A stretch of DNA of 64,000 nucleotides from Haloterrigena salifodinae (GTDB lineage Archaea; Halobacteriota; Halobacteria; Halobacteriales; Natrialbaceae), in assembly GCF_003977755.1 (NCBI RefSeq), contig NZ_RQWN01000003.1, positions 62,001 through 126,000 on the forward strand, in the 5' to 3' direction. The notes under the pieces are model-generated. The model saw nothing but the letters and a program-made list of their open reading frames with translations. It ran no database searches and had not been told where the DNA came from. Positions 1 to 64,000 of this stretch are shown in pieces (position 1 is the stretch's first letter; each line of letters starts with the position of its first letter). The position numbers and the translations under genes were made by a program.

Positions 1-715
1 GCTTCCAGCCCGCCGACGCCTGCGCGCGCTCGAAGTCGAACCGGTCGGTGTCGAGGATGTCGGCCGGATCGACGTCGCCAAACTCGGTCCGAACGATCTC
101 CGCTCGGGGCTGCAGGCGCTCGAGGACGGCCTCGATTTCCGTGAGCGCGTCGTCGGGGACGAGGTCGCACTTGTTCAGCAAGAGGACGTCGCAGAACTCG
201 ATCTGTTCGAGGAGAACCGCTTCGGGCACGCGGCCGGCGTCGGCCGCAGGTTGCTGCGCCGCGAGTGCGCCGCCGGTGTCGAACGACTCCCAGATGCTGT
301 AGGCGTCGACGACGGTGACCATCGTATCCAGTTCGTAGGTGTCGGTCGGATCGAAGTCGGCGTCCTCGAACCCCATCGCGAACGTCTGGGCGACCGGGAT
401 CGGCTCTGAGATTCCCGAGGATTCGACCAGGAGGTAGTCGAACTCGAGGCGGTCGGCCAGTCGACCCACTTCCTCGAGCATGTCTCCGCGCAGCCGACAG
501 CAGATACAGCCGTTCGAGAGTTCGACGATCTCCTCGTCGCCGCCCAGGTCGGTCTGTCGGGCGACGTGTTCGGCGTCGACGTTGACGTCGCCCATGTCGT
601 TGACGACGACGGCCGCCTCGAAGTCGTGGTCGGCGGTCAGCACGTGGTTGAGAACGGTCGTCTTACCGGCGCCGAGTGGGCCGCTCAGGACGGTCACGGG
701 AATGCGGTCAGTCAT
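1..715 (-). CDS. CobW/P47K-family GTP-binding metallochaperone (3' end outside window)
   Basis: A minus-strand reading frame opens with ATG at 715 and runs off the left edge, leaving about 238 visible residues. It starts MTDRIPVTVLSG and carries a Walker A loop GPLGAGKTT at residues 12-20. A GCICC motif follows (C70, C72, C73), the CxCC metal-binding signature of the COG0523/CobW G3E GTPases. An NKCD-type G4 motif appears near residue 180. Family members load or traffic metals (Zn, Co, Ni). The gene is divergent from a NikR-like regulator, which suggests metal-dependent control of both. The substrate metal cannot be read from the sequence, and the C-terminal domain is not visible. Confidence 0.93.
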   Translation of the reverse strand, partial: MTDRIPVTVLSGPLGAGKTTVLNHVLTADHDFEAAVVVNDMGDVNVDAEHVARQTDLGGDEEIVELSNGCICCRLRGDMLEEVGRLADRLEFDYLLVESSGISEPIPVAQTFAMGFEDADFDPTDTYELDTMVTVVDAYSIWESFDTGGALAAQQPAADAGRVPEAVLLEQIEFCDVLLLNKCDLVPDDALTEIEAVLERLQPRAEIVRTEFGDVDPADILDTDRFDFERAQASAGWK

Positions 716-824
716 GAGTCGATTGCGAATATGGTCTGTCGGGTTAATAACATTAGCTATTACGCAACTGGTGCGAAGATCATAACAAATATTATTATTC
801 TTCTATTCGATTTTCATATCGGAA
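716..824. promoter_or_regulatory. AT-rich divergent promoter region between the CobW-type GTPase and the NikR-like gene
   Basis: This 109-bp gap is markedly AT-rich. A TATA-like stretch ATTATTATT near 790-800 lies about 27-30 nt before the ATG at 825. On the minus strand GTTATTAAC near 746-754 could serve the GTPase gene. A small interrupted palindrome CGCA-N5-TGCG lies at 763-775 between the two and could be an operator for the adjacent ribbon-helix-helix protein. The palindrome is short, so that role is only a suggestion. Confidence 0.45.
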
Positions 825-1307
825 ATGCCCATCGTCAGCGTCTCGATGCCTGCAGATTTGATCGACCGACTCGACGCCCACGCCGCCGATCACGACTACA
901 CAGGCCGCAGCGAGGTCGTCCGCGAGAGCGCGCGGACGCTACTCGGGGAGTTCGAGGACGACCGCCTCGAGGGCCGACCCCTCGCTGGCGTCGTCAGCGT
1001 CTTCTACGAGTTCGGCAGTCAGCGCGTCGAATGCCGCGTGACCGAACTGCGCCACGAGTACGACGACGTCGTCGCTTCGAACGACCACGGCCACGTCGGT
1101 GATGGCTGTGGCTGTCCGTCGTGCGACACGAGCCGCGACTCGGAATCGCGGTCGGAACCCGGATACTGCGTCGACCTGTTCGTCCTCGAGGGCGACCTCG
1201 AGACGCTGTCGGCGTTCGTCGGCACCCTCCGCGCGATCGAGGCCGTCGATCGCGTCGACTACTCGCTGGCTCCACTGAATTCGATCGGCCAGCTCCGGGA
1301 CGGCTGA
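825..1307 (+). CDS. NikR-like ribbon-helix-helix transcriptional regulator
   Basis: This 160-aa protein begins MPIVSVSMPADLIDRLD, a typical CopG/Arc ribbon-helix-helix strand and helix (residues 1-45, including GRSEVVRESAR). The C-terminal part (about 55-155) has the ACT-like regulatory-domain layout of NikR. It is interrupted by a His/Cys-rich stretch (residues about 88-104, containing HGHVGDGCGCPSC) that is unusual for NikR and looks metal-binding. It is transcribed divergently from a metallochaperone GTPase, so a role as metal sensor for that gene is likely. The metal specificity is unknown. Confidence 0.85.
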   Translation: MPIVSVSMPADLIDRLDAHAADHDYTGRSEVVRESARTLLGEFEDDRLEGRPLAGVVSVFYEFGSQRVECRVTELRHEYDDVVASNDHGHVGDGCGCPSCDTSRDSESRSEPGYCVDLFVLEGDLETLSAFVGTLRAIEAVDRVDYSLAPLNSIGQLRDG

Positions 1308-1322
1308 GACTGACCGCTATCG

Positions 1323-1784
1323 TTATCGGGGCCGCCGGAGGTCGGCGAGTCGCTCCTCGAGCAGGTAGTCCTCCGCCCAGTTGATTCCGGCGCGCCGCCC
1401 GCTCTTCGGCTCGCGGAATCGAATCTCCATCTTCCCGTCCGTTGCGTCCGAAACCGGAACCAGATACCGGGAGTCGGTGATCGGATCGTAGACCGCGAAG
1501 TACTCCGCGCGTCCGCGGTAGGCCTCGCGGCTGTAGTCGTTGCCACGCCGCGTGGCGACCGTTCCGAACGCGACCGTCCCCTCGCTCTTTCGATAGGCCG
1601 TCTTGCACTGAATACGGTGGAACTGCCCGCCGACCTCGACGACGAGGTCGTACGGCTCGTCTGCGGTCGGGACGAGGACGAGAATATCGCGCACCGCGAA
1701 CGCTGCCCGGATGATCGCTTCGGTCGCGCGACCGCGCTTCTGTGGCTGCTCGAGGTTCTCGTAACGCGTGGTTCGGTCCGACAC
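1323..1784 (-). CDS. PD-(D/E)XK nuclease-like protein
   Basis: A 153-aa protein starting at GTG 1784. I choose this start because a TATA element (ATATAAAC on the plus strand, 1808-1815) is centred 27 nt upstream, which fits a leaderless transcript. An upstream ATG at 1850 would lie beyond that promoter. The motif order resembles PD-(D/E)XK nucleases: an N-terminal helix (KRGRATEAIIRAAF), then PYDLVVEV and a QCKT strand carrying the D...Q-x-K catalytic pattern (residues about 44-61). Similar small archaeal proteins are annotated as group I intron endonuclease-like or Holliday-junction-resolvase-fold proteins. The substrate is unknown. It converges with the NikR-like gene, with a 15-bp gap between the stops. 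Confidence 0.7.
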   Translation of the reverse strand: MSDRTTRYENLEQPQKRGRATEAIIRAAFAVRDILVLVPTADEPYDLVVEVGGQFHRIQCKTAYRKSEGTVAFGTVATRRGNDYSREAYRGRAEYFAVYDPITDSRYLVPVSDATDGKMEIRFREPKSGRRAGINWAEDYLLEERLADLRRPR

Positions 1785-1805
1785 GGACGGTCTGGCCGCT
1801 CGATC

Positions 1806-1818
1806 GGATATAAACAAC
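1806..1818 (-). promoter_or_regulatory. TATA box deciding the GTG start at 1784
   Basis: The minus strand reads GTTTATAT within this window, centred about 27 nt upstream of GTG 1784, the standard archaeal TATA-to-start distance for a leaderless mRNA. Confidence 0.55.
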
Positions 1819-1902
1819 AGGCCGCGGAGACGAAATTGCGAGCTGTGCATTCGAATCCGGCGCGGTCGCGCTTACGAAACTCGGAGTCGTGCAGTGCTAT
1901 CG

Positions 1903-2008
1903 CTCCTCGAGAGTAATGTTCGAAAAACAGCACGCACGGAACGCTACTCGTTCCGGTCTACACGAGAATTCCGACGAAATTTACGAGCGCCGAAGCCAGG
2001 ACTCGAAC
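1903..2008. repeat. Direct repeat copy 1, including a partial tRNA-Asn 3' end
   Basis: These 106 bp are nearly identical (about two mismatches) to 2121-2226, with an offset of 218 bp. The rightmost 21 bp (1988-2008) duplicate the 3' end of tRNA-Asn (acceptor 3' strand and T-arm). The remainder duplicates 85 bp of sequence flanking the tRNA 3' end. No further tRNA sequence follows, so this copy is a non-functional tRNA fragment. Confidence 0.95.
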
Positions 2009-2120
2009 AGGTGCGAGACGTTCCAGGTCGCTCACTGCGTTCGCTCCCGGGCCTGCGACTCGCGTGTTCGAGTCTGGCCCATCTCGCTGTTTTTCTCATC
2101 GAGTTCGCTCGGAGCAATCA

Positions 2121-2226
2121 CTCCTCGAGAGTAATGTTCGAAAAACAGCACGCTCGGAACACTACTCGTTCCGGTCTACACGAGAATTCCGACGAAATTT
2201 ACGAGCGCCGAAGCCAGGACTCGAAC
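2121..2226. repeat. Direct repeat copy 2, overlapping the tRNA-Asn 3' end
   Basis: This is the parental copy of the 106-bp repeat; positions 2206-2226 lie inside the intact tRNA-Asn gene. The 112 bp between the copies (2009-2120) contain no gene. The arrangement looks like a tandem duplication of about 218 bp, or the trace of an integration event at the tRNA 3' end. Confidence 0.95.
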
Positions 2227-2278
2227 CTGGGACAACCTCGTTAACAGCGAGGTGCTCTACCATCTGAGCTACTTCGGC
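2206..2278 (-). tRNA. tRNA-Asn (GUU)
   Basis: The minus strand gives a 73-nt cloverleaf. The acceptor strands GCCGAAG and CTTCGGC pair. The D-arm is GCTC...GAGC. The anticodon stem CTCGC/GCGAG carries loop TGTTAAC with anticodon GTT. The T-arm is CCAGG/CCTGG with TTCGAGT. The discriminator base is G. No CCA is encoded, which is usual in haloarchaea; the CCA-adding enzyme gene lies 95 bp away on the other strand. Confidence 0.97.
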
Positions 2279-2373
2279 CCATCTTCTGATAGCCGGGTGT
2301 ATTTGATAGGGCTTTCGTTTTCGCTTCCGGCGGTTCGACACCCTTTCACGCACCGCTCGAGTAGCCCCACCCG

Positions 2374-3807
2374 ATGAGCGAGGAGGACGCCGAGAGCGAC
2401 GAGCACGGGACCAGCGGGACGTTCGACGAGCACGGCTCGCGTACCGACGGGGAGCGCGACGACCTCGAGACGGTCGTCGCCGCGGTTCGCGAGCGAATCG
2501 AACCCGACACCGAGGAGCGCGACCGCCTCCGGACGATCGCCGACCGACTCATCGAGCGCGCCGAGACCGCCGCGACCGAGCGCTGTCCCGACGCCGACGT
2601 GATGCAGGTCGGCTCTACTGCCAGAAACACCTGGATCAGCGGCGATCGGGACATCGACATCTTCGTGCGCTTCCCGCCGGAACTCGACCGCGAGACCTTA
2701 GAGCGCTACGGCCTCGAGGTCGGCCACGAAACGCTCCCCGAGGGCCACGAGGAGTACGCCGAACACCCCTACGTCAAGGGGACCGTCGAGGGGTTCGACG
2801 TCGACGTCGTCCCCTGTTTCCGTCTCGAGTCGGCGACGGAAATTCGATCGGCCGTCGACAGAACGCCCTTCCACACCAGCTACTTACAGGCGCGACTCGA
2901 CGACGAACTGACCGCCGACGTCCGGCTCGCCAAGCAGTTCCTCAAGGGGATCGGCGCCTACGGAAGCGACCTCCGCACACGGGGCTTTAGCGGCTATCTC
3001 ACCGAACTCCTCGTCGTCGAGTACGGCGGGTTTCGCGGCCTGCTCGAGGCCGCGGCCGAGTGGCAGCCGCCGGTCGAACTCGATCCCGAAGACCACGGCC
3101 AAGAAACGTTCGACGATCCGCTGGTCGTCATCGACCCTACCGATCCCGAACGCAACGTCGCCGCCGTCTGTGCCGCCGAGAACGTTGCTCGCCTCCAGCA
3201 TTACGCTCGCAGGTTTCTCGAGGATCCCCGTACCGGGGTGTTCGAGTCCGACGACCCCGGTTCGCTCGACGAGACGGCGCTGCGCGCGCACCTCGAGCGG
3301 CGGGGCACCACACCCGTCGCGGTCCGATTCCAGGCGCCCGACCTCGTCGAGGATCAACTCTATCCGCAGCTTCGAAAATCGCTCGAGGGGATCACGACCG
3401 GCCTCGACGACCGCGGCTTCGACATCTTCCGGGCAACGACGTTCGCCGACGACGCCGCGGTGATCCTCGCCGAACTCGCGGTCGCGGACCGGCCCGCCGT
3501 CGAGCGCCACGACGGGCCGCCGATCCACGTCCGGAGTCACGCCGACGGGTTCTACGAGGCCTACGCCGACGATCCCGACGCCTACGGCCCCTTCATCGAC
3601 GGCGACCGGTACGTCACCGAACGCCCCCGCGAGTTCACCACGGCTCGCGGATTCCTCGAGAGCGATCGACTCTTTGACGTCGGGCTCGGCGCCCACGTCG
3701 AGACGGCCCTCGAGGATGAGTACGAGGTGCTGGTCGGCGACGAGATCGCAGCGCTGTGCGAGGCGTTCGGCCGAGAGCTGGCGCGGTACTTCGAGCCGCG
3801 ACCCTGA
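2374..3807 (+). CDS. cca: CCA tRNA nucleotidyltransferase (archaeal class I)
   Basis: A 477-aa protein of the usual length for archaeal CCA-adding enzymes, with a short acidic haloarchaeal N-terminal extension (residues 1-30). The nucleotidyltransferase core is clear: GSTARNTWISGDRDIDIFVRFP (around residues 76-97) contains the GS motif and DxD metal-binding carboxylates. A third carboxylate lies in the FDVDVVPCF segment (about residue 142). The all-helical and tail domains follow. It adds or repairs the 3' CCA of tRNAs without a template. It is divergent from tRNA-Asn, one of its own substrates. Confidence 0.97.
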   Translation: MSEEDAESDEHGTSGTFDEHGSRTDGERDDLETVVAAVRERIEPDTEERDRLRTIADRLIERAETAATERCPDADVMQVGSTARNTWISGDRDIDIFVRFPPELDRETLERYGLEVGHETLPEGHEEYAEHPYVKGTVEGFDVDVVPCFRLESATEIRSAVDRTPFHTSYLQARLDDELTADVRLAKQFLKGIGAYGSDLRTRGFSGYLTELLVVEYGGFRGLLEAAAEWQPPVELDPEDHGQETFDDPLVVIDPTDPERNVAAVCAAENVARLQHYARRFLEDPRTGVFESDDPGSLDETALRAHLERRGTTPVAVRFQAPDLVEDQLYPQLRKSLEGITTGLDDRGFDIFRATTFADDAAVILAELAVADRPAVERHDGPPIHVRSHADGFYEAYADDPDAYGPFIDGDRYVTERPREFTTARGFLESDRLFDVGLGAHVETALEDEYEVLVGDEIAALCEAFGRELARYFEPRP

Positions 3808-3864
3808 CCCTGAATCGCGGCCGCGAGAAAAGCGGGTGCGTCTTTTCGAACGAGGAACCGGAAC

Positions 3865-4893
3865 TCAGTCCCCGAGGTCGATATCCAGTTCGTGCTCCTC
3901 GAGAACCTCTTCGAGGGCGGACTCGGCCTGCTCCCCGAACTCCGAGTCGGGTTCGATCGGCTCGCGGCCGTCGAAGGTCTCGTGGACGATGGCGACGCTG
4001 TCCGCGAGGACGTCCAGTCCGTAGCCGCCCTCGAGGATGAACGCGAAGGCGGCGTCGGTCTCGTCGGCCAGCGTCCGGAATCGGTCGGTCATCAGGGCGT
4101 AGGCCTCCGTCGAGAGCCGAATGCGCGAGATCGGATCGTGACGGTGGGCGTCGAAGCCGGCGCTGATCAGGAGCAGGTCGGGATCGTAGTCGGTCAGCGC
4201 GTGGCCGATCGGCCCCTCGACCGCCGCGAGATACTCGCGGTCGTCGGTGCCGGCCGGCATCGGAATATTCATCGTGGTTCCCTCGCCCGCTCCCTCGCCG
4301 GTCTCGTCGACGGCACCGGTGCCCGGATAGAGTCCCTGTTCGTGGAGCGAGACGAAGAAGACGTCGTCGCGGTCGTAGAAGATGTCCTGGGTCCCGTTGC
4401 CGTGGTGGACGTCCCAGTCGACGATCGCGACCCGATCGACGTCGTGCTCCTCGGAATCGAGGGCGTGCTGGGCGGCGACCGCGACGTTGTTGACGAAGCA
4501 AAACCCCATGGCGTCGTCGTAGACGGCGTGGTGGCCCGGCGGCCGGCCGATCGAGAACGGCGTCCGACGACCGGTCGCCCCCTCGAGGGCGGCCTCGACG
4601 GCCCAGCAGGCGAGCCCGGCGCTCTGGCAGACCGCGTCCCAGGTCTCCTCGACCGCGCTCGTGTCGGGGTCCCAGTTGCCACCCCCGTCGGCGCAGAACT
4701 CCCGGACGGACTCGAGGTACTCCCGCTCGTGGACGGCTGCCAGCCGGTCGAGATCGCAGGGGTCCGCCTCGACGTACTCGACGCCGTGTTTCTTCTTCAG
4801 TCGCTCCCGTATCGCGCGGAGCCGGTCCGGCGACTCTGGGTGGCGCGAACCGGGATCGTGTGCGAGACAAGTCTCGCTGTAACCAAACTGCAT
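3865..4893 (-). CDS. Histone deacetylase family protein (class II-like amidohydrolase)
   Basis: A 342-aa protein with the full arginase/deacetylase fold signature. RPPGHHAV supplies the charge-relay histidines H121/H122. DWDVHHGNGT contains zinc ligands D161 and H163, and SAGFDAH contributes the third ligand D248. EGGYG carries the transition-state tyrosine. The family removes acetyl groups from lysines or polyamine-like substrates; the archaeal substrates are mostly undefined. The ATG at 4893 lies one base after the stop codon of the histone gene, so the two are almost certainly co-transcribed. That makes acetylated histone or other DNA-bound protein an attractive but unproven substrate. Confidence 0.95.
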   Translation of the reverse strand: MQFGYSETCLAHDPGSRHPESPDRLRAIRERLKKKHGVEYVEADPCDLDRLAAVHEREYLESVREFCADGGGNWDPDTSAVEETWDAVCQSAGLACWAVEAALEGATGRRTPFSIGRPPGHHAVYDDAMGFCFVNNVAVAAQHALDSEEHDVDRVAIVDWDVHHGNGTQDIFYDRDDVFFVSLHEQGLYPGTGAVDETGEGAGEGTTMNIPMPAGTDDREYLAAVEGPIGHALTDYDPDLLLISAGFDAHRHDPISRIRLSTEAYALMTDRFRTLADETDAAFAFILEGGYGLDVLADSVAIVHETFDGREPIEPDSEFGEQAESALEEVLEEHELDIDLGD

Positions 4894-4894
4894 C

Positions 4895-5326
4895 TCACTC
4901 GAACAGCGAGAAGTACGTCTCGATGTCGTCGTTGGTGATCGTCCGGCGGTCGGCGTGGTGCGCGAGGATCGCGGCCGCCCGAGCGACGTTGTCCGCGTAG
5001 TCCTCGAGAATGTCGGCCAGCGCCACCCGGGCGTCCATCGAAACGCGATATCGGTCGTCGATTTCGAGTCTGGCGATGCGGTCGACGGGCGCGACCGGAA
5101 GCTCGAGGTCGTCCTTGTCGACGACCTGCTCGACGCCGAAATCCTGGGCCATCAGCGTCTTGCGCCCGTCGCGGGTCGCTTGCTCGGCGGCGTCGATCGC
5201 GAGCTCGCTCCCATGTTCTTGAATCCGCGTTGCGAGTTCCTTCGACGCGTCGGCACTCACCCGAAGATCGCCCGCGTTCCGCCGGATGATCGTGTCCACC
5301 GGGGCGAACGGGAGTTCGACGTTCAT
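4895..5326 (-). CDS. Doublet archaeal histone (two fused histone folds)
   Basis: A 143-aa acidic protein with two tandem histone-fold domains (residues about 1-68 and 74-143). Each begins with the archaeal histone opening (ELPFAPVDTIIRR and ELPVAPVDRIARL) and ends with a helix like TLMAQDFG or TITNDDIETYF. Haloarchaea typically encode such a fused doublet instead of single-domain histones. A TATA-like CGTTAAGG on the minus strand near 5351-5358 sits about 27 nt before the ATG, so the gene probably has its own leaderless promoter in addition to any read-through from the RPA gene upstream. Confidence 0.97.
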   Translation of the reverse strand: MNVELPFAPVDTIIRRNAGDLRVSADASKELATRIQEHGSELAIDAAEQATRDGRKTLMAQDFGVEQVVDKDDLELPVAPVDRIARLEIDDRYRVSMDARVALADILEDYADNVARAAAILAHHADRRTITNDDIETYFSLFE

Positions 5327-5392
5327 ACCATGCTAGGCGGAGCAAAGTCCCTTAACGCTTTTCCTAGACGTCCGATGAGGTTGCTCGCGGCG

Positions 5393-6853
5393 TCAGAACA
5401 CGTCGTTTGCCTCGAGGCGACCGTCCCGGACGATCCCGCGGGCGGTCACCTCCTCGCCGAGGCCGACGTCGGCGTCGGTCGCGACGCTCATCGTCGACTC
5501 GCCGTCGTCCAGAACGACCGGGTCGCCAGCCTGCACGACGACGCCGGTGAACTCGAGTTCCTCGCCGTCGGTCGGCTCGTCCGCTTCGACGCCGGCATCG
5601 GCGCCGCCGGCATCGTCGGACTCGTCGCTCGAGGCGGGGCTTCCCCCGGAGTCCGCCTCGCTCGGTCCGTCGTCGCCGGCGAACGCCGAGAGGCCGGCGT
5701 TCTCGTTACTCGGGTCGTCCGCGGCGCTCTCGCCGCCGGCGTTGCCGGAGTCGGACTCGAGGACCGTGATCGTCGACTGCCAGCCCGCGGAGGCCTCGAG
5801 GTCGTCCTGCCAGCCGTCCTGAATCTCGACGTCGCCGAGGGCGACCTCGTCGCCGGGTCCGACGTCGATATCGGCCTTGTCGCCCCACAGCGCGACGCGG
5901 ATGTCGCCGGTCGCGTCCTGAACGCGAATGTTTCGAACCTGTCCCTCGGAGCCGTCGTCGCGGTCGAAGGTCCGCTTCGGGTCCGCGGAGCGGACGACGC
6001 CCGCGATGTCGACCGTCTGCTCGATCTCGAGGTCCTCGATCGGCGTGCTCTCGGGGACGTACTCGACCTCCTCGTCGACTTCCTCGACGGCGCCGCGGTT
6101 GCCGACGTGGAGTTCGAGGTTGCCGTCGCGTTCCTTGACGTAGCCGTCGATCACCTCGACGGTCTCGCCGGGGTCGAACTCGGTGGCGAGGTCGGCCTGC
6201 TCGTCCCACAGCGTGACGCGGATGCGGCCGGTCTCGTCGCCGAGGACGAGGTTCGATACCTTCCCTTCGGAGCCGTCGTCGCGGTCGAAGGTTCGGACGC
6301 TGTCGGTGTCTAAGACCAGCCCGACGAGGTTGACGTTCGAGAGGCCGAGCGAGAGCGCCTCGACGGTGTGAGTGTCCGAAACTTGGACGTCGATCTCCGT
6401 GTCCGGATCCGGTTCGACGTCGTCGACGCTGACCTCGACGCCGGAAAAGCCCTCCTTGGGACGCCCCTTGATTCGCAATACCTGGCCCTCCTCGAGTTCC
6501 TCGGTGGCGGCCTCGGCGTGCTCGTCCCAGAAGGCGGCCCGAACGGAGCCGGTCTCGTCGGCGACCTCGACGTTGACGACGCGGCCGTCCTCGTCCTCGC
6601 CGTCGCGTTCGAACGTCCGCACGTCACCGATCGAGAGCACTTTGGCGACGAACTTCGCCTCCTCCATGCCGGGTTCGATGTCGGCGATGCCGCCGACCTC
6701 GCTCTCGCCGATCTCGTGAGCGACGAGCATCGCCGCCGTCTCCTCGTCCGCGAGTCCGCCCATCTGCTCGACTTTCGCCTCGACGGCCTCGCGAAACTCC
6801 TCGAGAGAAACGTCGGCCTCGAGGTCTTCGTACACGCCCTCGATGTCGCTCAT
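5393..6853 (-). CDS. RPA-type single-stranded DNA-binding protein (multi-OB-fold)
   Basis: A 486-aa protein, starting at ATG 6853 (MSDIEGVYEDL); a minus-strand TATA-like GCTTATG near 6880-6887 supports this over an upstream in-frame ATG at 6883. It carries three consecutive OB folds with a repeated signature: VRTFERDGEDEDG, VRTFDRDDGSEG and KRTFDRDDGSEG, each followed by a GxIRVxLWxxxAD element (about residues 60-330). A low-complexity acidic linker (about 345-430) leads to a short fourth OB-like segment. This is the haloarchaeal Rpa2-like architecture used in replication and repair. It lies directly upstream of the histone and deacetylase genes on the same strand. Confidence 0.93.
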   Translation of the reverse strand: MSDIEGVYEDLEADVSLEEFREAVEAKVEQMGGLADEETAAMLVAHEIGESEVGGIADIEPGMEEAKFVAKVLSIGDVRTFERDGEDEDGRVVNVEVADETGSVRAAFWDEHAEAATEELEEGQVLRIKGRPKEGFSGVEVSVDDVEPDPDTEIDVQVSDTHTVEALSLGLSNVNLVGLVLDTDSVRTFDRDDGSEGKVSNLVLGDETGRIRVTLWDEQADLATEFDPGETVEVIDGYVKERDGNLELHVGNRGAVEEVDEEVEYVPESTPIEDLEIEQTVDIAGVVRSADPKRTFDRDDGSEGQVRNIRVQDATGDIRVALWGDKADIDVGPGDEVALGDVEIQDGWQDDLEASAGWQSTITVLESDSGNAGGESAADDPSNENAGLSAFAGDDGPSEADSGGSPASSDESDDAGGADAGVEADEPTDGEELEFTGVVVQAGDPVVLDDGESTMSVATDADVGLGEEVTARGIVRDGRLEANDVF

Positions 6854-7198
6854 TCTATGTTCGTGCATGGGTAGGCCGCGCATAAGCGTTGTTCATTCGG
6901 CGTCCCGGCGCGGGTCGACAGCCGACGAGTACAGCGGTGCTACCGATTCGATCGAGCGATTTCGGTCGGTCCGACACGGCGGCCTCGGACCGTGTGTCGA
7001 CGACATTCGAGCGGCAGGTCATAGCTCCCGTTGGACGCGCGATCGGATATAAACGTCAGCGTGGACAACGGGACGCTGGGCTATCGTTGTCCGATCTCGA
7101 GAGACGTCCGTTTACAAGCAGGTCGTGCGTGAAATTGTCGTGCGGGAGCCGGTCGCTTTCGAAAGTGCTTTAATGGTAACCCGGTTACGTAGAGATGA
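6854..7198. other. Intergenic region, no gene seen
   Basis: About 345 bp between the RPA start and tRNA-Arg. It holds the RPA promoter near 6880 and a tRNA-type promoter (GCTTTAATGG near 7168-7177). A GATCGGATATAAAC element at 7042-7055 is identical to the TATA context at 1802-1815, and a CGGTCCGACACGG match is shared with 1774-1786, but no start codon is suitably placed here. The short ORFs have no recognisable content. Confidence 0.5.
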
Positions 7199-7271
7199 GT
7201 CCTGATAGGGTAGTGGACTATCCTCTTGGCTTGCGGAGCCAGGGACCGGAGTTCAAATCTCCGTCAGGACG
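7199..7271 (+). tRNA. tRNA-Arg (GCG)
   Basis: A 73-nt cloverleaf. The acceptor strands GTCCTGA and TCAGGAC pair. The anticodon stem TTGGC/GCCAG (with flexible closing pairs) carries loop TTGCGGA with anticodon GCG. The T-arm GGAG/CTCC contains TTCAAAT. The discriminator is G and no CCA is encoded. An AT-rich promoter element lies about 26 nt upstream. Confidence 0.95.
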
Positions 7272-7621
7272 CTCACTCCTTACGAGTGCTTCACGTTGTT
7301 CAGCACTCGCTACGTCGTTCGGTCCTGACGTGTCTCACGCTCGTTACACTCGCATGAGACTCCGTCAGGCCGTTTCTGCCGACACCAGCCGCTCGCTGCT
7401 CACGGCTTCGCCGTTCGCTTTTCGTGGCGCTAACGCGCCACGCGTCGCTCGCAGTTTAGTGTCGGGCGAAACTCGTATCCGGAGATTTGAGTAGACGAGT
7501 CGCAGTCCGAGAGCGAACGCAGTGAGCGATCCGGGAGCCTCAGCGTGTTTAAATGTTCGTCAGGACGCTTTTCTAAATGCGCACAGATTGGGGTATAAAT
7601 TCGAGACGAATCGCCGAAGAC
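7272..7621. repeat. Gene-less stretch with degenerate copies of the tRNA-Arg 3' end
   Basis: Positions 7551-7569 match the tRNA-Arg 3' end plus two flanking bases (7255-7273) at 16 of 19 positions, with the last 12 exact (CGTCAGGACGCT). An 11-bp inverted copy of the T-arm segment (7253-7263) lies at 7480-7490, and a partial CTCCGTCAGG copy lies near 7350. Between them are short GC-rich palindromic words such as GAGCGAACGCAGTGAGCGA. No coding gene is convincing. The stretch looks like scars of past integration or recombination at the tRNA. Confidence 0.55.
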
Positions 7622-8428
7622 TCACAGCGAGAGCGGCTCTGATTGCTCGAGGTGGCACTCGTACGTTTCCTCTGCCCACGCTCTGATTTCGGACGCGTCG
7701 GTCTCGACTAGCGCGCGGGGGATCCCGTCATCGTCCTCGACGCCGATCTGGACAACATCATCGAAGAGGCCGAGATAGTAGGTGAGTTTGCGGTCCGCCA
7801 CGCGCATCGTACACGCCTCGTGGGCCCGAATCTCAGCGACCAGCTCCCGGTACTCGGGTTCGGACCGCAGCGTCGACTCGAGGGTCGCACTGTGGACGAC
7901 CTCCTGGGACTGGTCGTGCTCGACGACGCGCTCGCGGGCGACCGTCAGCGCCGGCAATCCGATCGCCGGGAGCAGACACCGAAATCGGTCGGCGCGCTCC
8001 ATCGCCTCGATGTGGCGGTTGACGGGCGCGTACGGGTCTGTCGAGTCCGAGACGACGACCGTCGCGTCGGCAAGCGCGCACACGTCGAACTCGAGTTCGT
8101 CGTCGGGAAACCACCGACAGAACGGGCGGATGCGCTCGACGAACGCCATCGTCTCGGTCGTCGACTCGAGTTCCTCGGCCACGACTTCCCCCAACGGTCG
8201 GATCTCGTACTCGCGAACGCGACAGCGGATCAGTTCCCGCTCCTCGAGCGCGTTGAGGTTCCGCTGGACTGTTACCCGCGAGGCGTCGGCCTCCTCGCGC
8301 AGTTCGGCCTTGGTCAGGCGGTCGGTCTCGCGGAGTCGCTGCAGGATAGCGACCCGAATCGGCGACTGAGTCAGGAAGTTCACGACGTCGACGGGTTCGG
8401 CGTCCGTCTCCCCGTGTGTGCTGTTCAT
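7622..8428 (-). CDS. Winged-helix transcriptional regulator with FilR1-like domain
   Basis: A 268-aa protein. Residues about 12-85 form a winged helix (FLTQSPIRVAILQRL...TKAELREEADASRVTVQRNLNALEERELI). The remaining ~180 residues match the FilR1 middle/C-terminal ligand-sensing domain layout common in methanogen and haloarchaeal regulators (formerly DUF1724), including the segments SDSTDPYAPVNRH and YYLGLFDDVVQIGV. Haloarchaea have many such paralogs and their signals are usually unknown. No operon partner is evident; the plus-strand neighbour is an exported protein 340 bp away. Confidence 0.85.
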   Translation of the reverse strand: MNSTHGETDAEPVDVVNFLTQSPIRVAILQRLRETDRLTKAELREEADASRVTVQRNLNALEERELIRCRVREYEIRPLGEVVAEELESTTETMAFVERIRPFCRWFPDDELEFDVCALADATVVVSDSTDPYAPVNRHIEAMERADRFRCLLPAIGLPALTVARERVVEHDQSQEVVHSATLESTLRSEPEYRELVAEIRAHEACTMRVADRKLTYYLGLFDDVVQIGVEDDDGIPRALVETDASEIRAWAEETYECHLEQSEPLSL

Positions 8429-8767
8429 CCCTCGCTCGTCCCACTCGCGACCGATTGAATCTAGGTGTCTGGTTCTCGCGAAAACTGATTAGAACGAAGA
8501 CCGTTCCACCGTTGTAACCGCGAAACGAGGCGTGAGTGGTACGAAATCGGACACCCTACCGCGTCTCGCATCGGTCACGGAACCGAGCAGTTCGAACGCC
8601 GGACGGTCCGACCGGTGACGACGGACGAGGGACCGGATCCGCCGGCACGGTCGACTCGGCTCGAACATCGCGGCTGCGACCGCCGTTCAACGGGTGAAAT
8701 AGTTCAGGGCCCGTCGAACCGACGCAGAATGAGTCTATGGTGAATGATAACAAACATCGCACTGGGT
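8429..8767. other. Intergenic region, no gene seen
   Basis: About 340 bp between the divergent regulator and exported-protein genes. It contains only short ORFs lacking family features. The region just before ATG 8768 is relatively AT-rich (TGAATGATAACAAAC) but I see no clean TATA box at the standard distance. Confidence 0.4.
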
Positions 8768-9160
8768 ATGGACCGAAGAAAACTCCTGAAAGGCGCGGGC
8801 GCCCTCGGAGCGGCGCTCACCGGCCTCGGTGGCGCGTCGACCGCGGCGGGTCGACACAGGTACCCGTCGGTACGGATCATCAACACGAACGAACCGCTTC
8901 GAGGAGGCGAGTGGTTCCGCCTCACGGCACGGATCACGAATCACGGATCCGCGCGACTGCGCGGGAACGCACGGCTGATCGTCGGTAACGATCCGGATCA
9001 AGTCGATAGTCGGTACGTGTCCCTCGCGTCGAACCAGAGCACCACTGTGACGCTCGGCTACAGGACCTACCCGGTTCAGACGAGGGACGTGTTCCCGGTC
9101 CGGGTCAGGTGCGAGAACGAGTCCGATTCTCGGATCATCAGCGTCGCTCCGGCGCCGTGA
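8768..9160 (+). CDS. Tat-exported small beta-sandwich protein, function unknown
   Basis: A 130-aa protein starting MDRRKLLKGAGALGAALTG, a clear twin-arginine signal with a hydrophobic stretch to about residue 25. I use ATG 8768 rather than the upstream in-frame ATG 8744 because it places RR near the N-terminus. The mature ~100 residues (VRIINTNEPLRGGEWFRLTARITNHGSARL) look like a CARDB or Ig-like beta-sandwich used in archaeal surface proteins. No catalytic motif is visible. A broken secreted lipase follows 100 bp downstream. Confidence 0.75.
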   Translation: MDRRKLLKGAGALGAALTGLGGASTAAGRHRYPSVRIINTNEPLRGGEWFRLTARITNHGSARLRGNARLIVGNDPDQVDSRYVSLASNQSTTVTLGYRTYPVQTRDVFPVRVRCENESDSRIISVAPAP

Positions 9161-9224
9161 GTCGGCCGCATTGACCCCGACGACCGTCCCGGTTCGATTC
9201 TTTCGTACGGCCGGACCGCGATGA

Positions 9225-10102
9225 CGGTACCGATCTACCACTTCGGACACCGGAGTGTACCTGCACGCCTGGTACGGGGATTCGGCCGCGACGGCGATCG
9301 GCAGTGCCGGACTCGTCGGCGCGTCGATCGAGGGGTCATCCTCGGCATCGGGCTTTACCGGCTGCGACGACTGGCTGGACGCCCCCGCGGAGTATCCGGA
9401 GATCGACCTCACCAGCAGCAATCCGACGGCGCCGAACGTCGACGACCTCGAGGACGACCCGGTCGTCGTCTTCGTCCACGGCTGGCTCGGCCGCGAGACC
9501 AGCACCGATCAGGCCTACACCCTCGAGCAAGCGTTCGAGGAGGCCGAATACGACGGCCGCGTCGTCGCCACGTCGTGAGCTTCGGATACCCTCAACTACT
9601 GGAAGGCCGAGGGGACGACCGAGACGGCCGGGCGGCGCCTGGCATCGTGGCTGGCGACCGACCGCATCGACCTCGATGAGACGACGGTTCGACTGGTCGG
9701 GCACTCACTGGGCGGCCGGCTCTGTCTCGAGGCGCTGTCGGTACTGGGCGACGACGCGACCGTCGACAGCGTTGCGCTGGTCGGGGCGGCCGACGACGAC
9801 AACTCGGTCTGTACGGACGGCGAATTCGCCTCCCGTATCGAAACCGGCGCCGACGCGGTCTTCAACTATCACTCCGAGAACGACGACAGCGTCTGTTACG
9901 GCTACGAGATTCAGTCGCTCTCGAGCGGACTGGGTTGTGGCGGTGCCGACTGCAGCGGCGGCTGGATCACGACGACAGCGGGACGACGCCGGACAACGAC
10001 ACCGACGTGGATGTGACCGACACCGTCGGCGACCACTGTGCGTATATCAAGCCGGCGGTCGGCTGCGTGCCGCAGATGGTCGAGGACTTCGAGTCCCAGT
10101 GA
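9225..10102 (+). pseudogene. Decayed secreted alpha/beta-hydrolase (lipase-like)
   Basis: Translation from about 9255 gives HAWYGDSAAT then PVVVFVHGWLG, the oxyanion HG motif of a lipase. A TGA at 9576-9578 interrupts the frame where a tryptophan (TSW-ASDTLNYW) would be expected. The same frame then resumes with the nucleophile elbow GHSLGG near 9704 and a Cys-rich loop. Near 9963-9967 a single base is missing; the reading continues in another frame as HDDSGTTPDND...CAYIKPAVG to the stop at 10100. The signal peptide and first residues are also absent (TGA at 9222-9224). Three independent lesions make a functional product unlikely. Confidence 0.85.
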
Positions 10103-10477
10103 CGTCCATGCGACAGCCGCTGTTTCTACGAGAGACGCGAGTAGTCAGTTCGGTACAACTGCGTACAGAAGGCGGCTCGAAAGAGATCCGGATGAAATCA
10201 CGTGTTCCGCTATCGGGCGGAGACGCCGAATAGATTCGTTCCCTGGATTACGAAGAGTCCGACTCGCGCGGCCGCGGCGCTATTCTGCGAACCCGACTCG
10301 AGGATCGTCCGCGTTCGATCGTCCGTTGCTCGAACCGCGTCCCCGAACGGCCCGGAGAGGCGTATACAACGGCGAACGGGGTATCGTTTCAATTTTGCAA
10401 CGATATGGTAGAGAGTTAATTATTGCTGTGTGGCTGTCAATAACAGAATACGAAATTATCATCTGCCCAATTGCGTC
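10103..10477. other. Intergenic region upstream of the curlin-like gene
   Basis: About 375 bp. The last 80 bp are AT-rich, with a TATA-like AGTTAATTATT near 10412-10422. This would give a leader of roughly 30-40 nt before ATG 10478. Nothing else is recognisable in the region. Confidence 0.45.
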
Positions 10478-11992
10478 ATGGCTGACAATCACGGAAATCA
10501 GGACGGACTGAAGCGAAGAGGCTACCTCAAAGGAATCGCAGCGACCGGACTCGGTGCCGGCGCCCTCGTAACGGGTACCGGCCGTTCACACGCGGACGCG
10601 GACGGCGCCCGCGACGCCGACGGCGACAGCGTGTATCTGGTCTTCGGAGCCGACTCGTCCGAAGCCGATCTCGACTCATGGGTCGAAGCGCACAAGGACG
10701 AGATCGCCGCGGAGTCCCAGGACTCGGCCGCGCAGGTCATCCAGTATCAGGACGTCTCCCAGCTCAACGTCTCCCAGCAGGGCAACGCCGTCAGCATCGC
10801 GATCGACGGCGGCGAGGCGACGGCGGCGCAGCAGGCCGACCAGAACAATACCAACACCCAGTCCGGGAGCGCCGAATCGGTAGCCGTCAAGGAGGAGACG
10901 ACCGACTGGACGTTCACCGGCGTCGGGCAGGCGTACGTCATCTTTGCCGAGGAGACCGAGTGTCGGGAGTTCACCGGCTTGGTCGTCGGCGAGGACGCCT
11001 ATCAGAGCGAGCAATCGGCCGAGGCGACGATCGATCAGAGCCAGGAGGTCGACCAGTACAACTACAACAGCCAGAACACCGCGGTCGCGCTCGCAGCGAA
11101 CGGGAGCCGATCGCGGGCGTACCAGCGCAGTTCGCAGACGAACGAGAACTACCAGCACGCCGACGCCGTCGCGGCGAACATCGGCGACGGCGACCGTCAA
11201 GAGGCCGACGCGTCGGTCGAGCAATCCCAGACGGTCTCGCAGCTGAACGTCAGCGAACAGGGCGTCGCCATCGCGATCGCCGTCGGCAGCGGGAGCGTCG
11301 CGGAGGCGTTCCAGGTGAGTTCGCAGGGTAACCTGAACGAACAGGTCGCCGACGCCACCGCGATCGACTTCGATTCGAAATCCGTCGACGAAGTCACCGC
11401 CAGCGCCGACATGGTCGGCTCGGTTTCGGACGAGAAGCTGACCCGCTCGAAAGCCGGAGCGGAGCAGTCGAACGCACAGGCGGCGTCGGCCGACGTCACG
11501 CAGGTACAGAGCGTCGGGCAGGAGAACATCAACCTGCAGAACGCGGCCATCGCCGTCGGGATCGACGACAGTCAGGCGACAGCCCGACAGGAGAGTTACC
11601 AGGGGAACTTCAACGCGCAAGTCGCGTCGGCGGAGGCGCTGAACGTCGACAAATCCCACTGCAGCACGAATTCGGTGGTGACTGGGACGGACGAGAACGG
11701 CGACGAGTCGTGGGCGGTCGCCTACGAGACCGGGAACGGCGAGAGTTCCCAGCAAGTCGCCGAGGTCGACATCGACCAGTTACAGTTCGTCGAGCAGCTG
11801 AACGTCAACGAGCAGTTCGGCGCGGTCGCGTTCGCCAGGGACTGTGGCGACGCGGTGGCGGAGCAGCTGAACTACCAGGTGAACGAGAACGTGCAACTGA
11901 CCGAAGCGCGCGCGACTAACGAAGGCACCGGCGACGACAAGAACGGAAAGAAGAAGAAAAAGAAGAACGGAGGCGAGAAGCAGCGCTGTTAA
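10478..11992 (+). CDS. Tat-exported curlin-like repeat protein (candidate archaeal amyloid)
   Basis: A 504-aa protein starting MADNHGNQDGLKRRGYLKG, a Tat signal ending near residue 40 (the upstream ATG at 10430 would bury it). The mature chain has five spaced units, at residues about 89-128, 187-226, 248-289, 342-381 and 434-474. Each has the pattern V-x-Q-x-N-x-x-x-Q-x-x-A-[VI]-A then an A-x-x-Q...Q-x-N strand; examples are VSQLNVSQQGNAVSIAI, VSQLNVSEQGVAIAIAV and VGQENINLQNAAIAVGI. This resembles bacterial CsgA/CsgB curlin repeats (Q-x-G-x-x-N-x-A...Q). The C-terminus is a lysine-rich tail with six consecutive K, ending QRC. No Csg secretion genes are nearby. Surface fibre formation is inference from the repeat chemistry. 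Confidence 0.75.
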   Translation: MADNHGNQDGLKRRGYLKGIAATGLGAGALVTGTGRSHADADGARDADGDSVYLVFGADSSEADLDSWVEAHKDEIAAESQDSAAQVIQYQDVSQLNVSQQGNAVSIAIDGGEATAAQQADQNNTNTQSGSAESVAVKEETTDWTFTGVGQAYVIFAEETECREFTGLVVGEDAYQSEQSAEATIDQSQEVDQYNYNSQNTAVALAANGSRSRAYQRSSQTNENYQHADAVAANIGDGDRQEADASVEQSQTVSQLNVSEQGVAIAIAVGSGSVAEAFQVSSQGNLNEQVADATAIDFDSKSVDEVTASADMVGSVSDEKLTRSKAGAEQSNAQAASADVTQVQSVGQENINLQNAAIAVGIDDSQATARQESYQGNFNAQVASAEALNVDKSHCSTNSVVTGTDENGDESWAVAYETGNGESSQQVAEVDIDQLQFVEQLNVNEQFGAVAFARDCGDAVAEQLNYQVNENVQLTEARATNEGTGDDKNGKKKKKKNGGEKQRC

Positions 11993-12196
11993 AAGAACGA
12001 ACTCGGCGCCGATTCGTCGACTGAGCATTTTCAGCACCCGATAGCGGCAACCGTGCGAAGACGAAACTCCGTTCTTTCTACGAACCTGCTTCGAAAGCTC
12101 GTTCTCCGGTCTATTGAGCTACTCGACGTGCGTGCCGCATCAGAACGTGACCGAAAACGGCGCTGGTGTCGCGTCGCCACTCGAGTGCGAAAACGG

Positions 12197-12643
12197 GTGA
12201 GAGGAGTAAGCCCCCTTCTGTTCGATCCGGCATTCGGCTGAGCGTCCACGCCGTCCGCGGAAATCGCGGGGCGTTCGGGCTACCACGGCGCGGACTTGCA
12301 CCGGTGAGGGTTCGCCGTTCCATCGGTCCTCGGCCGTCTCTGTGCGGTCGGTCACGACGGGCGTGACCCACGGTTTTGAACCGTGATCGATCGACCGCAC
12401 GTCCTCTGCGGGTTAGCTCCCCTTCCTCTCGGTTGGGTTCGCGCGCATCATCGGTCGGGCCGAGACGTGTCGTTTCTGTTCCAGAGCCAGCGGTCTCCCG
12501 CTCCGGACTTGCGTCCGGTCACCTGCCCGAACAGGTGGGGGGACTTTCCTCGCGAGCGTGACGTATCCCAAAGGGATGGATCACGTTATGTGGCCGGGCC
12601 GTTGCCGGCGGGGCCATCGCGGCGGCCGGGCTCTCTCTCCCAC
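12197..12643 (-). ncRNA. rnpB: RNase P RNA
   Basis: The minus strand contains hallmark conserved regions. GAGGAAAGTCC, the CR I/P4 5' strand, lies at about 12543-12553. ACAGAAGGGGGCTTAC, the CR V/P4 3' strand and ending, lies at about 12206-12221. P1 can be formed by GTGGGAG (12637-12643) and CTCTCAC (12197-12203), defining a ~447-nt RNA of haloarchaeal size. Internal hairpins include CACGGTT-TTG-AACCGTG at 12369-12385. A minus-strand TATA-like ACTTATTC around 12665-12672 lies about 26 nt upstream of the proposed 5' end. It is the catalytic RNA that removes tRNA 5' leaders. Both ends could shift by a few bases. Confidence 0.9.
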
Positions 12644-12746
12644 TCGAGGTAGGCCCGTCGGCCGAATAAGTTCCCCGGTCGACGTACAAAAAGCGCACCG
12701 TAACGAATGGAAGCGTTTTAGGACGACTATTCCCATGTTCATCTGT

Positions 12747-13349
12747 ATGTCCCAGCGACAGGGCGTCGACCTCTCCTACGAAGACGGTGCACGCGCGGTC
12801 GAACTCGCGCGTGAAGCCGTCGAATCTTTCGTACAACACGGGCAACGAGAACAACCGGGCAGTATGCGCGAGGCCTTCTACGAGCGAACCGGCGCGTTCG
12901 TTCGTCTCGAGTCAACGCGCGGCCGAGGGAGCCTGCGCGGCTGCGCCGGCGGCTACCGGTCCGGGGAACAACTCGGCCACGTGATCGTCGATTCGGCGAT
13001 CGAAGCCGCCAGCGAGGATTCCTGTGGCTCCGAAGTGACCCCCTCCGAACTGCCGAATCTCACCGTCTCGGTTTGTGCCGTCAGGAACGTCGTGCTGACG
13101 GACGATCCGCTGGCGGATCTCGAACTGGGGACCCACGGCGTCGCCATTGACGGCAGCGGCAAGGGCGGCTGGCTCTACCCGACGGTTCCGGTCCAGAACA
13201 ACTGGAGCGCCCGGGAGTATCTCGACCGGACCTGTCGAAAGGCGGGGCTGCCGCCGACGGCCTGGCAGGACGACGACGTCGTCGTCACGCTGTTCGAAGG
13301 CCAGGTCTTCCGCGAGCGAGAAGCCGACGGAAGCGTCGAGGAACTGTAG
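12747..13349 (+). CDS. AMMECR1 domain protein
   Basis: A 200-aa protein matching the AMMECR1/TIGR00296 family: GSLRGCAGGYRSGEQLGHVIVDSAIEAA (with the conserved LRGC-type core), the DDPLADLELGTHGV segment, and a C-terminal LPPTAWQDDDVVVTLFEGQVF. The family is conserved from archaea to humans and often linked to MEMO/radical-SAM partners; its biochemical role is unsettled. ATG 12747 or 12735 (MFICMSQ) could start it; a TATA-like GCGTTTTA at 12713-12720 is about 30 nt before 12747. It is divergent from rnpB, with the two promoters in the ~100-bp gap. Confidence 0.92.
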   Translation: MSQRQGVDLSYEDGARAVELAREAVESFVQHGQREQPGSMREAFYERTGAFVRLESTRGRGSLRGCAGGYRSGEQLGHVIVDSAIEAASEDSCGSEVTPSELPNLTVSVCAVRNVVLTDDPLADLELGTHGVAIDGSGKGGWLYPTVPVQNNWSAREYLDRTCRKAGLPPTAWQDDDVVVTLFEGQVFREREADGSVEEL

Positions 13350-13474
13350 ACTCGATCACAGGGGAGTCGGACGCAAACGGGGAAGCGATACGCGTCGCCG
13401 ATCGACGCGCGGATTTTCGAGGATTGCGCACTCGAGTGGAGACGCCGGAGCGTCCGCGAGTCGCGCGGGGCCGG

Positions 13475-13747
13475 TTAGCGGTCGAACGTTCGGTAGATGG
13501 CGGCCAGTCCGACAGTGTGAGAGAGGGTGATCGCGAGCAGGCTCTGCGCGTCGGTGAGTCCGAGCAGCGGGTCGACGAGATAGAGGATCGCGTAGGGAAC
13601 GACGGCGATACAGACGATGCCGAACGCGAGCGCTCGCATCGTCCGACTGTCGTTGCGCCGGTAGCCGCGGTACGCGAGGTGGGCGACGAACAGCCCGACG
13701 ACTGCCGTGAGGGCGGACGCGACCGCGGTGATGGAGTCGAGTGCCAT
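13475..13747 (-). CDS. Small three-helix membrane protein (DUF7521-like)
   Basis: A 90-aa protein starting MALDSITAVASALTAVVG. It has three predicted hydrophobic segments (about residues 5-25, 38-58, 66-84) separated by short basic or acidic loops (YRGYRRNDSRTM). This size and pattern match a haloarchaeal family of small membrane proteins found beside an HTH regulator. It lies 2-3 bases after the stop of a longer homologous neighbour, which in turn overlaps the HTH gene, so the three form an operon. A role in membrane sensing is only inferred from this arrangement. Confidence 0.8.
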   Translation of the reverse strand: MALDSITAVASALTAVVGLFVAHLAYRGYRRNDSRTMRALAFGIVCIAVVPYAILYLVDPLLGLTDAQSLLAITLSHTVGLAAIYRTFDR

Positions 13748-13749
13748 TG

Positions 13750-14208
13750 TCAGGTGGTGTAGACGGCATAGAGGATGATGAGCAGGCCACACAGTTCCGA
13801 CAGCGTCGTCACCAACAACTGCACCGAGAGCGGAATCGCCGCGACGTTGCCCGCGAACAGGCGGAGGAACATCGGCCCCGGTGCGAGCAGGAACATGCCG
13901 ACGGCGAGCCACAGGATCGGCCGCGCCTTCGTCCGGCGGTAGCCCTCGACGAACCGATAGGTGACGAGCACGGCGAGGACGGTCGCCACAAGGAAGGTGA
14001 CGATGGCGGCGAGCACGACGGGCGTCGATCCGCCGACGCTGTCGACCGAGACCTGTCCCGGATGCGGCGTCGACGACGATTCGAGCACGAGGGAATTGCT
14101 CACCGGCGACGAAGACCTCCCTGGTGTGACTCCGCTGAACGCGACGGCTGCGGTCGCTCCGCGGAGCGTCTCGAGCCCGCCGATCGTCCCGCTTGTGGTC
14201 CCGATCAT
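13750..14208 (-). CDS. Membrane protein of the same small family, with extracytoplasmic N-terminal segment
   Basis: A 152-aa protein. The first ~55 residues are Ser/Thr/Gly-rich with a weak hydrophobic start (ETLRGATAAVAFSG), possibly a signal. Three membrane helices follow (about 62-85, 96-118, 122-148). The loop YRFVEGYRRTKARPILW parallels AHLAYRGYRRNDSRTM in the next gene, which marks them as paralogs. The ATG overlaps the upstream regulator stop by ATGA, so the two are translationally coupled. Function unknown. Confidence 0.78.
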   Translation of the reverse strand: MIGTTSGTIGGLETLRGATAAVAFSGVTPGRSSSPVSNSLVLESSSTPHPGQVSVDSVGGSTPVVLAAIVTFLVATVLAVLVTYRFVEGYRRTKARPILWLAVGMFLLAPGPMFLRLFAGNVAAIPLSVQLLVTTLSELCGLLIILYAVYTT

Positions 14209-14561
14209 CCCGAAAACTCCTCGTAGAGTCGCGTGAAGGTGTCCGCGGCGTCTTCCTCGGCGTACTCGACCGCGACGTCGAACCCGTCCTCGGTGACGTC
14301 GATCCCGACGTGCTCGAGGCTGGCGACGTAGACCTTGTAGTGGTGGCCGTTCGGATCGAGCCGTTGCTGGTCCCGCAAGAGCCCCCGCTCCTGGAGGCGG
14401 TCGATGCGCCGGTAGACGGTCGACGGATCGGCGTCGCAGGCGTCGCTCAGGGCGTCGGCCGACTGGGCCTCGCGGTACGTTTCAACGATGATCGTCCGCG
14501 CGTACTCGTCCTCGAGGAGGGCGAGTAACTCCTCGGTCTCGGGATCGACGCCGGTCGTCAT
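14205..14561 (-). CDS. Winged-helix (ArsR-like) transcriptional regulator
   Basis: A 118-aa protein (ATG 14561; MTTGVDPETEELLALLEDEYARTIIVETYREAQSA...). It contains a classic HTH of the haloarchaeal ArsR/TrmB type (ADALSDACDADPSTVYRRIDRLQERGLLRDQQRL, residues about 34-68), then a beta-wing and a C-terminal dimerisation region. It is the first gene of a three-gene operon with two small membrane proteins and probably regulates its own operon. The effector is unknown. Confidence 0.88.
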   Translation of the reverse strand: MTTGVDPETEELLALLEDEYARTIIVETYREAQSADALSDACDADPSTVYRRIDRLQERGLLRDQQRLDPNGHHYKVYVASLEHVGIDVTEDGFDVAVEYAEEDAADTFTRLYEEFSG

Positions 14562-14870
14562 CGGCGGTCCCTCCCACGCGTCCCGCGAACGGGCTGTCGC
14601 GACCGCGACTCGGCTCCGACCGACAGAAACCGACGGCCGACCGGCTCGAGCGCGGGCTCGCCGCGGAGTTTCGGTCGCCGAAACGACACGTCTGTCTCGA
14701 ACCCCGTTCGACAGGGAGATAATCGTTCGGATCCGTAACGGGTTCGCGCGGCCCCCGAGGCGGGCGAGCGACGCCTGCGGAACGCGCGGCGGAGTGCGCC
14801 GACGGCCGCACCCGCGTCGTCGTCTCGTCACCCGCCAAGATTTATGTTAGACGGCCGAAGAGAATCAGAC
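14562..14870. other. Intergenic region between divergent HTH and sensor-domain genes
   Basis: About 309 bp, GC-rich, with no convincing ORF. The right end holds a TATA box (TTTATGTT near 14841-14848) centred about 28 nt upstream of GTG 14871. Confidence 0.45.
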
Positions 14871-15653
14871 GTGAGTCATCGATCCGGTCACTTCCCACCC
14901 GGAACCGCACGGCGGGCGGTACGGACGGCGATAACGAGCCCATTTCGTCCGCAGACCTATCTGAACCTGCTGTATCTGCTGCTGGCGTTCCCGCTCGGGC
15001 TCCTTTACTTCATTTTCCTGGTCACGGGGGTTTCCCTCGGCGTCGGCCTGTTGGTCATCCTTGTCGGCGCGCCGATCCTGCTGGTAGTGTTCCTCGCCAG
15101 CCACGTCTTCGCGGCCTTCGAGCGCGCGAGCGCTCGCTACCTGCTCTCGGTCGAGATCGACTCACCAGAGTACCCGTTCCTCGACGACGAGGACGCGACG
15201 GATGGCTTTCGCTCGCTCCTGCTGGGTCGCGAGACGTACAAGGCGATGGGCTTTCTCGTCGCGAAGTTCGCCATCGGAACCGCGGCGTTTTCTATGCTTG
15301 TTATGCTGTTCACGACCGCGTTAACGCTCTTCTTGACGCCGCTGTACTACCAGAATCCGAATGTCCACATCGGCTTCGTCACCAACGGTGATCCAGTTCA
15401 GCTCACGCCGTCGCTGCAACTGCCGTGGCACGACCTCCTGGTCGGGGCCGAGTTCGCCGTCACGATCACCGAGTGGGAGGTGACGACCCTCCCCGAAGCG
15501 CTCGCGGTCTCGGCCGTCGGCCTCGTCGCGTTGCTGCTCTCGCTGGCGATCTGTAACGGCTTCGCCTGGCTCGTCGGCCAGTTCAGCCGCGTCCTGCTCG
15601 GCCCGTCCAGCCGGGCGGCCCTCGAGGACCTGCAGGACGGACTGGCCCGCTGA
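14871..15653 (+). CDS. Sensor-domain membrane protein (putative sensor, PF13796-like)
   Basis: A 260-aa membrane protein. I place the start at GTG 14871 (VSHRSGHF) because a TATA box at about 14841-14848 fits a leaderless transcript; ATG 14844 overlaps that element. Four hydrophobic blocks are visible: YLNLLYLLLAFPLGLLYFIFLVTG, VGLLVILVGAPILLVVF, FLVAKFAIGTAAFSMLVMLF and LAVSAVGLVALLLSLAI. The arrangement matches the putative-sensor domain often fused to kinases or placed beside ABC exporters; here it stands alone. The ABC exporter genes follow, so the products may work together. Confidence 0.8.
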   Translation: MSHRSGHFPPGTARRAVRTAITSPFRPQTYLNLLYLLLAFPLGLLYFIFLVTGVSLGVGLLVILVGAPILLVVFLASHVFAAFERASARYLLSVEIDSPEYPFLDDEDATDGFRSLLLGRETYKAMGFLVAKFAIGTAAFSMLVMLFTTALTLFLTPLYYQNPNVHIGFVTNGDPVQLTPSLQLPWHDLLVGAEFAVTITEWEVTTLPEALAVSAVGLVALLLSLAICNGFAWLVGQFSRVLLGPSSRAALEDLQDGLAR

Positions 15654-15710
15654 AGCGGTCCGACCGCTCTTCCTATATAAGCGTTCGGCACGGCTGAGGG
15701 GCCAACAACT

Positions 15711-15758
15711 GTGAACCGCCTTATAGGATCGATCCGGTCGACGCTCGAAACGCAATGA
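15711..15758 (+). CDS. Possible 15-aa leader ORF (GTG start)
   Basis: GTG at 15711 opens VNRLIGSIRSTLETQ and stops at TGA 15756-15758, overlapping the next ATG (15755) by ATGA. A TATA box TATATAAG at about 15674-15681 would place the transcript start 8-10 nt before this GTG. It is very short, and only the position supports it. Confidence 0.25.
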   Translation: MNRLIGSIRSTLETQ

Positions 15759-15922
15759 GCGATCCGCACTCCCGTGCCGGCCGCGCCGCGACCGGAACGG
15801 CCGGCAGTCCGGTACTGACGACGTCTCGAACCGCTCCCGAACGCTCGCTCGCCGAGCGCACGCGTCCCGAGTCCGCGGACGGTCGTCCGTTCGCCCCCGC
15901 GCGGCCGGAGGTAGAGAGGTAA
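15755..15922 (+). CDS. Possible 55-aa leader protein before the ABC exporter
   Basis: ATG 15755 opens a 55-residue frame (MSDPHSRAGRAATG...) ending TAA at 15920-15922, two bases before the ABC ATPase ATG. A second TATA-like element CCTTATAGG at 15719-15727 lies about 30 nt upstream. The product is Arg/Ala/Ser-rich and looks disordered. It may be a translated leader that couples translation into the ATPase gene, or chance. Confidence 0.35.
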   Translation: MSDPHSRAGRAATGTAGSPVLTTSRTAPERSLAERTRPESADGRPFAPARPEVER

Positions 15923-15924
15923 CC

Positions 15925-16965
15925 ATGGCGGCCATCGAGACGAGGAACCTGACGAAGCGCTACGGCGACGAAGCGGCCCTCGAGGGGCTTGAGTTGACCG
16001 TCGACGAGGGCGAGGTGTTCGGCTTCCTCGGCCCCAACGGCGCCGGCAAGACGACGACGATCGACCTCCTGCTCGATTTCATCCGACCGACCGACGGCTC
16101 GGCGACGGTGCTCGGGCGCGATACGCAGGACGAAACCGACGCCGTCCGCGATCGGGTCGGCATCCTTCCCGACGGGTTCGACCTCTGGGAACGCTCCTCG
16201 GGGTATCGCCACCTCGAGTTCGCCCTCGCGTCCAAGGGCGGCAGCGAGTCGCCCGAGGCGCTGCTCGACCGTGTCGGCCTCGACCGCGCGGACGCCGAGC
16301 GCCCGGTCGGTGACTACTCGAAGGGGATGGCCCAGCGGCTGGCGATGGCGATGGCACTGGTCGGCGATCCCGACCTGCTGATCCTGGACGAACCCTCGAG
16401 CGGCCTCGATCCCCACGGCATCCGAACGTTCCAGGAGATCATCCGCGAGGAGGCCGCCGACGGGACAACCGTCTTCTTCTCGAGTCACATCCTCGGCCAG
16501 GTGTCGGCCGTCTGCGACCGGGTCGGCATCTTAGACGACGGCGACCTCGTCACCGTCGACACCATCGCCGGCCTGCGCGAGCGCTCCGGCGTCGGTTCGA
16601 GTCTCGTCGTCGACGTCGCGGAGGAGCCCGTCGTCGACCTCGGCGAGATCGACGGCGTCACCGACGTGACGGTCCGCCAGGACGGACGGCTCCGAGTCAC
16701 CTACGCCGATCCGGCAGCGAAGGCGCTGGCGCTTCATCGCCTCGTCGACTCCGGGGCGACGGTCGTCGACTTCGACGTCGAGGAGCCGACGCTCGAGGAC
16801 CTCTTCACCGCGTTTACCGGAACCGACGCGGACTCGGTCCGGGCGGGAGAGTCGTCCGACGAATCGGGACGGGCCCGTCACCGGGCAACCGACGGCGGCG
16901 CGCGCGTCGATTCGAGCGGGCCGGATCGTGCTCGCGCCGACGCGGAAACGGAGGTGGGTCGATGA
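15925..16965 (+). CDS. ABC transporter ATP-binding protein (ABC-2 exporter type)
   Basis: A 346-aa ATPase. Walker A is GPNGAGKTT (residues about 34-42). The Q-loop region is GILPDGFDL, the signature motif is YSKGMAQRLAMAMALVG, Walker B is LLILDEPSSGLDP, and the switch His lies in FFSSHIL. A typical ABC-2/NosF-like C-terminal domain follows, and the last ~50 residues are a low-complexity Ser/Arg/Asp tail. Its stop overlaps the permease start by ATGA. It powers export or membrane assembly with that permease; the substrate is not evident. Confidence 0.95.
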   Translation: MAAIETRNLTKRYGDEAALEGLELTVDEGEVFGFLGPNGAGKTTTIDLLLDFIRPTDGSATVLGRDTQDETDAVRDRVGILPDGFDLWERSSGYRHLEFALASKGGSESPEALLDRVGLDRADAERPVGDYSKGMAQRLAMAMALVGDPDLLILDEPSSGLDPHGIRTFQEIIREEAADGTTVFFSSHILGQVSAVCDRVGILDDGDLVTVDTIAGLRERSGVGSSLVVDVAEEPVVDLGEIDGVTDVTVRQDGRLRVTYADPAAKALALHRLVDSGATVVDFDVEEPTLEDLFTAFTGTDADSVRAGESSDESGRARHRATDGGARVDSSGPDRARADAETEVGR

Positions 16966-17861
16966 GCTCGACGCTGATCGCTCGCAAGGACTTCGAGGAC
17001 GCCGTCCGCTCCAGGCTGGTCTGGGCGGTGATGGGCGTCTTCCTCTTCCTCATGGCGCTGGTCGCGGTCAGCGCGTCGACCCAGGACCTCTCGGAGGTTG
17101 AGCCGACCCAGTTGATCGTCACCGTCACCAACATCGGCGGGCTATTGTTCATCCCGATCGTCTCGCTGATCGTCGGCTACATGGCGATCGTCGGCGAGCG
17201 GCAGTCGGGCAGTCTGCGGGTGCTGTTTGGCCTCTCGCACAGCCGGTGGGACGTCTTCGTCGGCAAGTTCGTCAGCCGGCTCGGCGTCGTCTTCGTCGCG
17301 ACGCTCCTGACGGTCGCGTTAACCGTCGGCATGGCGGTAGCGATGTTCGATTCCGTCCCGTTGGGGACCTACCTCGGCTACTCGGCGCTGACGATCCTGC
17401 TCGGACTGGCGTTTGCCGCCATCGCCGTCGGCGTCTCGGCGGTGTCCACATCGCGGATGCAGGCGATGGGCGGTGCGATAGGGAGCTACGTCGTGTTCTC
17501 CCTGATCTGGCATCCGCTCGTCGCCGGTGTTCACTACCTCCTCGAGGGGAGCATGCCTGGGCTCGAGGCCCCCGAGTGGTACTTCCTCCTGCTCCGGCTG
17601 AACCCCCTCGACGCCTACCGGCAGGTCTCGAGCGAACTCGCCGACCAGTTCATCTGGGGGATCATCGGGATGGAGAACATCGTCGAAGACATCCCGGACG
17701 CGGCGTTCGAGAACCCGGATACCCTCCTTCTCTCGAACCGCGTGAGCGGCGACCTTCCGTTCTACCTAAGCGACTGGTTCGCCGCCGTCATCCTGCTGGC
17801 CTGGATCGTCGTCCCGCTGGCGATCGGCTACTGGCGATTCGACGGCGCCGACCTGAACTGA
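16962..17861 (+). CDS. ABC-2 type permease
   Basis: A 299-aa membrane protein with six predicted helices, starting MSSTLIARKDFEDAVRSRLVW (the ABC-2/NosY-like N-terminus) followed by a first helix VMGVFLFLMALVAVSA. The soluble segment GERQSGSLRVLFGLSHSRWDVFVGKF between helices 2 and 3 is typical of this class. A large extracytoplasmic loop lies between the last two helices. It is coupled to the ATPase by a 4-base overlap. Substrate unknown. Confidence 0.93.
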   Translation: MSSTLIARKDFEDAVRSRLVWAVMGVFLFLMALVAVSASTQDLSEVEPTQLIVTVTNIGGLLFIPIVSLIVGYMAIVGERQSGSLRVLFGLSHSRWDVFVGKFVSRLGVVFVATLLTVALTVGMAVAMFDSVPLGTYLGYSALTILLGLAFAAIAVGVSAVSTSRMQAMGGAIGSYVVFSLIWHPLVAGVHYLLEGSMPGLEAPEWYFLLLRLNPLDAYRQVSSELADQFIWGIIGMENIVEDIPDAAFENPDTLLLSNRVSGDLPFYLSDWFAAVILLAWIVVPLAIGYWRFDGADLN

Positions 17862-18059
17862 GAGCGGATCGGTCCCCCGCAGTCGCGTCGCTTCGGCCCT
17901 CCGCGGGAGGCGCATCGACCGTCCGCCTCCCCGTATCGTTTCCAACCGGTCGCGGGATCGAGCGTCGACTCGCTGCGATCGGGTGCTCGTGTCGCTTGTT
18001 ATGACACTCACATCTGAAAACATTATATGCGAGCAGTGTTCATTTCGAAACGAGAAACA

Positions 18060-19115
18060 GTGAGTGAAGGCCCTCCCCGGTTGTCGCTCGGCCTCCGAAT
18101 GATCGCGACGACGCTCGTCCTTGCAGCCCTGACGCTCGGCTTTCTCGCCGTTATCTGGCGGATCGTCGCAGCCATCGTATCACTTTTCGCGCTCCCGTCG
18201 ATCATCGTAGGCGCGGTCGCGCTCGGACTGCTTGCGATCTTCGTCGCCGTCCAACTCGGGCAGGTCAGCACCGTCACGGCCCACGCCGACGCGAGACCCA
18301 TCCCGTTGGATGCGTACCCGGCACTGGACGGAGCCGTGACCAGAGCCGCGGCGCAACTCGACGTTCCGGCGCCAACGATCGCCGTCTCCGACCGGTCGGC
18401 ACCCGAGGCGCTCGTCGTCGGCTTCCGTCCCGAGCGCGTCCACCTCATCCTCTCGCGCGGGGCCATCGACGCGCTCGAGGACGACGAACTCGAGGCGGTC
18501 GTCGCCCACGAACTGGCCCACGTCGCGAACCGCGACGCGATGGTGATGACCGCCGCCGCGACGCCCGTCGTCCTCTCGCGGGCGCTCAAATCGAAGGCAG
18601 CCCGACTGGCCTTCGCCCGCCCCGACGAAACCGAATCGCCGACCGCGTTCCTGCGGCGCTCGCCCGGGAAGTTCGTCGGCTACACGCTCATGGGGATCGC
18701 GGCCGCGCCGCAGCGACTCCTCTGGGTCCTGTTCGGCGGACTCTCGGTCGTCACGCTCGCGCTCGCGACGCCAGCCGTCGCCGTCCTCTCGCGGGGTCGG
18801 GAACTGGCCGCGGACCGGACTGCCGCGACGGCGACCGGTTCGCCGGCAGCGCTGGCCAGCGCGTTACGGACCCTCGAGAACGGGATCGCCGAGACGCCCG
18901 CCGAAGACCTCCGGGAGGCCTCGAGCATCTCGTCGCTGTCGATCCTCCCACTGGATCGACCGGGAGACGACGCGACGGCGGCTGGAACCGCCGGTTCCAA
19001 AGCGAACGGCGATCTCGGCGGCCGCCTCGAGCGGCTGCTCTTCGCGACGCATCCCTCGACCGAGCGCCGGCTCGAGATTCTCGCCGACCTCGAGGCGACG
19101 GAGGCGGCGGCGTAA
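18060..19115 (+). CDS. HtpX-like M48 family membrane metalloprotease
   Basis: A 351-aa protein starting at GTG 18060; a TATA box ATTATATG at 18022-18029 gives a short leader, while ATG 18027 lies on the TATA itself. Two N-terminal membrane helices (about residues 15-65) precede the zinc motif HELAHVANRDA near residue 160. A second hydrophobic pair is followed by the third-ligand region SRGRELAADRTAA near residue 255. The HPSTERRLEIL ending is typical of M48B proteases. HtpX-type proteases degrade damaged membrane proteins. Confidence 0.93.
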   Translation: MSEGPPRLSLGLRMIATTLVLAALTLGFLAVIWRIVAAIVSLFALPSIIVGAVALGLLAIFVAVQLGQVSTVTAHADARPIPLDAYPALDGAVTRAAAQLDVPAPTIAVSDRSAPEALVVGFRPERVHLILSRGAIDALEDDELEAVVAHELAHVANRDAMVMTAAATPVVLSRALKSKAARLAFARPDETESPTAFLRRSPGKFVGYTLMGIAAAPQRLLWVLFGGLSVVTLALATPAVAVLSRGRELAADRTAATATGSPAALASALRTLENGIAETPAEDLREASSISSLSILPLDRPGDDATAAGTAGSKANGDLGGRLERLLFATHPSTERRLEILADLEATEAAA

Positions 19116-19124
19116 CCGCCGGCC

Positions 19125-20282
19125 CTACTCGCTCGAGTCGAAGCCGACCGCGTCGGCGTCGGCCAGACACCGTTCGCTGGCCGACTCGAGGTCGAACTCG
19201 CGGACGATTTCGCCGTCTCGGACGAGCGGCTCGAGCAGCGCGTCGCCCTCGTCGGGCCCCTCGCGGTCGGCCAGCGCGACGTGGTGGCCGCCGTCGGGCG
19301 TGCGGTAGACCTCCTTCACGCCGGAGAGCTTGCCCCGCTTGGAGATCGGCTCGCCCTCGATCTCGACGATGTCGAGGCTGAAGTCGACCGAGTCGGCGCC
19401 GGTGATGTGGCTACCGACGCCGAAGCCGTCGGCGACATCGCGGAGGGGGCGGATGGTCTCGGGAGTGAGCCCGCCGCTACAGAAGATGTCGACGTCCTCG
19501 CGGCCGCGCGCGTCGAGTTCCCAGCGAACTTCGCGGATGATGTGCCGGAAGTCGCCCCGTCGCGAGCTCGTGGTATCGATGCGAACGCCGTCCAGGTCCT
19601 CGCCCAGCGTCTCGGCGGCCAGCAGGCTCTCGCTCTTCTCGTCCCAGAAGGTGTCGACCAGCGCGATCCGCGGGACGTCCTCGCCGACGGCCTCGTCGAA
19701 GGCCGTCCAGGCCTCGTCCTGGTTGCCCTCACCGAAGCAGAACATCAGCGCGTGGGGCATCGTCCCGCCCGGTTCGCGCTCCAGGATATCGCCCGCGGCG
19801 ACGTGGGAGAAGCCGTCCAACCCCGCGAGCAGGGCCGCGCGTTCGACCGTCGACGTGATCGACGGGTGGACGTGGCGGGCGCCGAAGGAGAGCACCAGCG
19901 AGTCGGGTGCCGCCAGCCGCGCCTCGAGGGCGGCCGTCGCGAAGCCGCTCGGCTGCGAGAGGAATCCCAGGAGGGAGGTCTCGAGTTCGGCGAACTCGAG
20001 GTAGGGGCCCTCGATGCGCAGGACGGGCCCGCCGTCGAACAGCTGGCCGTCGGGTAGGGCGTCGACGTCGACGTTCCGACCCTCGAACAGCGTGGCGACG
20101 TCTGCCACGCCGGTGAAGACGTCGAAGGAGCCGGTGGGAAACTGGTCGGCGGTCACCTCGGCCACGACGTGAGGGTTCTTCCCCGCGTGCTCGAGCGTGG
20201 CGCGGGTGCGCTCGAAGTAGGCGTCGGTGGCGCGCCCCTCGAGAACGGCCTCGGCTGGGACGGTACCGAACGGATTTGACAT
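19125..20282 (-). CDS. pncB: Nicotinate phosphoribosyltransferase
   Basis: A 385-aa protein (MSNPFGTVPAEAVLEGRATDAYFERT). Conserved family blocks include GARHVHPS, DTFWDEKSESLLAAE, SGGLTPETIRPL and the phosphate-binding region FGVGSHITGADSVDFSLDIVEIEGEPISKRGKLSG. It converts nicotinate and PRPP to nicotinate mononucleotide in the Preiss-Handler NAD salvage pathway. A nicotinamidase gene that would supply nicotinate lies 3.5 kb away. It converges with the M48 protease gene. Confidence 0.95.
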   Translation of the reverse strand: MSNPFGTVPAEAVLEGRATDAYFERTRATLEHAGKNPHVVAEVTADQFPTGSFDVFTGVADVATLFEGRNVDVDALPDGQLFDGGPVLRIEGPYLEFAELETSLLGFLSQPSGFATAALEARLAAPDSLVLSFGARHVHPSITSTVERAALLAGLDGFSHVAAGDILEREPGGTMPHALMFCFGEGNQDEAWTAFDEAVGEDVPRIALVDTFWDEKSESLLAAETLGEDLDGVRIDTTSSRRGDFRHIIREVRWELDARGREDVDIFCSGGLTPETIRPLRDVADGFGVGSHITGADSVDFSLDIVEIEGEPISKRGKLSGVKEVYRTPDGGHHVALADREGPDEGDALLEPLVRDGEIVREFDLESASERCLADADAVGFDSSE

Positions 20283-20312
20283 ATCGGTGAGTTCCCGAGG
20301 GAAGTAAAAAAG

Positions 20313-21830
20313 CTACTCGTCTGCGGATGCCGTCGCCGCCGGCGCCGGTGACGGTGACGGTGCTGTCGCGGTTCCCGCACGCAACGGTGCGGGTGGCGCG
20401 GCCGTTGCGATCGATTCGCTCGGCACGGCTGGTGCGGTCGCCGCGGTCGGTACGTCCGACAGGGTCGACCCAGTCGACGCGTTCACTCTCGGCGCATGGA
20501 CGCCCTCGAGGTCGTCGACCGTCGGCGCGCCGACGATCGTGACGGCGTCGTCGTCGACAGTCACGCGGTACGCCCCCTCGAAGGCGTCGCCGTCGGGAAT
20601 CCGGTACGTATCCGTCCCGGCGTCGACCGACTCCGCGCCGCGGGTCTCGAGGAGGGTGCGGTACGCGTCGGCGAACTCGTCGGCGTCGGCCCGGCTCTCC
20701 CAGGCGAGGCGCCAGACGTGACCGGTCCGCTCCCCGTCGGCGTCGCGGTACGCGGTGAAGGTGTCGCCAGCCCAGCCGTCGGTCGCGGGATGGGAGTAGT
20801 TGTACGGCGAGAGCTCGGTCGCCCCCGCCGTGATCGAGCGCTCGATGACGCCGTTGGCCCACAGGGTCCCGAAGAGGGTCGCCTCGCCCACCGTCTCGGT
20901 TCGAACCTCGCCGCCGGCGGTGATCGGTTCCCACTCGTCGCTCGAGCGATCCGGGACGTCGACGTCGACCGGCCGATCGTCCGGATAGCGGTCGGGGTGG
21001 ATCACCTGGCTGGTGCTGGCGGGATACTCGTCATGGGCGTCGTCGACCGCGGCCCAGCCGCCACGCTCGGAGAGGGACTCGACGAACGACGGCCCCTCCG
21101 CGTACGGCGCGTAGATCGAGAGGAAGAGGCCGACATTGAACGGCCGATCGGCTTCCACTTCGGCCGGAGCCGCCGGCGTGACGGGGAGACACTGCCACTC
21201 GTCGCCGCAGCGCTCGGCGTAGCGGTGTGGCACGTAGTTGGCCTCCCCCTCGATCAGGCCGAGTTCGGCCCGCCGCTCGTCGATCGTCTCGCCGTCGCGC
21301 TCGAGGCCGAAGCGCTGATCCTGGAGGGCGTGGACCAGTTCGTGGACCAGCGTCTCGCGGTCGATGAGGATCTCGTCGGCGTCGGCGGCGATGATGACGA
21401 TCCGACCGTTCACGTAGTAGCCCTGAACGCTGCTGCCGTAGAGGTCGTCCATCGCCTCGTTGACGTCCGTCTCGCCGTCGACGACGAACGCCCCGCGCCA
21501 CAGTTCGTTCGTAAACGCCGACGCAGACTCCGACCCGCCCCGCTGGCCTCGGTACTCGGATCGCGAGATCACCTCGAGGTCCACGTCGCGTTCGAACTTC
21601 AGCCCGCGGACGACCTCGATCCGGGCCATCGAGCGGTACTTGACGGCCTCGAGTTGCGACTCGGTGAGCGTCTCCTCGCCGTCGAACGCGAAGGTGTCGT
21701 CGTGGGCGTAGCCGCCGACGTGCCCCAGCTCTCGGCTCGTGTCGAACCTGTCGGGCGAACCGGGGACCGTACACCCCGAGAGGAGCAGCAGGCCGACGAG
21801 CGCGAGCACCGCGAGGCGGCTCCGTTGCAT
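20313..21830 (-). CDS. Hvo_1808-family surface lipoprotein with HExxH motif
   Basis: A 505-aa protein with a lipobox LLLLSGC (Cys20), so it is probably a lipid-anchored surface protein. The central domain has HELVHALQDQ (residues 163-172) and a downstream GLIEGEANYV (about 191-200), a spacing that suits a gluzincin-type metallopeptidase (HExxH...E). C-terminal domains repeat the pattern TDGWAGDTFTAY...GHVWRLAWES. The tail (about 460-505) is Ala/Pro/Ser/Thr-rich, like a wall-spanning stalk. The family is named after Haloferax Hvo_1808; no activity is established as far as I know. It is a tandem paralog of the next gene. Confidence 0.85.
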   Translation of the reverse strand: MQRSRLAVLALVGLLLLSGCTVPGSPDRFDTSRELGHVGGYAHDDTFAFDGEETLTESQLEAVKYRSMARIEVVRGLKFERDVDLEVISRSEYRGQRGGSESASAFTNELWRGAFVVDGETDVNEAMDDLYGSSVQGYYVNGRIVIIAADADEILIDRETLVHELVHALQDQRFGLERDGETIDERRAELGLIEGEANYVPHRYAERCGDEWQCLPVTPAAPAEVEADRPFNVGLFLSIYAPYAEGPSFVESLSERGGWAAVDDAHDEYPASTSQVIHPDRYPDDRPVDVDVPDRSSDEWEPITAGGEVRTETVGEATLFGTLWANGVIERSITAGATELSPYNYSHPATDGWAGDTFTAYRDADGERTGHVWRLAWESRADADEFADAYRTLLETRGAESVDAGTDTYRIPDGDAFEGAYRVTVDDDAVTIVGAPTVDDLEGVHAPRVNASTGSTLSDVPTAATAPAVPSESIATAAPPAPLRAGTATAPSPSPAPAATASADE

Positions 21831-21869
21831 CGAGGGCCGGTTTCGAGGGCAGGGACAAAGATTCGTCGT

Positions 21870-23612
21870 TCAGGCGCGACCGCGGTCGGAACGGCCGCCG
21901 TCGGGTTCCTCGGGTCCGGCGTCGGGTCCGGACGGCGTCGAACGCGGGGACGCAGCGGTAACCGGCGCCGACCGTGGCGACGAATCCGACCCGCCGCGCT
22001 CAGCTTCGAGCCGCCGTGCCCGCGCTCGCGCCGCCAGCAGCGCGATCGCGACGGCGGTGCCCGTTCCGGGGACGGCGAAGCCGGGCAGCGAATCGTCGTC
22101 CTCTCCGTTTCCGCCGTCCTCCCCATCTCCGTCTTCCGCCTCGCCGGAGCCGTCGGCGTCGGTCGACCCGATCGTATCCTCGCCCGCCGGCGCGGAGCCT
22201 GCCGAGAGCCCGTCGAGCGCGGCGACGGACGGTGCGTGGACGATCCGCACCGTCTCGCCGTCGCGCTCGAGGAAGTACGCGCCGGGGTAGCCCTCGTCGT
22301 CGATCGCGTAGGTGTTCCGCCGATCCTCGACGGCGTCGGCGCCGTTGATCTCGAGCAGTTCGACGTAGGCGCCGGCGAACTCCGCGGCGTCGTCGGCTGA
22401 CCGCCACTCGGTCTCCCAGACGTAGCCGGTTTCCTCGCTGGCGTTCCCGCCGTCGTAGGCGACCAGTTCGTCCCCGGCCCAGCCGTCCGTGTACGACTGG
22501 TTGTAGTCGAACGTCGTCGGGTCGTCGCCGAGCATGGCCTCGCGGGAGAGCACCGACGACCGAGTCGGCTCGAAGGCGCCGTCGGCGAACATCGCGACCA
22601 TCGTCCCCTCGCCGACCGTCTCTCTCGCGACCTCGCCGCCGATCTCGAGGGGCTGCCACGACTCGTTCGAGCGATCGGCGACCGAGATGTCGACCGGGTC
22701 GCGATCCTCGCGGTGGATCACCGTCGACGAACTCGCCGGCGGATCGGCGTAGCGATCGTTGACCGCCGACCAGCCGTCGCCGGACTCGCGCAAGTGGTCG
22801 ACGTAGGCCGGGCCGTCGGTGTAGGGTTGATACAGCGACAGGTAGATCCCCCAGTTACTCGGGGTTTCGCCGCCGGAGTCGTCGTCGGGGAGACACTCCC
22901 AGTCCGTCCCACAGCGCTGCTCGTATTCGGTCTCGACGCTGATCGCGTCGCCCTCGATGAGCCCGTTCTCCGCCGCTTCCTGATCGATCGTCGCGCTCTC
23001 GTAGTTCGACAGGTTGAACTGCTGGTCCTGGAGGGCGTGGGTCAGCTCGTGGCCGAGTACGATCTCGTCGAGCTCGAGTCGGTCGGGCGTGTTCGAGACG
23101 ATGACGATGCGGTCGGTCGAGGGCTCGTAGTAGCCCTCGACGCTACCGCCGTAGATCGACTGGAGTTCCGTCGTCGCGTTGGTCTCAGCGTCGACCATAA
23201 ACAGCGCCTCGTAGGTGACGTTTTGGGCGCGCTGCTGGCTCTCGTTCGAGCCGACGAAGGCGCTGTCCCGGGACTGGAACTCCTCGCGGGAGATTTCCTC
23301 CACCGGCACGTCGTTCTCGAAGGTCAGCCCGCGAATCTTCTCGACGCGGGCCATCGACCGGTAGACGACCGCTTCGAGCTCGTCGTCCTCGACGACGGCG
23401 TCGTCCTGCTCGTCGACCGGGAGGTCGTCGTCGTACCAGTAGCCCTCGACGTAGCCGACGGTCCCCGCGGTGGTCGGATCGTCGGCTCGGTCGGCGCCGT
23501 CGGGCGACTCGTTCGCGAACAGCGGCGGGGTGGCGCCGGCCGCGACTGCGACTAGTGCGAGCGCCGCGACCACGACCAGTGCGGCGGCGACTCGCGTCGG
23601 AGGGGTCCTCAT
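21870..23612 (-). CDS. Hvo_1808-family surface protein with C-terminal anchor
   Basis: A 580-aa paralog of the downstream gene. It has a Sec-type signal (residues about 8-27) instead of a lipobox, HELTHALQDQ at 188-197 and GLIEGDAISV near 217-226. The C-terminal part has an acidic linker and then PGFAVPGTGTAVAIALLA, which resembles a PGF-CTERM sorting signal. Unusually, about 55 further residues rich in Arg, Ser, Pro and Glu follow. It may be a transmembrane anchor rather than a processed sorting signal. The 39-bp gap and shared strand suggest co-transcription with the lipoprotein paralog. Confidence 0.84.
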   Translation of the reverse strand: MRTPPTRVAAALVVVAALALVAVAAGATPPLFANESPDGADRADDPTTAGTVGYVEGYWYDDDLPVDEQDDAVVEDDELEAVVYRSMARVEKIRGLTFENDVPVEEISREEFQSRDSAFVGSNESQQRAQNVTYEALFMVDAETNATTELQSIYGGSVEGYYEPSTDRIVIVSNTPDRLELDEIVLGHELTHALQDQQFNLSNYESATIDQEAAENGLIEGDAISVETEYEQRCGTDWECLPDDDSGGETPSNWGIYLSLYQPYTDGPAYVDHLRESGDGWSAVNDRYADPPASSSTVIHREDRDPVDISVADRSNESWQPLEIGGEVARETVGEGTMVAMFADGAFEPTRSSVLSREAMLGDDPTTFDYNQSYTDGWAGDELVAYDGGNASEETGYVWETEWRSADDAAEFAGAYVELLEINGADAVEDRRNTYAIDDEGYPGAYFLERDGETVRIVHAPSVAALDGLSAGSAPAGEDTIGSTDADGSGEAEDGDGEDGGNGEDDDSLPGFAVPGTGTAVAIALLAARARARRLEAERGGSDSSPRSAPVTAASPRSTPSGPDAGPEEPDGGRSDRGRA

Positions 23613-23732
23613 TACGAGCGGATGGTTTGCCGTACGGCGGCGAGCGCAAAAAGCCCGCTGATCGGAACGGTTCCGGCACTCGAAGGCCGTCCCCGCCGCG
23701 AACTTTTTACGAAGGCATCCGTAGGTTTACAT

Positions 23733-24311
23733 ATGCACCTCGAGCCAGACAGCACGGCGGTCGTGGTCGTCGACATGCAAAACGGGTTCTGTCACCCCGA
23801 CGGCTCGCTGTACGCGCCCGGCAGCGAGGCGGTGATCGAGCCGATCGCCGACCTCGTCGAGCGGGGCCGGGAGGTCGGCGCGCAGGTGATCTTCACGCGG
23901 GACGTCCACCCGCCCGAGCAGTTCGAGGACGCCCACTACTACGACGAGTTCGACCAGTGGGGCGAACACGTCCTCGAGGGCTCCTGGGATGCCGAGATCG
24001 TCGACGAACTGCCCGTCGAGGAGGCAGACCACGTCGTCGAGAAACACACCTACGACGCCTTCCACAACACCGAACTCGAGGGCTGGCTGAACGCCCGCGG
24101 GATCGACGACCTCGTCATCTGCGGCACGCTCGCGAACGTCTGCGTGCTCCACACCGCCGGCAGCGCCGGCGTACGGGACTTCCGGCCGATCATGGTCGAA
24201 GACTGCATCGGCGCCATCGAGGACGAACACAAGGAGTACGCCATCGACCACGCCGGCTGGCTGTTCGGCGAGGTCCGCGAGATGGACGACCTCGAGTTCG
24301 CGAGCGCGTGA
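23733..24311 (+). CDS. Nicotinamidase / isochorismatase-family hydrolase
   Basis: A 192-aa protein starting at ATG 23733; TATA box CTTTTTAC (23703-23710) lies 27 nt upstream, so the mRNA is leaderless. The cysteine-hydrolase triad is visible: D in VVVVDMQNGF (residue 14), K in VVEKHTYDAF (about residue 107) and C in LANVCVLHTA (about residue 141). Metal ligands are supplied by TRDVHPPEQF. The lack of insertions and the FCHPDGSLY motif fit nicotinamidase (PncA), which makes nicotinate for the PncB encoded nearby. Confidence 0.88.
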   Translation: MHLEPDSTAVVVVDMQNGFCHPDGSLYAPGSEAVIEPIADLVERGREVGAQVIFTRDVHPPEQFEDAHYYDEFDQWGEHVLEGSWDAEIVDELPVEEADHVVEKHTYDAFHNTELEGWLNARGIDDLVICGTLANVCVLHTAGSAGVRDFRPIMVEDCIGAIEDEHKEYAIDHAGWLFGEVREMDDLEFASA

Positions 24312-24403
24312 CCGGACCCTCGACGGCAAGTCTGACGGAACTCGCCGACTCGAAGCGGGAGTCGAAGGGGAGCGTTTTCAACGTCCCGTCCCAACGGCGT
24401 AGT

Positions 24404-24478
24404 ATGAGTGATGTTCGACTCGCTCGGGCCGATCGACTCGAGCGACCGGTCGCGACGCGAGCGGGTGAGGGCGCATGA
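24404..24478 (+). CDS. 24-aa leader ORF coupled to a small membrane protein
   Basis: ATG 24404 lies 28 nt after a TATA-like GCGTTTTC (24372-24379), so a leaderless mRNA would begin with this frame (MSDVRLARADRLERP...). Its TGA (24476-24478) overlaps the next ATG (24475) as ATGA. The short coding length makes this a probable leader or uORF rather than a functional protein. Confidence 0.5.
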   Translation: MSDVRLARADRLERPVATRAGEGA

Positions 24479-24636
24479 ACGCCCGCCGGCTCCGAACGAT
24501 GTACGTGTTCGGGATCCTGCTGAACGCGGTCGCGCTGATTTACGCGGCCATGGACGGGGCGATACTGTTCGCGGTGACGTTCGGGATCGTCATGGTCTAC
24601 CTCGGCGTCCGGTACTGGATGGTCTCGACCGCTTGA
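24475..24636 (+). CDS. 53-aa membrane protein
   Basis: ATG 24475 gives MNARRLRTMYVFGILLNAVALIYAA... with two hydrophobic helices (about residues 8-26 and 30-50) and a basic N-terminus. Stop TGA is at 24634. It has no internal frameshifts, and the ATGA overlap with the leader ORF suggests reinitiation or coupling. No family is recognised; function unknown. Confidence 0.65.
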   Translation: MNARRLRTMYVFGILLNAVALIYAAMDGAILFAVTFGIVMVYLGVRYWMVSTA

Positions 24637-24730
24637 GAGCCCCGTCGCGACGCCGAACCCGGGTCGGATCTCGAGTGCGAGTCGGCCGGTTCGCTCGGTC
24701 GGAAGACCTCGTTTCGGGCGCGGACACCCC

Positions 24731-25222
24731 TCACTCCCGCTCCGGTCGGAAGATGCGGAACGCGCCCTGTCCAGTCGCGACCTCTTTGGTTTCGCCGTCG
24801 GGGCCGGTGCTCTCGACGGTGATTTCGCTGACGCCGACGCTGCCGCCGACCCTGATCACGTCCGCCGTCGCCGACAGATCGCCCGTCGCGGGCCGGAGGT
24901 AGTTGACGTTCAGGTTGATCGTCGCGATCCGGGCCCCGAACGGCTCGTCCAGTTTCGTTCGGAGCACGAGTCCTCCGGCCGTGTCGATCAGCGTCGCGGC
25001 GATGCCGCCGTGGATGTCGGCTCGCTCGTCCGGTCCGGTATCCGGCCGCGTGTTGCTCAGTTTCTCGTCGTAGGGCAGCGAGAGCGTCATCGTCCCGTCG
25101 CCGACGTCGTCGACGCGCGTCCCGATCCACGAGAGGAACTCCTGGTGTTCGTCGATGAAGTACTGGATCATCTCCTCGAGGTCGTCGAACCGCTCCATCA
25201 CCGTCCGCATGTCGTCGGTCAT
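24731..25222 (-). CDS. PaaI-family hotdog-fold thioesterase
   Basis: A 163-aa protein (start ATG 25222, MTDDMRTVMERFDDL; a second in-frame ATG lies 6 nt upstream). The hotdog core includes ADIHGGIAATLIDTAGGLVLR (residues about 68-88), the PaaI/YdiI motif HGG..A.l.D.a, followed by TINLNVNYLRPATGDL. The enzyme likely hydrolyses acyl-CoA thioesters. It is convergent with the small membrane gene and stands alone. Confidence 0.9.
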   Translation of the reverse strand: MTDDMRTVMERFDDLEEMIQYFIDEHQEFLSWIGTRVDDVGDGTMTLSLPYDEKLSNTRPDTGPDERADIHGGIAATLIDTAGGLVLRTKLDEPFGARIATINLNVNYLRPATGDLSATADVIRVGGSVGVSEITVESTGPDGETKEVATGQGAFRIFRPERE

Positions 25223-25353
25223 GTACACTCCTGTCCCTCCGACGGCCTTTACCGCTGTGTTTCTCGCCGTCCCCGTTGTCGACAGTTCACTCGACTCGCA
25301 AGCGTGGCGTCTACGGTGCGCAGGTCGCTACTCGAGAACGAGCGTAACTGCCG

Positions 25354-25806
25354 GTGAGACAAGTGACCGACGAGAGCCCCGAATACGACGTCGACTTCCG
25401 TGACCGGCCAGAGCAGTACGAGATCGGTCGCGGCGAGCAAGGCGTGTTCAAGGTCGAACCGTATAAGAGCGAACTTCTCCCGCTGTGGTCGTATCGGGAC
25501 GCGGATGCCGCCCGCGAGTCCGCGCCGTCGATTTACGAGCAGTACGAACGGTACCGCAAGAACGACGACTTCCCGGGGATGGATATGGCCCGAAAGTACC
25601 TCCAGATGGGTTACACGCGAGCGATGCGCTACGCGAAGTATCCGGGTGGACGGAAGTACGACGGTAACGGTGACGAACGCGAGCCACAGCGCTGGGCCGA
25701 CCGCGAGAAACGCGCCGCCGCGCTCGTCTTCGAGCGGTACTGGGAGCGCGTCCGTGAAGACGACGCGTATCAGCGGGCGAAAGACGCCCATCGCGAGCGA
25801 CGGTGA
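25354..25806 (+). CDS. DUF4385 family protein
   Basis: A 150-aa charged protein. Its conserved family segments are YDVDFRDRPEQYEIGRGEQGVFKVEPYKSELLPLW, FPGMDMARKYLQMGYTRAMRYAKYPGGRKY and a C-terminal helix. DUF4385 proteins occur in bacteria and archaea and have no established function. The start is GTG 25354 or GTG 25363 (VTDESPEYD). It is cytosolic, with no signal or membrane segment. A serpin gene follows 74 bp downstream with its own promoter. Confidence 0.85.
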   Translation: MRQVTDESPEYDVDFRDRPEQYEIGRGEQGVFKVEPYKSELLPLWSYRDADAARESAPSIYEQYERYRKNDDFPGMDMARKYLQMGYTRAMRYAKYPGGRKYDGNGDEREPQRWADREKRAAALVFERYWERVREDDAYQRAKDAHRERR

Positions 25807-25850
25807 CGGTCGCTCTAAACGCTCAAAAACGTCTTTGAGTCTACCGAAGG

Positions 25851-25858
25851 TGTTTATC
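25851..25858 (+). promoter_or_regulatory. TATA box of the serpin gene
   Basis: TGTTTATC is centred about 26 nt before ATG 25881, giving a leaderless transcript. This independent promoter separates the serpin from the DUF4385 gene. Confidence 0.6.
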
Positions 25859-25880
25859 CCCGGCGAACGGCTACTCGAGT

Positions 25881-27263
25881 ATGACCGCTGACAGGCGACG
25901 CGTGCTGACCCTGACCGGCACCCTCCTCGCCGGCGCCGCGGGCTGTCTCGGCGATTCGGCCGACAGGGAGAATCCCGCGAACGGCGACGAAAACGGCGAT
26001 GAGGCCGGCCCTCTCTTCGCGGACCGCGACGCCCCCGACTTTCCCCGCCTGGATCTCACCACCGATCCCGACCTCGAGTCCGACCGCATCGCCGAACAGA
26101 TCCGCGGGAACGTCGCCGTCTCGTTCGATGTCCTCGCACAGCTTCGCGAGGCGACGCCCGACGAGAACCTGTTTTTCTCGCCGTACAGCGTCTCGGTCGC
26201 GCTGGCGATGACCTACGCGGGAGCCCGCAGCGAGACCGCCGCGGAGATGGCCGACGCCCTGCGCTACGACCTCGAGGGCGAGGCGCTCCACGCCGCCTTC
26301 GGCGCCCTCGAGGGCGAGTTCGAGCAACGGAATGAGGACGGCGAGGGAGACGGAAGCGAGGGCGACGATCTCGGATTCCAGCTCTCGAGCGCCAACGCCG
26401 TCTGGCGCGACGAAGGCTACGCGTTCGACGACGAGTACGTCGCGTTACTCGAGGCCTACTACGAGGCCGGCGACCATCTCGCCGACTTCTCGGGGAGTCC
26501 CGAGGCGGCCCGGGAGGAGATCAACGCCTGGGTCGAAGAGCGAACGAACGATCGGATCGAGGATCTGCTGCCGGCCGGGTCGATCGATCAGTCGACCCGG
26601 CTCGTCCTCACGAACGCCGTCTACTTCCTGGCCGCCTGGGAGCACGACTTCGATCCCGCCGACACGGAGCCGGCGACGTTCACCGGCCTCGACGGCAGCG
26701 AGACCGAGGTCGGGATGATGCACCAGTCGCAGGAACTGCGCTACGCCGAAATCGACGGCCACCAGCTCGTGGAACTCCCTTACGCCAACGGCGACACGAG
26801 CATGATCGTCGTCCTCCCCGCCGAGGGCGAGTTCGAATCCTTCGAAGAGTCGTTCGGCGTCGACGAGCTGGCGATCATGCTCGAGGAGACGTCCCAGCCG
26901 GAGATCGACCTCGCGCTCCCGAAGTTCGGTATCGAGTCGAAGTTCAGCCTCGTCGAGACCATGCGGGAACTGGGGATGGAGCGGGCCTTCGACGGCGGCA
27001 GCGCTGACTTCAGCGGCATGGTCGAGGACGCCGAATCGGATCTGTTCATCGACGACATCATCCACCAGAGCTTCGTCGAGGTCGACGAGGAGGGGACCGA
27101 AGCGGCGGCCGCGACGGTCGTCGCCGTAGAGGTCACCGCCGTACCAGACCGCGTCGAGATGACCGTCGATCGCCCGTTCCTCTTCTACGTCCGCGATCGG
27201 CCGACCGAGACGCCGCTGTTCGTCGGGCGCGTCGTCGACGGTGAACAGCTGCAGGGTGACTAG
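25881..27263 (+). CDS. Serpin lipoprotein (serine protease inhibitor)
   Basis: A 460-aa protein with a Tat-lipoprotein leader (RRR at residues 5-7, lipobox AGAAGC with Cys22) and a ~55-residue acidic spacer. A complete serpin domain follows from about residue 70: NLFFSPYSVSVALAMTYAGA, LVLTNAVYFLAAWEHDF, PKFGIESKFSL, then hinge EEGTEAAAAT (residues 403-412) and C-terminal RPFLFYVRD. Small alanines at the hinge predict an inhibitory serpin that inserts its reactive loop. The exposed bait is roughly VVAVEVTAVP (413-422). Probable job: protecting surface proteins from extracellular serine proteases such as halolysins; the target is inference. Confidence 0.95.
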   Translation: MTADRRRVLTLTGTLLAGAAGCLGDSADRENPANGDENGDEAGPLFADRDAPDFPRLDLTTDPDLESDRIAEQIRGNVAVSFDVLAQLREATPDENLFFSPYSVSVALAMTYAGARSETAAEMADALRYDLEGEALHAAFGALEGEFEQRNEDGEGDGSEGDDLGFQLSSANAVWRDEGYAFDDEYVALLEAYYEAGDHLADFSGSPEAAREEINAWVEERTNDRIEDLLPAGSIDQSTRLVLTNAVYFLAAWEHDFDPADTEPATFTGLDGSETEVGMMHQSQELRYAEIDGHQLVELPYANGDTSMIVVLPAEGEFESFEESFGVDELAIMLEETSQPEIDLALPKFGIESKFSLVETMRELGMERAFDGGSADFSGMVEDAESDLFIDDIIHQSFVEVDEEGTEAAAATVVAVEVTAVPDRVEMTVDRPFLFYVRDRPTETPLFVGRVVDGEQLQGD

Positions 27264-27576
27264 AGAGGCCGACCGATGTTCCACCGCTGACTGGCGAACC
27301 CTCGTGCGGCGGCGCGCGCTGGAGACCGGTCGAGCGACAGCGAGAACGGTCGCTAAAACCGTGCGAGGTCTTCGCGAACGGAGTGAGCGAATGGCTTGGA
27401 AGACGCTTCGCGTCTTTCAGTGGATGAGCGAGTGAGCGTAGCGAACGAGCGAATCGGCTGGGGAGGGTGTGGCGATTCCGTGTTGCCACGATAGCAGCGC
27501 GTTCTTCCAAACTTCCGTCTCAGTCAGAACACAACTACTCGATTCTGCACCGATTCGAGGACGCTCCCGTCACTCT
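27264..27576. other. Intergenic region with a dispersed repeat
   Basis: About 313 bp with no gene. It includes serial GAGCGA/AACGAGCG words and a 27-40 bp core (about 27447-27488) that recurs near 33458-33498. The repeat reads GAATCGGCTGGGGAGGG, then TGGCGAT, then TTGCCAC. Nothing else is recognisable. Confidence 0.5.
27446..27488. repeat. Dispersed repeat copy A
   Basis: The core CGAATCGGCTGGGGAGGG followed by YGTGGCGAT and TTGCCAC is shared with 33458-33498, with two or three differences. It is preceded in both places by GAGTGAGCG-type words. Confidence 0.75.
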
Positions 27577-28488
27577 CTAGCGCTCGAGCGAAGGGCGAAC
27601 CCGCACCCGAACCCGCTGGCCGACCTCGAGTGGCCGATCGGGACAGATCAGCTTCGCCCCGAAGGCGGCGTCTCGAGCGCAGAACAGCGAGAGGCCGGTG
27701 ATCGGCTCGCCGTTGACCGTGACGACCACGTCGTCCCAGGTGATCGTCCGTCCTCGGGCGACGCCGAGGCGGTCGCCGTTCAGGCAGACCGGAGTCGTCC
27801 CATCCTCGAGCTCCTCATCTCCGGACGTCTCGGAACCCGCCCCCGCTCGCCAGTGTAGCCCGCCGCCGTCGTAGTGTGGCAGCCCGCCGTCGAGCACGCG
27901 CCCGTTGTCGGCCCGAACGCCGACGAACGACTCGCCCGGATCGGGATGCGTCGGCGCGTCGAGGACGGCGTAGGTCTCGCCGGTCGACGCGACGGTTCCG
28001 GTGCCGTCCCACTCGAGCGGATGGAGGTCGATCCCGAGCGCGAGCGGGAGCGACCCCGACGCCCGGTGGGGGTTCTGGTCAGGACGGCGCAGGCCGACGT
28101 GGAGGTGGTTGTCGACCCACGGCGCGAAAAAGCCCGCGCGGACGAGTTCGCCCAGCGAGTCGCCGCGCTCGACGCGGTCGCCGGCTTCGACGGCGGGTTC
28201 GACATGCAGGATCCGGGCGGTCAGTCCCTCGAGGTTCCCCGGCCCGTCGCAGTCGACCAGGATCAGGTAATCGTGCTCCGGCGCGTAGGGCTTCGGCGGC
28301 GCAGTGACGGCGCGGGTCTCGCGGACGACGCCCGAAACCGGACTCGGGGCGGCGCTCGTCCGCCCGTCGCGGAGCGTTCCGGGGTAGAGATCGATCGCAC
28401 ACCCCTCGTCGTGGGCGGGATACGGCGAGTTGTACAGCGAGAAGCGCTGGTACTGCACCAGCAGTTCCTCGGGGAGCGTCACAGCCAT
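27577..28488 (-). CDS. M23-peptidase-like (duplicated hybrid motif) protein
   Basis: A 303-aa cytosolic-looking protein. The first half has a lipoyl/M23-like barrel: AHDEGCAIDLYPG (residues about 25-37), PSPVSGVV, GDRVERGDSLGELV and NHLHVGL with an HxH pair. In LytM/M23 peptidases a first His/Asp motif and an HxH motif bind zinc, and both have counterparts here. No signal peptide is visible, so a role as a secreted wall hydrolase is doubtful; it could be a non-peptidase barrel protein. The C-terminal ~90 residues are of unknown type. The start is ATG 28488 or the adjacent ATG 28491. Confidence 0.6.
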   Translation of the reverse strand: MAVTLPEELLVQYQRFSLYNSPYPAHDEGCAIDLYPGTLRDGRTSAAPSPVSGVVRETRAVTAPPKPYAPEHDYLILVDCDGPGNLEGLTARILHVEPAVEAGDRVERGDSLGELVRAGFFAPWVDNHLHVGLRRPDQNPHRASGSLPLALGIDLHPLEWDGTGTVASTGETYAVLDAPTHPDPGESFVGVRADNGRVLDGGLPHYDGGGLHWRAGAGSETSGDEELEDGTTPVCLNGDRLGVARGRTITWDDVVVTVNGEPITGLSLFCARDAAFGAKLICPDRPLEVGQRVRVRVRPSLER

Positions 28489-28557
28489 CACGTGTCGACT
28501 CGGTCTGCGCGGCGAGACCGTTTAGGTTCGTCGGGTCCAATCCCGACGCGACACACG

Positions 28558-29271
28558 ATGCGAGTGCTTCGCGGCCGCGCGGCGACGATCGAGACCGACC
28601 GCGAGATCAGCCGACGGCTCCTCTCGCTGGCCGCCGACGGCGAGCCCGCGGTGCGCGTCTGGGCGCCCCACCGACAGGTCGCCTTTGGCCGCCGGGACCG
28701 GCGGCTCGAGGGGTACGACTGCGCCTGCGAGCGGGCTCGAGCGCGCGAGTTCCCGCCGGTCGAGCGCGACGTCGGCGGTCGGGCGGTCGCCTACGACGGC
28801 GAGACGGCGCTCGCCTTCGCCCGCGCGGAACCGGTCGCGGACTTCCGGTGCGGGACCGACGATCGGTACGAACGCGCGACGGCGGCCGTTGAGGACGCGC
28901 TCAGATCGCTCGAGGGCAGTCTCGATCCCGTTCGCGGCGAGCCCGACGACTCCTTCTGTCCCGGAACGCACTCGCTGTCGCTCCCTGGTGTGAACGACGA
29001 GCCGCGAAAGGTCGTCGGCATCGCCCAGCGCGTCCGGCAGGACGCTGCCGTCGTCGCCGGCATCGTCCTCGTCGCGAATCGAGACCAGCTCGCGGCCATT
29101 CTCGAGTCGGTCTACGGCGCGCTCGAGGTCCCGTTCGATCCCGACACGGTCGGCACCGTCGCGTCGGCGAGCGGCCCGTCGGACTCCGCCGTCGTCCGCG
29201 CGGCGCTCGAGGACGCGCTGATCGGCGACGCGGCGACCGTCGCGATCGAGTCGGTCGCGGCGAGCGAGTGA
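28558..29271 (+). CDS. Lipoate-protein ligase A-like (BPL/LPL) family protein
   Basis: A 237-aa protein starting ATG 28558 (MRVLRGRAATIETDREISRRLL). The BPL_LplA fold motifs are PAVRVWAPHRQVAFGRRD, FPPVERDVGGRAVAYDGETALAFA (the RRxxGGGxVxH-type element; here R-D-V-G-G-R-A-V) and a conserved Lys in NDEPRKVVGIAQRV (the lipoyl-AMP lysine). Such short haloarchaeal members lack the C-terminal domain of bacterial LplA. Lipoate transfer is plausible but the specific acyl group is not proven. It is divergent from the M23-like gene, with starts about 70 bp apart. Confidence 0.85.
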   Translation: MRVLRGRAATIETDREISRRLLSLAADGEPAVRVWAPHRQVAFGRRDRRLEGYDCACERARAREFPPVERDVGGRAVAYDGETALAFARAEPVADFRCGTDDRYERATAAVEDALRSLEGSLDPVRGEPDDSFCPGTHSLSLPGVNDEPRKVVGIAQRVRQDAAVVAGIVLVANRDQLAAILESVYGALEVPFDPDTVGTVASASGPSDSAVVRAALEDALIGDAATVAIESVAASE

Positions 29272-29314
29272 CCAGGAGACAACGTTTTTTCCCTCGCCGT
29301 CCACCGCCCCGAGT

Positions 29315-29350
29315 ATGGAGACTCGAGCGCGGACGGAGGGAGATCGATGA
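29315..29350 (+). CDS. 11-aa leader ORF overlapping the next gene
   Basis: ATG 29315 is 28 nt after a TATA-like GTTTTTT (29284-29290), so a leaderless transcript would begin here and read METRARTEGDR-stop. The TGA (29348-29350) overlaps the following ATG 29347 as ATGA. It most likely delivers ribosomes to the next gene. Confidence 0.5.
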   Translation: METRARTEGDR

Positions 29351-29865
29351 CGACAACCGACGACGCCTCGCGGTGGACGGAACTCCTCGAGGACGCGGCG
29401 GCCATCGCCGAGGAATTTCGGGACAACGGCTGGGACGCCGTCGTGTTGGAACCCGAGGCCGTCGCCCCGATCGACTGCGAGGAACGGACCGGCTTCGACG
29501 TCGGCGTCTCCGACGAGGAGTACGACCTCGTCGAGTCCCTGATCGACGGGGGGGACGTGACCGTCACCGCGGCCGACGTCTACTACCGCCCGCCCGAGTC
29601 GGGCGACGAGGGGCGGATCGCGCTCGTCGTCGAGCGCGACGAGAATACCGAAACCGCCGTTTTCGTCCCGTTGCGGTACGATCTCGAGGACGAGGCGACC
29701 CGATCGGTGTTCGAAACGGCGCTCGCGTCGGAAGAGGTGTTCGTTCACGTGACGCCGACCGAAGCGGCCGGGGCGACGACCGACGACGAACCCGCAAACT
29801 GGGTCAGTTTCACCCACAACGACCCGTCGCTGTTTCTCGAGGAAGCCGACGTGCGAAACTGGTAG
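29347..29865 (+). CDS. Conserved haloarchaeal acidic protein, function unknown
   Basis: A 172-aa soluble protein beginning MTTTDDASRWTELLEDAAAIAEEFRDNGWDAVVLEPEAV. Its alpha/beta pattern includes PIDCEERTGFDVGVSDEEYDLVESL, DVYYRPPESGDEGRIALVVERD and TETAVFVPLRYDLEDE. It resembles small haloarchaeal DUF proteins, but I cannot name the family with certainty. No signal, membrane helix or catalytic motif is visible. Its start is coupled to an 11-aa leader ORF. It converges with the polysaccharide-lyase-like gene. Confidence 0.75.
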   Translation: MTTTDDASRWTELLEDAAAIAEEFRDNGWDAVVLEPEAVAPIDCEERTGFDVGVSDEEYDLVESLIDGGDVTVTAADVYYRPPESGDEGRIALVVERDENTETAVFVPLRYDLEDEATRSVFETALASEEVFVHVTPTEAAGATTDDEPANWVSFTHNDPSLFLEEADVRNW

Positions 29866-29911
29866 AGGAGTCGTCGCGGTCGTCAGGACCGACGGGACCC
29901 TCGCCGCCGTT

Positions 29912-30892
29912 TCAGCACCCGCCGTACTCGAACTCGAGTTCGCCGTTCAGCGCCATCGAGTGGTCGTCGTAGTAGGCATAGAGGTTTTTCGGAGCGGTGT
30001 ACCGTCCGCCGTAGTGCCCGACGGGGCCGGTCGTGTCGATGATGTTGTCGTCGAGGTCCTCCGTGAAGGGAATGTCCTTGCGCTCGAAAACGAGGTCGTC
30101 GTCGAGCCAGTAGCGAACGACCCCGTCGTGGTTCGCCTTGCCGTTGGTAATCGTGTTCACGCGCACGTAGTACTCAAATTCGTACCACACGCCGGGTTCG
30201 ATTTCCGGCGACCCGAGCGCGTATTCCTCGCCGTCGACGAGATAATCGTGGTCACCGATACCCTCGTCACCGTCGCCCATGTGGTAGGTATTCGAGAGGA
30301 GGTGGAACGGTCCTTCCGGATTGGTGTCTTTGGTGGACACGTACATGCGATTGCTCCAGCCGTTGGTGCCGTCGGGCCGACCGCCGCCGGCGCTGCCTTC
30401 GCCCTTCGCGATCGCGCAGTTCCAGAGGCGACAGTTCGTCGGCGCGTCGCGCCCGGACATCGCCCAGTTGCTGTTCAGGGCGAAGTTGACGCGTCCGTTG
30501 AGTTCGAACAGTCCGTCGTCGAAGTCGTAGTGCGTGCTCAGGCCCCAGTGAGCGTCTTCTCGAATGCGCAACTGCAGGGCGCTCTCCCCGGACGCCGTCG
30601 GGCTCGAGACGAGCGTGAGATTGTCGGGATCACCGTTCGACATCCGGTAGACGTCGTCCCAGCTATCGTAGTCATCGTAATCGAGGTGAACGATGCTGTC
30701 CGGGTGGCTGCAATCCGCCGTTGCCGTATCGGTTCCGAGCCCAGCGACACCGAGTAGGCTGCCCGCGCCGACGAGCCCGCCCATCTGGAGCGTCCGACGT
30801 CTGGTCACGCTGGCGCCCGTCGACTTCTCGGCCGCTCCGTCTCCGTCGTCGTCTTCTCCTCGGTTCGCTGCATCAGTAGTATTTGTAGCCAT
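29912..30892 (-). CDS. Tat-exported polysaccharide-lyase-like jelly-roll protein
   Basis: A 326-aa protein starting at ATG 30892 (MATNTTDAANRGEDDD). A Tat signal follows at about residues 31-58 (TRRRTLQMGGLVGAGSLLG) behind an acidic N-terminus. The mature domain has the jelly-roll features of PL14/PL18/PL20-type lyases: GLFELNGRVNF, RMYVSTKDTNPEG, PGVWYEFEYYVRVNTITNGKANHDGVVRYWLDDDLVFER. A Cys-containing C-terminus ends YGGC. It probably degrades or binds an extracellular uronate-rich polysaccharide; no substrate is shown. The upstream ATG (31129) would add ~80 residues of poor coding quality. Confidence 0.72.
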   Translation of the reverse strand: MATNTTDAANRGEDDDGDGAAEKSTGASVTRRRTLQMGGLVGAGSLLGVAGLGTDTATADCSHPDSIVHLDYDDYDSWDDVYRMSNGDPDNLTLVSSPTASGESALQLRIREDAHWGLSTHYDFDDGLFELNGRVNFALNSNWAMSGRDAPTNCRLWNCAIAKGEGSAGGGRPDGTNGWSNRMYVSTKDTNPEGPFHLLSNTYHMGDGDEGIGDHDYLVDGEEYALGSPEIEPGVWYEFEYYVRVNTITNGKANHDGVVRYWLDDDLVFERKDIPFTEDLDDNIIDTTGPVGHYGGRYTAPKNLYAYYDDHSMALNGELEFEYGGC

Positions 30893-31231
30893 CCGATTTG
30901 GTGTTGTAGCGTAGTGTCTAATTGTATCAGGTACTCTACCCAGAATAAGGTGGACGTCATATAGTAATACTAACAATTGGCGTACGAAGAACTGTCGTCG
31001 TAGTGAGGATACTCGCGATCGATCAGTCAACGAGTACCCTCGGGCGCTATGGCGCGATACGAGTCGGAATCTGACCGACGCTCGGTCCGGAAACGAGTCG
31101 AATTTCGGGTGTTGTGGTCGTTGAGACACGTCACGAGAACCACGTCCTACTGGTGTGAATAAGTCGTTTGCTTGCGAATAACAGCGAACAGGCGGTCCGT
31201 TACTGCGGAAGGCGGTGCGTGAACGGCGGGG
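30893..31231. other. Intergenic region upstream of the lyase-like gene
   Basis: About 340 bp, moderately AT-rich around 30950-30985 (AATTGTTAGTATTACTATATG on the minus strand), a likely promoter with an ~60-nt leader. No gene is evident. Confidence 0.45.
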
Positions 31232-31873
31232 TCACTCCTCGTCCTCTCGCTCTCGCAACTCCTCGCTCGCCTCGCGCACCTCGCGCATCACGCTCGAGAT
31301 GCGCTCCTCGGCCTCGAGTTCCTCCTCGACGGAGAGGTCGACGCCTTCGACCTCCAGCAGGAACTTGGCGACCTCGGTCGACTCGTACATGACGTCGTCG
31401 AGTTCCTCTGCGGTGAAGAAGTCGCACATCGCGCCGTAGAGGAAGGTCGCCCCCGCCTTGCGAACCTTCTCCTCGAAGGAGGCCCGGGCTTGGTTGACCG
31501 CCTGCGGGGTATAGGTGTCGGTCATGAAGGGGACCAGTTCGGGAAGGTTCTCGCCGATCTTCGTCATCTCGACGCCGGTCTCGGTCCGGAAGTCGGAACA
31601 GAGCCGGGCGATGGCCCACTCGCGGGCGGTGACGTAGGTACGGTCTCGGAGGAACTCGTTGACACGGTCGTACTGCGCGCCGTCCATCTTCGTAAAGCGG
31701 GCGTACTTCTGTACGTCCTCCGGCACATCATTCTCCTCGGGGTCGGGATCCGGAACGTTCGGCATCGGGCTGTCGCCGTCTGCGTCGGCGCTCGCGTCGG
31801 GATCGGCGTCCGCTCGGGAGGGCGATTCGTCGTCGGTCGCGAACCGGGAGGCGTCCAGTCCGTCCTCGTCCAT
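31232..31873 (-). CDS. Conserved haloarchaeal protein (DUF5806-like)
   Basis: A 213-aa soluble protein. The first ~50 residues are a disordered acidic segment (DDESPSRADADPDASADADGD). The remainder is helical: VPEDVQKYARFTKMDGAQYDRVNEFLRDRTYVTAREWAIARLCSDFRTETGVEMTKIGENLPELVPFM, then a C-terminal coiled-coil-like region (SVEEELEAEERISSVMREVREASEELRERED). The YVTAREWAIARL segment resembles a winged-helix recognition region. Widespread in haloarchaea; function unknown, with a nucleic-acid role only possible. Confidence 0.8.
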   Translation of the reverse strand: MDEDGLDASRFATDDESPSRADADPDASADADGDSPMPNVPDPDPEENDVPEDVQKYARFTKMDGAQYDRVNEFLRDRTYVTAREWAIARLCSDFRTETGVEMTKIGENLPELVPFMTDTYTPQAVNQARASFEEKVRKAGATFLYGAMCDFFTAEELDDVMYESTEVAKFLLEVEGVDLSVEEELEAEERISSVMREVREASEELREREDEE

Positions 31874-32111
31874 GGCCGCGTATTACCAGTAACCCGAGAT
31901 AAGCGTTCGGAAGGGGACCCTCGCGTCGGCGGACGATCGCGGTCCGGCCGCACTGACTCCCGTCGACTCGCGCGGACGTGAGAGTCAGTTCGGCGGCGCC
32001 CCGACGAAACGCGAATCGAGACCGATCGGCTCACGACTGTTTCGGTGGAAACCGGGATATGAGCCTCGAGCGGCGCGTAAACGGTTCGAACGTGTACGGG
32101 AGTTCGACCGG

Positions 32112-32118
32112 ATTTAAG
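32112..32118 (+). promoter_or_regulatory. TATA box of the thiolase gene
   Basis: ATTTAAG is centred about 28 nt upstream of ATG 32143, giving a leaderless start. Confidence 0.6.
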
Positions 32119-32142
32119 TCTGTCAGGGACGTTCGGTAGTAT

Positions 32143-33279
32143 ATGTCACAGACGCCAGTCGTGGTCGAGGCAGTACGGACCCCACAGGGGAAAGAGGACG
32201 GCGTGTTCGCGGACGTCCGCAGCGAGGACCTCTCGGTGCCGCTGATCGACGAGATTCTGGCCGAGACCGGACTCTCTGGCGACGAGGTCGACGATCTGAT
32301 GTGGGGCTGTGCACAGCAGCGCAGCGAGCAGGACAACAACCTCGCCCGCGTCATCGCCCTGCTGTCGGAACTCGGGGAGAACGTGCCGGCGACGACGATC
32401 AATCGCTGGTGTGCCTCCTCAATGCAGTCAGTCATCTCCGCCTCCGACGCCATCGCGGCCGGCAACCGCGACGCCATCATCGCCGGCGGCGTCGAGAGCA
32501 TGAGCCGCGTCCCGATGGGCGGCGGCTTCGAACACATCCACCCCAAACTCGCCGAACTGTACGATCTCGGCGACCTCCAGATGGGGATGACCGCCGAGAA
32601 GGTCGCCGAGGAGTACGGCATCTCCCGGGAGGAACAGGACGAGTACGCCGCCCGCAGCCAGCAAAACGCCGCCGAAGCGACCGAGTCGGGCCGCTTCGAC
32701 GACGAGATCGTCCCGATCGAGACCGAGGACGGCACCGTCAGCGAGGACGAGGGCATTCGCCCCGGCACGACGACCGAGAAACTCGCCGAACTGCCGACCG
32801 TCTTCAAGGACGACGGCACCGTCACGCCCGGCAACGCCTCCCAGATCTCCGACGGCGCCTCCGCGCTGCTGATCACCAGCGAGGCCTTCGCCGAGGAGCA
32901 CGACCTCGAGATCCTGGCCGAGGTCGGCCGGAACAACGTCGCCGGCGTCGACCCGACCGTCATGGGGATCGGTCCGGTCCCGGCGACGAAGGGCCTGCTC
33001 GAGCGCAACGGCCGCGACATCGACGAGTACGACCTCGTGGAGCTCAACGAGGCCTTCGCCAGCCAGTCGCTGTACTCCCGCGACGAACTCGGCATCGATC
33101 CCGAGATCTTTAACGTCAACGGCGGCGCCATCGCGCTCGGCCACCCGCTGGGGGCCTCGGGTGCGCGCCTGCCGGTCACGCTGATCAACGAACTCCAGAA
33201 GCGCGGCGGCGGTCTCGGGCTGGCGACGCTCTGTGTCGGCTTCGGGCAGGGTGCGGCGATCGAGTTCGACGTCAACTAA
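32143..33279 (+). CDS. Acetyl-CoA acetyltransferase / thiolase family protein
   Basis: A 378-aa thiolase. The nucleophile Cys90 sits in NRWCASSMQ. His334 is in NGGAIALGHPLGASGAR and Cys364 in ATLCVGFGQG, completing the catalytic set. The length and active-site spacing fit the thiolase superfamily rather than SCP-x. It catalyses thiolytic cleavage of 3-ketoacyl-CoA or condensation of two acetyl-CoA; direction cannot be read from sequence. No beta-oxidation gene is adjacent, though a long-chain acyl-CoA synthetase lies at 42-44 kb. Confidence 0.95.
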   Translation: MSQTPVVVEAVRTPQGKEDGVFADVRSEDLSVPLIDEILAETGLSGDEVDDLMWGCAQQRSEQDNNLARVIALLSELGENVPATTINRWCASSMQSVISASDAIAAGNRDAIIAGGVESMSRVPMGGGFEHIHPKLAELYDLGDLQMGMTAEKVAEEYGISREEQDEYAARSQQNAAEATESGRFDDEIVPIETEDGTVSEDEGIRPGTTTEKLAELPTVFKDDGTVTPGNASQISDGASALLITSEAFAEEHDLEILAEVGRNNVAGVDPTVMGIGPVPATKGLLERNGRDIDEYDLVELNEAFASQSLYSRDELGIDPEIFNVNGGAIALGHPLGASGARLPVTLINELQKRGGGLGLATLCVGFGQGAAIEFDVN

Positions 33280-33632
33280 GGCGTTCGCTGTCAGTCGAAT
33301 CGGTAAATTCAGATTCTGCAATTCTTTGCGAACGGATCAATCGACGAGTAGCGAGAGCAATCTGGTGCCGTGGCGAGCGCTGACGGTGCGCCTGAGCACT
33401 GCGAAGGCGCGCCGGCGACTGCGTGCGAGGGATGAGTGAGCGACCAACGTGAGCGAACGAATCGGCTGGGGAGGGCGTGGCGATCCCCGTTGCCACGGTG
33501 GCAGAGAAACCGGCTTTGACGGCTTCACAACGCTCGAGACCGTCATCGACGAATCATCGAGTACCGAAGACAACCGACTCGAACCCGCCGTACGACCGGG
33601 TATTTAGATAGTTCGAGAACGACGAGACACGT
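33280..33632. other. Intergenic region with a dispersed repeat copy
   Basis: About 350 bp with no gene. It holds the second copy of the repeat seen at 27446-27488 (here 33458-33498) embedded in GAGCGA-type words, plus a TATA box TATTTAGATA (33601-33610) serving the next gene. Confidence 0.5.
33458..33498. repeat. Dispersed repeat copy B
   Basis: Shares the core CGAATCGGCTGGGGAGGG, then GTGGCGAT and TTGCCAC with 27446-27488. Confidence 0.75.
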
Positions 33633-34013
33633 ATGAGCGCGCCCTTACTGGCAATCATCGTGGGGATCCCCCTCGCCTGGCACCTCGGGCTCACGGCGGT
33701 GGCCTACTACGACGCGGGACGGGTCGGCCTCGAGCCGCCGAAAAAGTGGGCGGCCATCACGTTCTGCATCCCGCTCTTCGGCTTCTTCATCTATCTCTTC
33801 GAGCGCAGCGAACTCTCTTACGAACCGGATGACGACCCCTACCGCGGAAACAACTTCAACATCCACCCCTCGCGGGCCGACGACGCACCGCTGCCCTCGC
33901 GCGGCGACGACCGACTATCGGTCGACGAGGACAACTGGGACGAGACGGCCGGCGAGGACCCGCCTCGAGACCGCGCGGAGCAAGGGGGCGACGGTCCGCG
34001 CGACGGCCGGTAG
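33633..34013 (+). CDS. Two-helix membrane protein with charged tail
   Basis: A 126-aa protein: MSAPLLAIIVGIPLAWHLGLTAVAYYDAGRVGLEPPKKWAAITFCIPLFGFFIYLFERSEL contains two membrane helices (about 4-27, 40-57) with a PLDc_N-like hinge. A ~65-residue hydrophilic tail rich in Asp, Arg and Gly follows. TATTTAGATA at 33601-33610 lies 28 nt upstream, giving a leaderless start. The family is common in haloarchaea; function unknown. Confidence 0.8.
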   Translation: MSAPLLAIIVGIPLAWHLGLTAVAYYDAGRVGLEPPKKWAAITFCIPLFGFFIYLFERSELSYEPDDDPYRGNNFNIHPSRADDAPLPSRGDDRLSVDEDNWDETAGEDPPRDRAEQGGDGPRDGR

Positions 34014-34307
34014 CGGGTCACCGCACTCGAGCAGTTAAAATAGTGGGACTGATCAGACGAACAGTCATTCCGTCGTGGGCGAAGGAACGACTGTCCCGCG
34101 GAGACCCTCGATTGCCACTCTCTGTTCGTGTCCGTGGGATCCACCTCCCGCTGCGCTGTTTTGCGTCGTGAGACTGCACTTGCTCGAGCGATCGAGTTCG
34201 AGGCGAAGACGCAGTCGCTGACAGCAACGCGGTCGCAAAACAGTACCGCGACTTCGAACAGAAAACGACGAATCGTAATAGTCGCCGTTGCGGAGCCCGC
34301 TAGTCCC

Positions 34308-35999
34308 TCAGTCGTCGGCCGGCGCCGCATCGAAGTCGGCACCCTCGAAACGGTCGGCGGGGACCGTCCCATCGTCCTCCCAGCCGCGTTCGTCGTAGTA
34401 CTCCTCGAGTCCCTGCTCGAAGTCCGGAATCTCGTAGGGGAGGGTATCGTCGCTCCGGTCGAAGCCGCGCTGATTGTTGAAGTGGCGCTCGAGGGAGACG
34501 ACGGTGCCGCCGAGTGCCAGCAGGTCCTCGTAGTCGGCGTCCAAGAGGATCTCGAAGCGCTCCTCGGTAATGAAGTCCCGCGAGAACTTACAGACGACGG
34601 CGCTGTCCTTGATGGCGTTGATGTTCTCGTGTTCGACGATCGCCGGCGGCTTGCCCTCCAGACCCGACTTGTCGAAGGCGTCGTCGGCGTCGACGAGCGG
34701 GTACTCGTAGGGGTAGAACTCGGCGTACATGTGGTCGGCGCCGCGGTTGGAGGTGGCGAAGGAGAGTCCCTGGCCGTTCAGGGTGCGGCCGTCGTGGGCG
34801 GGGAACTCCATTCCCTTGACGGTCCAGTTCTCGACGCCGAGGTCCTCGTGGAAGCGGTCGATCCCCTCCGCGAGCTGGTCGCCGACGCCCTCGCGGTAGG
34901 CGATCTTCTCGACGAGTTCGTGGATCAGATCGACGTTGCCGAACTCGTCCTCGCTCGCGAGGTAGGCCGCAACAGCGTCGCCGGCCGAGATTGCGTCGAG
35001 GCCGAGTTCGTCGCATAGCTGGTTCGATTTCATCACGTCGACGATGTCGTCGACGCCCGAATTGGGGCCGAACGCCATCAGGGTCTCGAACTCCGGGCCC
35101 TCGGTTTCGACGCCGGATTCCTCGTCTCTAGTCGGCAGCTTGCAGGCGAACGCGCAGGCCGAACAGGTTCCCTTCTTGTACTTCTTCTCGGCGACGCGGT
35201 CGCCGTTGACGCCGTCGATCCCCTCGAAGGAGAGCTCCGAGAAGTAGTAGCTGGGCAGCGCCTCGACCATGTTAGCGTACTCTGTGACGGAGGTCGTCCC
35301 CGATTCCTTCATCGGGTGGTCGGCTTGGGCGGCCTCGCCGTGGATCTCCATCTGGACGGCCGGAATCTCGACCTCGTTAGTCGAGTCGCCGTCGAAGGTG
35401 ATCGCCTTGATGTTTTTCGCGCCGAGGACGGCGCCCAGTCCGCCGCGGCCGAAGGCGCGCTCCTCCGAAGTCATCATCGAGGCGAAACGGACCTCGTTCT
35501 CGCCCGCGGGACCGACGACGACCGTGTGCTCGGACTCGAGGTCGTGTTCGGCCTCGATGTGCTCGCAGGTCTCGGGTACCGTCGCCTGCTCGAGGTCGGG
35601 AACGTCCTCGAACTCCACGCCCTCGTCGGTGACGTGGACGATGACGAGGTCGTCGCTCGCGCCAGTAACCTCGACGGCGCTGTAGCCCGTTCCGGTGAAG
35701 TTCCGCGAGAGGAAGCCGCCGGCGTTCGAGGAGAGCAACCCGTCGGTCAGCGGCGAGACGCTCGTCGCCGACATCCGGCCGGTGAAGCTCATGGTCGAAT
35801 GCTGCATCGGGCCCGTCGCGAAGAACACACGGTTGTCGGCCCCAAGTGGGTCGACGTCGAACGGGATTCGATCGTGTGCGAGTTTCGTCCCGAGTGCGCG
35901 GCCGCCCAAGAACGACTCGAGGAGGTCGTCGATCTCCTCGGTCTGCATCGTCCGCTCCCCGACGTCGATCGTGCACAGCGGTCCCTGGACGTGTTTCAT
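34308..35999 (-). CDS. Aldehyde:ferredoxin oxidoreductase (tungsten enzyme)
   Basis: A 563-aa protein starting MKHVQGPLCTIDVGERT. The N-terminal domain has GGRALGTKLAHDRIPFDVDPLG and the pterin-binding FATGPMQHSTMSFTGRMSATSVSPLT. Cys279, Cys282, Cys286 and Cys329 (CSACAFAC...LCDELGLDAIS) form the CX2CX3CX42C pattern for the [4Fe-4S] cluster. EGPEFETLMAFGPNSGVDD and DHMYAEFYPYEYP are also typical. The enzyme oxidises aldehydes to acids with a tungstopterin cofactor. I chose ATG 35999 over the ORF-wide ATG 36248 because homology begins here. Confidence 0.94.
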   Translation of the reverse strand: MKHVQGPLCTIDVGERTMQTEEIDDLLESFLGGRALGTKLAHDRIPFDVDPLGADNRVFFATGPMQHSTMSFTGRMSATSVSPLTDGLLSSNAGGFLSRNFTGTGYSAVEVTGASDDLVIVHVTDEGVEFEDVPDLEQATVPETCEHIEAEHDLESEHTVVVGPAGENEVRFASMMTSEERAFGRGGLGAVLGAKNIKAITFDGDSTNEVEIPAVQMEIHGEAAQADHPMKESGTTSVTEYANMVEALPSYYFSELSFEGIDGVNGDRVAEKKYKKGTCSACAFACKLPTRDEESGVETEGPEFETLMAFGPNSGVDDIVDVMKSNQLCDELGLDAISAGDAVAAYLASEDEFGNVDLIHELVEKIAYREGVGDQLAEGIDRFHEDLGVENWTVKGMEFPAHDGRTLNGQGLSFATSNRGADHMYAEFYPYEYPLVDADDAFDKSGLEGKPPAIVEHENINAIKDSAVVCKFSRDFITEERFEILLDADYEDLLALGGTVVSLERHFNNQRGFDRSDDTLPYEIPDFEQGLEEYYDERGWEDDGTVPADRFEGADFDAAPADD

Positions 36000-36032
36000 A
36001 TGAGTGGTATTACATTCCGCGGGTGCAAAATG

Positions 36033-36093
36033 GTATCGGTTCCTGTTACAGCCGTACATAGATAATGAATATATCGGGGACAGAAACCGATAC
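36033..36093. promoter_or_regulatory. Inverted repeat flanking the AOR promoter
   Basis: GTATCGGTTCCTGT (36033-36046) and ACAGAAACCGATAC (36080-36093) form a 14-bp inverted repeat with one mismatch and a 33-bp spacer. The spacer contains an AT-rich TATA-like stretch (GATATATTCATTATC on the minus strand). It sits 34-94 bp upstream of the AOR start, so it may be an operator or an mRNA-leader hairpin. Confidence 0.55.
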
Positions 36094-36238
36094 GCGACGG
36101 CTGGCCGATCCCGGGCCGAGCGGCCTCGAGCAGTCGTGGTACCCGGGACGCGTGCCGTTCCCGCCGTTCCCTCTCGAGGGACGGTGCCGAAAGGACGCGT
36201 CCGACGTACTTTAGCACCGGTAACGTGAGAGACCGCGT

Positions 36239-36810
36239 ATGTCTGCATCGGAGGGTCAGTCGGACGACCCGACGTTGGACGATCTGTACGAGCAACTCGA
36301 GGCGTTAGAGGAGACGGTCGACACGGCCGACGAGCGGACGGAAGTGCGTCGGACGCGACGGCTCGTCCACCGACTCTCGAACAACGCGATGGTCGGCAGG
36401 GTGATCACGCGGTTCACCCGCAAGGACAAGGCCGAGGCGTTCGTCGGCAGCGTCGTCGTCGGTATGCCGATGCTCGTCGAGGACGGCGTCTTCGAGATTG
36501 GCCGGTTCCTCGCTGCGCACCCGCCGCTTTTCGCCGTGAACATGGCACTAGCGGTCGCGTTGGTCGTCGGCATCCTCTACGTCGCCGACTTCCGAGAGAT
36601 CCAGATCCACAACCCGTACTTCGGCGTGATTCCGCGCCGCCCCGTCTGGGTGTGTGGAATCGCCTTCGCGACCGCGGCCGTCCTGATGACGCTCTGGGGG
36701 CGAATTGCGTGGGACGAGCCCTGGGTTAATCTCTGTCAGGTGTCGGTCGTCTTCACCGCGATGGCGCTGGGCGGCTCGCGGGCGACATCCTTCCCGGCGA
36801 GTCGGAGTGA
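36239..36810 (+). pseudogene. DUF2391 family membrane protein with C-terminal frameshift
   Basis: The frame from ATG 36239 encodes a membrane protein: a helical N-terminal segment (TLDDLYEQLEALEETVDTADERTEVRRTRRL), then hydrophobic helices (AFVGSVVVGMPMLV, FAVNMALAVALVVGILYV, AFATAAVLMTLW) ending QVSVVFTAMALGGS. At about 36778-36780 one base (T) appears deleted. Restoring it gives GGSLGDILPGESE and a stop at 36808-36810, the expected family ending. As it stands, the protein instead runs on to 36931 with a ~44-residue unrelated tail. The body is intact, so it may still be partly functional, or the deletion may be a sequencing error. Confidence 0.7.
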
Positions 36811-36942
36811 ATGCGAGATCGTTCTCAGCCCGCTCACAGCCGTTCCGGCGGAGCTAGCAGTAGTGATCGGCACGGCTGAGAGAACGAGCAGTTTCGAACC
36901 GACAAAGAATTGCTACGGTCGTCAACGGTAACGGTTCGTGTC

Positions 36943-37647
36943 CTATTCGACGATAAAACCGCTTGCCAGCTCCAAGACCTCCGAGCGAGAGCGCGGATCG
37001 TCGAACGCCTCGGGGAATCCGATCTCACCGTTGAGCTCCCGGAGGAACGAGGCGTGTCTGGCTTCGACGCTGTGGATGCTGAGCGCCGGCGGAACGAGTT
37101 CGAACGTATCGATGTACGGCGCAGCACCGGCGTACGCCGAGACGCCGATGTCCTCGAGCATGGCAGCGGTAGCGATGAACTCTGCCGGGTCCTGAACGGC
37201 CGTCCCGAAGTCGAATTCCGGACTCTGGGCCGGTTCGCCACCCAACGACTCCACGGTCTGGCCGAGGACTTCCGCGTGCGTTATCTCGTGGTCTCGAACG
37301 ACGCGGAGTCGATTGACGACTTGATCCTGAATCGGACCCCTTCCCTCGAACTGTTGTTCGAGGGCCGATTCGTCGATATTACGGAGACCGCGGGTGTAGA
37401 ACACCGCTTCCAAGTACTCAAGGGTGAGAGCGTAGTTGAGGATCTCGATGTCGTTCTCGAATTCGTCGGGGACTGCTTCGGGTGGTTGGTCTGCTGGCTC
37501 GTCCTGTGTCGTATCGTCGGCTCCAGCGTGATGGTCGTCTCCGGACGCCGCTGCGGTTCCGACAGCTCCCGTCGCCAGTACACCGGCGAGTCCACTAAGA
37601 ACGGGTCGCCGACCGAGGTCAAAGCGATTTGAATTGTCGTTGGTCAT
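36943..37647 (-). CDS. Tat-exported ferritin-like domain protein
   Basis: A 234-aa protein starting at ATG 37647 (MTNDNSNRFDLGRRPVLSG), a Tat signal. The mature domain is a four-helix ferritin-like bundle (Ferritin_2/Rds1-like): IEILNYALTLEYLEAVFYTRGL, VVRDHEITHAEVLGQTVESLGG, AEFIATAAMLEDIGVSAYAGAA and IHSVEARHASFLRELNGEIGFP. The E, E..H, E and E..H residues match di-metal ligand positions. Homologs are linked to desiccation or stress, but the function of secreted archaeal versions is not established. The upstream ATG (37752) would lengthen the signal unnaturally. Confidence 0.88.
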   Translation of the reverse strand: MTNDNSNRFDLGRRPVLSGLAGVLATGAVGTAAASGDDHHAGADDTTQDEPADQPPEAVPDEFENDIEILNYALTLEYLEAVFYTRGLRNIDESALEQQFEGRGPIQDQVVNRLRVVRDHEITHAEVLGQTVESLGGEPAQSPEFDFGTAVQDPAEFIATAAMLEDIGVSAYAGAAPYIDTFELVPPALSIHSVEARHASFLRELNGEIGFPEAFDDPRSRSEVLELASGFIVE

Positions 37648-38103
37648 AGTGTGGGACGCTCCCGGATCAATACCCCTCGAGACATCGCTAAATATCGAGG
37701 AATCGTTTCTGTGTCCAACGTACAGTTCCCTATAGTGGTTCTCGTATCGCACTACGGCATCGCGTCGACAATCAGCGTATTTGGTATGGCTAGCCAGACG
37801 ATATCAGATAAATACACACCTACTCAACTATTTCGGGGGTATACGTACGTCTCCAAGAGACGTATCCGGGGCCCATTCGAGAGTCAGAGATCTGTTGATC
37901 CGTATTCCTTTGATTGACGCACTCTCGGACGGGTTTCCCGGCCTCTCCGAGAGGAATTGCGCTGGTTCGTACGCGGCTGTACTTCCCGAACCGACCGATT
38001 CAGTTTCGGAACCCGATTTGAATAATGAAATCGTATTACCGTCGACTAACCGACAGCCATTCCCCTTAGTCTGGTCGCAGCAGTTCCGGCTCGTCGTCCG
38101 GCA
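37648..38103. other. Intergenic region, no intact gene
   Basis: About 456 bp between the ferritin-like gene and the VOC pseudogene. It is AT-richer than the surroundings in places (37780-37830, 38010-38050). No gene or RNA is recognised. Confidence 0.45.
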
Positions 38104-38811
38104 GGTACGTCTCGTCGTCGAGGACACCTCTCTCCTCATCTTGGAGGGGAGGGAGATGGACACCAACGACACAGGTCAGGTGCTGGGCTCTTTCACAACG
38201 CGTTTCGGGTCCCCTCGCGTGAGGCGCTGGGTGACGCGTTAGCTCGCATTCGGGAGCACTGGCAGCTCGGCGGCGCGTCCGACCACGGTGTCAGCGAGGC
38301 GCTGTACCTGACTGACCCGGAGGACAACGGCATCGAGATCTACCGAGATCGTCCTCGTGAGGACTGGCCTCGCAGCGGTGACGGGAACGTTCGTATGGGA
38401 ACGTATCCCCTCGATCTTGAAGCGGTGGAAGGTGCTGCCGCTGGTGACTCAGGATTCCCTGCCGGAACGGACATTGGGCACGTTCACCTCGAGGTGTCCT
38501 CGCTGGAGGCGTTCCGTGAGTTCTACGTGGACACCGTCGGGTTCGAGGTACAAGTGGACGAGCCAGGCGCAGTATTCGTGTCTGCTGGGGGCTACCACCA
38601 TCACATCGGTGCGAACACGTGGAATCGTCGGTCCAGACCAGTCGGCGGCAGCGGGTTCTCCTGATTCGAAGTACTTCTTCCCGACACAGAGGCCCTCGAC
38701 GCAATCCAGGCCCGAATTGCAGACGGTCAGTATCCGGCAACTGAGACAGAGAAGGGCATCGCGATCACAGGGCCAGACGAGATCGAGGTGCGGTTCCGAA
38801 TCGAAACGTAG
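38104..38811 (+). pseudogene. Decayed VOC (glyoxalase/dioxygenase-like) protein
   Basis: Fragments of a CatE-type vicinal-oxygen-chelate protein appear in successive frames. VEDTSLLILEG (about 38104-38150) lies in one frame. From 38185 another frame gives GLFHNAFRVPSREALGDAL, SEALYLTDPEDNGIEIYRDRP and GHVHLEVSSLEAFREFYVDTVGFEV. A TGA at 38662-38664 sits where tryptophan is expected (GFS-W-FEVLLPD). The same frame then continues EALDAIQARIADGQYP...EVRFRIET to TAG 38809. The start is missing, and at least one frameshift and one nonsense change are present. Not expected to be functional. Confidence 0.85.
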
Positions 38812-39100
38812 CTTCTAGCTCCGTTCTACGCATTCTTATGAATATCAAAATTAGCTGAGAGAACGATTGGTGGTCAAGACGCAGATGGTACTGAATCGAT
38901 CGGTCCAACTTCAGCCGTTGTTCTGAATACCGAAACCAGAGTATCGACGACTGCTATAGCGCGCTGGCGAGCGACGTGACGAGTGGAACTGGTTCGTCAC
39001 CACTCACTGACGCGGCACCGCTCTGTCTCTCGAGTCGTTCGCGATCCGATGGCAACCCACGAATGGAACAAGGCGTGACCGTCGGAGAGACCAACGCTTA

Positions 39101-39700
39101 ATGCAGCGGCCACAGACCTTCAGACAGATGCTGGGCCAGGACTCGGCCATCGACGTCTATAGGCAGGCGCTACCGGTCATCCTCGTCAGCCTCGTCGCGG
39201 GACTGTTCTCCGGGACGCTGCTGGGCACCGAGACCATGCGCGAGGGGATCGAGAGCGTCCCCGGAATCCTGCTGTTGCTGCCGGCCTTCCTCGCGACGCG
39301 GGGCGGCGTCTACGGCTCGCTGGGCGCGCGCCTTTCGAGCGGTCTCCATCAGGGGCTGATCGATCCCCACTTCGAGTGGAACGATCGCCTGCGAAACGCC
39401 ATCGTCGCCTCCTTTTGCAACGGGATGATCGTCTCCGTGTTCATCGCGGTGCTGAGCTGGGGCGTGTCGCTCGTGCTGGGTCGGGAGGCGCACCTCCTCG
39501 AGTTGCTCATCGTCTTGATCGTCGCCGCCCTGCTCTCCGCGTTCGCGATGCTGGGGGTGTTGCTGACGGTGATCTTCAAGGGGTACCGCCGCGGTCTCGA
39601 TCCGGACAACGTCATCGGCCCGGTCGTGACGACCGTCGGCGACGTCTTCGGCGTCGCCTTCCTGCTGATCGGCATCTGGGTCGCGGGGGTGGTGTTGTGA
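39101..39700 (+). CDS. MgtE-type magnesium transporter, membrane half A
   Basis: A 199-aa membrane protein consisting only of an MgtE integral domain (SLC41 family): AIDVYRQALPVILVSLVAGLFSG, GILLLLPAFLATRGGVYGSLGARLSSGLHQGL (a conserved pore segment) and DPDNVIGPVVTTVGDVFGVAFLL. The cytoplasmic N and CBS regulatory domains of bacterial MgtE are absent. Its TGA overlaps the GTG of the second half by four bases (GTGA at 39697), so the two proteins are probably made together as a heterodimer. Confidence 0.9.
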   Translation: MQRPQTFRQMLGQDSAIDVYRQALPVILVSLVAGLFSGTLLGTETMREGIESVPGILLLLPAFLATRGGVYGSLGARLSSGLHQGLIDPHFEWNDRLRNAIVASFCNGMIVSVFIAVLSWGVSLVLGREAHLLELLIVLIVAALLSAFAMLGVLLTVIFKGYRRGLDPDNVIGPVVTTVGDVFGVAFLLIGIWVAGVVL

Positions 39701-40299
39701 GCGCCGGCGGCGACGAGCCGACGGAGGAACTCCCGCAGGAGAACCTTCCTCACGAGTGGACCGTCAGCGGAATCGTCTCGACGCTCGTTCCGCTATTGCT
39801 CGCGCTGTCGATCCTGCAGATGGTCTCGGGGACCGTCCTCGAGTCGTTCGAGGAGCAGTTACTGTCGTACCCGTCGTTGCTCGTTCTCGTGCCGGTGATG
39901 ATCGGCACGGCGGGCAACCTGGGATCGATCATGTGTGCCCGACTGTCGACCCAGCTCCACCTCGGGACGCTCGCGTTCTCGCCGACTAACCCCGACATCC
40001 GCGCCAACGTCGGGGCGATAATCGGACTGGCGGCGACCGTCTTCGTCCTACTGGGGTTCGCCGCGTGGGGGATCGGACGAGTGCTCGGCGGGAGCCTCGG
40101 GCTGGGGACGCTGTTGGTGATCACGATCGTCAGCGGGATGCTGCTGGCGATCTGGGTCGTCCTCGTCAGTACGGTCTCGGTTTACCTGTCCTATCGACTC
40201 GGCTACGACCCCGACGACACGACGATCCCCGTGGTTACGAACGTCTGCGACATCACCGGCGTGTTGATACTCTTTGGCGTGGTCACGGTCGTGCTGTGA
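39697..40299 (+). CDS. MgtE-type magnesium transporter, membrane half B
   Basis: A 200-aa protein starting with GTG 39697 (VSAGGDEPTEELPQ). A second MgtE-type membrane domain follows: GTVLESFEEQLLSYPSLLVLVPVMIGTAGNLGSIMCARLSTQLHLG and DPDDTTIPVVTNVCDITGVLILFG parallel the motifs of half A. Mg2+ (or other divalent) transport is inferred from family. The paired-gene layout is known in archaeal SLC41-like systems. Confidence 0.9.
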   Translation: MSAGGDEPTEELPQENLPHEWTVSGIVSTLVPLLLALSILQMVSGTVLESFEEQLLSYPSLLVLVPVMIGTAGNLGSIMCARLSTQLHLGTLAFSPTNPDIRANVGAIIGLAATVFVLLGFAAWGIGRVLGGSLGLGTLLVITIVSGMLLAIWVVLVSTVSVYLSYRLGYDPDDTTIPVVTNVCDITGVLILFGVVTVVL

Positions 40300-40330
40300 C
40301 TACGATACGGATCAGTGTCCATCCGGTGGC

Positions 40331-42274
40331 CTACACGGGCGTTCCACACTGTTCGATCGCCTCGCGAACCCCCTCGCTCCGACCGATGAGCGTAATGTGA
40401 TCGCCCTTCTGAAGTTCGACGTCGGGCGTCGGCACCTCGTCGGTCCCGTTCCGGCTCACCAGCGCGATGAGGACGCCATTCGGTAACTCGCCGCCGATGT
40501 CGGCGATCCGCTTGCCCACCAGATCATCGTGAGTCACCTCGATTTCCTGCACGTCGCCGGACCGGCCGAGTTCGGACATCCAGTTCGAGAGTGCCGGCCG
40601 TTCGATCTGGTTGTCAATCGCCCACGCGGTCGACTCGGCCGCCGAGATGGTCTCGACGCCGAGATCCTCGAACGCCGGCGCGTTCGAGGGCTCGTTCGCC
40701 CGGACGATTACCTTCTGTACGTCGAAACTCGACTTCGCGAGTTGGGCCACGAGGAGGTTCGCGTCGTCGTCGCCAGTCGCTGCAACGATGGTCTTGGCGT
40801 TCTCCGCGCCAGCCTCGCGTAACACGTCAATGTTGGTTCCGTCGCCCTCACGCGCGGTAAACCCGTCATTGCGGAGCTGCTTGAGGACTGTCTGGTTGTC
40901 CTCGATGATGACTACGTTTTCGCCGCGCGCTTCCAGTCGTTCTGCCAGCGAGCGACCGACGCGGCCGCCGCCGACGATGAGTACACGCATTGGTATCACG
41001 TCCAGTTTTTCCGCGATCTGTCTAGCGAACCCTCCCTCGAGGACGACCGTCACGAAGATGACGAGAAAAACGGTCCCGACAAGCAGGTCTGCACTGGCCT
41101 GACTTCCCTCGTTCTGCAGTCGGATCGCGAACAGGGTCGCGACCGACGCCGGGATGATTCCACGCGGGCCGACGAAGCTCATGAACAGCGTCTCCTGAAA
41201 CGTGAACCGGTCGCCCCGAGTCGAGAGAAAGACGAGTAGCGGCCGCAAGATGAACATCACGACCGCGACGACGGCCACGCCGCCGAGGCCGAGTGCGAAC
41301 AGTTGGTCGAAGTTGAGCAGCGCTGCGAGCGTAATGAAGACGAACGAGAGAACGAGCAGGGTAATATCGCCCTTGAACGCCTCGATCTCCTTCTCGTAGG
41401 GGAGGTTAGCGTTCCCGAGGATCAGTCCGGCTGTCGCGACGGCCGCAACGCCCGCCTCGTGGAAGATAGAATCGGCTACGCCGAAGGCGATGATCGCTCC
41501 CGCCAGGGTGATCAACCGCGCGTTCCGCGGTGCGTCGTCGGGCGAGATGTCGACGTACTGGATCACCGCCCAAATAATCGCGGCGACTATGAGACCGACG
41601 AGCAGACCCGTCCCGAGCCGTTCGGCGAACAGCTGGAGATAATTCGGTGACTCCTCTTTGACGACCATTGCCTCGAACAGCACGATCGCGAGAATCGCCG
41701 CCGTCACGTCGTTGACAATACCCTCCGTCTCGAGAGCGGCTTCGACTCGGTCGCGGACGGGGACGACCTTCAGAATCGGCGTGATGACCGTCGGTCCCGT
41801 TGCGACGAGGAGTGCGCCGATCAAGAGTGCGAGATCCCAGTTTGCACCGAGGAAGAACCGAACCGAAGTGGCAGTTCCCAGTAGTGCGATCGCTGCTCCG
41901 ATCGTTGTCAGCCGTAGGACGGCCGACGGCGCTTCCCTGATCTTGTCAATCTTGAGGTGGAACGCGCCCTCGAAGACGATTATCGCGACCGAGAGACCAA
42001 CGATCGTGGAGAGTGCGGGACCGAACGTGTCTTGAGTGACAAACGGTTCCATCGTTGCGATCCCCTGCGGGACGTCATCGGGGCCGACGATCGTCTCCAC
42101 GGCTATCGGGAGCCACTTCCCGATTCCCTCCGGCCCCAGAAGGACACCCGCCGTGAGCAGGAAGATGATGCTCGGAACCTGAAACCGTGCCGAAAGGAGC
42201 TGTGAGAAAACGCCGAGGCCAACGATTGCGGCGACCAGTACGAGTAGATCGCCGCTGGCTCCTGCGGCCGTCAT
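40331..42274 (-). CDS. CPA-type cation/H+ antiporter with TrkA-N and TrkA-C domains
   Basis: A 647-aa protein starting ATG 42274 (MTAAGASGDLLVLV). Residues about 5-410 form a sodium/hydrogen exchanger domain of ~12 helices, including LLVATGPTVITPI, TEGIVNDVTAAI (the ND ion-binding pair) and SFVGPRGIIPASVA. A Rossmann TrkA-N domain begins MRVLIVGGGRVGRSLAERL, with EDNQTVLKQLRNDG and EGDGTNIDVLREAGAE. A TrkA-C domain ends the protein (ADIGGELPNGVLIALVSRN). It regulates internal K+/Na+ and pH under nucleotide control. Divergently placed promoters suit salt-responsive control, but no element is evident. Confidence 0.93.
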   Translation of the reverse strand: MTAAGASGDLLVLVAAIVGLGVFSQLLSARFQVPSIIFLLTAGVLLGPEGIGKWLPIAVETIVGPDDVPQGIATMEPFVTQDTFGPALSTIVGLSVAIIVFEGAFHLKIDKIREAPSAVLRLTTIGAAIALLGTATSVRFFLGANWDLALLIGALLVATGPTVITPILKVVPVRDRVEAALETEGIVNDVTAAILAIVLFEAMVVKEESPNYLQLFAERLGTGLLVGLIVAAIIWAVIQYVDISPDDAPRNARLITLAGAIIAFGVADSIFHEAGVAAVATAGLILGNANLPYEKEIEAFKGDITLLVLSFVFITLAALLNFDQLFALGLGGVAVVAVVMFILRPLLVFLSTRGDRFTFQETLFMSFVGPRGIIPASVATLFAIRLQNEGSQASADLLVGTVFLVIFVTVVLEGGFARQIAEKLDVIPMRVLIVGGGRVGRSLAERLEARGENVVIIEDNQTVLKQLRNDGFTAREGDGTNIDVLREAGAENAKTIVAATGDDDANLLVAQLAKSSFDVQKVIVRANEPSNAPAFEDLGVETISAAESTAWAIDNQIERPALSNWMSELGRSGDVQEIEVTHDDLVGKRIADIGGELPNGVLIALVSRNGTDEVPTPDVELQKGDHITLIGRSEGVREAIEQCGTPV

Positions 42275-42443
42275 AGTCGAAACTGGTAATCTGCGGACGG
42301 TCGACACGACGATGCTGCGATCACGACCATTCGTATCGACAGAATCAGTCCAGCCTGTTAACTCCTATGAGAATCGTCTCGATACCCGGGGATCTGTGCT
42401 ACGACATCACGAAGCAATTCGAACCGCGCCTGTCCGATAGCGG

Positions 42444-44399
42444 TCAGCTCTCGGCGTAGATCCGCTCGACGCGATCCTCGAACCAGTCGAGGATGACCCG
42501 GCGCTTTTTCTTCATCGTCGGGGTCAGCATCTCGTTCTCCTCGGTGAACTCCTGTGGGACGAGTTCGAACCGCTTGATCGTCTCGTGTTTCTCGAACTGC
42601 TGGTTGACGCGGTCGACCTCCTTTTGAATGTGCTCGCGGACGCGCTCGTCGTCGCACATCGCCTCGAGGTCGTCGGGCAGGTCGATCCCCTCCTTGTCGG
42701 CCCACTCGTGAATATGGGTCGTGTTGGGGACCAGCAGCGCGCCGATGAACTTCTCGCCGTCGCCGACGACCATCGCCTGCTCGACGACCTCGCTGGCCGC
42801 GAAGGCGTCCTCGATCGGCCCGGGCGCGACGTTCTTCCCCGTCGAGAGGACGATGATCTGCTTGAGCCGGTCCCGAAACTCGAGGTAGCCGTCGGGCCGG
42901 CGGTGGACGATGTCACCGGTGCGGAACCACCGGGTGCCGTCGTCGCCTTCCGTGAACGCGCCCTGGGTCGCGCCGGGCTTGTTCCAGTAGCCCTCGGTGA
43001 CGCTCGGCCCCGCGACGAGGAGTTCGCCGACCTCGCCGGGATCGTCGTCGAACGCTTCCTGATCGGCGACGGTTTCGTCGATCCGTAGGTCGACGTTAGA
43101 CACCGCCGGTCCGATGGTGCCGATCTTCGCGGCGTCTGGCGGGTTCGTTGCGACGACCGGCGAGGTCTCGGTCAGCCCGTACCCCTCGAAGATGGGCAGT
43201 CCCATGGCGTGATAGAGCCGACAGAGCTCCGGCGAGAGGCTGCCGCCGCCGCTGATCAGCAGATCGATGTTCCCGCCCAGCGCCTCGCGAACCGTCGAGA
43301 AGACGAGTTTGTCGGCGATGGCTTGCTTGGCCCGGAGGAGCGGCCCGGGCGAGTCGGCCTGCTGGTACGCGACGCCGACGTCTGTCGCCCACTCGAAGAT
43401 CGTCTGTTTCGCGCCGGACTCGCTGGCCTGCTCGCGGATGCCGTCGTAGATCTTCTCGTAGACGCGGGGGACGCTCGTGGCCGTCGTCGGCCCGACGATA
43501 CTGAAGTCCTCCTGGAGCGTGTCCGGGTTCTCAGCGTAGGCGATACAGGAGCCGCTGGCGAACAGCACAAAGTGACCCGCCGTCCGCTCGAAGACGTGGG
43601 CCAGCGGCAGGTACGACATCGCCAGCGACTCCTCGTCTAACGTCGGCACGTCGTCCCGGTCCGGCCTTCGGGCGAACCGCTTGCGGATCGCGTTGACGTT
43701 CGACCGGAAGTTCCAGTGGGTGAGCCGGACGCCCTTCGGCTGGCCGGTCGTCCCGCTGGTGTAGATCAGGCTCGCCAGATCGTCCAGTTCGACCGCGTCG
43801 AGGCGCTCCTCGTAGGCCTCGAGGTCGAACGTCTCCGCGCCGCGGTCGTAGACCTCGTCTAGGGTGTAGATGTCGTCGCGGTCGTCGTAGCCGTCGATCT
43901 CGTCGATCGAGACGACGAACTCGATCTCGAGTTCGTCCTCGACTTCGAGGACCCGCTCGAGGAGCGCTTCGTTCTCGACGACGACGGCGTCGGCGTCGGG
44001 GTCGCCGAGCAGGTACTCGACCTGTTTCGGCGAGGAGTTCGTGTAGACGGTCGTGACGGCGGCGCCCGCGCTGAGGAGGGCGAAGTCACACTGCGCCCAC
44101 TCCATCCGGGTGTTCGAGAACAGGCCCACGCGGTCGCCGGCGTCAATACCGAGGTCGTGAAAGCCCGCCGAGAGCGTGCGCACGATATCGCGCATCTCCG
44201 CGTAGGAGAGCGGACGGAACTCGCCGGGAGTTGCAGGCCGGATCACCGAGTCGGTCAGCGATCGATCGTAGACGCCGCCCTTGTACCGCTGGGCCGGCCG
44301 GTTCGCGTTTCGCTCGGCCGAGCGTTCGAACATCCGTCCGAGCGTCGTCTCCCGGATCGTCTCGTCCTCGTACTCTCGTTCCGCGTCCCGCCAGTCCAT
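42444..44399 (-). CDS. Long-chain fatty-acid-CoA ligase family AMP-dependent synthetase
   Basis: A 651-aa acyl-adenylate-forming enzyme. The P-loop YTSGTTGQPKGVRLTHWN is near residues 213-230. YGLTETSPV gives the A5 motif, GDIVHRRPDGYLEFRDRLKQIIVLSTGKNV the A7-A8 hinge, and the LTPTMKKKRRVI-type lysine lies near the C-terminus. The length and eukaryote-like VFERTAG and NFRSNV blocks fit the long-chain FadD/ACSL group. It activates fatty acids for degradation or modification. Confidence 0.93.
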   Translation of the reverse strand: MDWRDAEREYEDETIRETTLGRMFERSAERNANRPAQRYKGGVYDRSLTDSVIRPATPGEFRPLSYAEMRDIVRTLSAGFHDLGIDAGDRVGLFSNTRMEWAQCDFALLSAGAAVTTVYTNSSPKQVEYLLGDPDADAVVVENEALLERVLEVEDELEIEFVVSIDEIDGYDDRDDIYTLDEVYDRGAETFDLEAYEERLDAVELDDLASLIYTSGTTGQPKGVRLTHWNFRSNVNAIRKRFARRPDRDDVPTLDEESLAMSYLPLAHVFERTAGHFVLFASGSCIAYAENPDTLQEDFSIVGPTTATSVPRVYEKIYDGIREQASESGAKQTIFEWATDVGVAYQQADSPGPLLRAKQAIADKLVFSTVREALGGNIDLLISGGGSLSPELCRLYHAMGLPIFEGYGLTETSPVVATNPPDAAKIGTIGPAVSNVDLRIDETVADQEAFDDDPGEVGELLVAGPSVTEGYWNKPGATQGAFTEGDDGTRWFRTGDIVHRRPDGYLEFRDRLKQIIVLSTGKNVAPGPIEDAFAASEVVEQAMVVGDGEKFIGALLVPNTTHIHEWADKEGIDLPDDLEAMCDDERVREHIQKEVDRVNQQFEKHETIKRFELVPQEFTEENEMLTPTMKKKRRVILDWFEDRVERIYAES

Positions 44400-44576
44400 A
44401 TACGCGTGACAGTACCTCCCGAGCGATAAAACGTGCTAAAACTGCGGTCAGGTACCCCGCAGCGCAGTTCGGTTCCCGAATCGCGTCGAGAGCGGCTGTA
44501 CGGGCCGATCGATCGCCCACGACGAAAACTCGCGACGGGTTGGTCGCTCCTCGATCGTCGATGGACGCGAGTCTGC

Positions 44577-45503
44577 TCAGTCGCGCTCGTCGAGGTAGCC
44601 GAGGACGCCGCGCGCGTTCATCGCGGCCTCGGCGCCGGCCTTGCGCTCCCCCCAGACGTCGGCCATCTCTTCGGAGTCGGCGAAGTAGTCGATCACGGCC
44701 GCGTCGTCCTCGAGTTCCGCGCGCTTCGCCGCAACGGTCGCGACCCACTCCTCGAGGACGGTCGCGTACGTCTCGAGTGCGTCCGCGGCGTCGTCGCCGA
44801 CCGCTCGGGGGCCGAAGTGCGTGTAGAGGAGGACGTCTGGGTCGATCGATTTCAGGGTCTCGACGTCCTCGAGACACTGCTCCAGGTGGAAGTCCGACGG
44901 CGGCGAGGTCTCCCGAATCTCCTCGGTCTCGGGAACCCAGATACCCGCGGCGTCGCCTGTGAAGACGGCGTCGTTCGCGGGGTCCTCGAAGACGACCTGG
45001 TGGAAGGCGTGGCCCGGCGCCTCGTGGACCCGCAGTTCGTGGGTCCCGAGGTCGACGACGTCGCCGTCCTCGACCTCGACGATTCGGTCCTCGTCGATCG
45101 GCTTCGGTTCGACGTAGAACTCCCACTGGTCGCCGACGGCGGCTTTCGTCCCCTCGACTAGCCGCGTCGGATCGACGAGCAGCCCCGCGCCCGGCGACGG
45201 AACGTAGACGTCCGCGTTCGGACACGCCTCGGCGAGGTAGCCCGCGCCGCCGGCGTGGTCAAGGTGGATGTGCGTGACCGCGACGGCCGCGAGCTCCTCG
45301 CGGTCGATGCCGAGCTCCGCGAGGGCTTCGAGGATCAGCTCGTGGTTGGTTCCGAGCCCGGTCTCGACGACGGCGGGCCGGTCGTCGTCGACGATGTAGA
45401 CGGCGCCGTACTCCGGGGTATCGTACATTCCCGTGTCGATGTAGTAACAGTCCGTACAGTCGCCAGCCGTCACCTCGCGTACCGCACCGATCTCCGTGGC
45501 CAT
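44577..45503 (-). CDS. Metallo-beta-lactamase-fold hydrolase
   Basis: A 308-aa protein. The zinc motif is THIHLDHAGG (HxHxDH, residues about 75-84); additional ligands lie in EAPGHAFHQ, FTGDAAGIW and YTHFGPR. A C-terminal helical extension (about 230-308) is present, typical of haloarchaeal and archaeal MBL hydrolases of unassigned substrate. CTDCYYIDTGMYDTP near the N-terminus has a CxxC. It may act on a thioester or a lactone. The adjacent acyl-CoA synthetase is on the same strand, 177 bp downstream, so they might share function. Confidence 0.9.
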   Translation of the reverse strand: MATEIGAVREVTAGDCTDCYYIDTGMYDTPEYGAVYIVDDDRPAVVETGLGTNHELILEALAELGIDREELAAVAVTHIHLDHAGGAGYLAEACPNADVYVPSPGAGLLVDPTRLVEGTKAAVGDQWEFYVEPKPIDEDRIVEVEDGDVVDLGTHELRVHEAPGHAFHQVVFEDPANDAVFTGDAAGIWVPETEEIRETSPPSDFHLEQCLEDVETLKSIDPDVLLYTHFGPRAVGDDAADALETYATVLEEWVATVAAKRAELEDDAAVIDYFADSEEMADVWGERKAGAEAAMNARGVLGYLDERD

Positions 45504-45716
45504 ACTGGTATCCCGTCAGCGCCGGAGATAAAGGCTGTCCCCGGCCCGCGACCGACGCCGATCGGTCGCGTACGGTAGCTGAGGGTCATCGTCGCCGCGA
45601 GACGCCGGTCAGTGGTTCGGCCAGACTAATCAAAGTCGTTACAGACTTTACACCGGCCTGCGTTGGCTATCGCAGATGCCGTTACGGTCCGCAGGTGGTT
45701 CGTCGGAGGGGGGAAC

Positions 45717-46997
45717 ATGAGCGGCGCGGCGAGGCGCCGACGGGTGGAGGGGTCGGCACGGGTGCTTCCCCGGGCGGTCAGCGGGCTCGGGCTCCTGTCC
45801 GCCGGCAGTTTCGTCGCGTGGTGCCTCTGGTTCCGTTCGCTTCTGTCCCCGACGGCCGTCGTCGTCGGGTTCGCCACCGTTTTCCTCCCCGCGCTCGCGC
45901 TCGTCTGGGCCGGGTTCCAACTCGCCCGGAGCGGTATCAGCCGCGACCGGTACGGACGAGTCGTTCGGTGGTCTTTCGGTGGCGCGATCGTCTTTCTGGC
46001 GGTCAACGGCTTCGTCATGGCGTTGTTCCCCTGGAACGGCCTTGCCGGTAACCTCGCCTGGGCGCAGTTCTCGCTGAATTCGGGGGGCGGGGCCGGCTTT
46101 CTCGTCGGCTACGTCGAAGCGCGAGCGATCCAGCGGGAGGTCGAGGCGACGGCAGCGGTCGCCCGCGCCGAACAACTCGAGGAGGACCGCGAACTGCTCA
46201 CGTATCTCAGCGACCTCCTGCGCCACGAGGTGTTGAACAGCACCCAGATCATCGGCGGCCACGCGACGTTGCTCCTCGAGGAGGCCGACGACTCGACGCG
46301 AAAGTCGCTCGAGACGATCGACCGCGAAAGCGAGAAATTGACCGACGTGATCGACGACATCCGCGCGATGTTGAACGCGACGCAGCCGTCGGCGGGCCGC
46401 GCCGTCGTCGCGCTCGACGGCGTCCTGTCCGACGAGATAGCGGACGTAGAGCGGCGGTTCGACGACGTCGAGGTCGAGGCGTCGATTCCGGACGGCGTGC
46501 GCGTCGAGGGGAACGAGGGGGTCGGGTGGATCTTCGCGAACCTCCTCGAGAACGCCGTCGAACACAACGACAGCGAGTCGCCTCGCGTCGAGGTGACGGT
46601 CGTGACGACGGACGAAACCGTTACCGTCCGGATCGCGGACGACGGGCCCGGCATTCCGACGCCCGTCCGAGAGACGCTGTTCGACCGACGGACCGACAAC
46701 CACGGGCTGGGGCTGTACCTCGTCCGGATTCTGGCGACGCGGTACGGCGGGCGCGTCGATCTCGCGGAGACCGGACCCGATGGGAGCGTCTTTACCGTGA
46801 CGCTATCGCGGGCCGGCGACGGGCGAACCGCTGAGCCCCCGGATCGTCGCCGAAACGGCTTTCGTCGCCGGCGGGAGCCGAGAACGGGAGTCGACGACGG
46901 AGACGATCTCCGCCGATCAGGAACCGACCGAGACGAAACCGAACGAACGAGACGGGATCGACCGGGCGCGATCGACTCCGCCGCGGGACGGTCCTGA
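45717..46997 (+). CDS. Membrane sensor histidine kinase
   Basis: A 426-aa kinase with a start at ATG 45717 (MSGAARRRR; an upstream TTG at 45663 is unlikely). Residues about 10-125 contain four hydrophobic helices. A HisKA-like segment follows with the phosphoacceptor region LLRHEVLNSTQIIGGH, then the HATPase elements NLLENAVEHND (N box), IADDGPGIPTPVRE (G1), NHGLGLYLVRILATRYGGRV (G2). A ~60-residue Arg/Asp-rich tail ends the protein. No response regulator is encoded next to it, which is common in haloarchaea. The stimulus is unknown. Confidence 0.93.
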   Translation: MSGAARRRRVEGSARVLPRAVSGLGLLSAGSFVAWCLWFRSLLSPTAVVVGFATVFLPALALVWAGFQLARSGISRDRYGRVVRWSFGGAIVFLAVNGFVMALFPWNGLAGNLAWAQFSLNSGGGAGFLVGYVEARAIQREVEATAAVARAEQLEEDRELLTYLSDLLRHEVLNSTQIIGGHATLLLEEADDSTRKSLETIDRESEKLTDVIDDIRAMLNATQPSAGRAVVALDGVLSDEIADVERRFDDVEVEASIPDGVRVEGNEGVGWIFANLLENAVEHNDSESPRVEVTVVTTDETVTVRIADDGPGIPTPVRETLFDRRTDNHGLGLYLVRILATRYGGRVDLAETGPDGSVFTVTLSRAGDGRTAEPPDRRRNGFRRRREPRTGVDDGDDLRRSGTDRDETERTRRDRPGAIDSAAGRS

Positions 46998-47011
46998 AAT
47001 ATCGTCGCCGA

Positions 47012-47923
47012 TCACCGCTCGTCGAGTCGCTCCTTCCACTCGCCGATCCCCGACGGGTCGAGGTGGACGTGGGCGTCCCCGACGTCCTCGAGGTCACGCA
47101 CTCGGTCGACCAGATCCGACTCAACGTCGTGGGCCTTCCGGAAGGGCATGTTACCGTCGACCTCGACGTGGACTTCGACCTCGAGGACGGTGCCATCGTA
47201 GAAGACGGTCAGATCGTGGACGCCCTGAACGTCGGGGTGGCTGCGGAGGGTCTCGACGATTTCCGTCCGTTTCTCGGGGCTCGCCGCGGCGCCGATGAGG
47301 TAGTCGACGTTCTCGCGGCCGATCTCGACGCCCTGATAGACGACCAGCAGGCTGACGAAGCCGCCGGCGATCGGATCGAGCAGCGGCTGGCCCAGCAGGA
47401 CGCCGACGACGCCCACGACGGCGGCGAAGGAGGTGTAGATGTCGTTGAGGCAGTCGACCGCCAGGGCCTTGAGCGCGGTCGAGTTCAGCGCCTCGTTGAT
47501 CACCGTCGTGTAGCGGTAGACGAGGTACATATCGATGATCGAGAACGCGAGCGCCCCGAGCAGGAGCGGGCTGAACTCGACCTCGACGCCGTAGAGGATG
47601 CCCTGCGCGGACTCGTAGAGCAGATTCAGCCCGAGGAGGGCGATAACGGCCCCGACGAACAGCGCCGTCAACGGTTCGATCCGGTCGTGGCCGTGCGGGT
47701 GGGTGTCGTCGGGTTCGTCGTAGGAGCTGCGACCCCAGACGAGCACGACGAGGCTCGCGATCAGATCGGCGATCGAGTGGGCCGCGTCGGCCAGCAGGGC
47801 GACGCTGCCGAAGAGCAGCCCCGCGGCTCCCTCGACGACGATCTTCACCGCGTTCCCGAGGACGTTGACTACCGCCGCGCGCGTAAAGCCCCGCTGCCCG
47901 CTCCCGGCGCCGTCGGTGGCCAT
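47012..47923 (-). CDS. Cation diffusion facilitator (metal efflux)
   Basis: A 303-aa transporter starting ATG 47923 (MATDGAGSGQRGFTRAAVVN). Six helices are predicted, with the CDF metal site LLADAAHSIADL (D/H/D) in helix 2 and LAVDCLNDIYTS in helix 5, plus the HPHGHDRIEPL loop. The C-terminal cytoplasmic ferredoxin-like domain (about 220-300; VEVHVEVDGNMPFRKAHDVESDLVDRV) is typical. It exports Zn2+, Mn2+, Co2+ or related ions. The fluoride-channel pair is divergently transcribed about 210 bp away. Confidence 0.93.
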   Translation of the reverse strand: MATDGAGSGQRGFTRAAVVNVLGNAVKIVVEGAAGLLFGSVALLADAAHSIADLIASLVVLVWGRSSYDEPDDTHPHGHDRIEPLTALFVGAVIALLGLNLLYESAQGILYGVEVEFSPLLLGALAFSIIDMYLVYRYTTVINEALNSTALKALAVDCLNDIYTSFAAVVGVVGVLLGQPLLDPIAGGFVSLLVVYQGVEIGRENVDYLIGAAASPEKRTEIVETLRSHPDVQGVHDLTVFYDGTVLEVEVHVEVDGNMPFRKAHDVESDLVDRVRDLEDVGDAHVHLDPSGIGEWKERLDER

Positions 47924-48135
47924 GGCTCGGTCTAGAGCCAGTCTAACCTTGGCTCTTTTCCTTCCGTCGGCGGCGGGAGCGACGCGGCGCCGGTCCGAAC
48001 GCTCGAGGCGTCGTTTCGCAATCCTGATGCCGATCGTGTGAGAACTCCCACCGTCTTCGATTCGACGGTCGGACCGTTCGTCGATCGCTCGGCGGCTGAC
48101 CGGGCTCGACGACCGACCGTCCCCACCGGCCACTC

Positions 48136-48549
48136 ATGACCGCTGACAATCCGTTCGGTCGCCTCGAGACGCTCGCATTGATCGCCGTCGGAGCGTTCGC
48201 CGGGGCGAACCTCCGCTTTTTCGCGATGGGGTTGGGATCCGACGTTCGGGCGGTGCTTGCGGTCAACGCCCTCGGAAGCACCGCGCTCGGGTTCATCGTC
48301 TACGAAGCCGAGTACGCGGGACTCCTGGGCCGACGGTCGCGGCTCTGTCTCTCCACCGGCTTGCTCTCGTCGCTGACGACCTACAGCACGTTCGCGATCC
48401 AGACCGCGCTGGCGGCCGATCCCGTCGTCCTCGCCGCCATCGTCGCCGGCAACTACGGGTTCGGCTTCGCGGGCGTCCTCGCGGGGCGAACCGTCGCGCG
48501 TCGACTCGGCTCGGTCCTCGAGCCCGAAACGGGCGGTGAGACGGCGTGA
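48136..48549 (+). CDS. crcB: Fluoride channel CrcB/Fluc subunit 1
   Basis: A 137-aa membrane protein with CrcB hallmarks: AGANLRF (GxxxR), VNALGSTALGF and the TTYSTFAIQT motif with F/Y-box residues. Four helices are present. The second CrcB gene starts at 48546 inside its 3' end (GTGA overlap). As in many Firmicutes and archaea, two unlike subunits probably form the antiparallel heterodimeric fluoride exporter. No fluoride riboswitch is seen upstream. Confidence 0.93.
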   Translation: MTADNPFGRLETLALIAVGAFAGANLRFFAMGLGSDVRAVLAVNALGSTALGFIVYEAEYAGLLGRRSRLCLSTGLLSSLTTYSTFAIQTALAADPVVLAAIVAGNYGFGFAGVLAGRTVARRLGSVLEPETGGETA

Positions 48550-48908
48550 CCCTCGAGCCGGCACTAGTCGTTGGAATCGGCGGGGCGATCGGCGCCGTGC
48601 TCCGGCACTTGGTCTCGCTCCGGTTGGCCAGCGAGCGGTTCCCGTGGCCCACGCTGGCAGTGAACGTCCTCGGGAGTTTCGGCTTCGCGCTTGCCCTCCT
48701 CGCGGGGGCCGGCGAGTCGGCGCTCCGACTGGTCGGGACCGGGATCTGCGGCGCGTTCACGACCTTTTCGTCGTTTTCCGTCGAGACCGTCGGGTTGTAC
48801 GAGCGCGGCGACCGGCGCCTCGCCGTCGCCAACGCGGCCGGCAACCTCGCGCTCTCGCTCGCGGCGATCGGTCTCGCGTGGGCGATCGTCGACATCGGGC
48901 CGCTGTGA
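48546..48908 (+). CDS. crcB: Fluoride channel CrcB/Fluc subunit 2
   Basis: A 120-aa protein starting GTG 48546 (VTLEPALVVGIGGAIGAVLR), with GGAIGAVLRHLVSLRL, VNVLGSFGFAL and TTFSSFSVET. The stop is at 48906-48908. The overlapping start indicates translational coupling with the first subunit and a heterodimer in the membrane. Confidence 0.93.
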   Translation: MTLEPALVVGIGGAIGAVLRHLVSLRLASERFPWPTLAVNVLGSFGFALALLAGAGESALRLVGTGICGAFTTFSSFSVETVGLYERGDRRLAVANAAGNLALSLAAIGLAWAIVDIGPL

Positions 48909-48957
48909 TCGACTCGAGCGATCCGAGACACGTCCGCAGAACGGAACCACGAACCGA

Positions 48958-50079
48958 TCAGAGACGCGGCCTCTCGAGGCGACGCTCCTCCGCGTCCGCT
49001 TCCGCTTTCGATTCCGCCGCCGCGGCGTCGCCGCTCGAGTCGCTGCTTGAGTCGCCGCCGTTGCGCAGCAGTCTGTACCCCGCGTAGACGGCCCCTGCGA
49101 CGAGTCCGGCTCCGAGCGCGCTCGAGCCGGGGAGTTCCCGCCGCTGGCGGAGTCTCGTGTAGAGGCTCGTCTCGGCGACGTGGCCCTCGTAGCCGCCGCG
49201 TTGCTCGAGGCTTCCGGTCGGCTCCTCGAGGCCGTCCGGGGCGTCGGGACGCGGCGGATCGCCGGTGCGCTGCTGTCGGTAGAAGACGGTCTCCATGACC
49301 TTGTCCATCAGGCGCGCGGCGTGCTGTCCGAGGACGGTCATCTGCTTGCCGCCGGCGCCGACGGTCACCTCGTGCTGGGGGTTCTCGGCGGCGTGGAGGA
49401 TGGCCCGGCCGACCGTCTCCGGCGCGTAGACCGGCGCCGGCAGCGTCGCTTCCTCGTTCATGTGATTCTTCGCGTGATCGGGGAACGGCGTGTCGATCGC
49501 GCTCGGCTTGATCAGTGTCACCGAGACGGGCGCGTCCTCGCGCTCGAGTTCCATCCGTAGCGTCTCGGTAAAGCCCTTGACCGCGTGTTTGGAGGCCGAG
49601 TAGCTCCCCTGCAAAAGGACGGCGCGCTCGGAGACGATGCTACCGACGTTGACGATCGCACCCTCCCGGCCGCTGGATTTGAAGTGATCAGCGGCCTCGA
49701 GCGAGCCGTAGAGCAGCCCCCAGACGTTGACGTCGAACTGGTCGCGCATCTCCTCGATCGGAACGTCCTCGAGCTCGCCGTAGATGGAGACGGCTGCGCC
49801 GTTGACCCAGGTGTCGAAGCCGCCGTACGTGTCCTCGGCGACTCGCCGAATCTCGCGGACGTCGTCGCGGTCGCTGACGTCGGCGACAACGGACGTCGCC
49901 TCGCCGCCGTCGGCCTGGATCTCCGCGGTCAACTGCCGGAGGGCGTCCTCGCTTCGGGCAGCGACGACGACGCTGGCGCCCCGGTCGGCGGCCATCCGCG
50001 CGGTCGTCAGCCCGATCCCCGAGGACGCGCCGGTGATCACGATCACCTGCTCGTCGAGCGGCTTCAGCTCTGGGTTCAT
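48958..50079 (-). CDS. Short-chain dehydrogenase/reductase with C-terminal tail
   Basis: A 373-aa protein starting at ATG 50079 (MNPELKPLDEQVIVITGASSGIG; an upstream ATG at 50196 gives an unlikely extension). The Rossmann TGASSGIG motif, an NGAAVS block and YSASKHA (YxxxK, catalytic pair) identify a classical SDR. An extra ~100-residue C-terminus follows (QQRTGDPPRPDAPDG...), ending with a short hydrophobic segment (SALGAGLVAGAVYAGYRLL) and a Ser/Glu-rich tail. It may anchor to the membrane. The substrate is unknown. Confidence 0.9.
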   Translation of the reverse strand: MNPELKPLDEQVIVITGASSGIGLTTARMAADRGASVVVAARSEDALRQLTAEIQADGGEATSVVADVSDRDDVREIRRVAEDTYGGFDTWVNGAAVSIYGELEDVPIEEMRDQFDVNVWGLLYGSLEAADHFKSSGREGAIVNVGSIVSERAVLLQGSYSASKHAVKGFTETLRMELEREDAPVSVTLIKPSAIDTPFPDHAKNHMNEEATLPAPVYAPETVGRAILHAAENPQHEVTVGAGGKQMTVLGQHAARLMDKVMETVFYRQQRTGDPPRPDAPDGLEEPTGSLEQRGGYEGHVAETSLYTRLRQRRELPGSSALGAGLVAGAVYAGYRLLRNGGDSSSDSSGDAAAAESKAEADAEERRLERPRL

Positions 50080-50457
50080 GGTTCGTCCCCGTACTACGGG
50101 CTCGATCGGCCTTGCACTCGGCCCCTGTATGGGCATGGCCGCGGCAGCCGGAGGGGCTCCAGCGGACTCGAGCGGAGACGTCGGCCTCGTCGACATCGAG
50201 CGGCGACGTCGGTCGGCCTCGAGTGACGGACTATCGGCCGCGCCGCGAGTCCGACGTCGGGTCTGCGTCAGCTACGCGTCAGACCGTCAGTCGAACGTCT
50301 GACTGAATTTCAAGTGTCCGACCGTGGGCCCGGTCTGTATGGACCCTGCCCCACGACCCCGTCGAGATACCCGACGCCGAACGGACCGAGACGCCCGGTT
50401 CCCACCGCACCGAGACGCTCACGCGCGAACCGAACGCCGCGAACGGAGGCCGGGTCG

Positions 50458-50598
50458 ATGATCGGCTTCCTCAGGACGATGCCGATTCGAAAAGGAAGCG
50501 AGACGCTCGTCCCGTTCGCACTGGCCGCGGTGATCGCCATCCTCGGGGCCCTCGTCTACCTCGAGCTCGTGACCATGCTGCTCGAGTACGCCGACTGA
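50458..50598 (+). CDS. 46-aa single-helix membrane protein
   Basis: ATG 50458 encodes MIGFLRTMPIRKGSETLVPFALAAVIAILGALVYLELVTMLLEYAD with one membrane helix (about residues 17-40). A purine-rich GGAGG lies 9-13 nt upstream (50445-50449), unusual in this leaderless-dominated window, and decides this start over an upstream ATG at 50314. No family recognised. Confidence 0.6.
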   Translation: MIGFLRTMPIRKGSETLVPFALAAVIAILGALVYLELVTMLLEYAD

Positions 50599-50611
50599 GC
50601 CGATGGACCGG

Positions 50612-51820
50612 TCAGGACTGTGCGAGGTCCTCGAACGCAGCCGCGGACGTCCGCGTCCCCTTCGAGATGAGGACGTCCCCGCCCTGTAGTTCGGCGTCGG
50701 CGTCGGTGACCAGCAGCCAGCCCTCGCCGGGCCGCCGAATCGCGATCACTGACATGGTCGACTCGACGTCCGGAACGCCGCTGGTCACGGCGATGCCGTC
50801 GAGGTCGCTGCCGGGCTCAACCTCGACGCGCGTGATGATCTCGTCGCTTTCCTGGACCGCCAGCTGGACGACCGGATGGACGTCGATATCCCGGAGCACG
50901 CCCTCGCTGATGTCGATCGCCGCGTCGCTGATGGCCTCCGTGCTGGTTCCCAGTCGGATCAGGCCGCGCAACACGACGGGGTCGTCTGCGTCCGCGGCCG
51001 CCCGGAGTGTCCAGGCCTCGAACCGCGACTGCATGGCATCGACCTCGACCTCGAGGTTGCGCACCTCCTCGGCGAGTTCGGCGCTGTCGAACAGCACGCT
51101 GCTGTAAGCCAGGTCGACCGCCAGCTCCGAGAGGTTCTTCATGTGGATGATGGTGTCCACCGCCCGCTCGAGGTCGGGAATGCCGGGGTCGTCGACCGAC
51201 GGCGACTCGTAGATGTCGCCGGTCACCGCCTCGCAGACGTCGCCAATCGACGGATCCGGGCCGCGCAGCAGCGCAATGTCATCGCTCTTGACGGTCGTGT
51301 TCGGACCGGGGTTGAGCAGCCACTCGTCTCCGCGGCGCAGGGCGATGATGCGGACGCCCGTCTCGGACTCGAGGTCGATGTCCTGGAGGGTGCGATCCGC
51401 GTAGACGGAGTCGGGATCGACGACGCCCCGGACCAGCGTCTCCGCCGCTTCGGGCAGCGCCGCGCGCATGGCCTCGGGCAGCCCCATCTCCTCTAAGACG
51501 ATCTTGGCGATGTCGCCGGCCGCATCGCTGATCTCGTCTGCGGCGGCGACGATCCCGAGGACGGGGGCCAACTCCTCCGCGTCGGCCGGCTTGCGGACGG
51601 CCATCATGAGGCTCATCCGCGCCCGGAGCTTGAGCACGTCCATCCGCTCTTCCAAGCGGAGCACTTCCCGCGCGAGGTCGGCGTTGCGGTGGAGGACCGC
51701 CGAGTACGAGAGGTCGATGAGTAGCTCCGCCGTGTCCTTCATCTCGACGAGCACGTCCTTGACGCTAACCGGCTCGTACTCGATCGATACCGACGACGCT
51801 TCACCCTCGAGCGGGTCCAT
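50612..51820 (-). CDS. PhoU/TrkA-C tandem domain protein (K+ channel/transport regulator)
   Basis: A 402-aa soluble protein with an internal duplication. A PhoU-like helical unit (YEPVSVKDVLVEMKDTAELLIDLSYSAVLHRN) is followed by a TrkA-C (RCK_C) unit (about 125-200). A second PhoU-like unit (VDTIIHMKNLSELAVDLAYSSVLFDSAELAEEV) and a second TrkA-C unit (VEVEPGSDLDGIAVTSG...) follow. The start is ATG 51820. Proteins of this layout regulate ion channels or transporters through ligand-binding RCK_C domains. No transmembrane partner is adjacent, so the partner is unknown. Confidence 0.88.
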   Translation of the reverse strand: MDPLEGEASSVSIEYEPVSVKDVLVEMKDTAELLIDLSYSAVLHRNADLAREVLRLEERMDVLKLRARMSLMMAVRKPADAEELAPVLGIVAAADEISDAAGDIAKIVLEEMGLPEAMRAALPEAAETLVRGVVDPDSVYADRTLQDIDLESETGVRIIALRRGDEWLLNPGPNTTVKSDDIALLRGPDPSIGDVCEAVTGDIYESPSVDDPGIPDLERAVDTIIHMKNLSELAVDLAYSSVLFDSAELAEEVRNLEVEVDAMQSRFEAWTLRAAADADDPVVLRGLIRLGTSTEAISDAAIDISEGVLRDIDVHPVVQLAVQESDEIITRVEVEPGSDLDGIAVTSGVPDVESTMSVIAIRRPGEGWLLVTDADAELQGGDVLISKGTRTSAAAFEDLAQS

Positions 51821-51961
51821 AGCACGAACTCGGTTACGCGGCGAAAAAAGCGTTTCCCGCATCGACCGCCGCCACCGCCGGGCGGACGCGGCCGCGGCCC
51901 GCCGAATCAGCCGGACGCAGGTCCGACACGGTTTTGGCGGGGCACAGAGAACCCACGGGCA

Positions 51962-53341
51962 ATGATCGATCGGACCTATCTGCGCGAGAACCCCGAGGAG
52001 GTACGCGAGGCCCTCGACGACCGCGGCGCCGACGTCGACCTCGACGAGATCCTCGAGATCGACGAGCGCTGGCGCGAGCTGAAGGCCCGCGGCGACGAAC
52101 TCCGCCACGAGCGCAACCAGATCACCCAGCAGATCGGGGAGCTGGTCGCCGAAGGCAAAGACGAGGAACGCGAGGAAGCGATCGAACAGTCCACGGAACT
52201 CAAATCGGAGATCGAAGACGTCGAGACCGAAGCCGACGAGCTCAAGGACGAACTCGACGAGCGGCTGCTCGAGGTTCCCCAGATCCCCGACGAGAGCGTG
52301 CCGCTCGGCGTCGATGAGCGACACAACGTCGAGGACCGGCGCTGGGGCTTCGACGACGCCCATGATCTGCCCGACGAGGTGATCCCCCACTACGATCTCG
52401 GCGAGGAGCTCGACATCATCGACGAGCAACGCGCCGCCAAGACGACCGGCTCCGGCTTTTACTTCCTCAAGGGCGAGGGCGCCCAACTCGAGCACGCCCT
52501 AATCCAGTTCATGATGGATCTCCACCGTGAGCAGGACTACGTCGACCTCTTCCCGCCGATCCCGGTCAAGAGCTCTTCGATGCGCGGCACCGGCCAGCTG
52601 CCGAAGTTCGCCGACGACGCTTACCGGCTGGGGGGCAGCAACGAGGAGGACTACGAGGACGACGATCTCTGGCTCTGTCCCACCGCGGAGGTGCCGGTCA
52701 CCAACATGTACGCCGACGAGATCCTCCTGCAGGACGACCTTCCGCTCAAACACCAGGCCTACACGCCGAACTTCCGTCGCGAGGCCGGCGAGCACGGAAC
52801 CGAGACTCGCGGCATCGTCCGCGTCCATCAGTTCAACAAGGTCGAACTCGTCAACTTCGTCGAACCCGAGGAGAGCTACGACCGCCTCGAAAACCTTCTC
52901 GACGAAGCCGAAGAGGTCCTCCGGCAACTCGGCCTCCCCTACCGCATCCTCGAGCTCTGCACCGGCGACCTCACCTTCGCTTCGGCCAAGACCTACGACA
53001 TCGAGGTCTGGGCCCCCGGCGACGATATGGACGACGGCCCCGAGGAAGGCGGCCGCTGGCTCGAGGTCTCGTCCGCGTCGAACTTCGAGGACTTCCAAGC
53101 TCGACGGGCCGGCCTCCGGTATCGCCCCGAGCGCCACGAGTCGGCGGAGTACCTCCACACGCTGAACGCCTCGGGGCTCGCGATTCCGCGCGTGATGGTG
53201 GCCATCCTCGAGTACTACCAGAACGAGGACGGCACCGTGACGGTCCCCGAACCCCTACGGCCGTACATGGGCGGTCAAGAGGTCATCGAGGGCCACGAGA
53301 AGGTCGGCGAGAGCGCGCTCGGTGCCGGCGAGCGGGAGTAA
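51962..53341 (+). CDS. serS: Seryl-tRNA synthetase (class II)
   Basis: A 459-aa enzyme of normal length. The N-terminal coiled-coil arm (about 30-110) is rich in Lys/Glu/Arg heptads (KARGDELRHERNQITQQIGELV). Motif 2 is FRREAGEHGTETRGIVRVHQF. Motif 3 is the segment HTLNASGLAIPRVMVAILEYYQ. TAEVPVTN is the Ser-binding TxE loop. It charges tRNA-Ser with serine (and feeds Sec where present). A few bp before the ATG lie in a GC-rich gap next to the divergent PhoU/TrkA-C gene. Confidence 0.97.
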   Translation: MIDRTYLRENPEEVREALDDRGADVDLDEILEIDERWRELKARGDELRHERNQITQQIGELVAEGKDEEREEAIEQSTELKSEIEDVETEADELKDELDERLLEVPQIPDESVPLGVDERHNVEDRRWGFDDAHDLPDEVIPHYDLGEELDIIDEQRAAKTTGSGFYFLKGEGAQLEHALIQFMMDLHREQDYVDLFPPIPVKSSSMRGTGQLPKFADDAYRLGGSNEEDYEDDDLWLCPTAEVPVTNMYADEILLQDDLPLKHQAYTPNFRREAGEHGTETRGIVRVHQFNKVELVNFVEPEESYDRLENLLDEAEEVLRQLGLPYRILELCTGDLTFASAKTYDIEVWAPGDDMDDGPEEGGRWLEVSSASNFEDFQARRAGLRYRPERHESAEYLHTLNASGLAIPRVMVAILEYYQNEDGTVTVPEPLRPYMGGQEVIEGHEKVGESALGAGERE

Positions 53342-53608
53342 GCGCATCTCGGCGTCTGGCAGTACCTCACTCTTTAAACGCTTCTCAGATCCGCTTCACT
53401 CGTTCTCGCTGCGACCGGCGAGCCGCTCGATTTCGATTCACACCGGCTTCGATCGAGCGGCGGCAAACCGAGCGACTCGGCGACACTTGCATGGGTTCTC
53501 GAGGTTACCTCGTCGGATTCGAGGAGCGACCGATCTGTCGAGAGATGGAGCCGGCACTCGAGGCGAAAAATAACGGAAGAAATCGCGGTTACGAGTGGCG
53601 AGTCGACT

Positions 53609-55795
53609 CTACAGGTAGTCGATGCTTGGCGGCAGCTCGAGCTTCATGCCCTTGCGCTCGCGGATCTCCATGATCTTGTCGCGCTGGAGGGAGTCGGACA
53701 TGACCTCGAAGCCGGCGTTCTCCGTGTTCCAGGAGGCGCGACCTTCGGTCGCGGAGCGGATGTCGCTCGCGAATCCGATCATCTCGCCGACGGGCGCGAT
53801 ACCCTCGACGACCATGAGGTCCCCTTCCTGGTACATGTCGTCGACGCGGCCACGACGACCCTGGATCTCGCCGGAGGCGGCGCCCATGTGGTCGTTGGGC
53901 ACGTCGATGCGGACGTCCTGCATCGGCTCGAGCATCTTGATCTTCCCGTCGATCAAGGACTTGTGGACGGCCTCGCGGGTCGCCGGGATGACCTGTGCCG
54001 GACCGCGGTGGATGGTGTCCTCGTGGAGCCGGGCGTCGTGGAGGCGGATGAGCGTCCCCTGCACCGGCTCGTTGGCCAGCGGGCCGTTGTCGAGGGCTTC
54101 CTCGAGACCCTCGACGACGAGTTCCATCGTCTCGTTGAGGTGCTGGATACCCTTCGTGTCGTCGATGAGGATGTTCGTCCCGTGGATGTGCTCGACGTTC
54201 TGGGACGTGTCCTTGTCCATGCCGGCTTCCTGCAGGGCCTCGCGGCGTTCCTGCTCGGGCATGTCCATCGAGGCCTCGCCGAGCTGGATCGTCTCGACGA
54301 GGTCGTCCGTCATCGGTTCGATGGAGATGTAGAAGCGGTTGTGGCGGTTCGGCGAGATGCCCTCGACCTCGTCGCTGGGGTTCTGGGGCTGCTCGCGGTA
54401 GACGACGATCGGCTCACCAGTGTTGACCGGAATACCCTGATTCTTCTCGATACGCTGAGTGATGACCTCGAGGTGGAGCTCACCCTGTCCGGAGATCAGG
54501 TGTTCGCCGGTGTCCTCGTTGATGTTGATCTGGATCGTCGGGTCCTCCTTGGAGACCTGTCGGAGCGTCTCGATCAGCTTCGGCAGGTCGTCCATGTTCT
54601 GGGCCTCGACAGACTTCGTGATGACCGGCTCCGAGATGTGTTCGATCGACTCGAACGGGGTCATCTCGACGCTCGAGACGGTCGAGCCGGCGATGGCGTC
54701 CTTGAGGCCGGTGACGGCGGCGATGTTCCCGGCGGGAACTTCCTCCACTTCCTCGCGCTCGCCGCCCATGTAGATGCCGACGCTCTGGACGCGGTTCTTG
54801 CCCACCGTTCCGGAGACGTACAGCTCCTGGCCCTTCTCGAGGGTACCCGAGAAGACGCGGCCCGCAGCGATTTCGCCGGCGTGGGGGTCGACCCCGATGT
54901 CGGTGACCATCAGCACGACCTCGCCGTCCTCGTCGACGAGTCGCATCGATTCGGCGAGGTCGGTCTGGTCGTCGCCGCGCCAGACCCGCGGAATACGACG
55001 GGGCTGGGCGTCGATGGGGTTCGGGAAGTGCTCACAGACCATGTCGAGCACGACGTCCGACAGCGGCGTCCGCTCGTGGAGCTCCTGGCGCTTGTCCGCG
55101 CGCTCGAGTTCCATTATCTCGCCGAAGTCCATCCCCGTCCGCTGCATCGAGGGCATGGAGACGCCCCACTTGTAGAGCGCGGAGCCGAATCCGACGGTGC
55201 CGTCCTCGACAGAGACGGTCCAGTCGTCGATGTCGTCCATATCCTCGGTCATGCCGCGGATCAGCTCGTTGACGTCGCTGATAACCGACAGCAGGCGCTG
55301 CTGCATCTCTTCGGGACCTTCCTGCAGTTCGGAGATCAGGCGGTCGACCTTGTTGATGAACAGAGTCGGCTTGACGCCCTCGCGAAGGGCCTGTCGCAGC
55401 ACCGTCTCGGTCTGGGGCATGGCCCCCTCGACAGCGTCGACGACGACGAGCGCACCGTCGACGGCGCGCATCGCCCGCGTCACGTCGCCACCGAAGTCGA
55501 CGTGGCCCGGCGTGTCGATGAGGTTGATGAGGTGGTTGGTGTCCTCGTACTCGTGAGTCATCGAGACGTTCGCCGCGTCGATGGTGATCCCGCGTTCCTG
55601 TTCGTCTTCCTCGGTGTCCATCGCGAGCTGCTCGCCGGCGGTCTCGTCGGAGATCATGCCGGCACCAGCCAGCAGATTGTCGGTAAGCGTCGTTTTCCCG
55701 TGGTCAACGTGAGCGGCGATGGCGATGTTCCGGATGTTCTCCGGTTCGTCCATCAACCGTTCACACTCTTGGACGATCTTCTTGCGTCGGCCCAT
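53609..55795 (-). CDS. fusA: Translation elongation factor EF-2
   Basis: A 728-aa EF-2 with start ATG 55795 ([15 protein letters not shown]). GTPase motifs are [10 protein letters not shown] (G1), RGITIDAA (G2), DTPGHVDF (G3) and NKVDRL (G4). The diphthamide loop [18 protein letters not shown] carries the modified histidine. Domains II-V are intact. It drives ribosomal translocation. The rps12/rps7 cluster at the other end of the 57-63 kb island suggests an ancestral str-operon neighbourhood. Confidence 0.97.
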
Positions 55796-56132
55796 ATACC
55801 CCCCATTACCGCCAGTGGGGTCAAAAGGGTAGTGTTTCGTCGCCGCCGGAATTCGTCGCGTTTCCCGGCTCCAGCGGTGGAATATCCAATTTGAGTGAGT
55901 GAATCCCTTACACAATTTGGTCGCTGTCAACCGGCCCGTCTACCGCCGAACCCGTCGTTCTACGCAGCAATCGTCAGCAAACTGTCTGATCCCGCCTACT
56001 CGCCCCTGCGAACCTGCCCGATCCCAAACTGGTTCGGAGTCGCAACCGCGCGCTACGTGGCACGCCGAGGTCGTCCGCCGCACGCGAACGCACAAAAGAG
56101 TCAAATCCTTCGACCCCTTGCTATCCGTACAC
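55796..56132. other. Divergent intergenic region
   Basis: About 337 bp between fusA (minus) and the HExxH protein (plus). The fusA side has a TATA-like CCTTTTGAC on the minus strand around 55822-55830. Several upstream in-frame ATGs on the plus strand are less likely starts. No RNA gene or riboswitch recognised. Confidence 0.45.
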
Positions 56133-56903
56133 ATGAATATACGCGTACAGGGACCGGGACCGACTTCTCCATTCCTCAGCGCCCGCGACCTCTTCGAGAC
56201 CGAGCATGACCTCTCGCTGCCGGTCGACGTCCGGCTCCGGGACGATCCCGACGAACGCACCTGGGCCGGTCACTACGACGATCGCCACGTCCTGAACATC
56301 TCGAGGCAGGCCGCCTCGAGTGCCATGGCCCGTGAACTGGCCCTCCACGAGTTCGCCCACATGGCCCGACACGAACAGGAACACCCCTCGCACACCCAGT
56401 CGACCGAGGAAGTGCTCTTCCTCGCGCTGGCCGGCAAGAGCGTTGAACGGCGGAAGCTCTCTCACTGCTACCAGATCGCCAACCACATGAAAGACATCTA
56501 CGCCGACGACATCACGCTCGCGGTCGGCCCCGGCGAGAAACTCCTCTCCTTTCTCGAGTCGAGCCTCGCGATGGCCGTCGCCGACCGCCCCGAAACTCCG
56601 TCGCGGCCCGGTTTCAAGCGCCTCTCGGCGAGTTCGGATCCCGAGATTACGGCCGTCAACGCCGCGTTCGCGCTGGCACTGGCCGAGCGTCACGACTTAG
56701 TCGCCGACGACCACCGGCTATACGACCTCGCACACGCCGCCGCGATGGACGCCCCCAACGTCGATTTCGAGGGCTTCAAACGCCGCTTTCGGGAACTCGC
56801 CCGCGACCCGGATCCGAGTACCTACCGCCAGGTTCTCGTCGATGCCACTCGCTCGTACGTCAGTAGCCCGGAGTCGCGAGCGGACGGTCCTGCGGCGGAC
56901 TGA
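56133..56903 (+). CDS. HExxH-containing DUF5781-like protein
   Basis: A 256-aa protein starting ATG 56133 (MNIRVQGPGPTSPFLSARDLFE). The central zincin-like motif ELALHEFAHMARHEQEHPSHTQS contains HEFAH (residues about 73-77), with an additional H...H in the following segment. A downstream Glu-rich helix follows. No signal or membrane segment is visible, so it would act in the cytoplasm. Its position beside fusA and near rps7 is what I recall from other haloarchaeal genomes, suggesting a translation-linked housekeeping role. The activity is not demonstrated. Confidence 0.82.
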   Translation: MNIRVQGPGPTSPFLSARDLFETEHDLSLPVDVRLRDDPDERTWAGHYDDRHVLNISRQAASSAMARELALHEFAHMARHEQEHPSHTQSTEEVLFLALAGKSVERRKLSHCYQIANHMKDIYADDITLAVGPGEKLLSFLESSLAMAVADRPETPSRPGFKRLSASSDPEITAVNAAFALALAERHDLVADDHRLYDLAHAAAMDAPNVDFEGFKRRFRELARDPDPSTYRQVLVDATRSYVSSPESRADGPAAD

Positions 56904-57035
56904 TCGACACCGACGCTCCGGCCGTAAAGCCGGTAGCCGATAGGGAGGCCGGTTCGGGCCGATTCCTCGCACGTCCAGCTTCGCTTCAACCCGAACATTT
57001 AATGTTTGATCCCGCTAACGGTCTAACATATATTG

Positions 57036-57749
57036 ATGTTTTCGCGCAATGGCTGGGGTAGCGGGTCCGGGGACGAGCAGTTCACGGCGGAGCTATCGCA
57101 GCTGAAACGCCGGGGGGCGAGCGTGCTCGTTGTCGGAGCCGTCCGAACGGAACAGCGCCAGGAGGTTAGTCAACGCCTGCTGGGGCAGACAACGTCTCAG
57201 CCGCGTCGACGCGTCCTCGTCTCGACGACCGGCGAAAGCCACACCATGTCTCACCTCGCCGACGGCGACGAGTCAGCGACGACCGCACTCGTCAACTACG
57301 AGACTCAGTCTCGGGGTGCTGCCGCCGCTAACAGCGACTCGCAGTCGATGGAATCCGTCTCCGTGCAGTCCGACAACTCCCCGACCACCGTCGCCACACT
57401 CGCCGACCTCGGAATCGCCGTCTCGAACGCCATCGAGGAGTTCGAACGTGACGCCACCAGCCTCGCACCGGGTGAGCTTCGCATCGCCGTCGACTCGCTT
57501 GTTCCGCTCCTCGAGGAGTACGGCGCCGAACGCGTCTTCAAATTCGCCCACCTGACAAACGGCCGCACCCGAGACGCCGACGGCATGATCCACTACCATC
57601 TCCCGCTGGACCGCGACTCCGACGTCGTTTCGGTCCTGACGCCGGTGTTCGATATCGTCATCGAACTCCGCGATCGAAACGGCGTCTTCCAGGAACGGTG
57701 GACGATCAACGACGGCGACCACAGCTCCGGCTGGCTCTCGATCGGATAG
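57036..57749 (+). CDS. DUF7504-like protein (P-loop-fold remnant)
   Basis: A 237-aa protein starting at ATG 57036 (MFSRNGWGSGSGDEQFTAELSQLKRRGASVLVVGAV). The opening resembles a KaiC/RecA-like or DUF835-like first strand, but the P-loop is absent (VLVVGAVRTEQRQEVSQRLLG). The next strand, RRRVLVSTTGE, and a C-terminal GRTRDADGMIHYHLPLDRDSDVVSVL...FDIVIELRDRNGVF are typical of a haloarchaeal family I recall as DUF7504. A TATA-like CATTTAAT lies near 56997-57004. It opens an AT-rich island and is 85 bp upstream of CHAT gene A. Confidence 0.72.
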   Translation: MFSRNGWGSGSGDEQFTAELSQLKRRGASVLVVGAVRTEQRQEVSQRLLGQTTSQPRRRVLVSTTGESHTMSHLADGDESATTALVNYETQSRGAAAANSDSQSMESVSVQSDNSPTTVATLADLGIAVSNAIEEFERDATSLAPGELRIAVDSLVPLLEEYGAERVFKFAHLTNGRTRDADGMIHYHLPLDRDSDVVSVLTPVFDIVIELRDRNGVFQERWTINDGDHSSGWLSIG

Positions 57750-57834
57750 TCGTAACGCCTCTCGATCGCTCGAGCGTCACGTCCACTATCTCCCGGGGCG
57801 ACCGATCACAGTTTCCCTCTCACTTGCCGATGCT

Positions 57835-59904
57835 ATGAAACCGAAATTCGAACCCCTCGACGACGGCCTCGAAATTATCGATCCGATCGAACGTCACCGG
57901 TATCGGCTGACGACTCACGAGCGAGTAGACCCGGTGCCAATAAGCACTGACGAGATTCCGTTTCCAGTTGATTCGACTGCTAAGATTTCGACTGAAACGA
58001 TAACACTCCCGTCAAGCGACCTTCTTTATATTCGGGATCAGGATGGGTTGATGATCACCGAAGTGCAGCCGGACGAACAAGCATCATTACCGGAAGATCA
58101 GTATATCATAGACTTGTCCGGGCCTATGAAGATATATGCATACGTCGATTCGACAGTTAATGTTTATTCAGACAGCGAGCACACATACATTTCCTTTGAC
58201 GATTCAACAACGGTTACTATCGGAGCGCGGTCTTTTCATACGAGACCTGCAGAAACAATCGTAACAACGACCGATCCAAGCGACGTAATGCGTGCAGTTA
58301 CAGCGTTTGGGTCCGCCCTGAAGACGACAACCCCAGAACGATCGTACCCGACGCTACGAGGCCATCCACCAAAAATCGAAATTGGAGAGGAGTTCAAGGC
58401 CCCTCGCCGGTTAGAAGATCGTGATCCAACTGTTCAGATCGAAATACCGCCGACACTACGCCATATATTCGTTATCTCCCCACTCGCGTACTATCTCGGT
58501 GCGGAGGTTATCCCAGGAAAGAGAGCACAAATCCTCACTGACGATGGTACTTCACATCTATTAGATGACAAAGGCTTCGAGGAGAGCGTTGAACGAGTAC
58601 TTAAGAAGATGTTCTTTTTAGATTGTATTGTCCGTACAGAAGGGTCAACGCCGTTACCGCTATACGAACGGCAGAAAGTCGAAAAGAAACTGGACTTCGA
58701 TATCGCACGTGTATATAGTCAGTCACTTTCTCAACAACTTAAGGCCTATCTTGAAGTACCATTTGAAACGATAGAGTCGTGTCTCCCAGATTGGAGATTG
58801 GGCATTCATATTGAACCTGGCACAGAAATCATTGAATTTCTCCCCTTCCTCGCTAATGACCTTGCAATAGTCAAAATACAAGATAAAGACGAGCAATTAA
58901 CGTCCTCGTCAAAAGGGCAGAGTGAAGCGATCGAAGAATTCGTGCGAGGAGGTGTTGATCAGCCGTCAGTTAAGATTCGAAGTTCAGAAACCCGTAGTGG
59001 GGATGAATGGAAATCACCGACACCGACGGTACGCCAGACGTGGAAACTAGGCGGAAGTTCTGCCGTTAAAAGCACGACACCACTCTCTGCATATCAGAAT
59101 AATATCGGTCGGAGTCCGCGAGAGGACCCAATCGAAATTAAAGTTATTTGTAATGATCCAGATATGCGGGAGGAATTGGAGAAAGTAAATGGAGTCTATG
59201 GTACTCGCAAGGAGCTACCATTCGATGTTACTATTTACTACGACCTCTCAATAGAAGATTTTGAATCTATATTAGCAAGTAAAAGTGATTTTCTCCACTA
59301 TATTGGTCATATAGATGGGGATGGATTCCAGTGTTCCGACGGTAAATTAGACGGTGCATCGATTGACTCTGTAGGAATGAAGGCGTTTCTACTTAATGCG
59401 TGTCAATCATACGAACAGGGGTTACAGTTAGTCAACTCCGGAAGTATCGGCGGAATAGTCACCTTTGATGAAATCGTTAATACTGGTGCAGTTAGTGTCG
59501 GTAGTATAATTGCACGACTCTTGAATCGAGGGTACCCCCTTCACGCTGCATTAGATGTTGCACGACACAAAAATGTGATCGGCAACCAATACCGGCTCGT
59601 TGGAAACGGGAAGACGACAATAACTCAATCAAAAACGGGAGGCCCTACCGTATGTTCAATAGACCGATCGAAAAAAGAAACACGTGTAACTATAAACACG
59701 TATACGACTTCGTGGGCAGGGAACGGGAGTATCTTCACACCCCACATAAATTCTGTAGACAAATATTATTTGAGCCCGAGAGAAACAAATCAAATTACAG
59801 TCTCTAATGGGGAATTAGAGGACTATCTTGCTAGAGAGCAAATACCAGTTATAACTAAGACTGGAGTTCGATGGAGCAAAAATCTCGCTGAAGAATTATT
59901 CTAG
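57835..59904 (+). CDS. CHAT-domain (caspase-like) protease A
   Basis: A 689-aa protein starting ATG 57835 (MKPKFEPLDDGLEIIDPIERHRYRL). Residues 1-400 are an unknown region: two beta-rich segments, SYPTLRGHPP near 170-178, and a helical IPPTLRHIFVISPLAYYLGAEVIPG block. The C-terminal part (about 433-580) shows CHAT/caspase-like elements: IEIKVICNDP strand, FLHYIGHIDGDGF with candidate catalytic H492, KAFLLNACQSYEQGL with C523, then SGSIGGIVTFDEIVN and a helix. The gene is visibly AT-rich (many ATA, AGA, TTA codons) next to GC-rich neighbours, suggesting foreign origin. It has a close collinear paralog (B). Substrate unknown. Confidence 0.85.
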   Translation: MKPKFEPLDDGLEIIDPIERHRYRLTTHERVDPVPISTDEIPFPVDSTAKISTETITLPSSDLLYIRDQDGLMITEVQPDEQASLPEDQYIIDLSGPMKIYAYVDSTVNVYSDSEHTYISFDDSTTVTIGARSFHTRPAETIVTTTDPSDVMRAVTAFGSALKTTTPERSYPTLRGHPPKIEIGEEFKAPRRLEDRDPTVQIEIPPTLRHIFVISPLAYYLGAEVIPGKRAQILTDDGTSHLLDDKGFEESVERVLKKMFFLDCIVRTEGSTPLPLYERQKVEKKLDFDIARVYSQSLSQQLKAYLEVPFETIESCLPDWRLGIHIEPGTEIIEFLPFLANDLAIVKIQDKDEQLTSSSKGQSEAIEEFVRGGVDQPSVKIRSSETRSGDEWKSPTPTVRQTWKLGGSSAVKSTTPLSAYQNNIGRSPREDPIEIKVICNDPDMREELEKVNGVYGTRKELPFDVTIYYDLSIEDFESILASKSDFLHYIGHIDGDGFQCSDGKLDGASIDSVGMKAFLLNACQSYEQGLQLVNSGSIGGIVTFDEIVNTGAVSVGSIIARLLNRGYPLHAALDVARHKNVIGNQYRLVGNGKTTITQSKTGGPTVCSIDRSKKETRVTINTYTTSWAGNGSIFTPHINSVDKYYLSPRETNQITVSNGELEDYLAREQIPVITKTGVRWSKNLAEELF

Positions 59905-59907
59905 CGT

Positions 59908-60033
59908 CTACGGCCCGTGGTAGAATCCGCTAGAAGCAGCGGCGGAACCTGCTTGTGAAATCGCTAGCAAGATGGTGAACAAAACGCCGATCATTCGTGG
60001 GTGGTTCTTCAGGTACTGGGTTAGGTCGTCCAT
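59908..60033 (-). CDS. 41-aa single-TM protein (DUF7503-like)
   Basis: A 41-codon frame plus stop on the minus strand: MDDLTQYLKNHPRMIGVLFTILLAISQAGSAAASSGFYHGP. It has a charged amphipathic N-terminus, HPRM, one membrane helix (about residues 14-33) and a short Ser/Ala-rich end. It matches what I recall of a haloarchaeal DUF7503 family of similar tiny proteins. It lies between the two CHAT paralogs, opposite to A and ending 3 bp after its stop. A TATA-like AAATTTATAG lies about 35 nt upstream (60063-60072). It could be a membrane target or effector of the CHAT proteases, but that is inference. Confidence 0.72.
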   Translation of the reverse strand: MDDLTQYLKNHPRMIGVLFTILLAISQAGSAAASSGFYHGP

Positions 60034-60180
60034 GGTACGCCTTAGACATACCTGCCGGAGGCTATAAATTTATTTTAATATATCAGATGAATAAATAATA
60101 GTGTTATTGATTAACACATCTGTTGGAAAATGGTTAAGATTTGACGATAGCTACGAAAGCGCTGCTAGGGCTGAAAGAGG
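60034..60180. promoter_or_regulatory. AT-rich region with a perfect small palindrome
   Basis: The gap is strongly AT-rich, with TATA elements for the DUF7503-like gene near 60063-60072. A perfect inverted repeat GTGTTA-N5-TAACAC lies at 60101-60117. It may be a regulator binding site or a terminator for the convergent-like HalX gene; the T-run expected of a terminator is weak. Confidence 0.4.
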
Positions 60181-60747
60181 TTACTCGAGCAATTGTCGAA
60201 GTGCCTGATCGAACTCATCGCGCGAAAGTTGGTCTCGAATGGCGGCTGCCCGTGCACGAGAGTCATAGAGGTCAGAAACGACGGACTGGTACCGATCGCC
60301 GACATCGAGTCCGGATTGAAGTTCGCTCTCGAGCAGCGCTCGTTCGGTCGAGAGACGGAAGAACTCGTCCATCGCCATCTCGTAGGCTTGCTGGAGAAGC
60401 AGGCGTTCGATCGTCGACTGTAAGACTTCATCGGAGAGGGGCCGAACGAGGAGTTCGTCTGCACCGCGGTCAACGGGGTCGTCGGTGGGAACGTCGTCAG
60501 CAAGCGCGAGTATCTGGGTGTTCGGTGCCCGTTGACGAAACGCGTCGAGAACGCCACGCGCGTCCGGAGTCTCGAGTTCCCAATCGAGAATGAGAAGATC
60601 GTAACTCTCGTCGATCTGATCGAGGATCGACCGATCGAAGTCGGCCTGTCGAACCGTTGCCGCGATTCGTGCCTGATCGGTACCCAGATCAGGAAGGGAA
60701 AGGGTAGGATGGACGACGAACAGTCGAGAGGTAGATTTCAACAACAC
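60181..60747 (-). CDS. HalX-domain response-regulator-like protein with degenerate receiver
   Basis: A 188-aa protein. I start it at GTG 60747 (VLLKSTSRLFVVHP) because the longer frame uses a TTG. Residues about 8-108 resemble a receiver: phosphoacceptor position D55 in LLILDWELET is present, but the usual N-terminal acidic pair is not obvious and the invariant lysine is Arg (LLVRPLS, R102). The C-terminal ~75 residues (LLLQQAYEMAMDEFFRLSTERALLESEL...DQLSRDEFDQALRQLL) form the HalX coiled-coil-like domain. It lies divergently from CHAT B, so it may sense or control the island. An AT-rich TATA near 60782-60790 is upstream. Confidence 0.78.
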   Translation of the reverse strand: MLLKSTSRLFVVHPTLSLPDLGTDQARIAATVRQADFDRSILDQIDESYDLLILDWELETPDARGVLDAFRQRAPNTQILALADDVPTDDPVDRGADELLVRPLSDEVLQSTIERLLLQQAYEMAMDEFFRLSTERALLESELQSGLDVGDRYQSVVSDLYDSRARAAAIRDQLSRDEFDQALRQLLE

Positions 60748-60949
60748 AGTACCTACCAATACTGGGAGGGCAGATACTATTAAATGTGATTAGGTACGAA
60801 CGTGGACCTCCGACTACGTACTCGAATATATGAGTTGACGACTAGTAAAATATATAGAATAGCCGTAACTTATACTGTATCTAGTCGATATCTAATTTGA
60901 TACGGAATATGGCGTGTTCCCGAGCGTCTTTCACCAAACTTCACAATCG

Positions 60950-63016
60950 ATGAAACCGAGATTCAAAGCAATTGAAAAAGGATTGGAGATTATTGATCCA
61001 ATCGAGCGAAAACGCTATCCACTAGAGACAACGACACCGGTTACACCGACAGTTGGTAATGCAGGTCGGATACCGTTTCCCGTAGACTCAACGATAGAGA
61101 TCAGAACAAGTAGAGTGACACTTCCGGAGAATCCATATATCTACGTTCGTAATCCCGATGGGACACTGTGTGCTGAAGTCGGTCCAGGAGAGAACATCTC
61201 TTTTTCAGGAGAAGAATATATTCTCGATCTATCCGGTCCGCTGAAGGTTTATGCACACGTCAGTGATCCCGTTCAGATTTGCGTAGGAAAAGCGAGAGCA
61301 GAAATCGCTTTTGAAAAGCTCGCTCGAGTAACACTTAGCGCACGATCCTTTCACCGCCGCCCAGGCGAGACAGTGACAACGACTGATGATCCGGCCGATA
61401 TAATGCGGGTACTCTCAACGTTCGGAGAAACGTTGAAGACAACGACATCGGGGCGATCGTATCCGACACTACGTGGCCATCCACCGGCAATCGAACTAGC
61501 TGACGAGGTATCTATTCCAGATACCCTAAATCAGCCTCAGACTGGGATCAAAATCGAAATCCCGCCGACGCTCGATCACATTTTTCCTATTACGGCTTTA
61601 GCGTATTATCTCGGAGCAGAAGTTGTTCCAGGGTCGACACCGCGACTGATAACAGAAACTGGATACTCTTACTCACTCGATGGTCGAGATGGTTTCGAAA
61701 CGACGGTTGAGCGGGTTCTCAGACAGATTTTCTTCCTCGACTGCATTGTACAGACTGAAGGAGAAACGCCAAGTTCACTGTACGAGCGACAGGCAGTCGA
61801 ACCACTACTCGAGTTCGATATCGGAGAGGGATACGAGCAATCGATGGTCGAACAGCTCGAAACGTATCTCGAGGTGCCCTTCGAGCGGATAGAACCACAG
61901 GTTCCACCGTGGTATTCCGAGATTCGTCTCGAGCCAACGGAGGATCATATCGAGTTTCTCCCCTTCATTGCGAACGACCTCGCAAGTGTTAACGTTAGAA
62001 ATACCACGAGTGATTCGACAGAACCTCCACAGGAACGACGGCGAATGACTACAGAACCAACGCGGATAACTGAATCCCAGATTACCAACTTAGGCACCAC
62101 AGATCCTGAAATAGATGCGGAATCTCTTCCCTCTAGTCCAGTACTTCAGCAATGCTGGAAAAACCACGATGGTAGTACTATCGTAAGCACGAAACCGCTA
62201 TCGGCGTCTCAAAATAGCATCACGCGAGCGCCGCGAGAGGAGCCACTCCGGATCGAAGTCATCTGTAACGATCCGAGTATGAACGATGAACTCGTAACCG
62301 TCCACAGTACGTATCAGGATTCCGCCGTCCCGTTTGACGTTACTGTTCACCACGACCTTTCGAAACAGGAACTACGAAAAGTCTTCGCCAAAGAGAGCGG
62401 TTTCCTTCACTACATCGGCCACATCGATTCGGATGGCTTCCGGTGTTCGGATGGAACGCTTGATGCGGCGGATCTCGAATCCGTCGGCACGAAGACGTTC
62501 TTTCTTAACGCCTGTCGATCATACGAACAGGGACTCCATCTCATCGAGGCGGGGAGTATTGGTGGGATCGTGACGCTCGTCGAGATCACAAACCAGACCG
62601 CAGTTAGTACCGGGAATACGATCGCACAGTTATTGAACAGCGGGATACCGCTCTATGCAGCACTAAAAATACTCCAGCAGACGACGGACAACGATAAGCA
62701 GTATCATCTCCTCGGCGAGGAGGGACTTGCGATCTCCCAACTAGAGGCGAGTCCACCGCTCTCCGTTGAGATAATGAGGGCCGGATCGAACTACGAAGTG
62801 ACCGTAATAGTGTATAAGAACTCGAGAATGAAACCCGGCTCCGTCTATACACCGTACCTCTCGGGTGTGGACTCGTATTATCTCGTTCCCGGAGAGATGT
62901 CATTCCAGCACGTCTCGAGAGCGGATCTCATCGAGTTCCTCAACACAGAAGAGTTCCCCGTGTTCCTCGAGGGAGAACTCCGCTGGAGCACGCAGATCAA
63001 GACCGGCGAACTGTAG
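60950..63016 (+). CDS. CHAT-domain (caspase-like) protease B
   Basis: A 688-aa paralog of protease A, collinear along its length (start ATG 60950; an upstream ATG at 60914 would add 12 unmatched residues). Shared blocks include GLEIIDPIER, IPFPVDST, SYPTLRGHPP, IEIPPTL.HIF, AYYLGAEV, FLDCIV, and the CHAT end FLHYIGHID.DGF (H491), FFLNACRSYEQGL (C522), GSIGGIVT. The linker region (about 350-400) diverges most. Base composition is intermediate between A and the chromosome. AT-rich promoter elements near 60846-60857 and 60866-60875 precede it. Function unknown. Confidence 0.85.
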   Translation: MKPRFKAIEKGLEIIDPIERKRYPLETTTPVTPTVGNAGRIPFPVDSTIEIRTSRVTLPENPYIYVRNPDGTLCAEVGPGENISFSGEEYILDLSGPLKVYAHVSDPVQICVGKARAEIAFEKLARVTLSARSFHRRPGETVTTTDDPADIMRVLSTFGETLKTTTSGRSYPTLRGHPPAIELADEVSIPDTLNQPQTGIKIEIPPTLDHIFPITALAYYLGAEVVPGSTPRLITETGYSYSLDGRDGFETTVERVLRQIFFLDCIVQTEGETPSSLYERQAVEPLLEFDIGEGYEQSMVEQLETYLEVPFERIEPQVPPWYSEIRLEPTEDHIEFLPFIANDLASVNVRNTTSDSTEPPQERRRMTTEPTRITESQITNLGTTDPEIDAESLPSSPVLQQCWKNHDGSTIVSTKPLSASQNSITRAPREEPLRIEVICNDPSMNDELVTVHSTYQDSAVPFDVTVHHDLSKQELRKVFAKESGFLHYIGHIDSDGFRCSDGTLDAADLESVGTKTFFLNACRSYEQGLHLIEAGSIGGIVTLVEITNQTAVSTGNTIAQLLNSGIPLYAALKILQQTTDNDKQYHLLGEEGLAISQLEASPPLSVEIMRAGSNYEVTVIVYKNSRMKPGSVYTPYLSGVDSYYLVPGEMSFQHVSRADLIEFLNTEEFPVFLEGELRWSTQIKTGEL

Positions 63017-63082
63017 ACGGTCGTCTCGAGCCCTGCTGCTGGACGGTCGGAGAGAATCGAAAAGAGACGAGTCGGCGATCGC

Positions 63083-63691
63083 TTAGCGTGCAGCCGCTGC
63101 GACGCGCTCTTTCTCTTCTTTCTGGCTGACTGCGTAGGTCTGGACGTCGTAGTTAGCCGCGCCGACGAGCTGGTTGGCGATGGCCTCTTCGACGGGCGTG
63201 GACGTCTTGAACGAGTCGTTGTAGACGCCTTCCGCGAGGAACTTCAGGGCCTGGTCGACGCGACGCTGGGGTGCGACGTCGACGGCTTTGGGGACCGAGA
63301 TACCACCGTACTTCAGGCGGACGGTCTCCTCGCGCGGGGCCGCGTTCTCGACGGCGGTCACGAGCACCTGAATGGGGTTCTCGTCAGCGCGCTCGTCGAT
63401 GAGTTCGAACGCGTCGCGGACGTGGTTGAGCGTCTTCTGTTTCTTGCCCGTGTTCTCCTCGGTCTGCATGAGACGGTTGATGAACCGCTCGACGATGGAG
63501 ATTTGGGACTTCTTGAACTGCTTGCTGGCGTGACGACCGGCGGTGTGTGCGACCGGCGTCACCGTGATGTAGCGTTCGGTCGAAGGGTCCTCGTAGGCGA
63601 TCTCGTCGATCTCCCAGGTGCCAAACAGCTTCGCACCGACGTCGGCTCCGCCCGCGGGGGCGTCGGGGTCTGGTTGGTCTTCTGCCGCCAT
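63083..63691 (-). CDS. rps7: 30S ribosomal protein S7
   Basis: A 202-aa S7 with an acidic haloarchaeal N-terminal extension (MAAEDQPDPDAPAGGADVG). Family blocks include SQISIVERFINRLMQTEENTGKKQKTLNHVRDAFELI, NPIQVLVTAVENAAPREE and QRRVDQALKFLAEGVYNDSFK. It binds the 3' major domain of 16S rRNA. The start lies two bases after the stop of rps12, a conserved str-operon arrangement. Confidence 0.97.
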   Translation of the reverse strand: MAAEDQPDPDAPAGGADVGAKLFGTWEIDEIAYEDPSTERYITVTPVAHTAGRHASKQFKKSQISIVERFINRLMQTEENTGKKQKTLNHVRDAFELIDERADENPIQVLVTAVENAAPREETVRLKYGGISVPKAVDVAPQRRVDQALKFLAEGVYNDSFKTSTPVEEAIANQLVGAANYDVQTYAVSQKEEKERVAAAAR

Positions 63692-63693
63692 GG

Positions 63694-64000
63694 TTATCGC
63701 ACCGGTTTCTCCGCGTTTCCGCGAACGAGTTCCTTCAGTGCGACACCGTTGACCTTGTCGACCTTGTAGTTGACGCCGGAGAGGTCGCCCATCGCACGAC
63801 CCTTCGCCCCGCCGATCCCGGCGATGGTGACTTCGTCGTGTTCGTCGATGAACGAAATGGCGCCGTCACCGGGACAGAACGCGGTGACCTGTTTCCCGTT
63901 CTTGATCAGCTGCACTCGGACGCACTTTCGGATCGCCGAGTTGGGCTGTTTCGCTTCGATACCGACTTTTTCGAGGACGATACCGCGGCCCTGCGGAGCA
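63694..64000 (-). CDS. rps12: 30S ribosomal protein S12 (5' end outside window)
   Basis: The minus strand encodes the C-terminal ~100 residues of S12, beginning at the window edge in [31 protein letters not shown] and ending [16 protein letters not shown] is a hallmark S12 motif near the decoding site. The rest lies beyond 64000. Confidence 0.97.

Follow-up and report, generated by a model that had tools for sequence, protein, structure and literature searches.

What kind of extracellular protein is encoded at positions 10478–11992 of this DNA? The window (the whole stretch analysed, 64,000 nucleotides of a Haloterrigena salifodinae contig) carries there a gene that a preliminary description had read as coding for a Tat-exported protein with five Q/N repeats resembling those of the curli subunits CsgA and CsgB. 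Whether that resemblance reflects kinship with curlin, and what such a protein might do outside a haloarchaeal cell, are the questions addressed here.

The gene and its product

The open reading frame starts with an ATG at 10478, ends with a stop codon at 11990–11992 and encodes a product of 504 amino acids; the same open frame has a further start, a GTG, at 10430. The features assigned are as follows, with the evidence for each in brackets.

10478..11992, + strand: five-unit Q/N-repeat gene, entire, 504 amino acids, with Tat signal (open reading frame, family spread, dN/dS)
10478..10597, + strand: twin-arginine (Tat) signal region, KRRGYLKGIAATGLGAGALVTG (sequence; RRGYL motif recurrent in the clade)
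10622..10697, + strand: conserved pre-repeat segment, DGDSVYLVFGADSSEADLDSWVEAH (columns Y53, F56, G57 and H72 conserved)
10724..10888, + strand: unit 1, half repeats Q95 and Q122 (unit HMM; unit alignment)
11018..11182, + strand: unit 2, half repeats Q193 and Q220 (unit HMM; unit alignment)
11204..11371, + strand: unit 3, half repeats Q255 and Q283 (unit HMM; unit alignment)
11483..11650, + strand: unit 4, half repeats Q348 and Q375 (unit HMM; unit alignment)
11759..11926, + strand: unit 5, half repeats Q440 and Q467 (unit HMM; unit alignment)
11939..11989, + strand: Lys-rich C-terminal tail, KNGKKKKKKNGGEKQRC (Lys-rich in 14 of 15 motif-recognised Tat proteins)

The N-terminus, KRRGYLKGIAATGLGAGAL, carries a twin-arginine motif (KRRGYLKG) and a hydrophobic stretch, both read from the sequence and kept in the clade, in line with the Tat export described earlier. 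It is followed by a conserved segment starting DGDSVYLVFGAD, by the five units and by a Lys-rich tail containing KKKKKK; motif and tail both recur in orthologues. Tat export as such is ordinary in haloarchaea, where it accounts for 39–55% of secreted proteins (PMC2945643), and given that share it was dropped as an unusual feature. The six-lysine tail, which had been called unusual for haloarchaea, is real; it is specific to a clade and not a peculiarity of the window protein alone.

The protein is acidic and rich in Q/N and A, with Q and N together making up 17% of the frame compared with a median of 3.8% for long acidic ORFs within the window. Compared with five orthologues, the gene has an overall dN/dS of 0.20–0.46, and in every one of the five comparisons the units had a lower ratio than the remainder of the protein, indicating that the gene is under selection. 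Upstream of the repeat gene, positions 8744–9160 (+) encode a small protein that has a Tat signal and matches CARDB weakly. Between these two genes, positions 9221–10233 hold overlapping frames with no obvious intact gene; part of this region resembles an alpha/beta hydrolase by eye.

The repeat unit

The pattern V-x-Q-x-N-x3-Q-x2-A-x-A, previously given for all five repeats, is exact in units 2–5 (at residues 191, 253, 346 and 438), while the copy in unit 1 (V93) has one mismatch, an S replacing an A. Shuffles of equal composition (2000) gave at most one match. The fuller repeat is built on a half repeat, Q-x-N-x3-Q, present in ten copies that form five pairs (residues 95/122, 193/220, 255/283, 348/375 and 440/467) with partners 27–28 residues apart; shuffled sequences contained a mean of 0.38 and a maximum of 3 such motifs. 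Within a unit, one half repeat is recognisably akin to the other (hhalign 70%, E 4e-5), and the unit HMM found five domains of 66–70 bits each in the window protein.

Alignment of 210 units from 42 proteins gave a strictly alternating consensus, A.A.V.Q.Q.V.Q.N.N.Q..A.A.A.(DG)S.A.A.Q...Q.N.N.Q...A.A.N, in which several Q/N positions are invariant or nearly so and the residues between them are variable; position-specific invariant Q, N and A were also found across 20 aligned family members. Covariation within units peaks at offset 2, with a mean Z of 1.59; for offsets 1 and 3 the value is 0.47. This i,i+2 signal and the alternation of residues together point to beta strands with one face fixed. 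Given this signature and coils of ~27 residues, the fold we infer is, most simply, a stacked beta-solenoid. Neither of the two AlphaFold models reached a confidence from which a fold could be read. Same-column coupling between units is slightly above background, and adjacent units couple no more strongly than units two apart, so that an order of stacking is not supported by coupling; the strongest between-unit pairs lie at column 19 in units 2, 4 and 5, and these may be lineage effects. The non-repeat inserts between units 1 and 2 and between units 4 and 5 are conserved in the family alignment.

A family with a constant number of units

Of 125 Natrialbaceae genomes searched in six frames, 99 contain relatives, and these cover 26 of 29 genera. 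A profile search of 391 Halobacteria genomes was positive for 84; almost all of these are Natrialbaceae, the remaining few belonging to three other families. When the sampling was widened to the phylum, Natrialbaceae alone were positive. Plasmid records contribute further homologues, from Haladaptatus and Halomicrococcus, whose annotation is hypothetical or PGF-CTERM protein. The family is recognised by a YLVFGAD-like pre-repeat segment and five units by the unit HMM, and the window protein has both. A search for homologues with the same repeats, proposed in the preliminary description, recovered 81 distinct proteins, every one of which has exactly five units. The criteria for inclusion, a frame of 400 residues or longer and four or more half-repeat motifs, do not in themselves impose five units.

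The viral collections scanned yielded no relative, and no entry in Pfam, NCBIfam or PDB matches the family by sequence. A search of the openly licensed literature turned up no report of proteins of this five-unit kind in haloarchaea, nor any on haloarchaea and functional amyloid or on Haloterrigena and curli. The family is unnamed, and by these searches its unit and gene arrangement are new for what is probably a repeat-built extracellular beta protein.

A maximum-likelihood tree places 17 Tat/Lys-tail proteins, the window's included, apart from 64 Sec-type proteins, a split supported at 100/100. One of the 17 (L088) is cut off before the signal, and its fuller copy (L063) carries RRGYLKG; another Tat-branch protein (L014) carries RRGYLSG. 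The motif identifies 15 Tat proteins, of which 14 have the Lys-rich tail, the exception being the Haladaptatus member, which has the Tat motif and is tail-less. Thirteen Sec-branch members have a PGF motif at the C-terminus, two of them annotated as PGF-CTERM sorting proteins, and these relatives are therefore placed at the cell surface. The window's genome also encodes a Sec paralogue (L035:9837-11351), 45% identical to the window protein, and contains 12 units in all (5 + 5 + 1 + 1). Four genomes of another family (f6: G685, G689, G696 and G697) have 14–17 units each; because this exceeds the 5–13 of Natrialbaceae, the repeat family may be expanded there.

Small one-unit genes at Sec-branch loci

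Adjoining the Sec paralogue in the window's genome are two tandem divergent genes, either of which encodes a 117-residue protein that combines a Sec-type signal and a single unit. A small secreted Q/N gene lies upstream and divergent at 17 of 20 Sec-branch loci, each from another genome; in 13 of these the half repeat scores above 6 bits by HMM, and in the other four Q/N motifs were recognised by eye. No divergent small Q/N gene was found at any of 13 Tat-branch loci, and L063, of the Tat branch, has a convergent one. For this comparison Fisher's p is 1e-6, a value that overstates the evidence since the genomes are related. Seven further Sec-branch loci (L069–L075), mostly PGF-type or second copies, are without a Q/N-rich divergent gene.

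The small proteins match the unit profile (hhalign 94%), and both half orders, h1-h2 and h2-h1, occur among them (shuffled rate about 1% or less). A column of units stacked one on another would readily account for such circular permutation. The window protein itself has no one-unit neighbour, and its putative link to the small proteins is through homology to the Sec paralogue only.

Two further arrangements were noted at these loci. Tandem arrays of three small divergent genes occur at L053:3374-5316, L043:3047-5445 and L052:4312-5441; the signal peptides they encode are almost identical, and the rest of the proteins has diverged. Beside the Sec paralogue, L035:13544-14176 (+), which lies downstream of the one-unit pair, encodes a predicted secreted protein of 210 residues, rich in Ser, Thr and Asp, with an internal repeat (WGTVIHETDAETGDTNVEVIVDADDDVS).

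Proposed role and alternative explanations

We tentatively favour, with slightly less than even confidence, a reading in which these proteins are structural solenoids, secreted or held at the cell surface, the Sec form acting with one-unit fibre subunits and the window protein being the Tat/Lys-tail form. Each unit of ~54 residues would consist of two beta-solenoid coils of ~27 residues, with Q, N and A at inward positions forming stacked ladders and the five units giving a ten-coil rod. In the Sec branch, the five-unit protein would probably have the divergently encoded one-unit proteins as its partners; these could stack on the same fold as subunits of a fibre or matrix, and the long protein could be their nucleator, cap or anchor. 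The window protein would be a related form exported through Tat, its Lys-rich tail perhaps serving as an electrostatic tether to acidic material at the surface, for instance S-layer glycans or extracellular DNA.

It is quite possible, if short of probable, that the solenoid never polymerises and is instead a monomeric surface protein, serving as an adhesin, a spacer or a ligand-binding rod. The small proteins would then be separate secreted proteins, soluble ligands or competitors. Five units in all 81 homologues and conserved non-repeat inserts suit one defined fold, and Tat export, in which folding precedes export, suits a stable monomer. However, the small proteins share the unit and adjoin the Sec paralogue at most loci, and the simplest reading of their circular permutation is that one-unit proteins complete one another by stacking. 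For the window protein, since it stands alone with no one-unit neighbour, the monomeric and the fibre reading come close in likelihood, the fibre reading slightly ahead.

Extended further, the fibre reading becomes the proposal, which we regard as doubtful, that haloarchaea make extracellular fibres of their own from two components that have no sequence kinship with curli: a five-unit Q/N solenoid as nucleator or anchor, and one-unit subunits forming the fibres, with the Tat/Lys-tail branch as a variant exported folded. If true, such a system would be a candidate for the amyloid-like matrix material of haloarchaeal biofilms. Biofilms of Haloferax volcanii are reported to show amyloid-like staining with Congo red and thioflavin T, for which a gene has only been suggested and no protein established (PMC4180959). 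That report concerns Haloferax; the present family was recorded in Natrialbaceae and, beyond them, in a small number of haloarchaeal families. As a concrete, genetically simple gene set, the family lends itself to a test for surface fibres in archaea, and it offers an example, independent of curli, of how Q/N ladder proteins arise.

It is improbable that the protein is a mostly disordered or low-complexity secreted protein, with a Q/N pattern that reflects composition and not a fold. An acidic sequence rich in Q/N and A would fit this explanation, as would the low pLDDT of both AlphaFold models (mean 27.4 for the full window protein, from an alignment of 2 sequences; mean 37.3 for units 2–3, from an alignment of 10 rows including internal repeats), but these values are uninformative because the inputs were 2 and 10 very similar sequences. 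Position-specific invariance of Q, N and A in the aligned relatives, purifying selection that is strongest within the units, and i,i+2 covariation are all unexpected of disorder and argue against it. A PDB sequence search with the window protein returned chance-level matches only and matched no solved structure.

Relationship to curlin

The curlin-repeat family of Pfam (PF07012, Curlin_rpt) matched neither the window protein nor any of its 19 aligned relatives; the positive controls, E. coli CsgA and CsgB, gave 1.4e-27 and 1.3e-24, respectively. The minimal curlin motif has been defined as x6QxGx2Nx10 (PMC3521004). The curlin spacing S-x5-Q-x4-N-x5-Q (core Q-x4-N-x5-Q) has no match in the window protein. 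In the comparison with curlin profiles that had been suggested as a check, the unit profile gave hhalign probabilities of 0.1–1.9% against CsgA, CsgB, their repeats and an archaeal PF07012 protein, at or below column-shuffled controls, whereas positive controls (curlin to curlin and curlin to archaeal curlin) gave 19–97%, the E. coli curlin repeats finding the archaeal PF07012 protein at 76%. The earlier statement that csg genes are not nearby held: no csg-like gene was found among the ORFs neighbouring 10478–11992 that were tested against Pfam, and CsgG (PF03783) is absent from the entire H. salifodinae genome, where it is not expected because the cell lacks an outer membrane.

Curlin membership (CsgA/CsgB, PF07012) was rejected on these negative Pfam, motif-spacing and profile tests, in which the positive controls worked. 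A divergent true curlin of the CsgA/CsgB family in an archaeon, which secretion, regularly placed Q/N, five repeats and strand-like alternation might suggest, is thus very unlikely, given the silence of PF07012, hhalign values no better than shuffled where E. coli curlin repeats reach an archaeal protein, and the missing curlin spacing and CsgG. What survives of the curlin likeness is a matter of design, namely the alternation, the fixed five units and the one-unit proteins beside the paralogue; the relationship to CsgA and CsgB does not.

Comparison with known systems

An amyloid-like extracellular protein of an archaeon is reported from the sheath of Methanospirillum (PMC10593813); it differs in belonging to the sheath of a methanogen, compared with a haloarchaeal five-unit Q/N protein. 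The functional amyloid FapC of Pseudomonas is a beta-solenoid of imperfect repeats with many conserved hydrogen-bonding residues (PMC12822426). A solenoid built of repeats is the design that the window protein, if so folded, would have in common with FapC. PDB sequences give no match to the window protein.

The window's genome itself encodes a genuine curlin-repeat protein (L036:994-1617 (+), G000:C2 around 945391; PF07012 E 1e-36), with 207 residues, a Sec-type signal and about nine 19-residue repeats (NDADVDQRNKAGVFQDGKY). Among 125 Natrialbaceae genomes it was found in only 4, each belonging to the same genus as the window, and its own genome is without CsgG. This protein and the window protein are both secreted, carry Q/N repeats and belong to the same genome, but the former has 19-residue repeats, is restricted to the genus and shows no profile similarity to the window family.

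From curli, the window family differs in having no detectable sequence relationship, in its coil (~27 residues, paired into 54-residue units, compared with ~22 in curlin) and in export, which would proceed without CsgG, by Tat or Sec directly to the outside of a one-membrane cell. The two are alike in being secreted, with a few Q/N repeats and alternating residues, in number (five repeats in E. coli CsgA, five units in the window protein) and in having genes for partner subunits together, in curli and, putatively, at loci of the window family. Although not a member of the curlin family by any test made, the window protein may work like curli.
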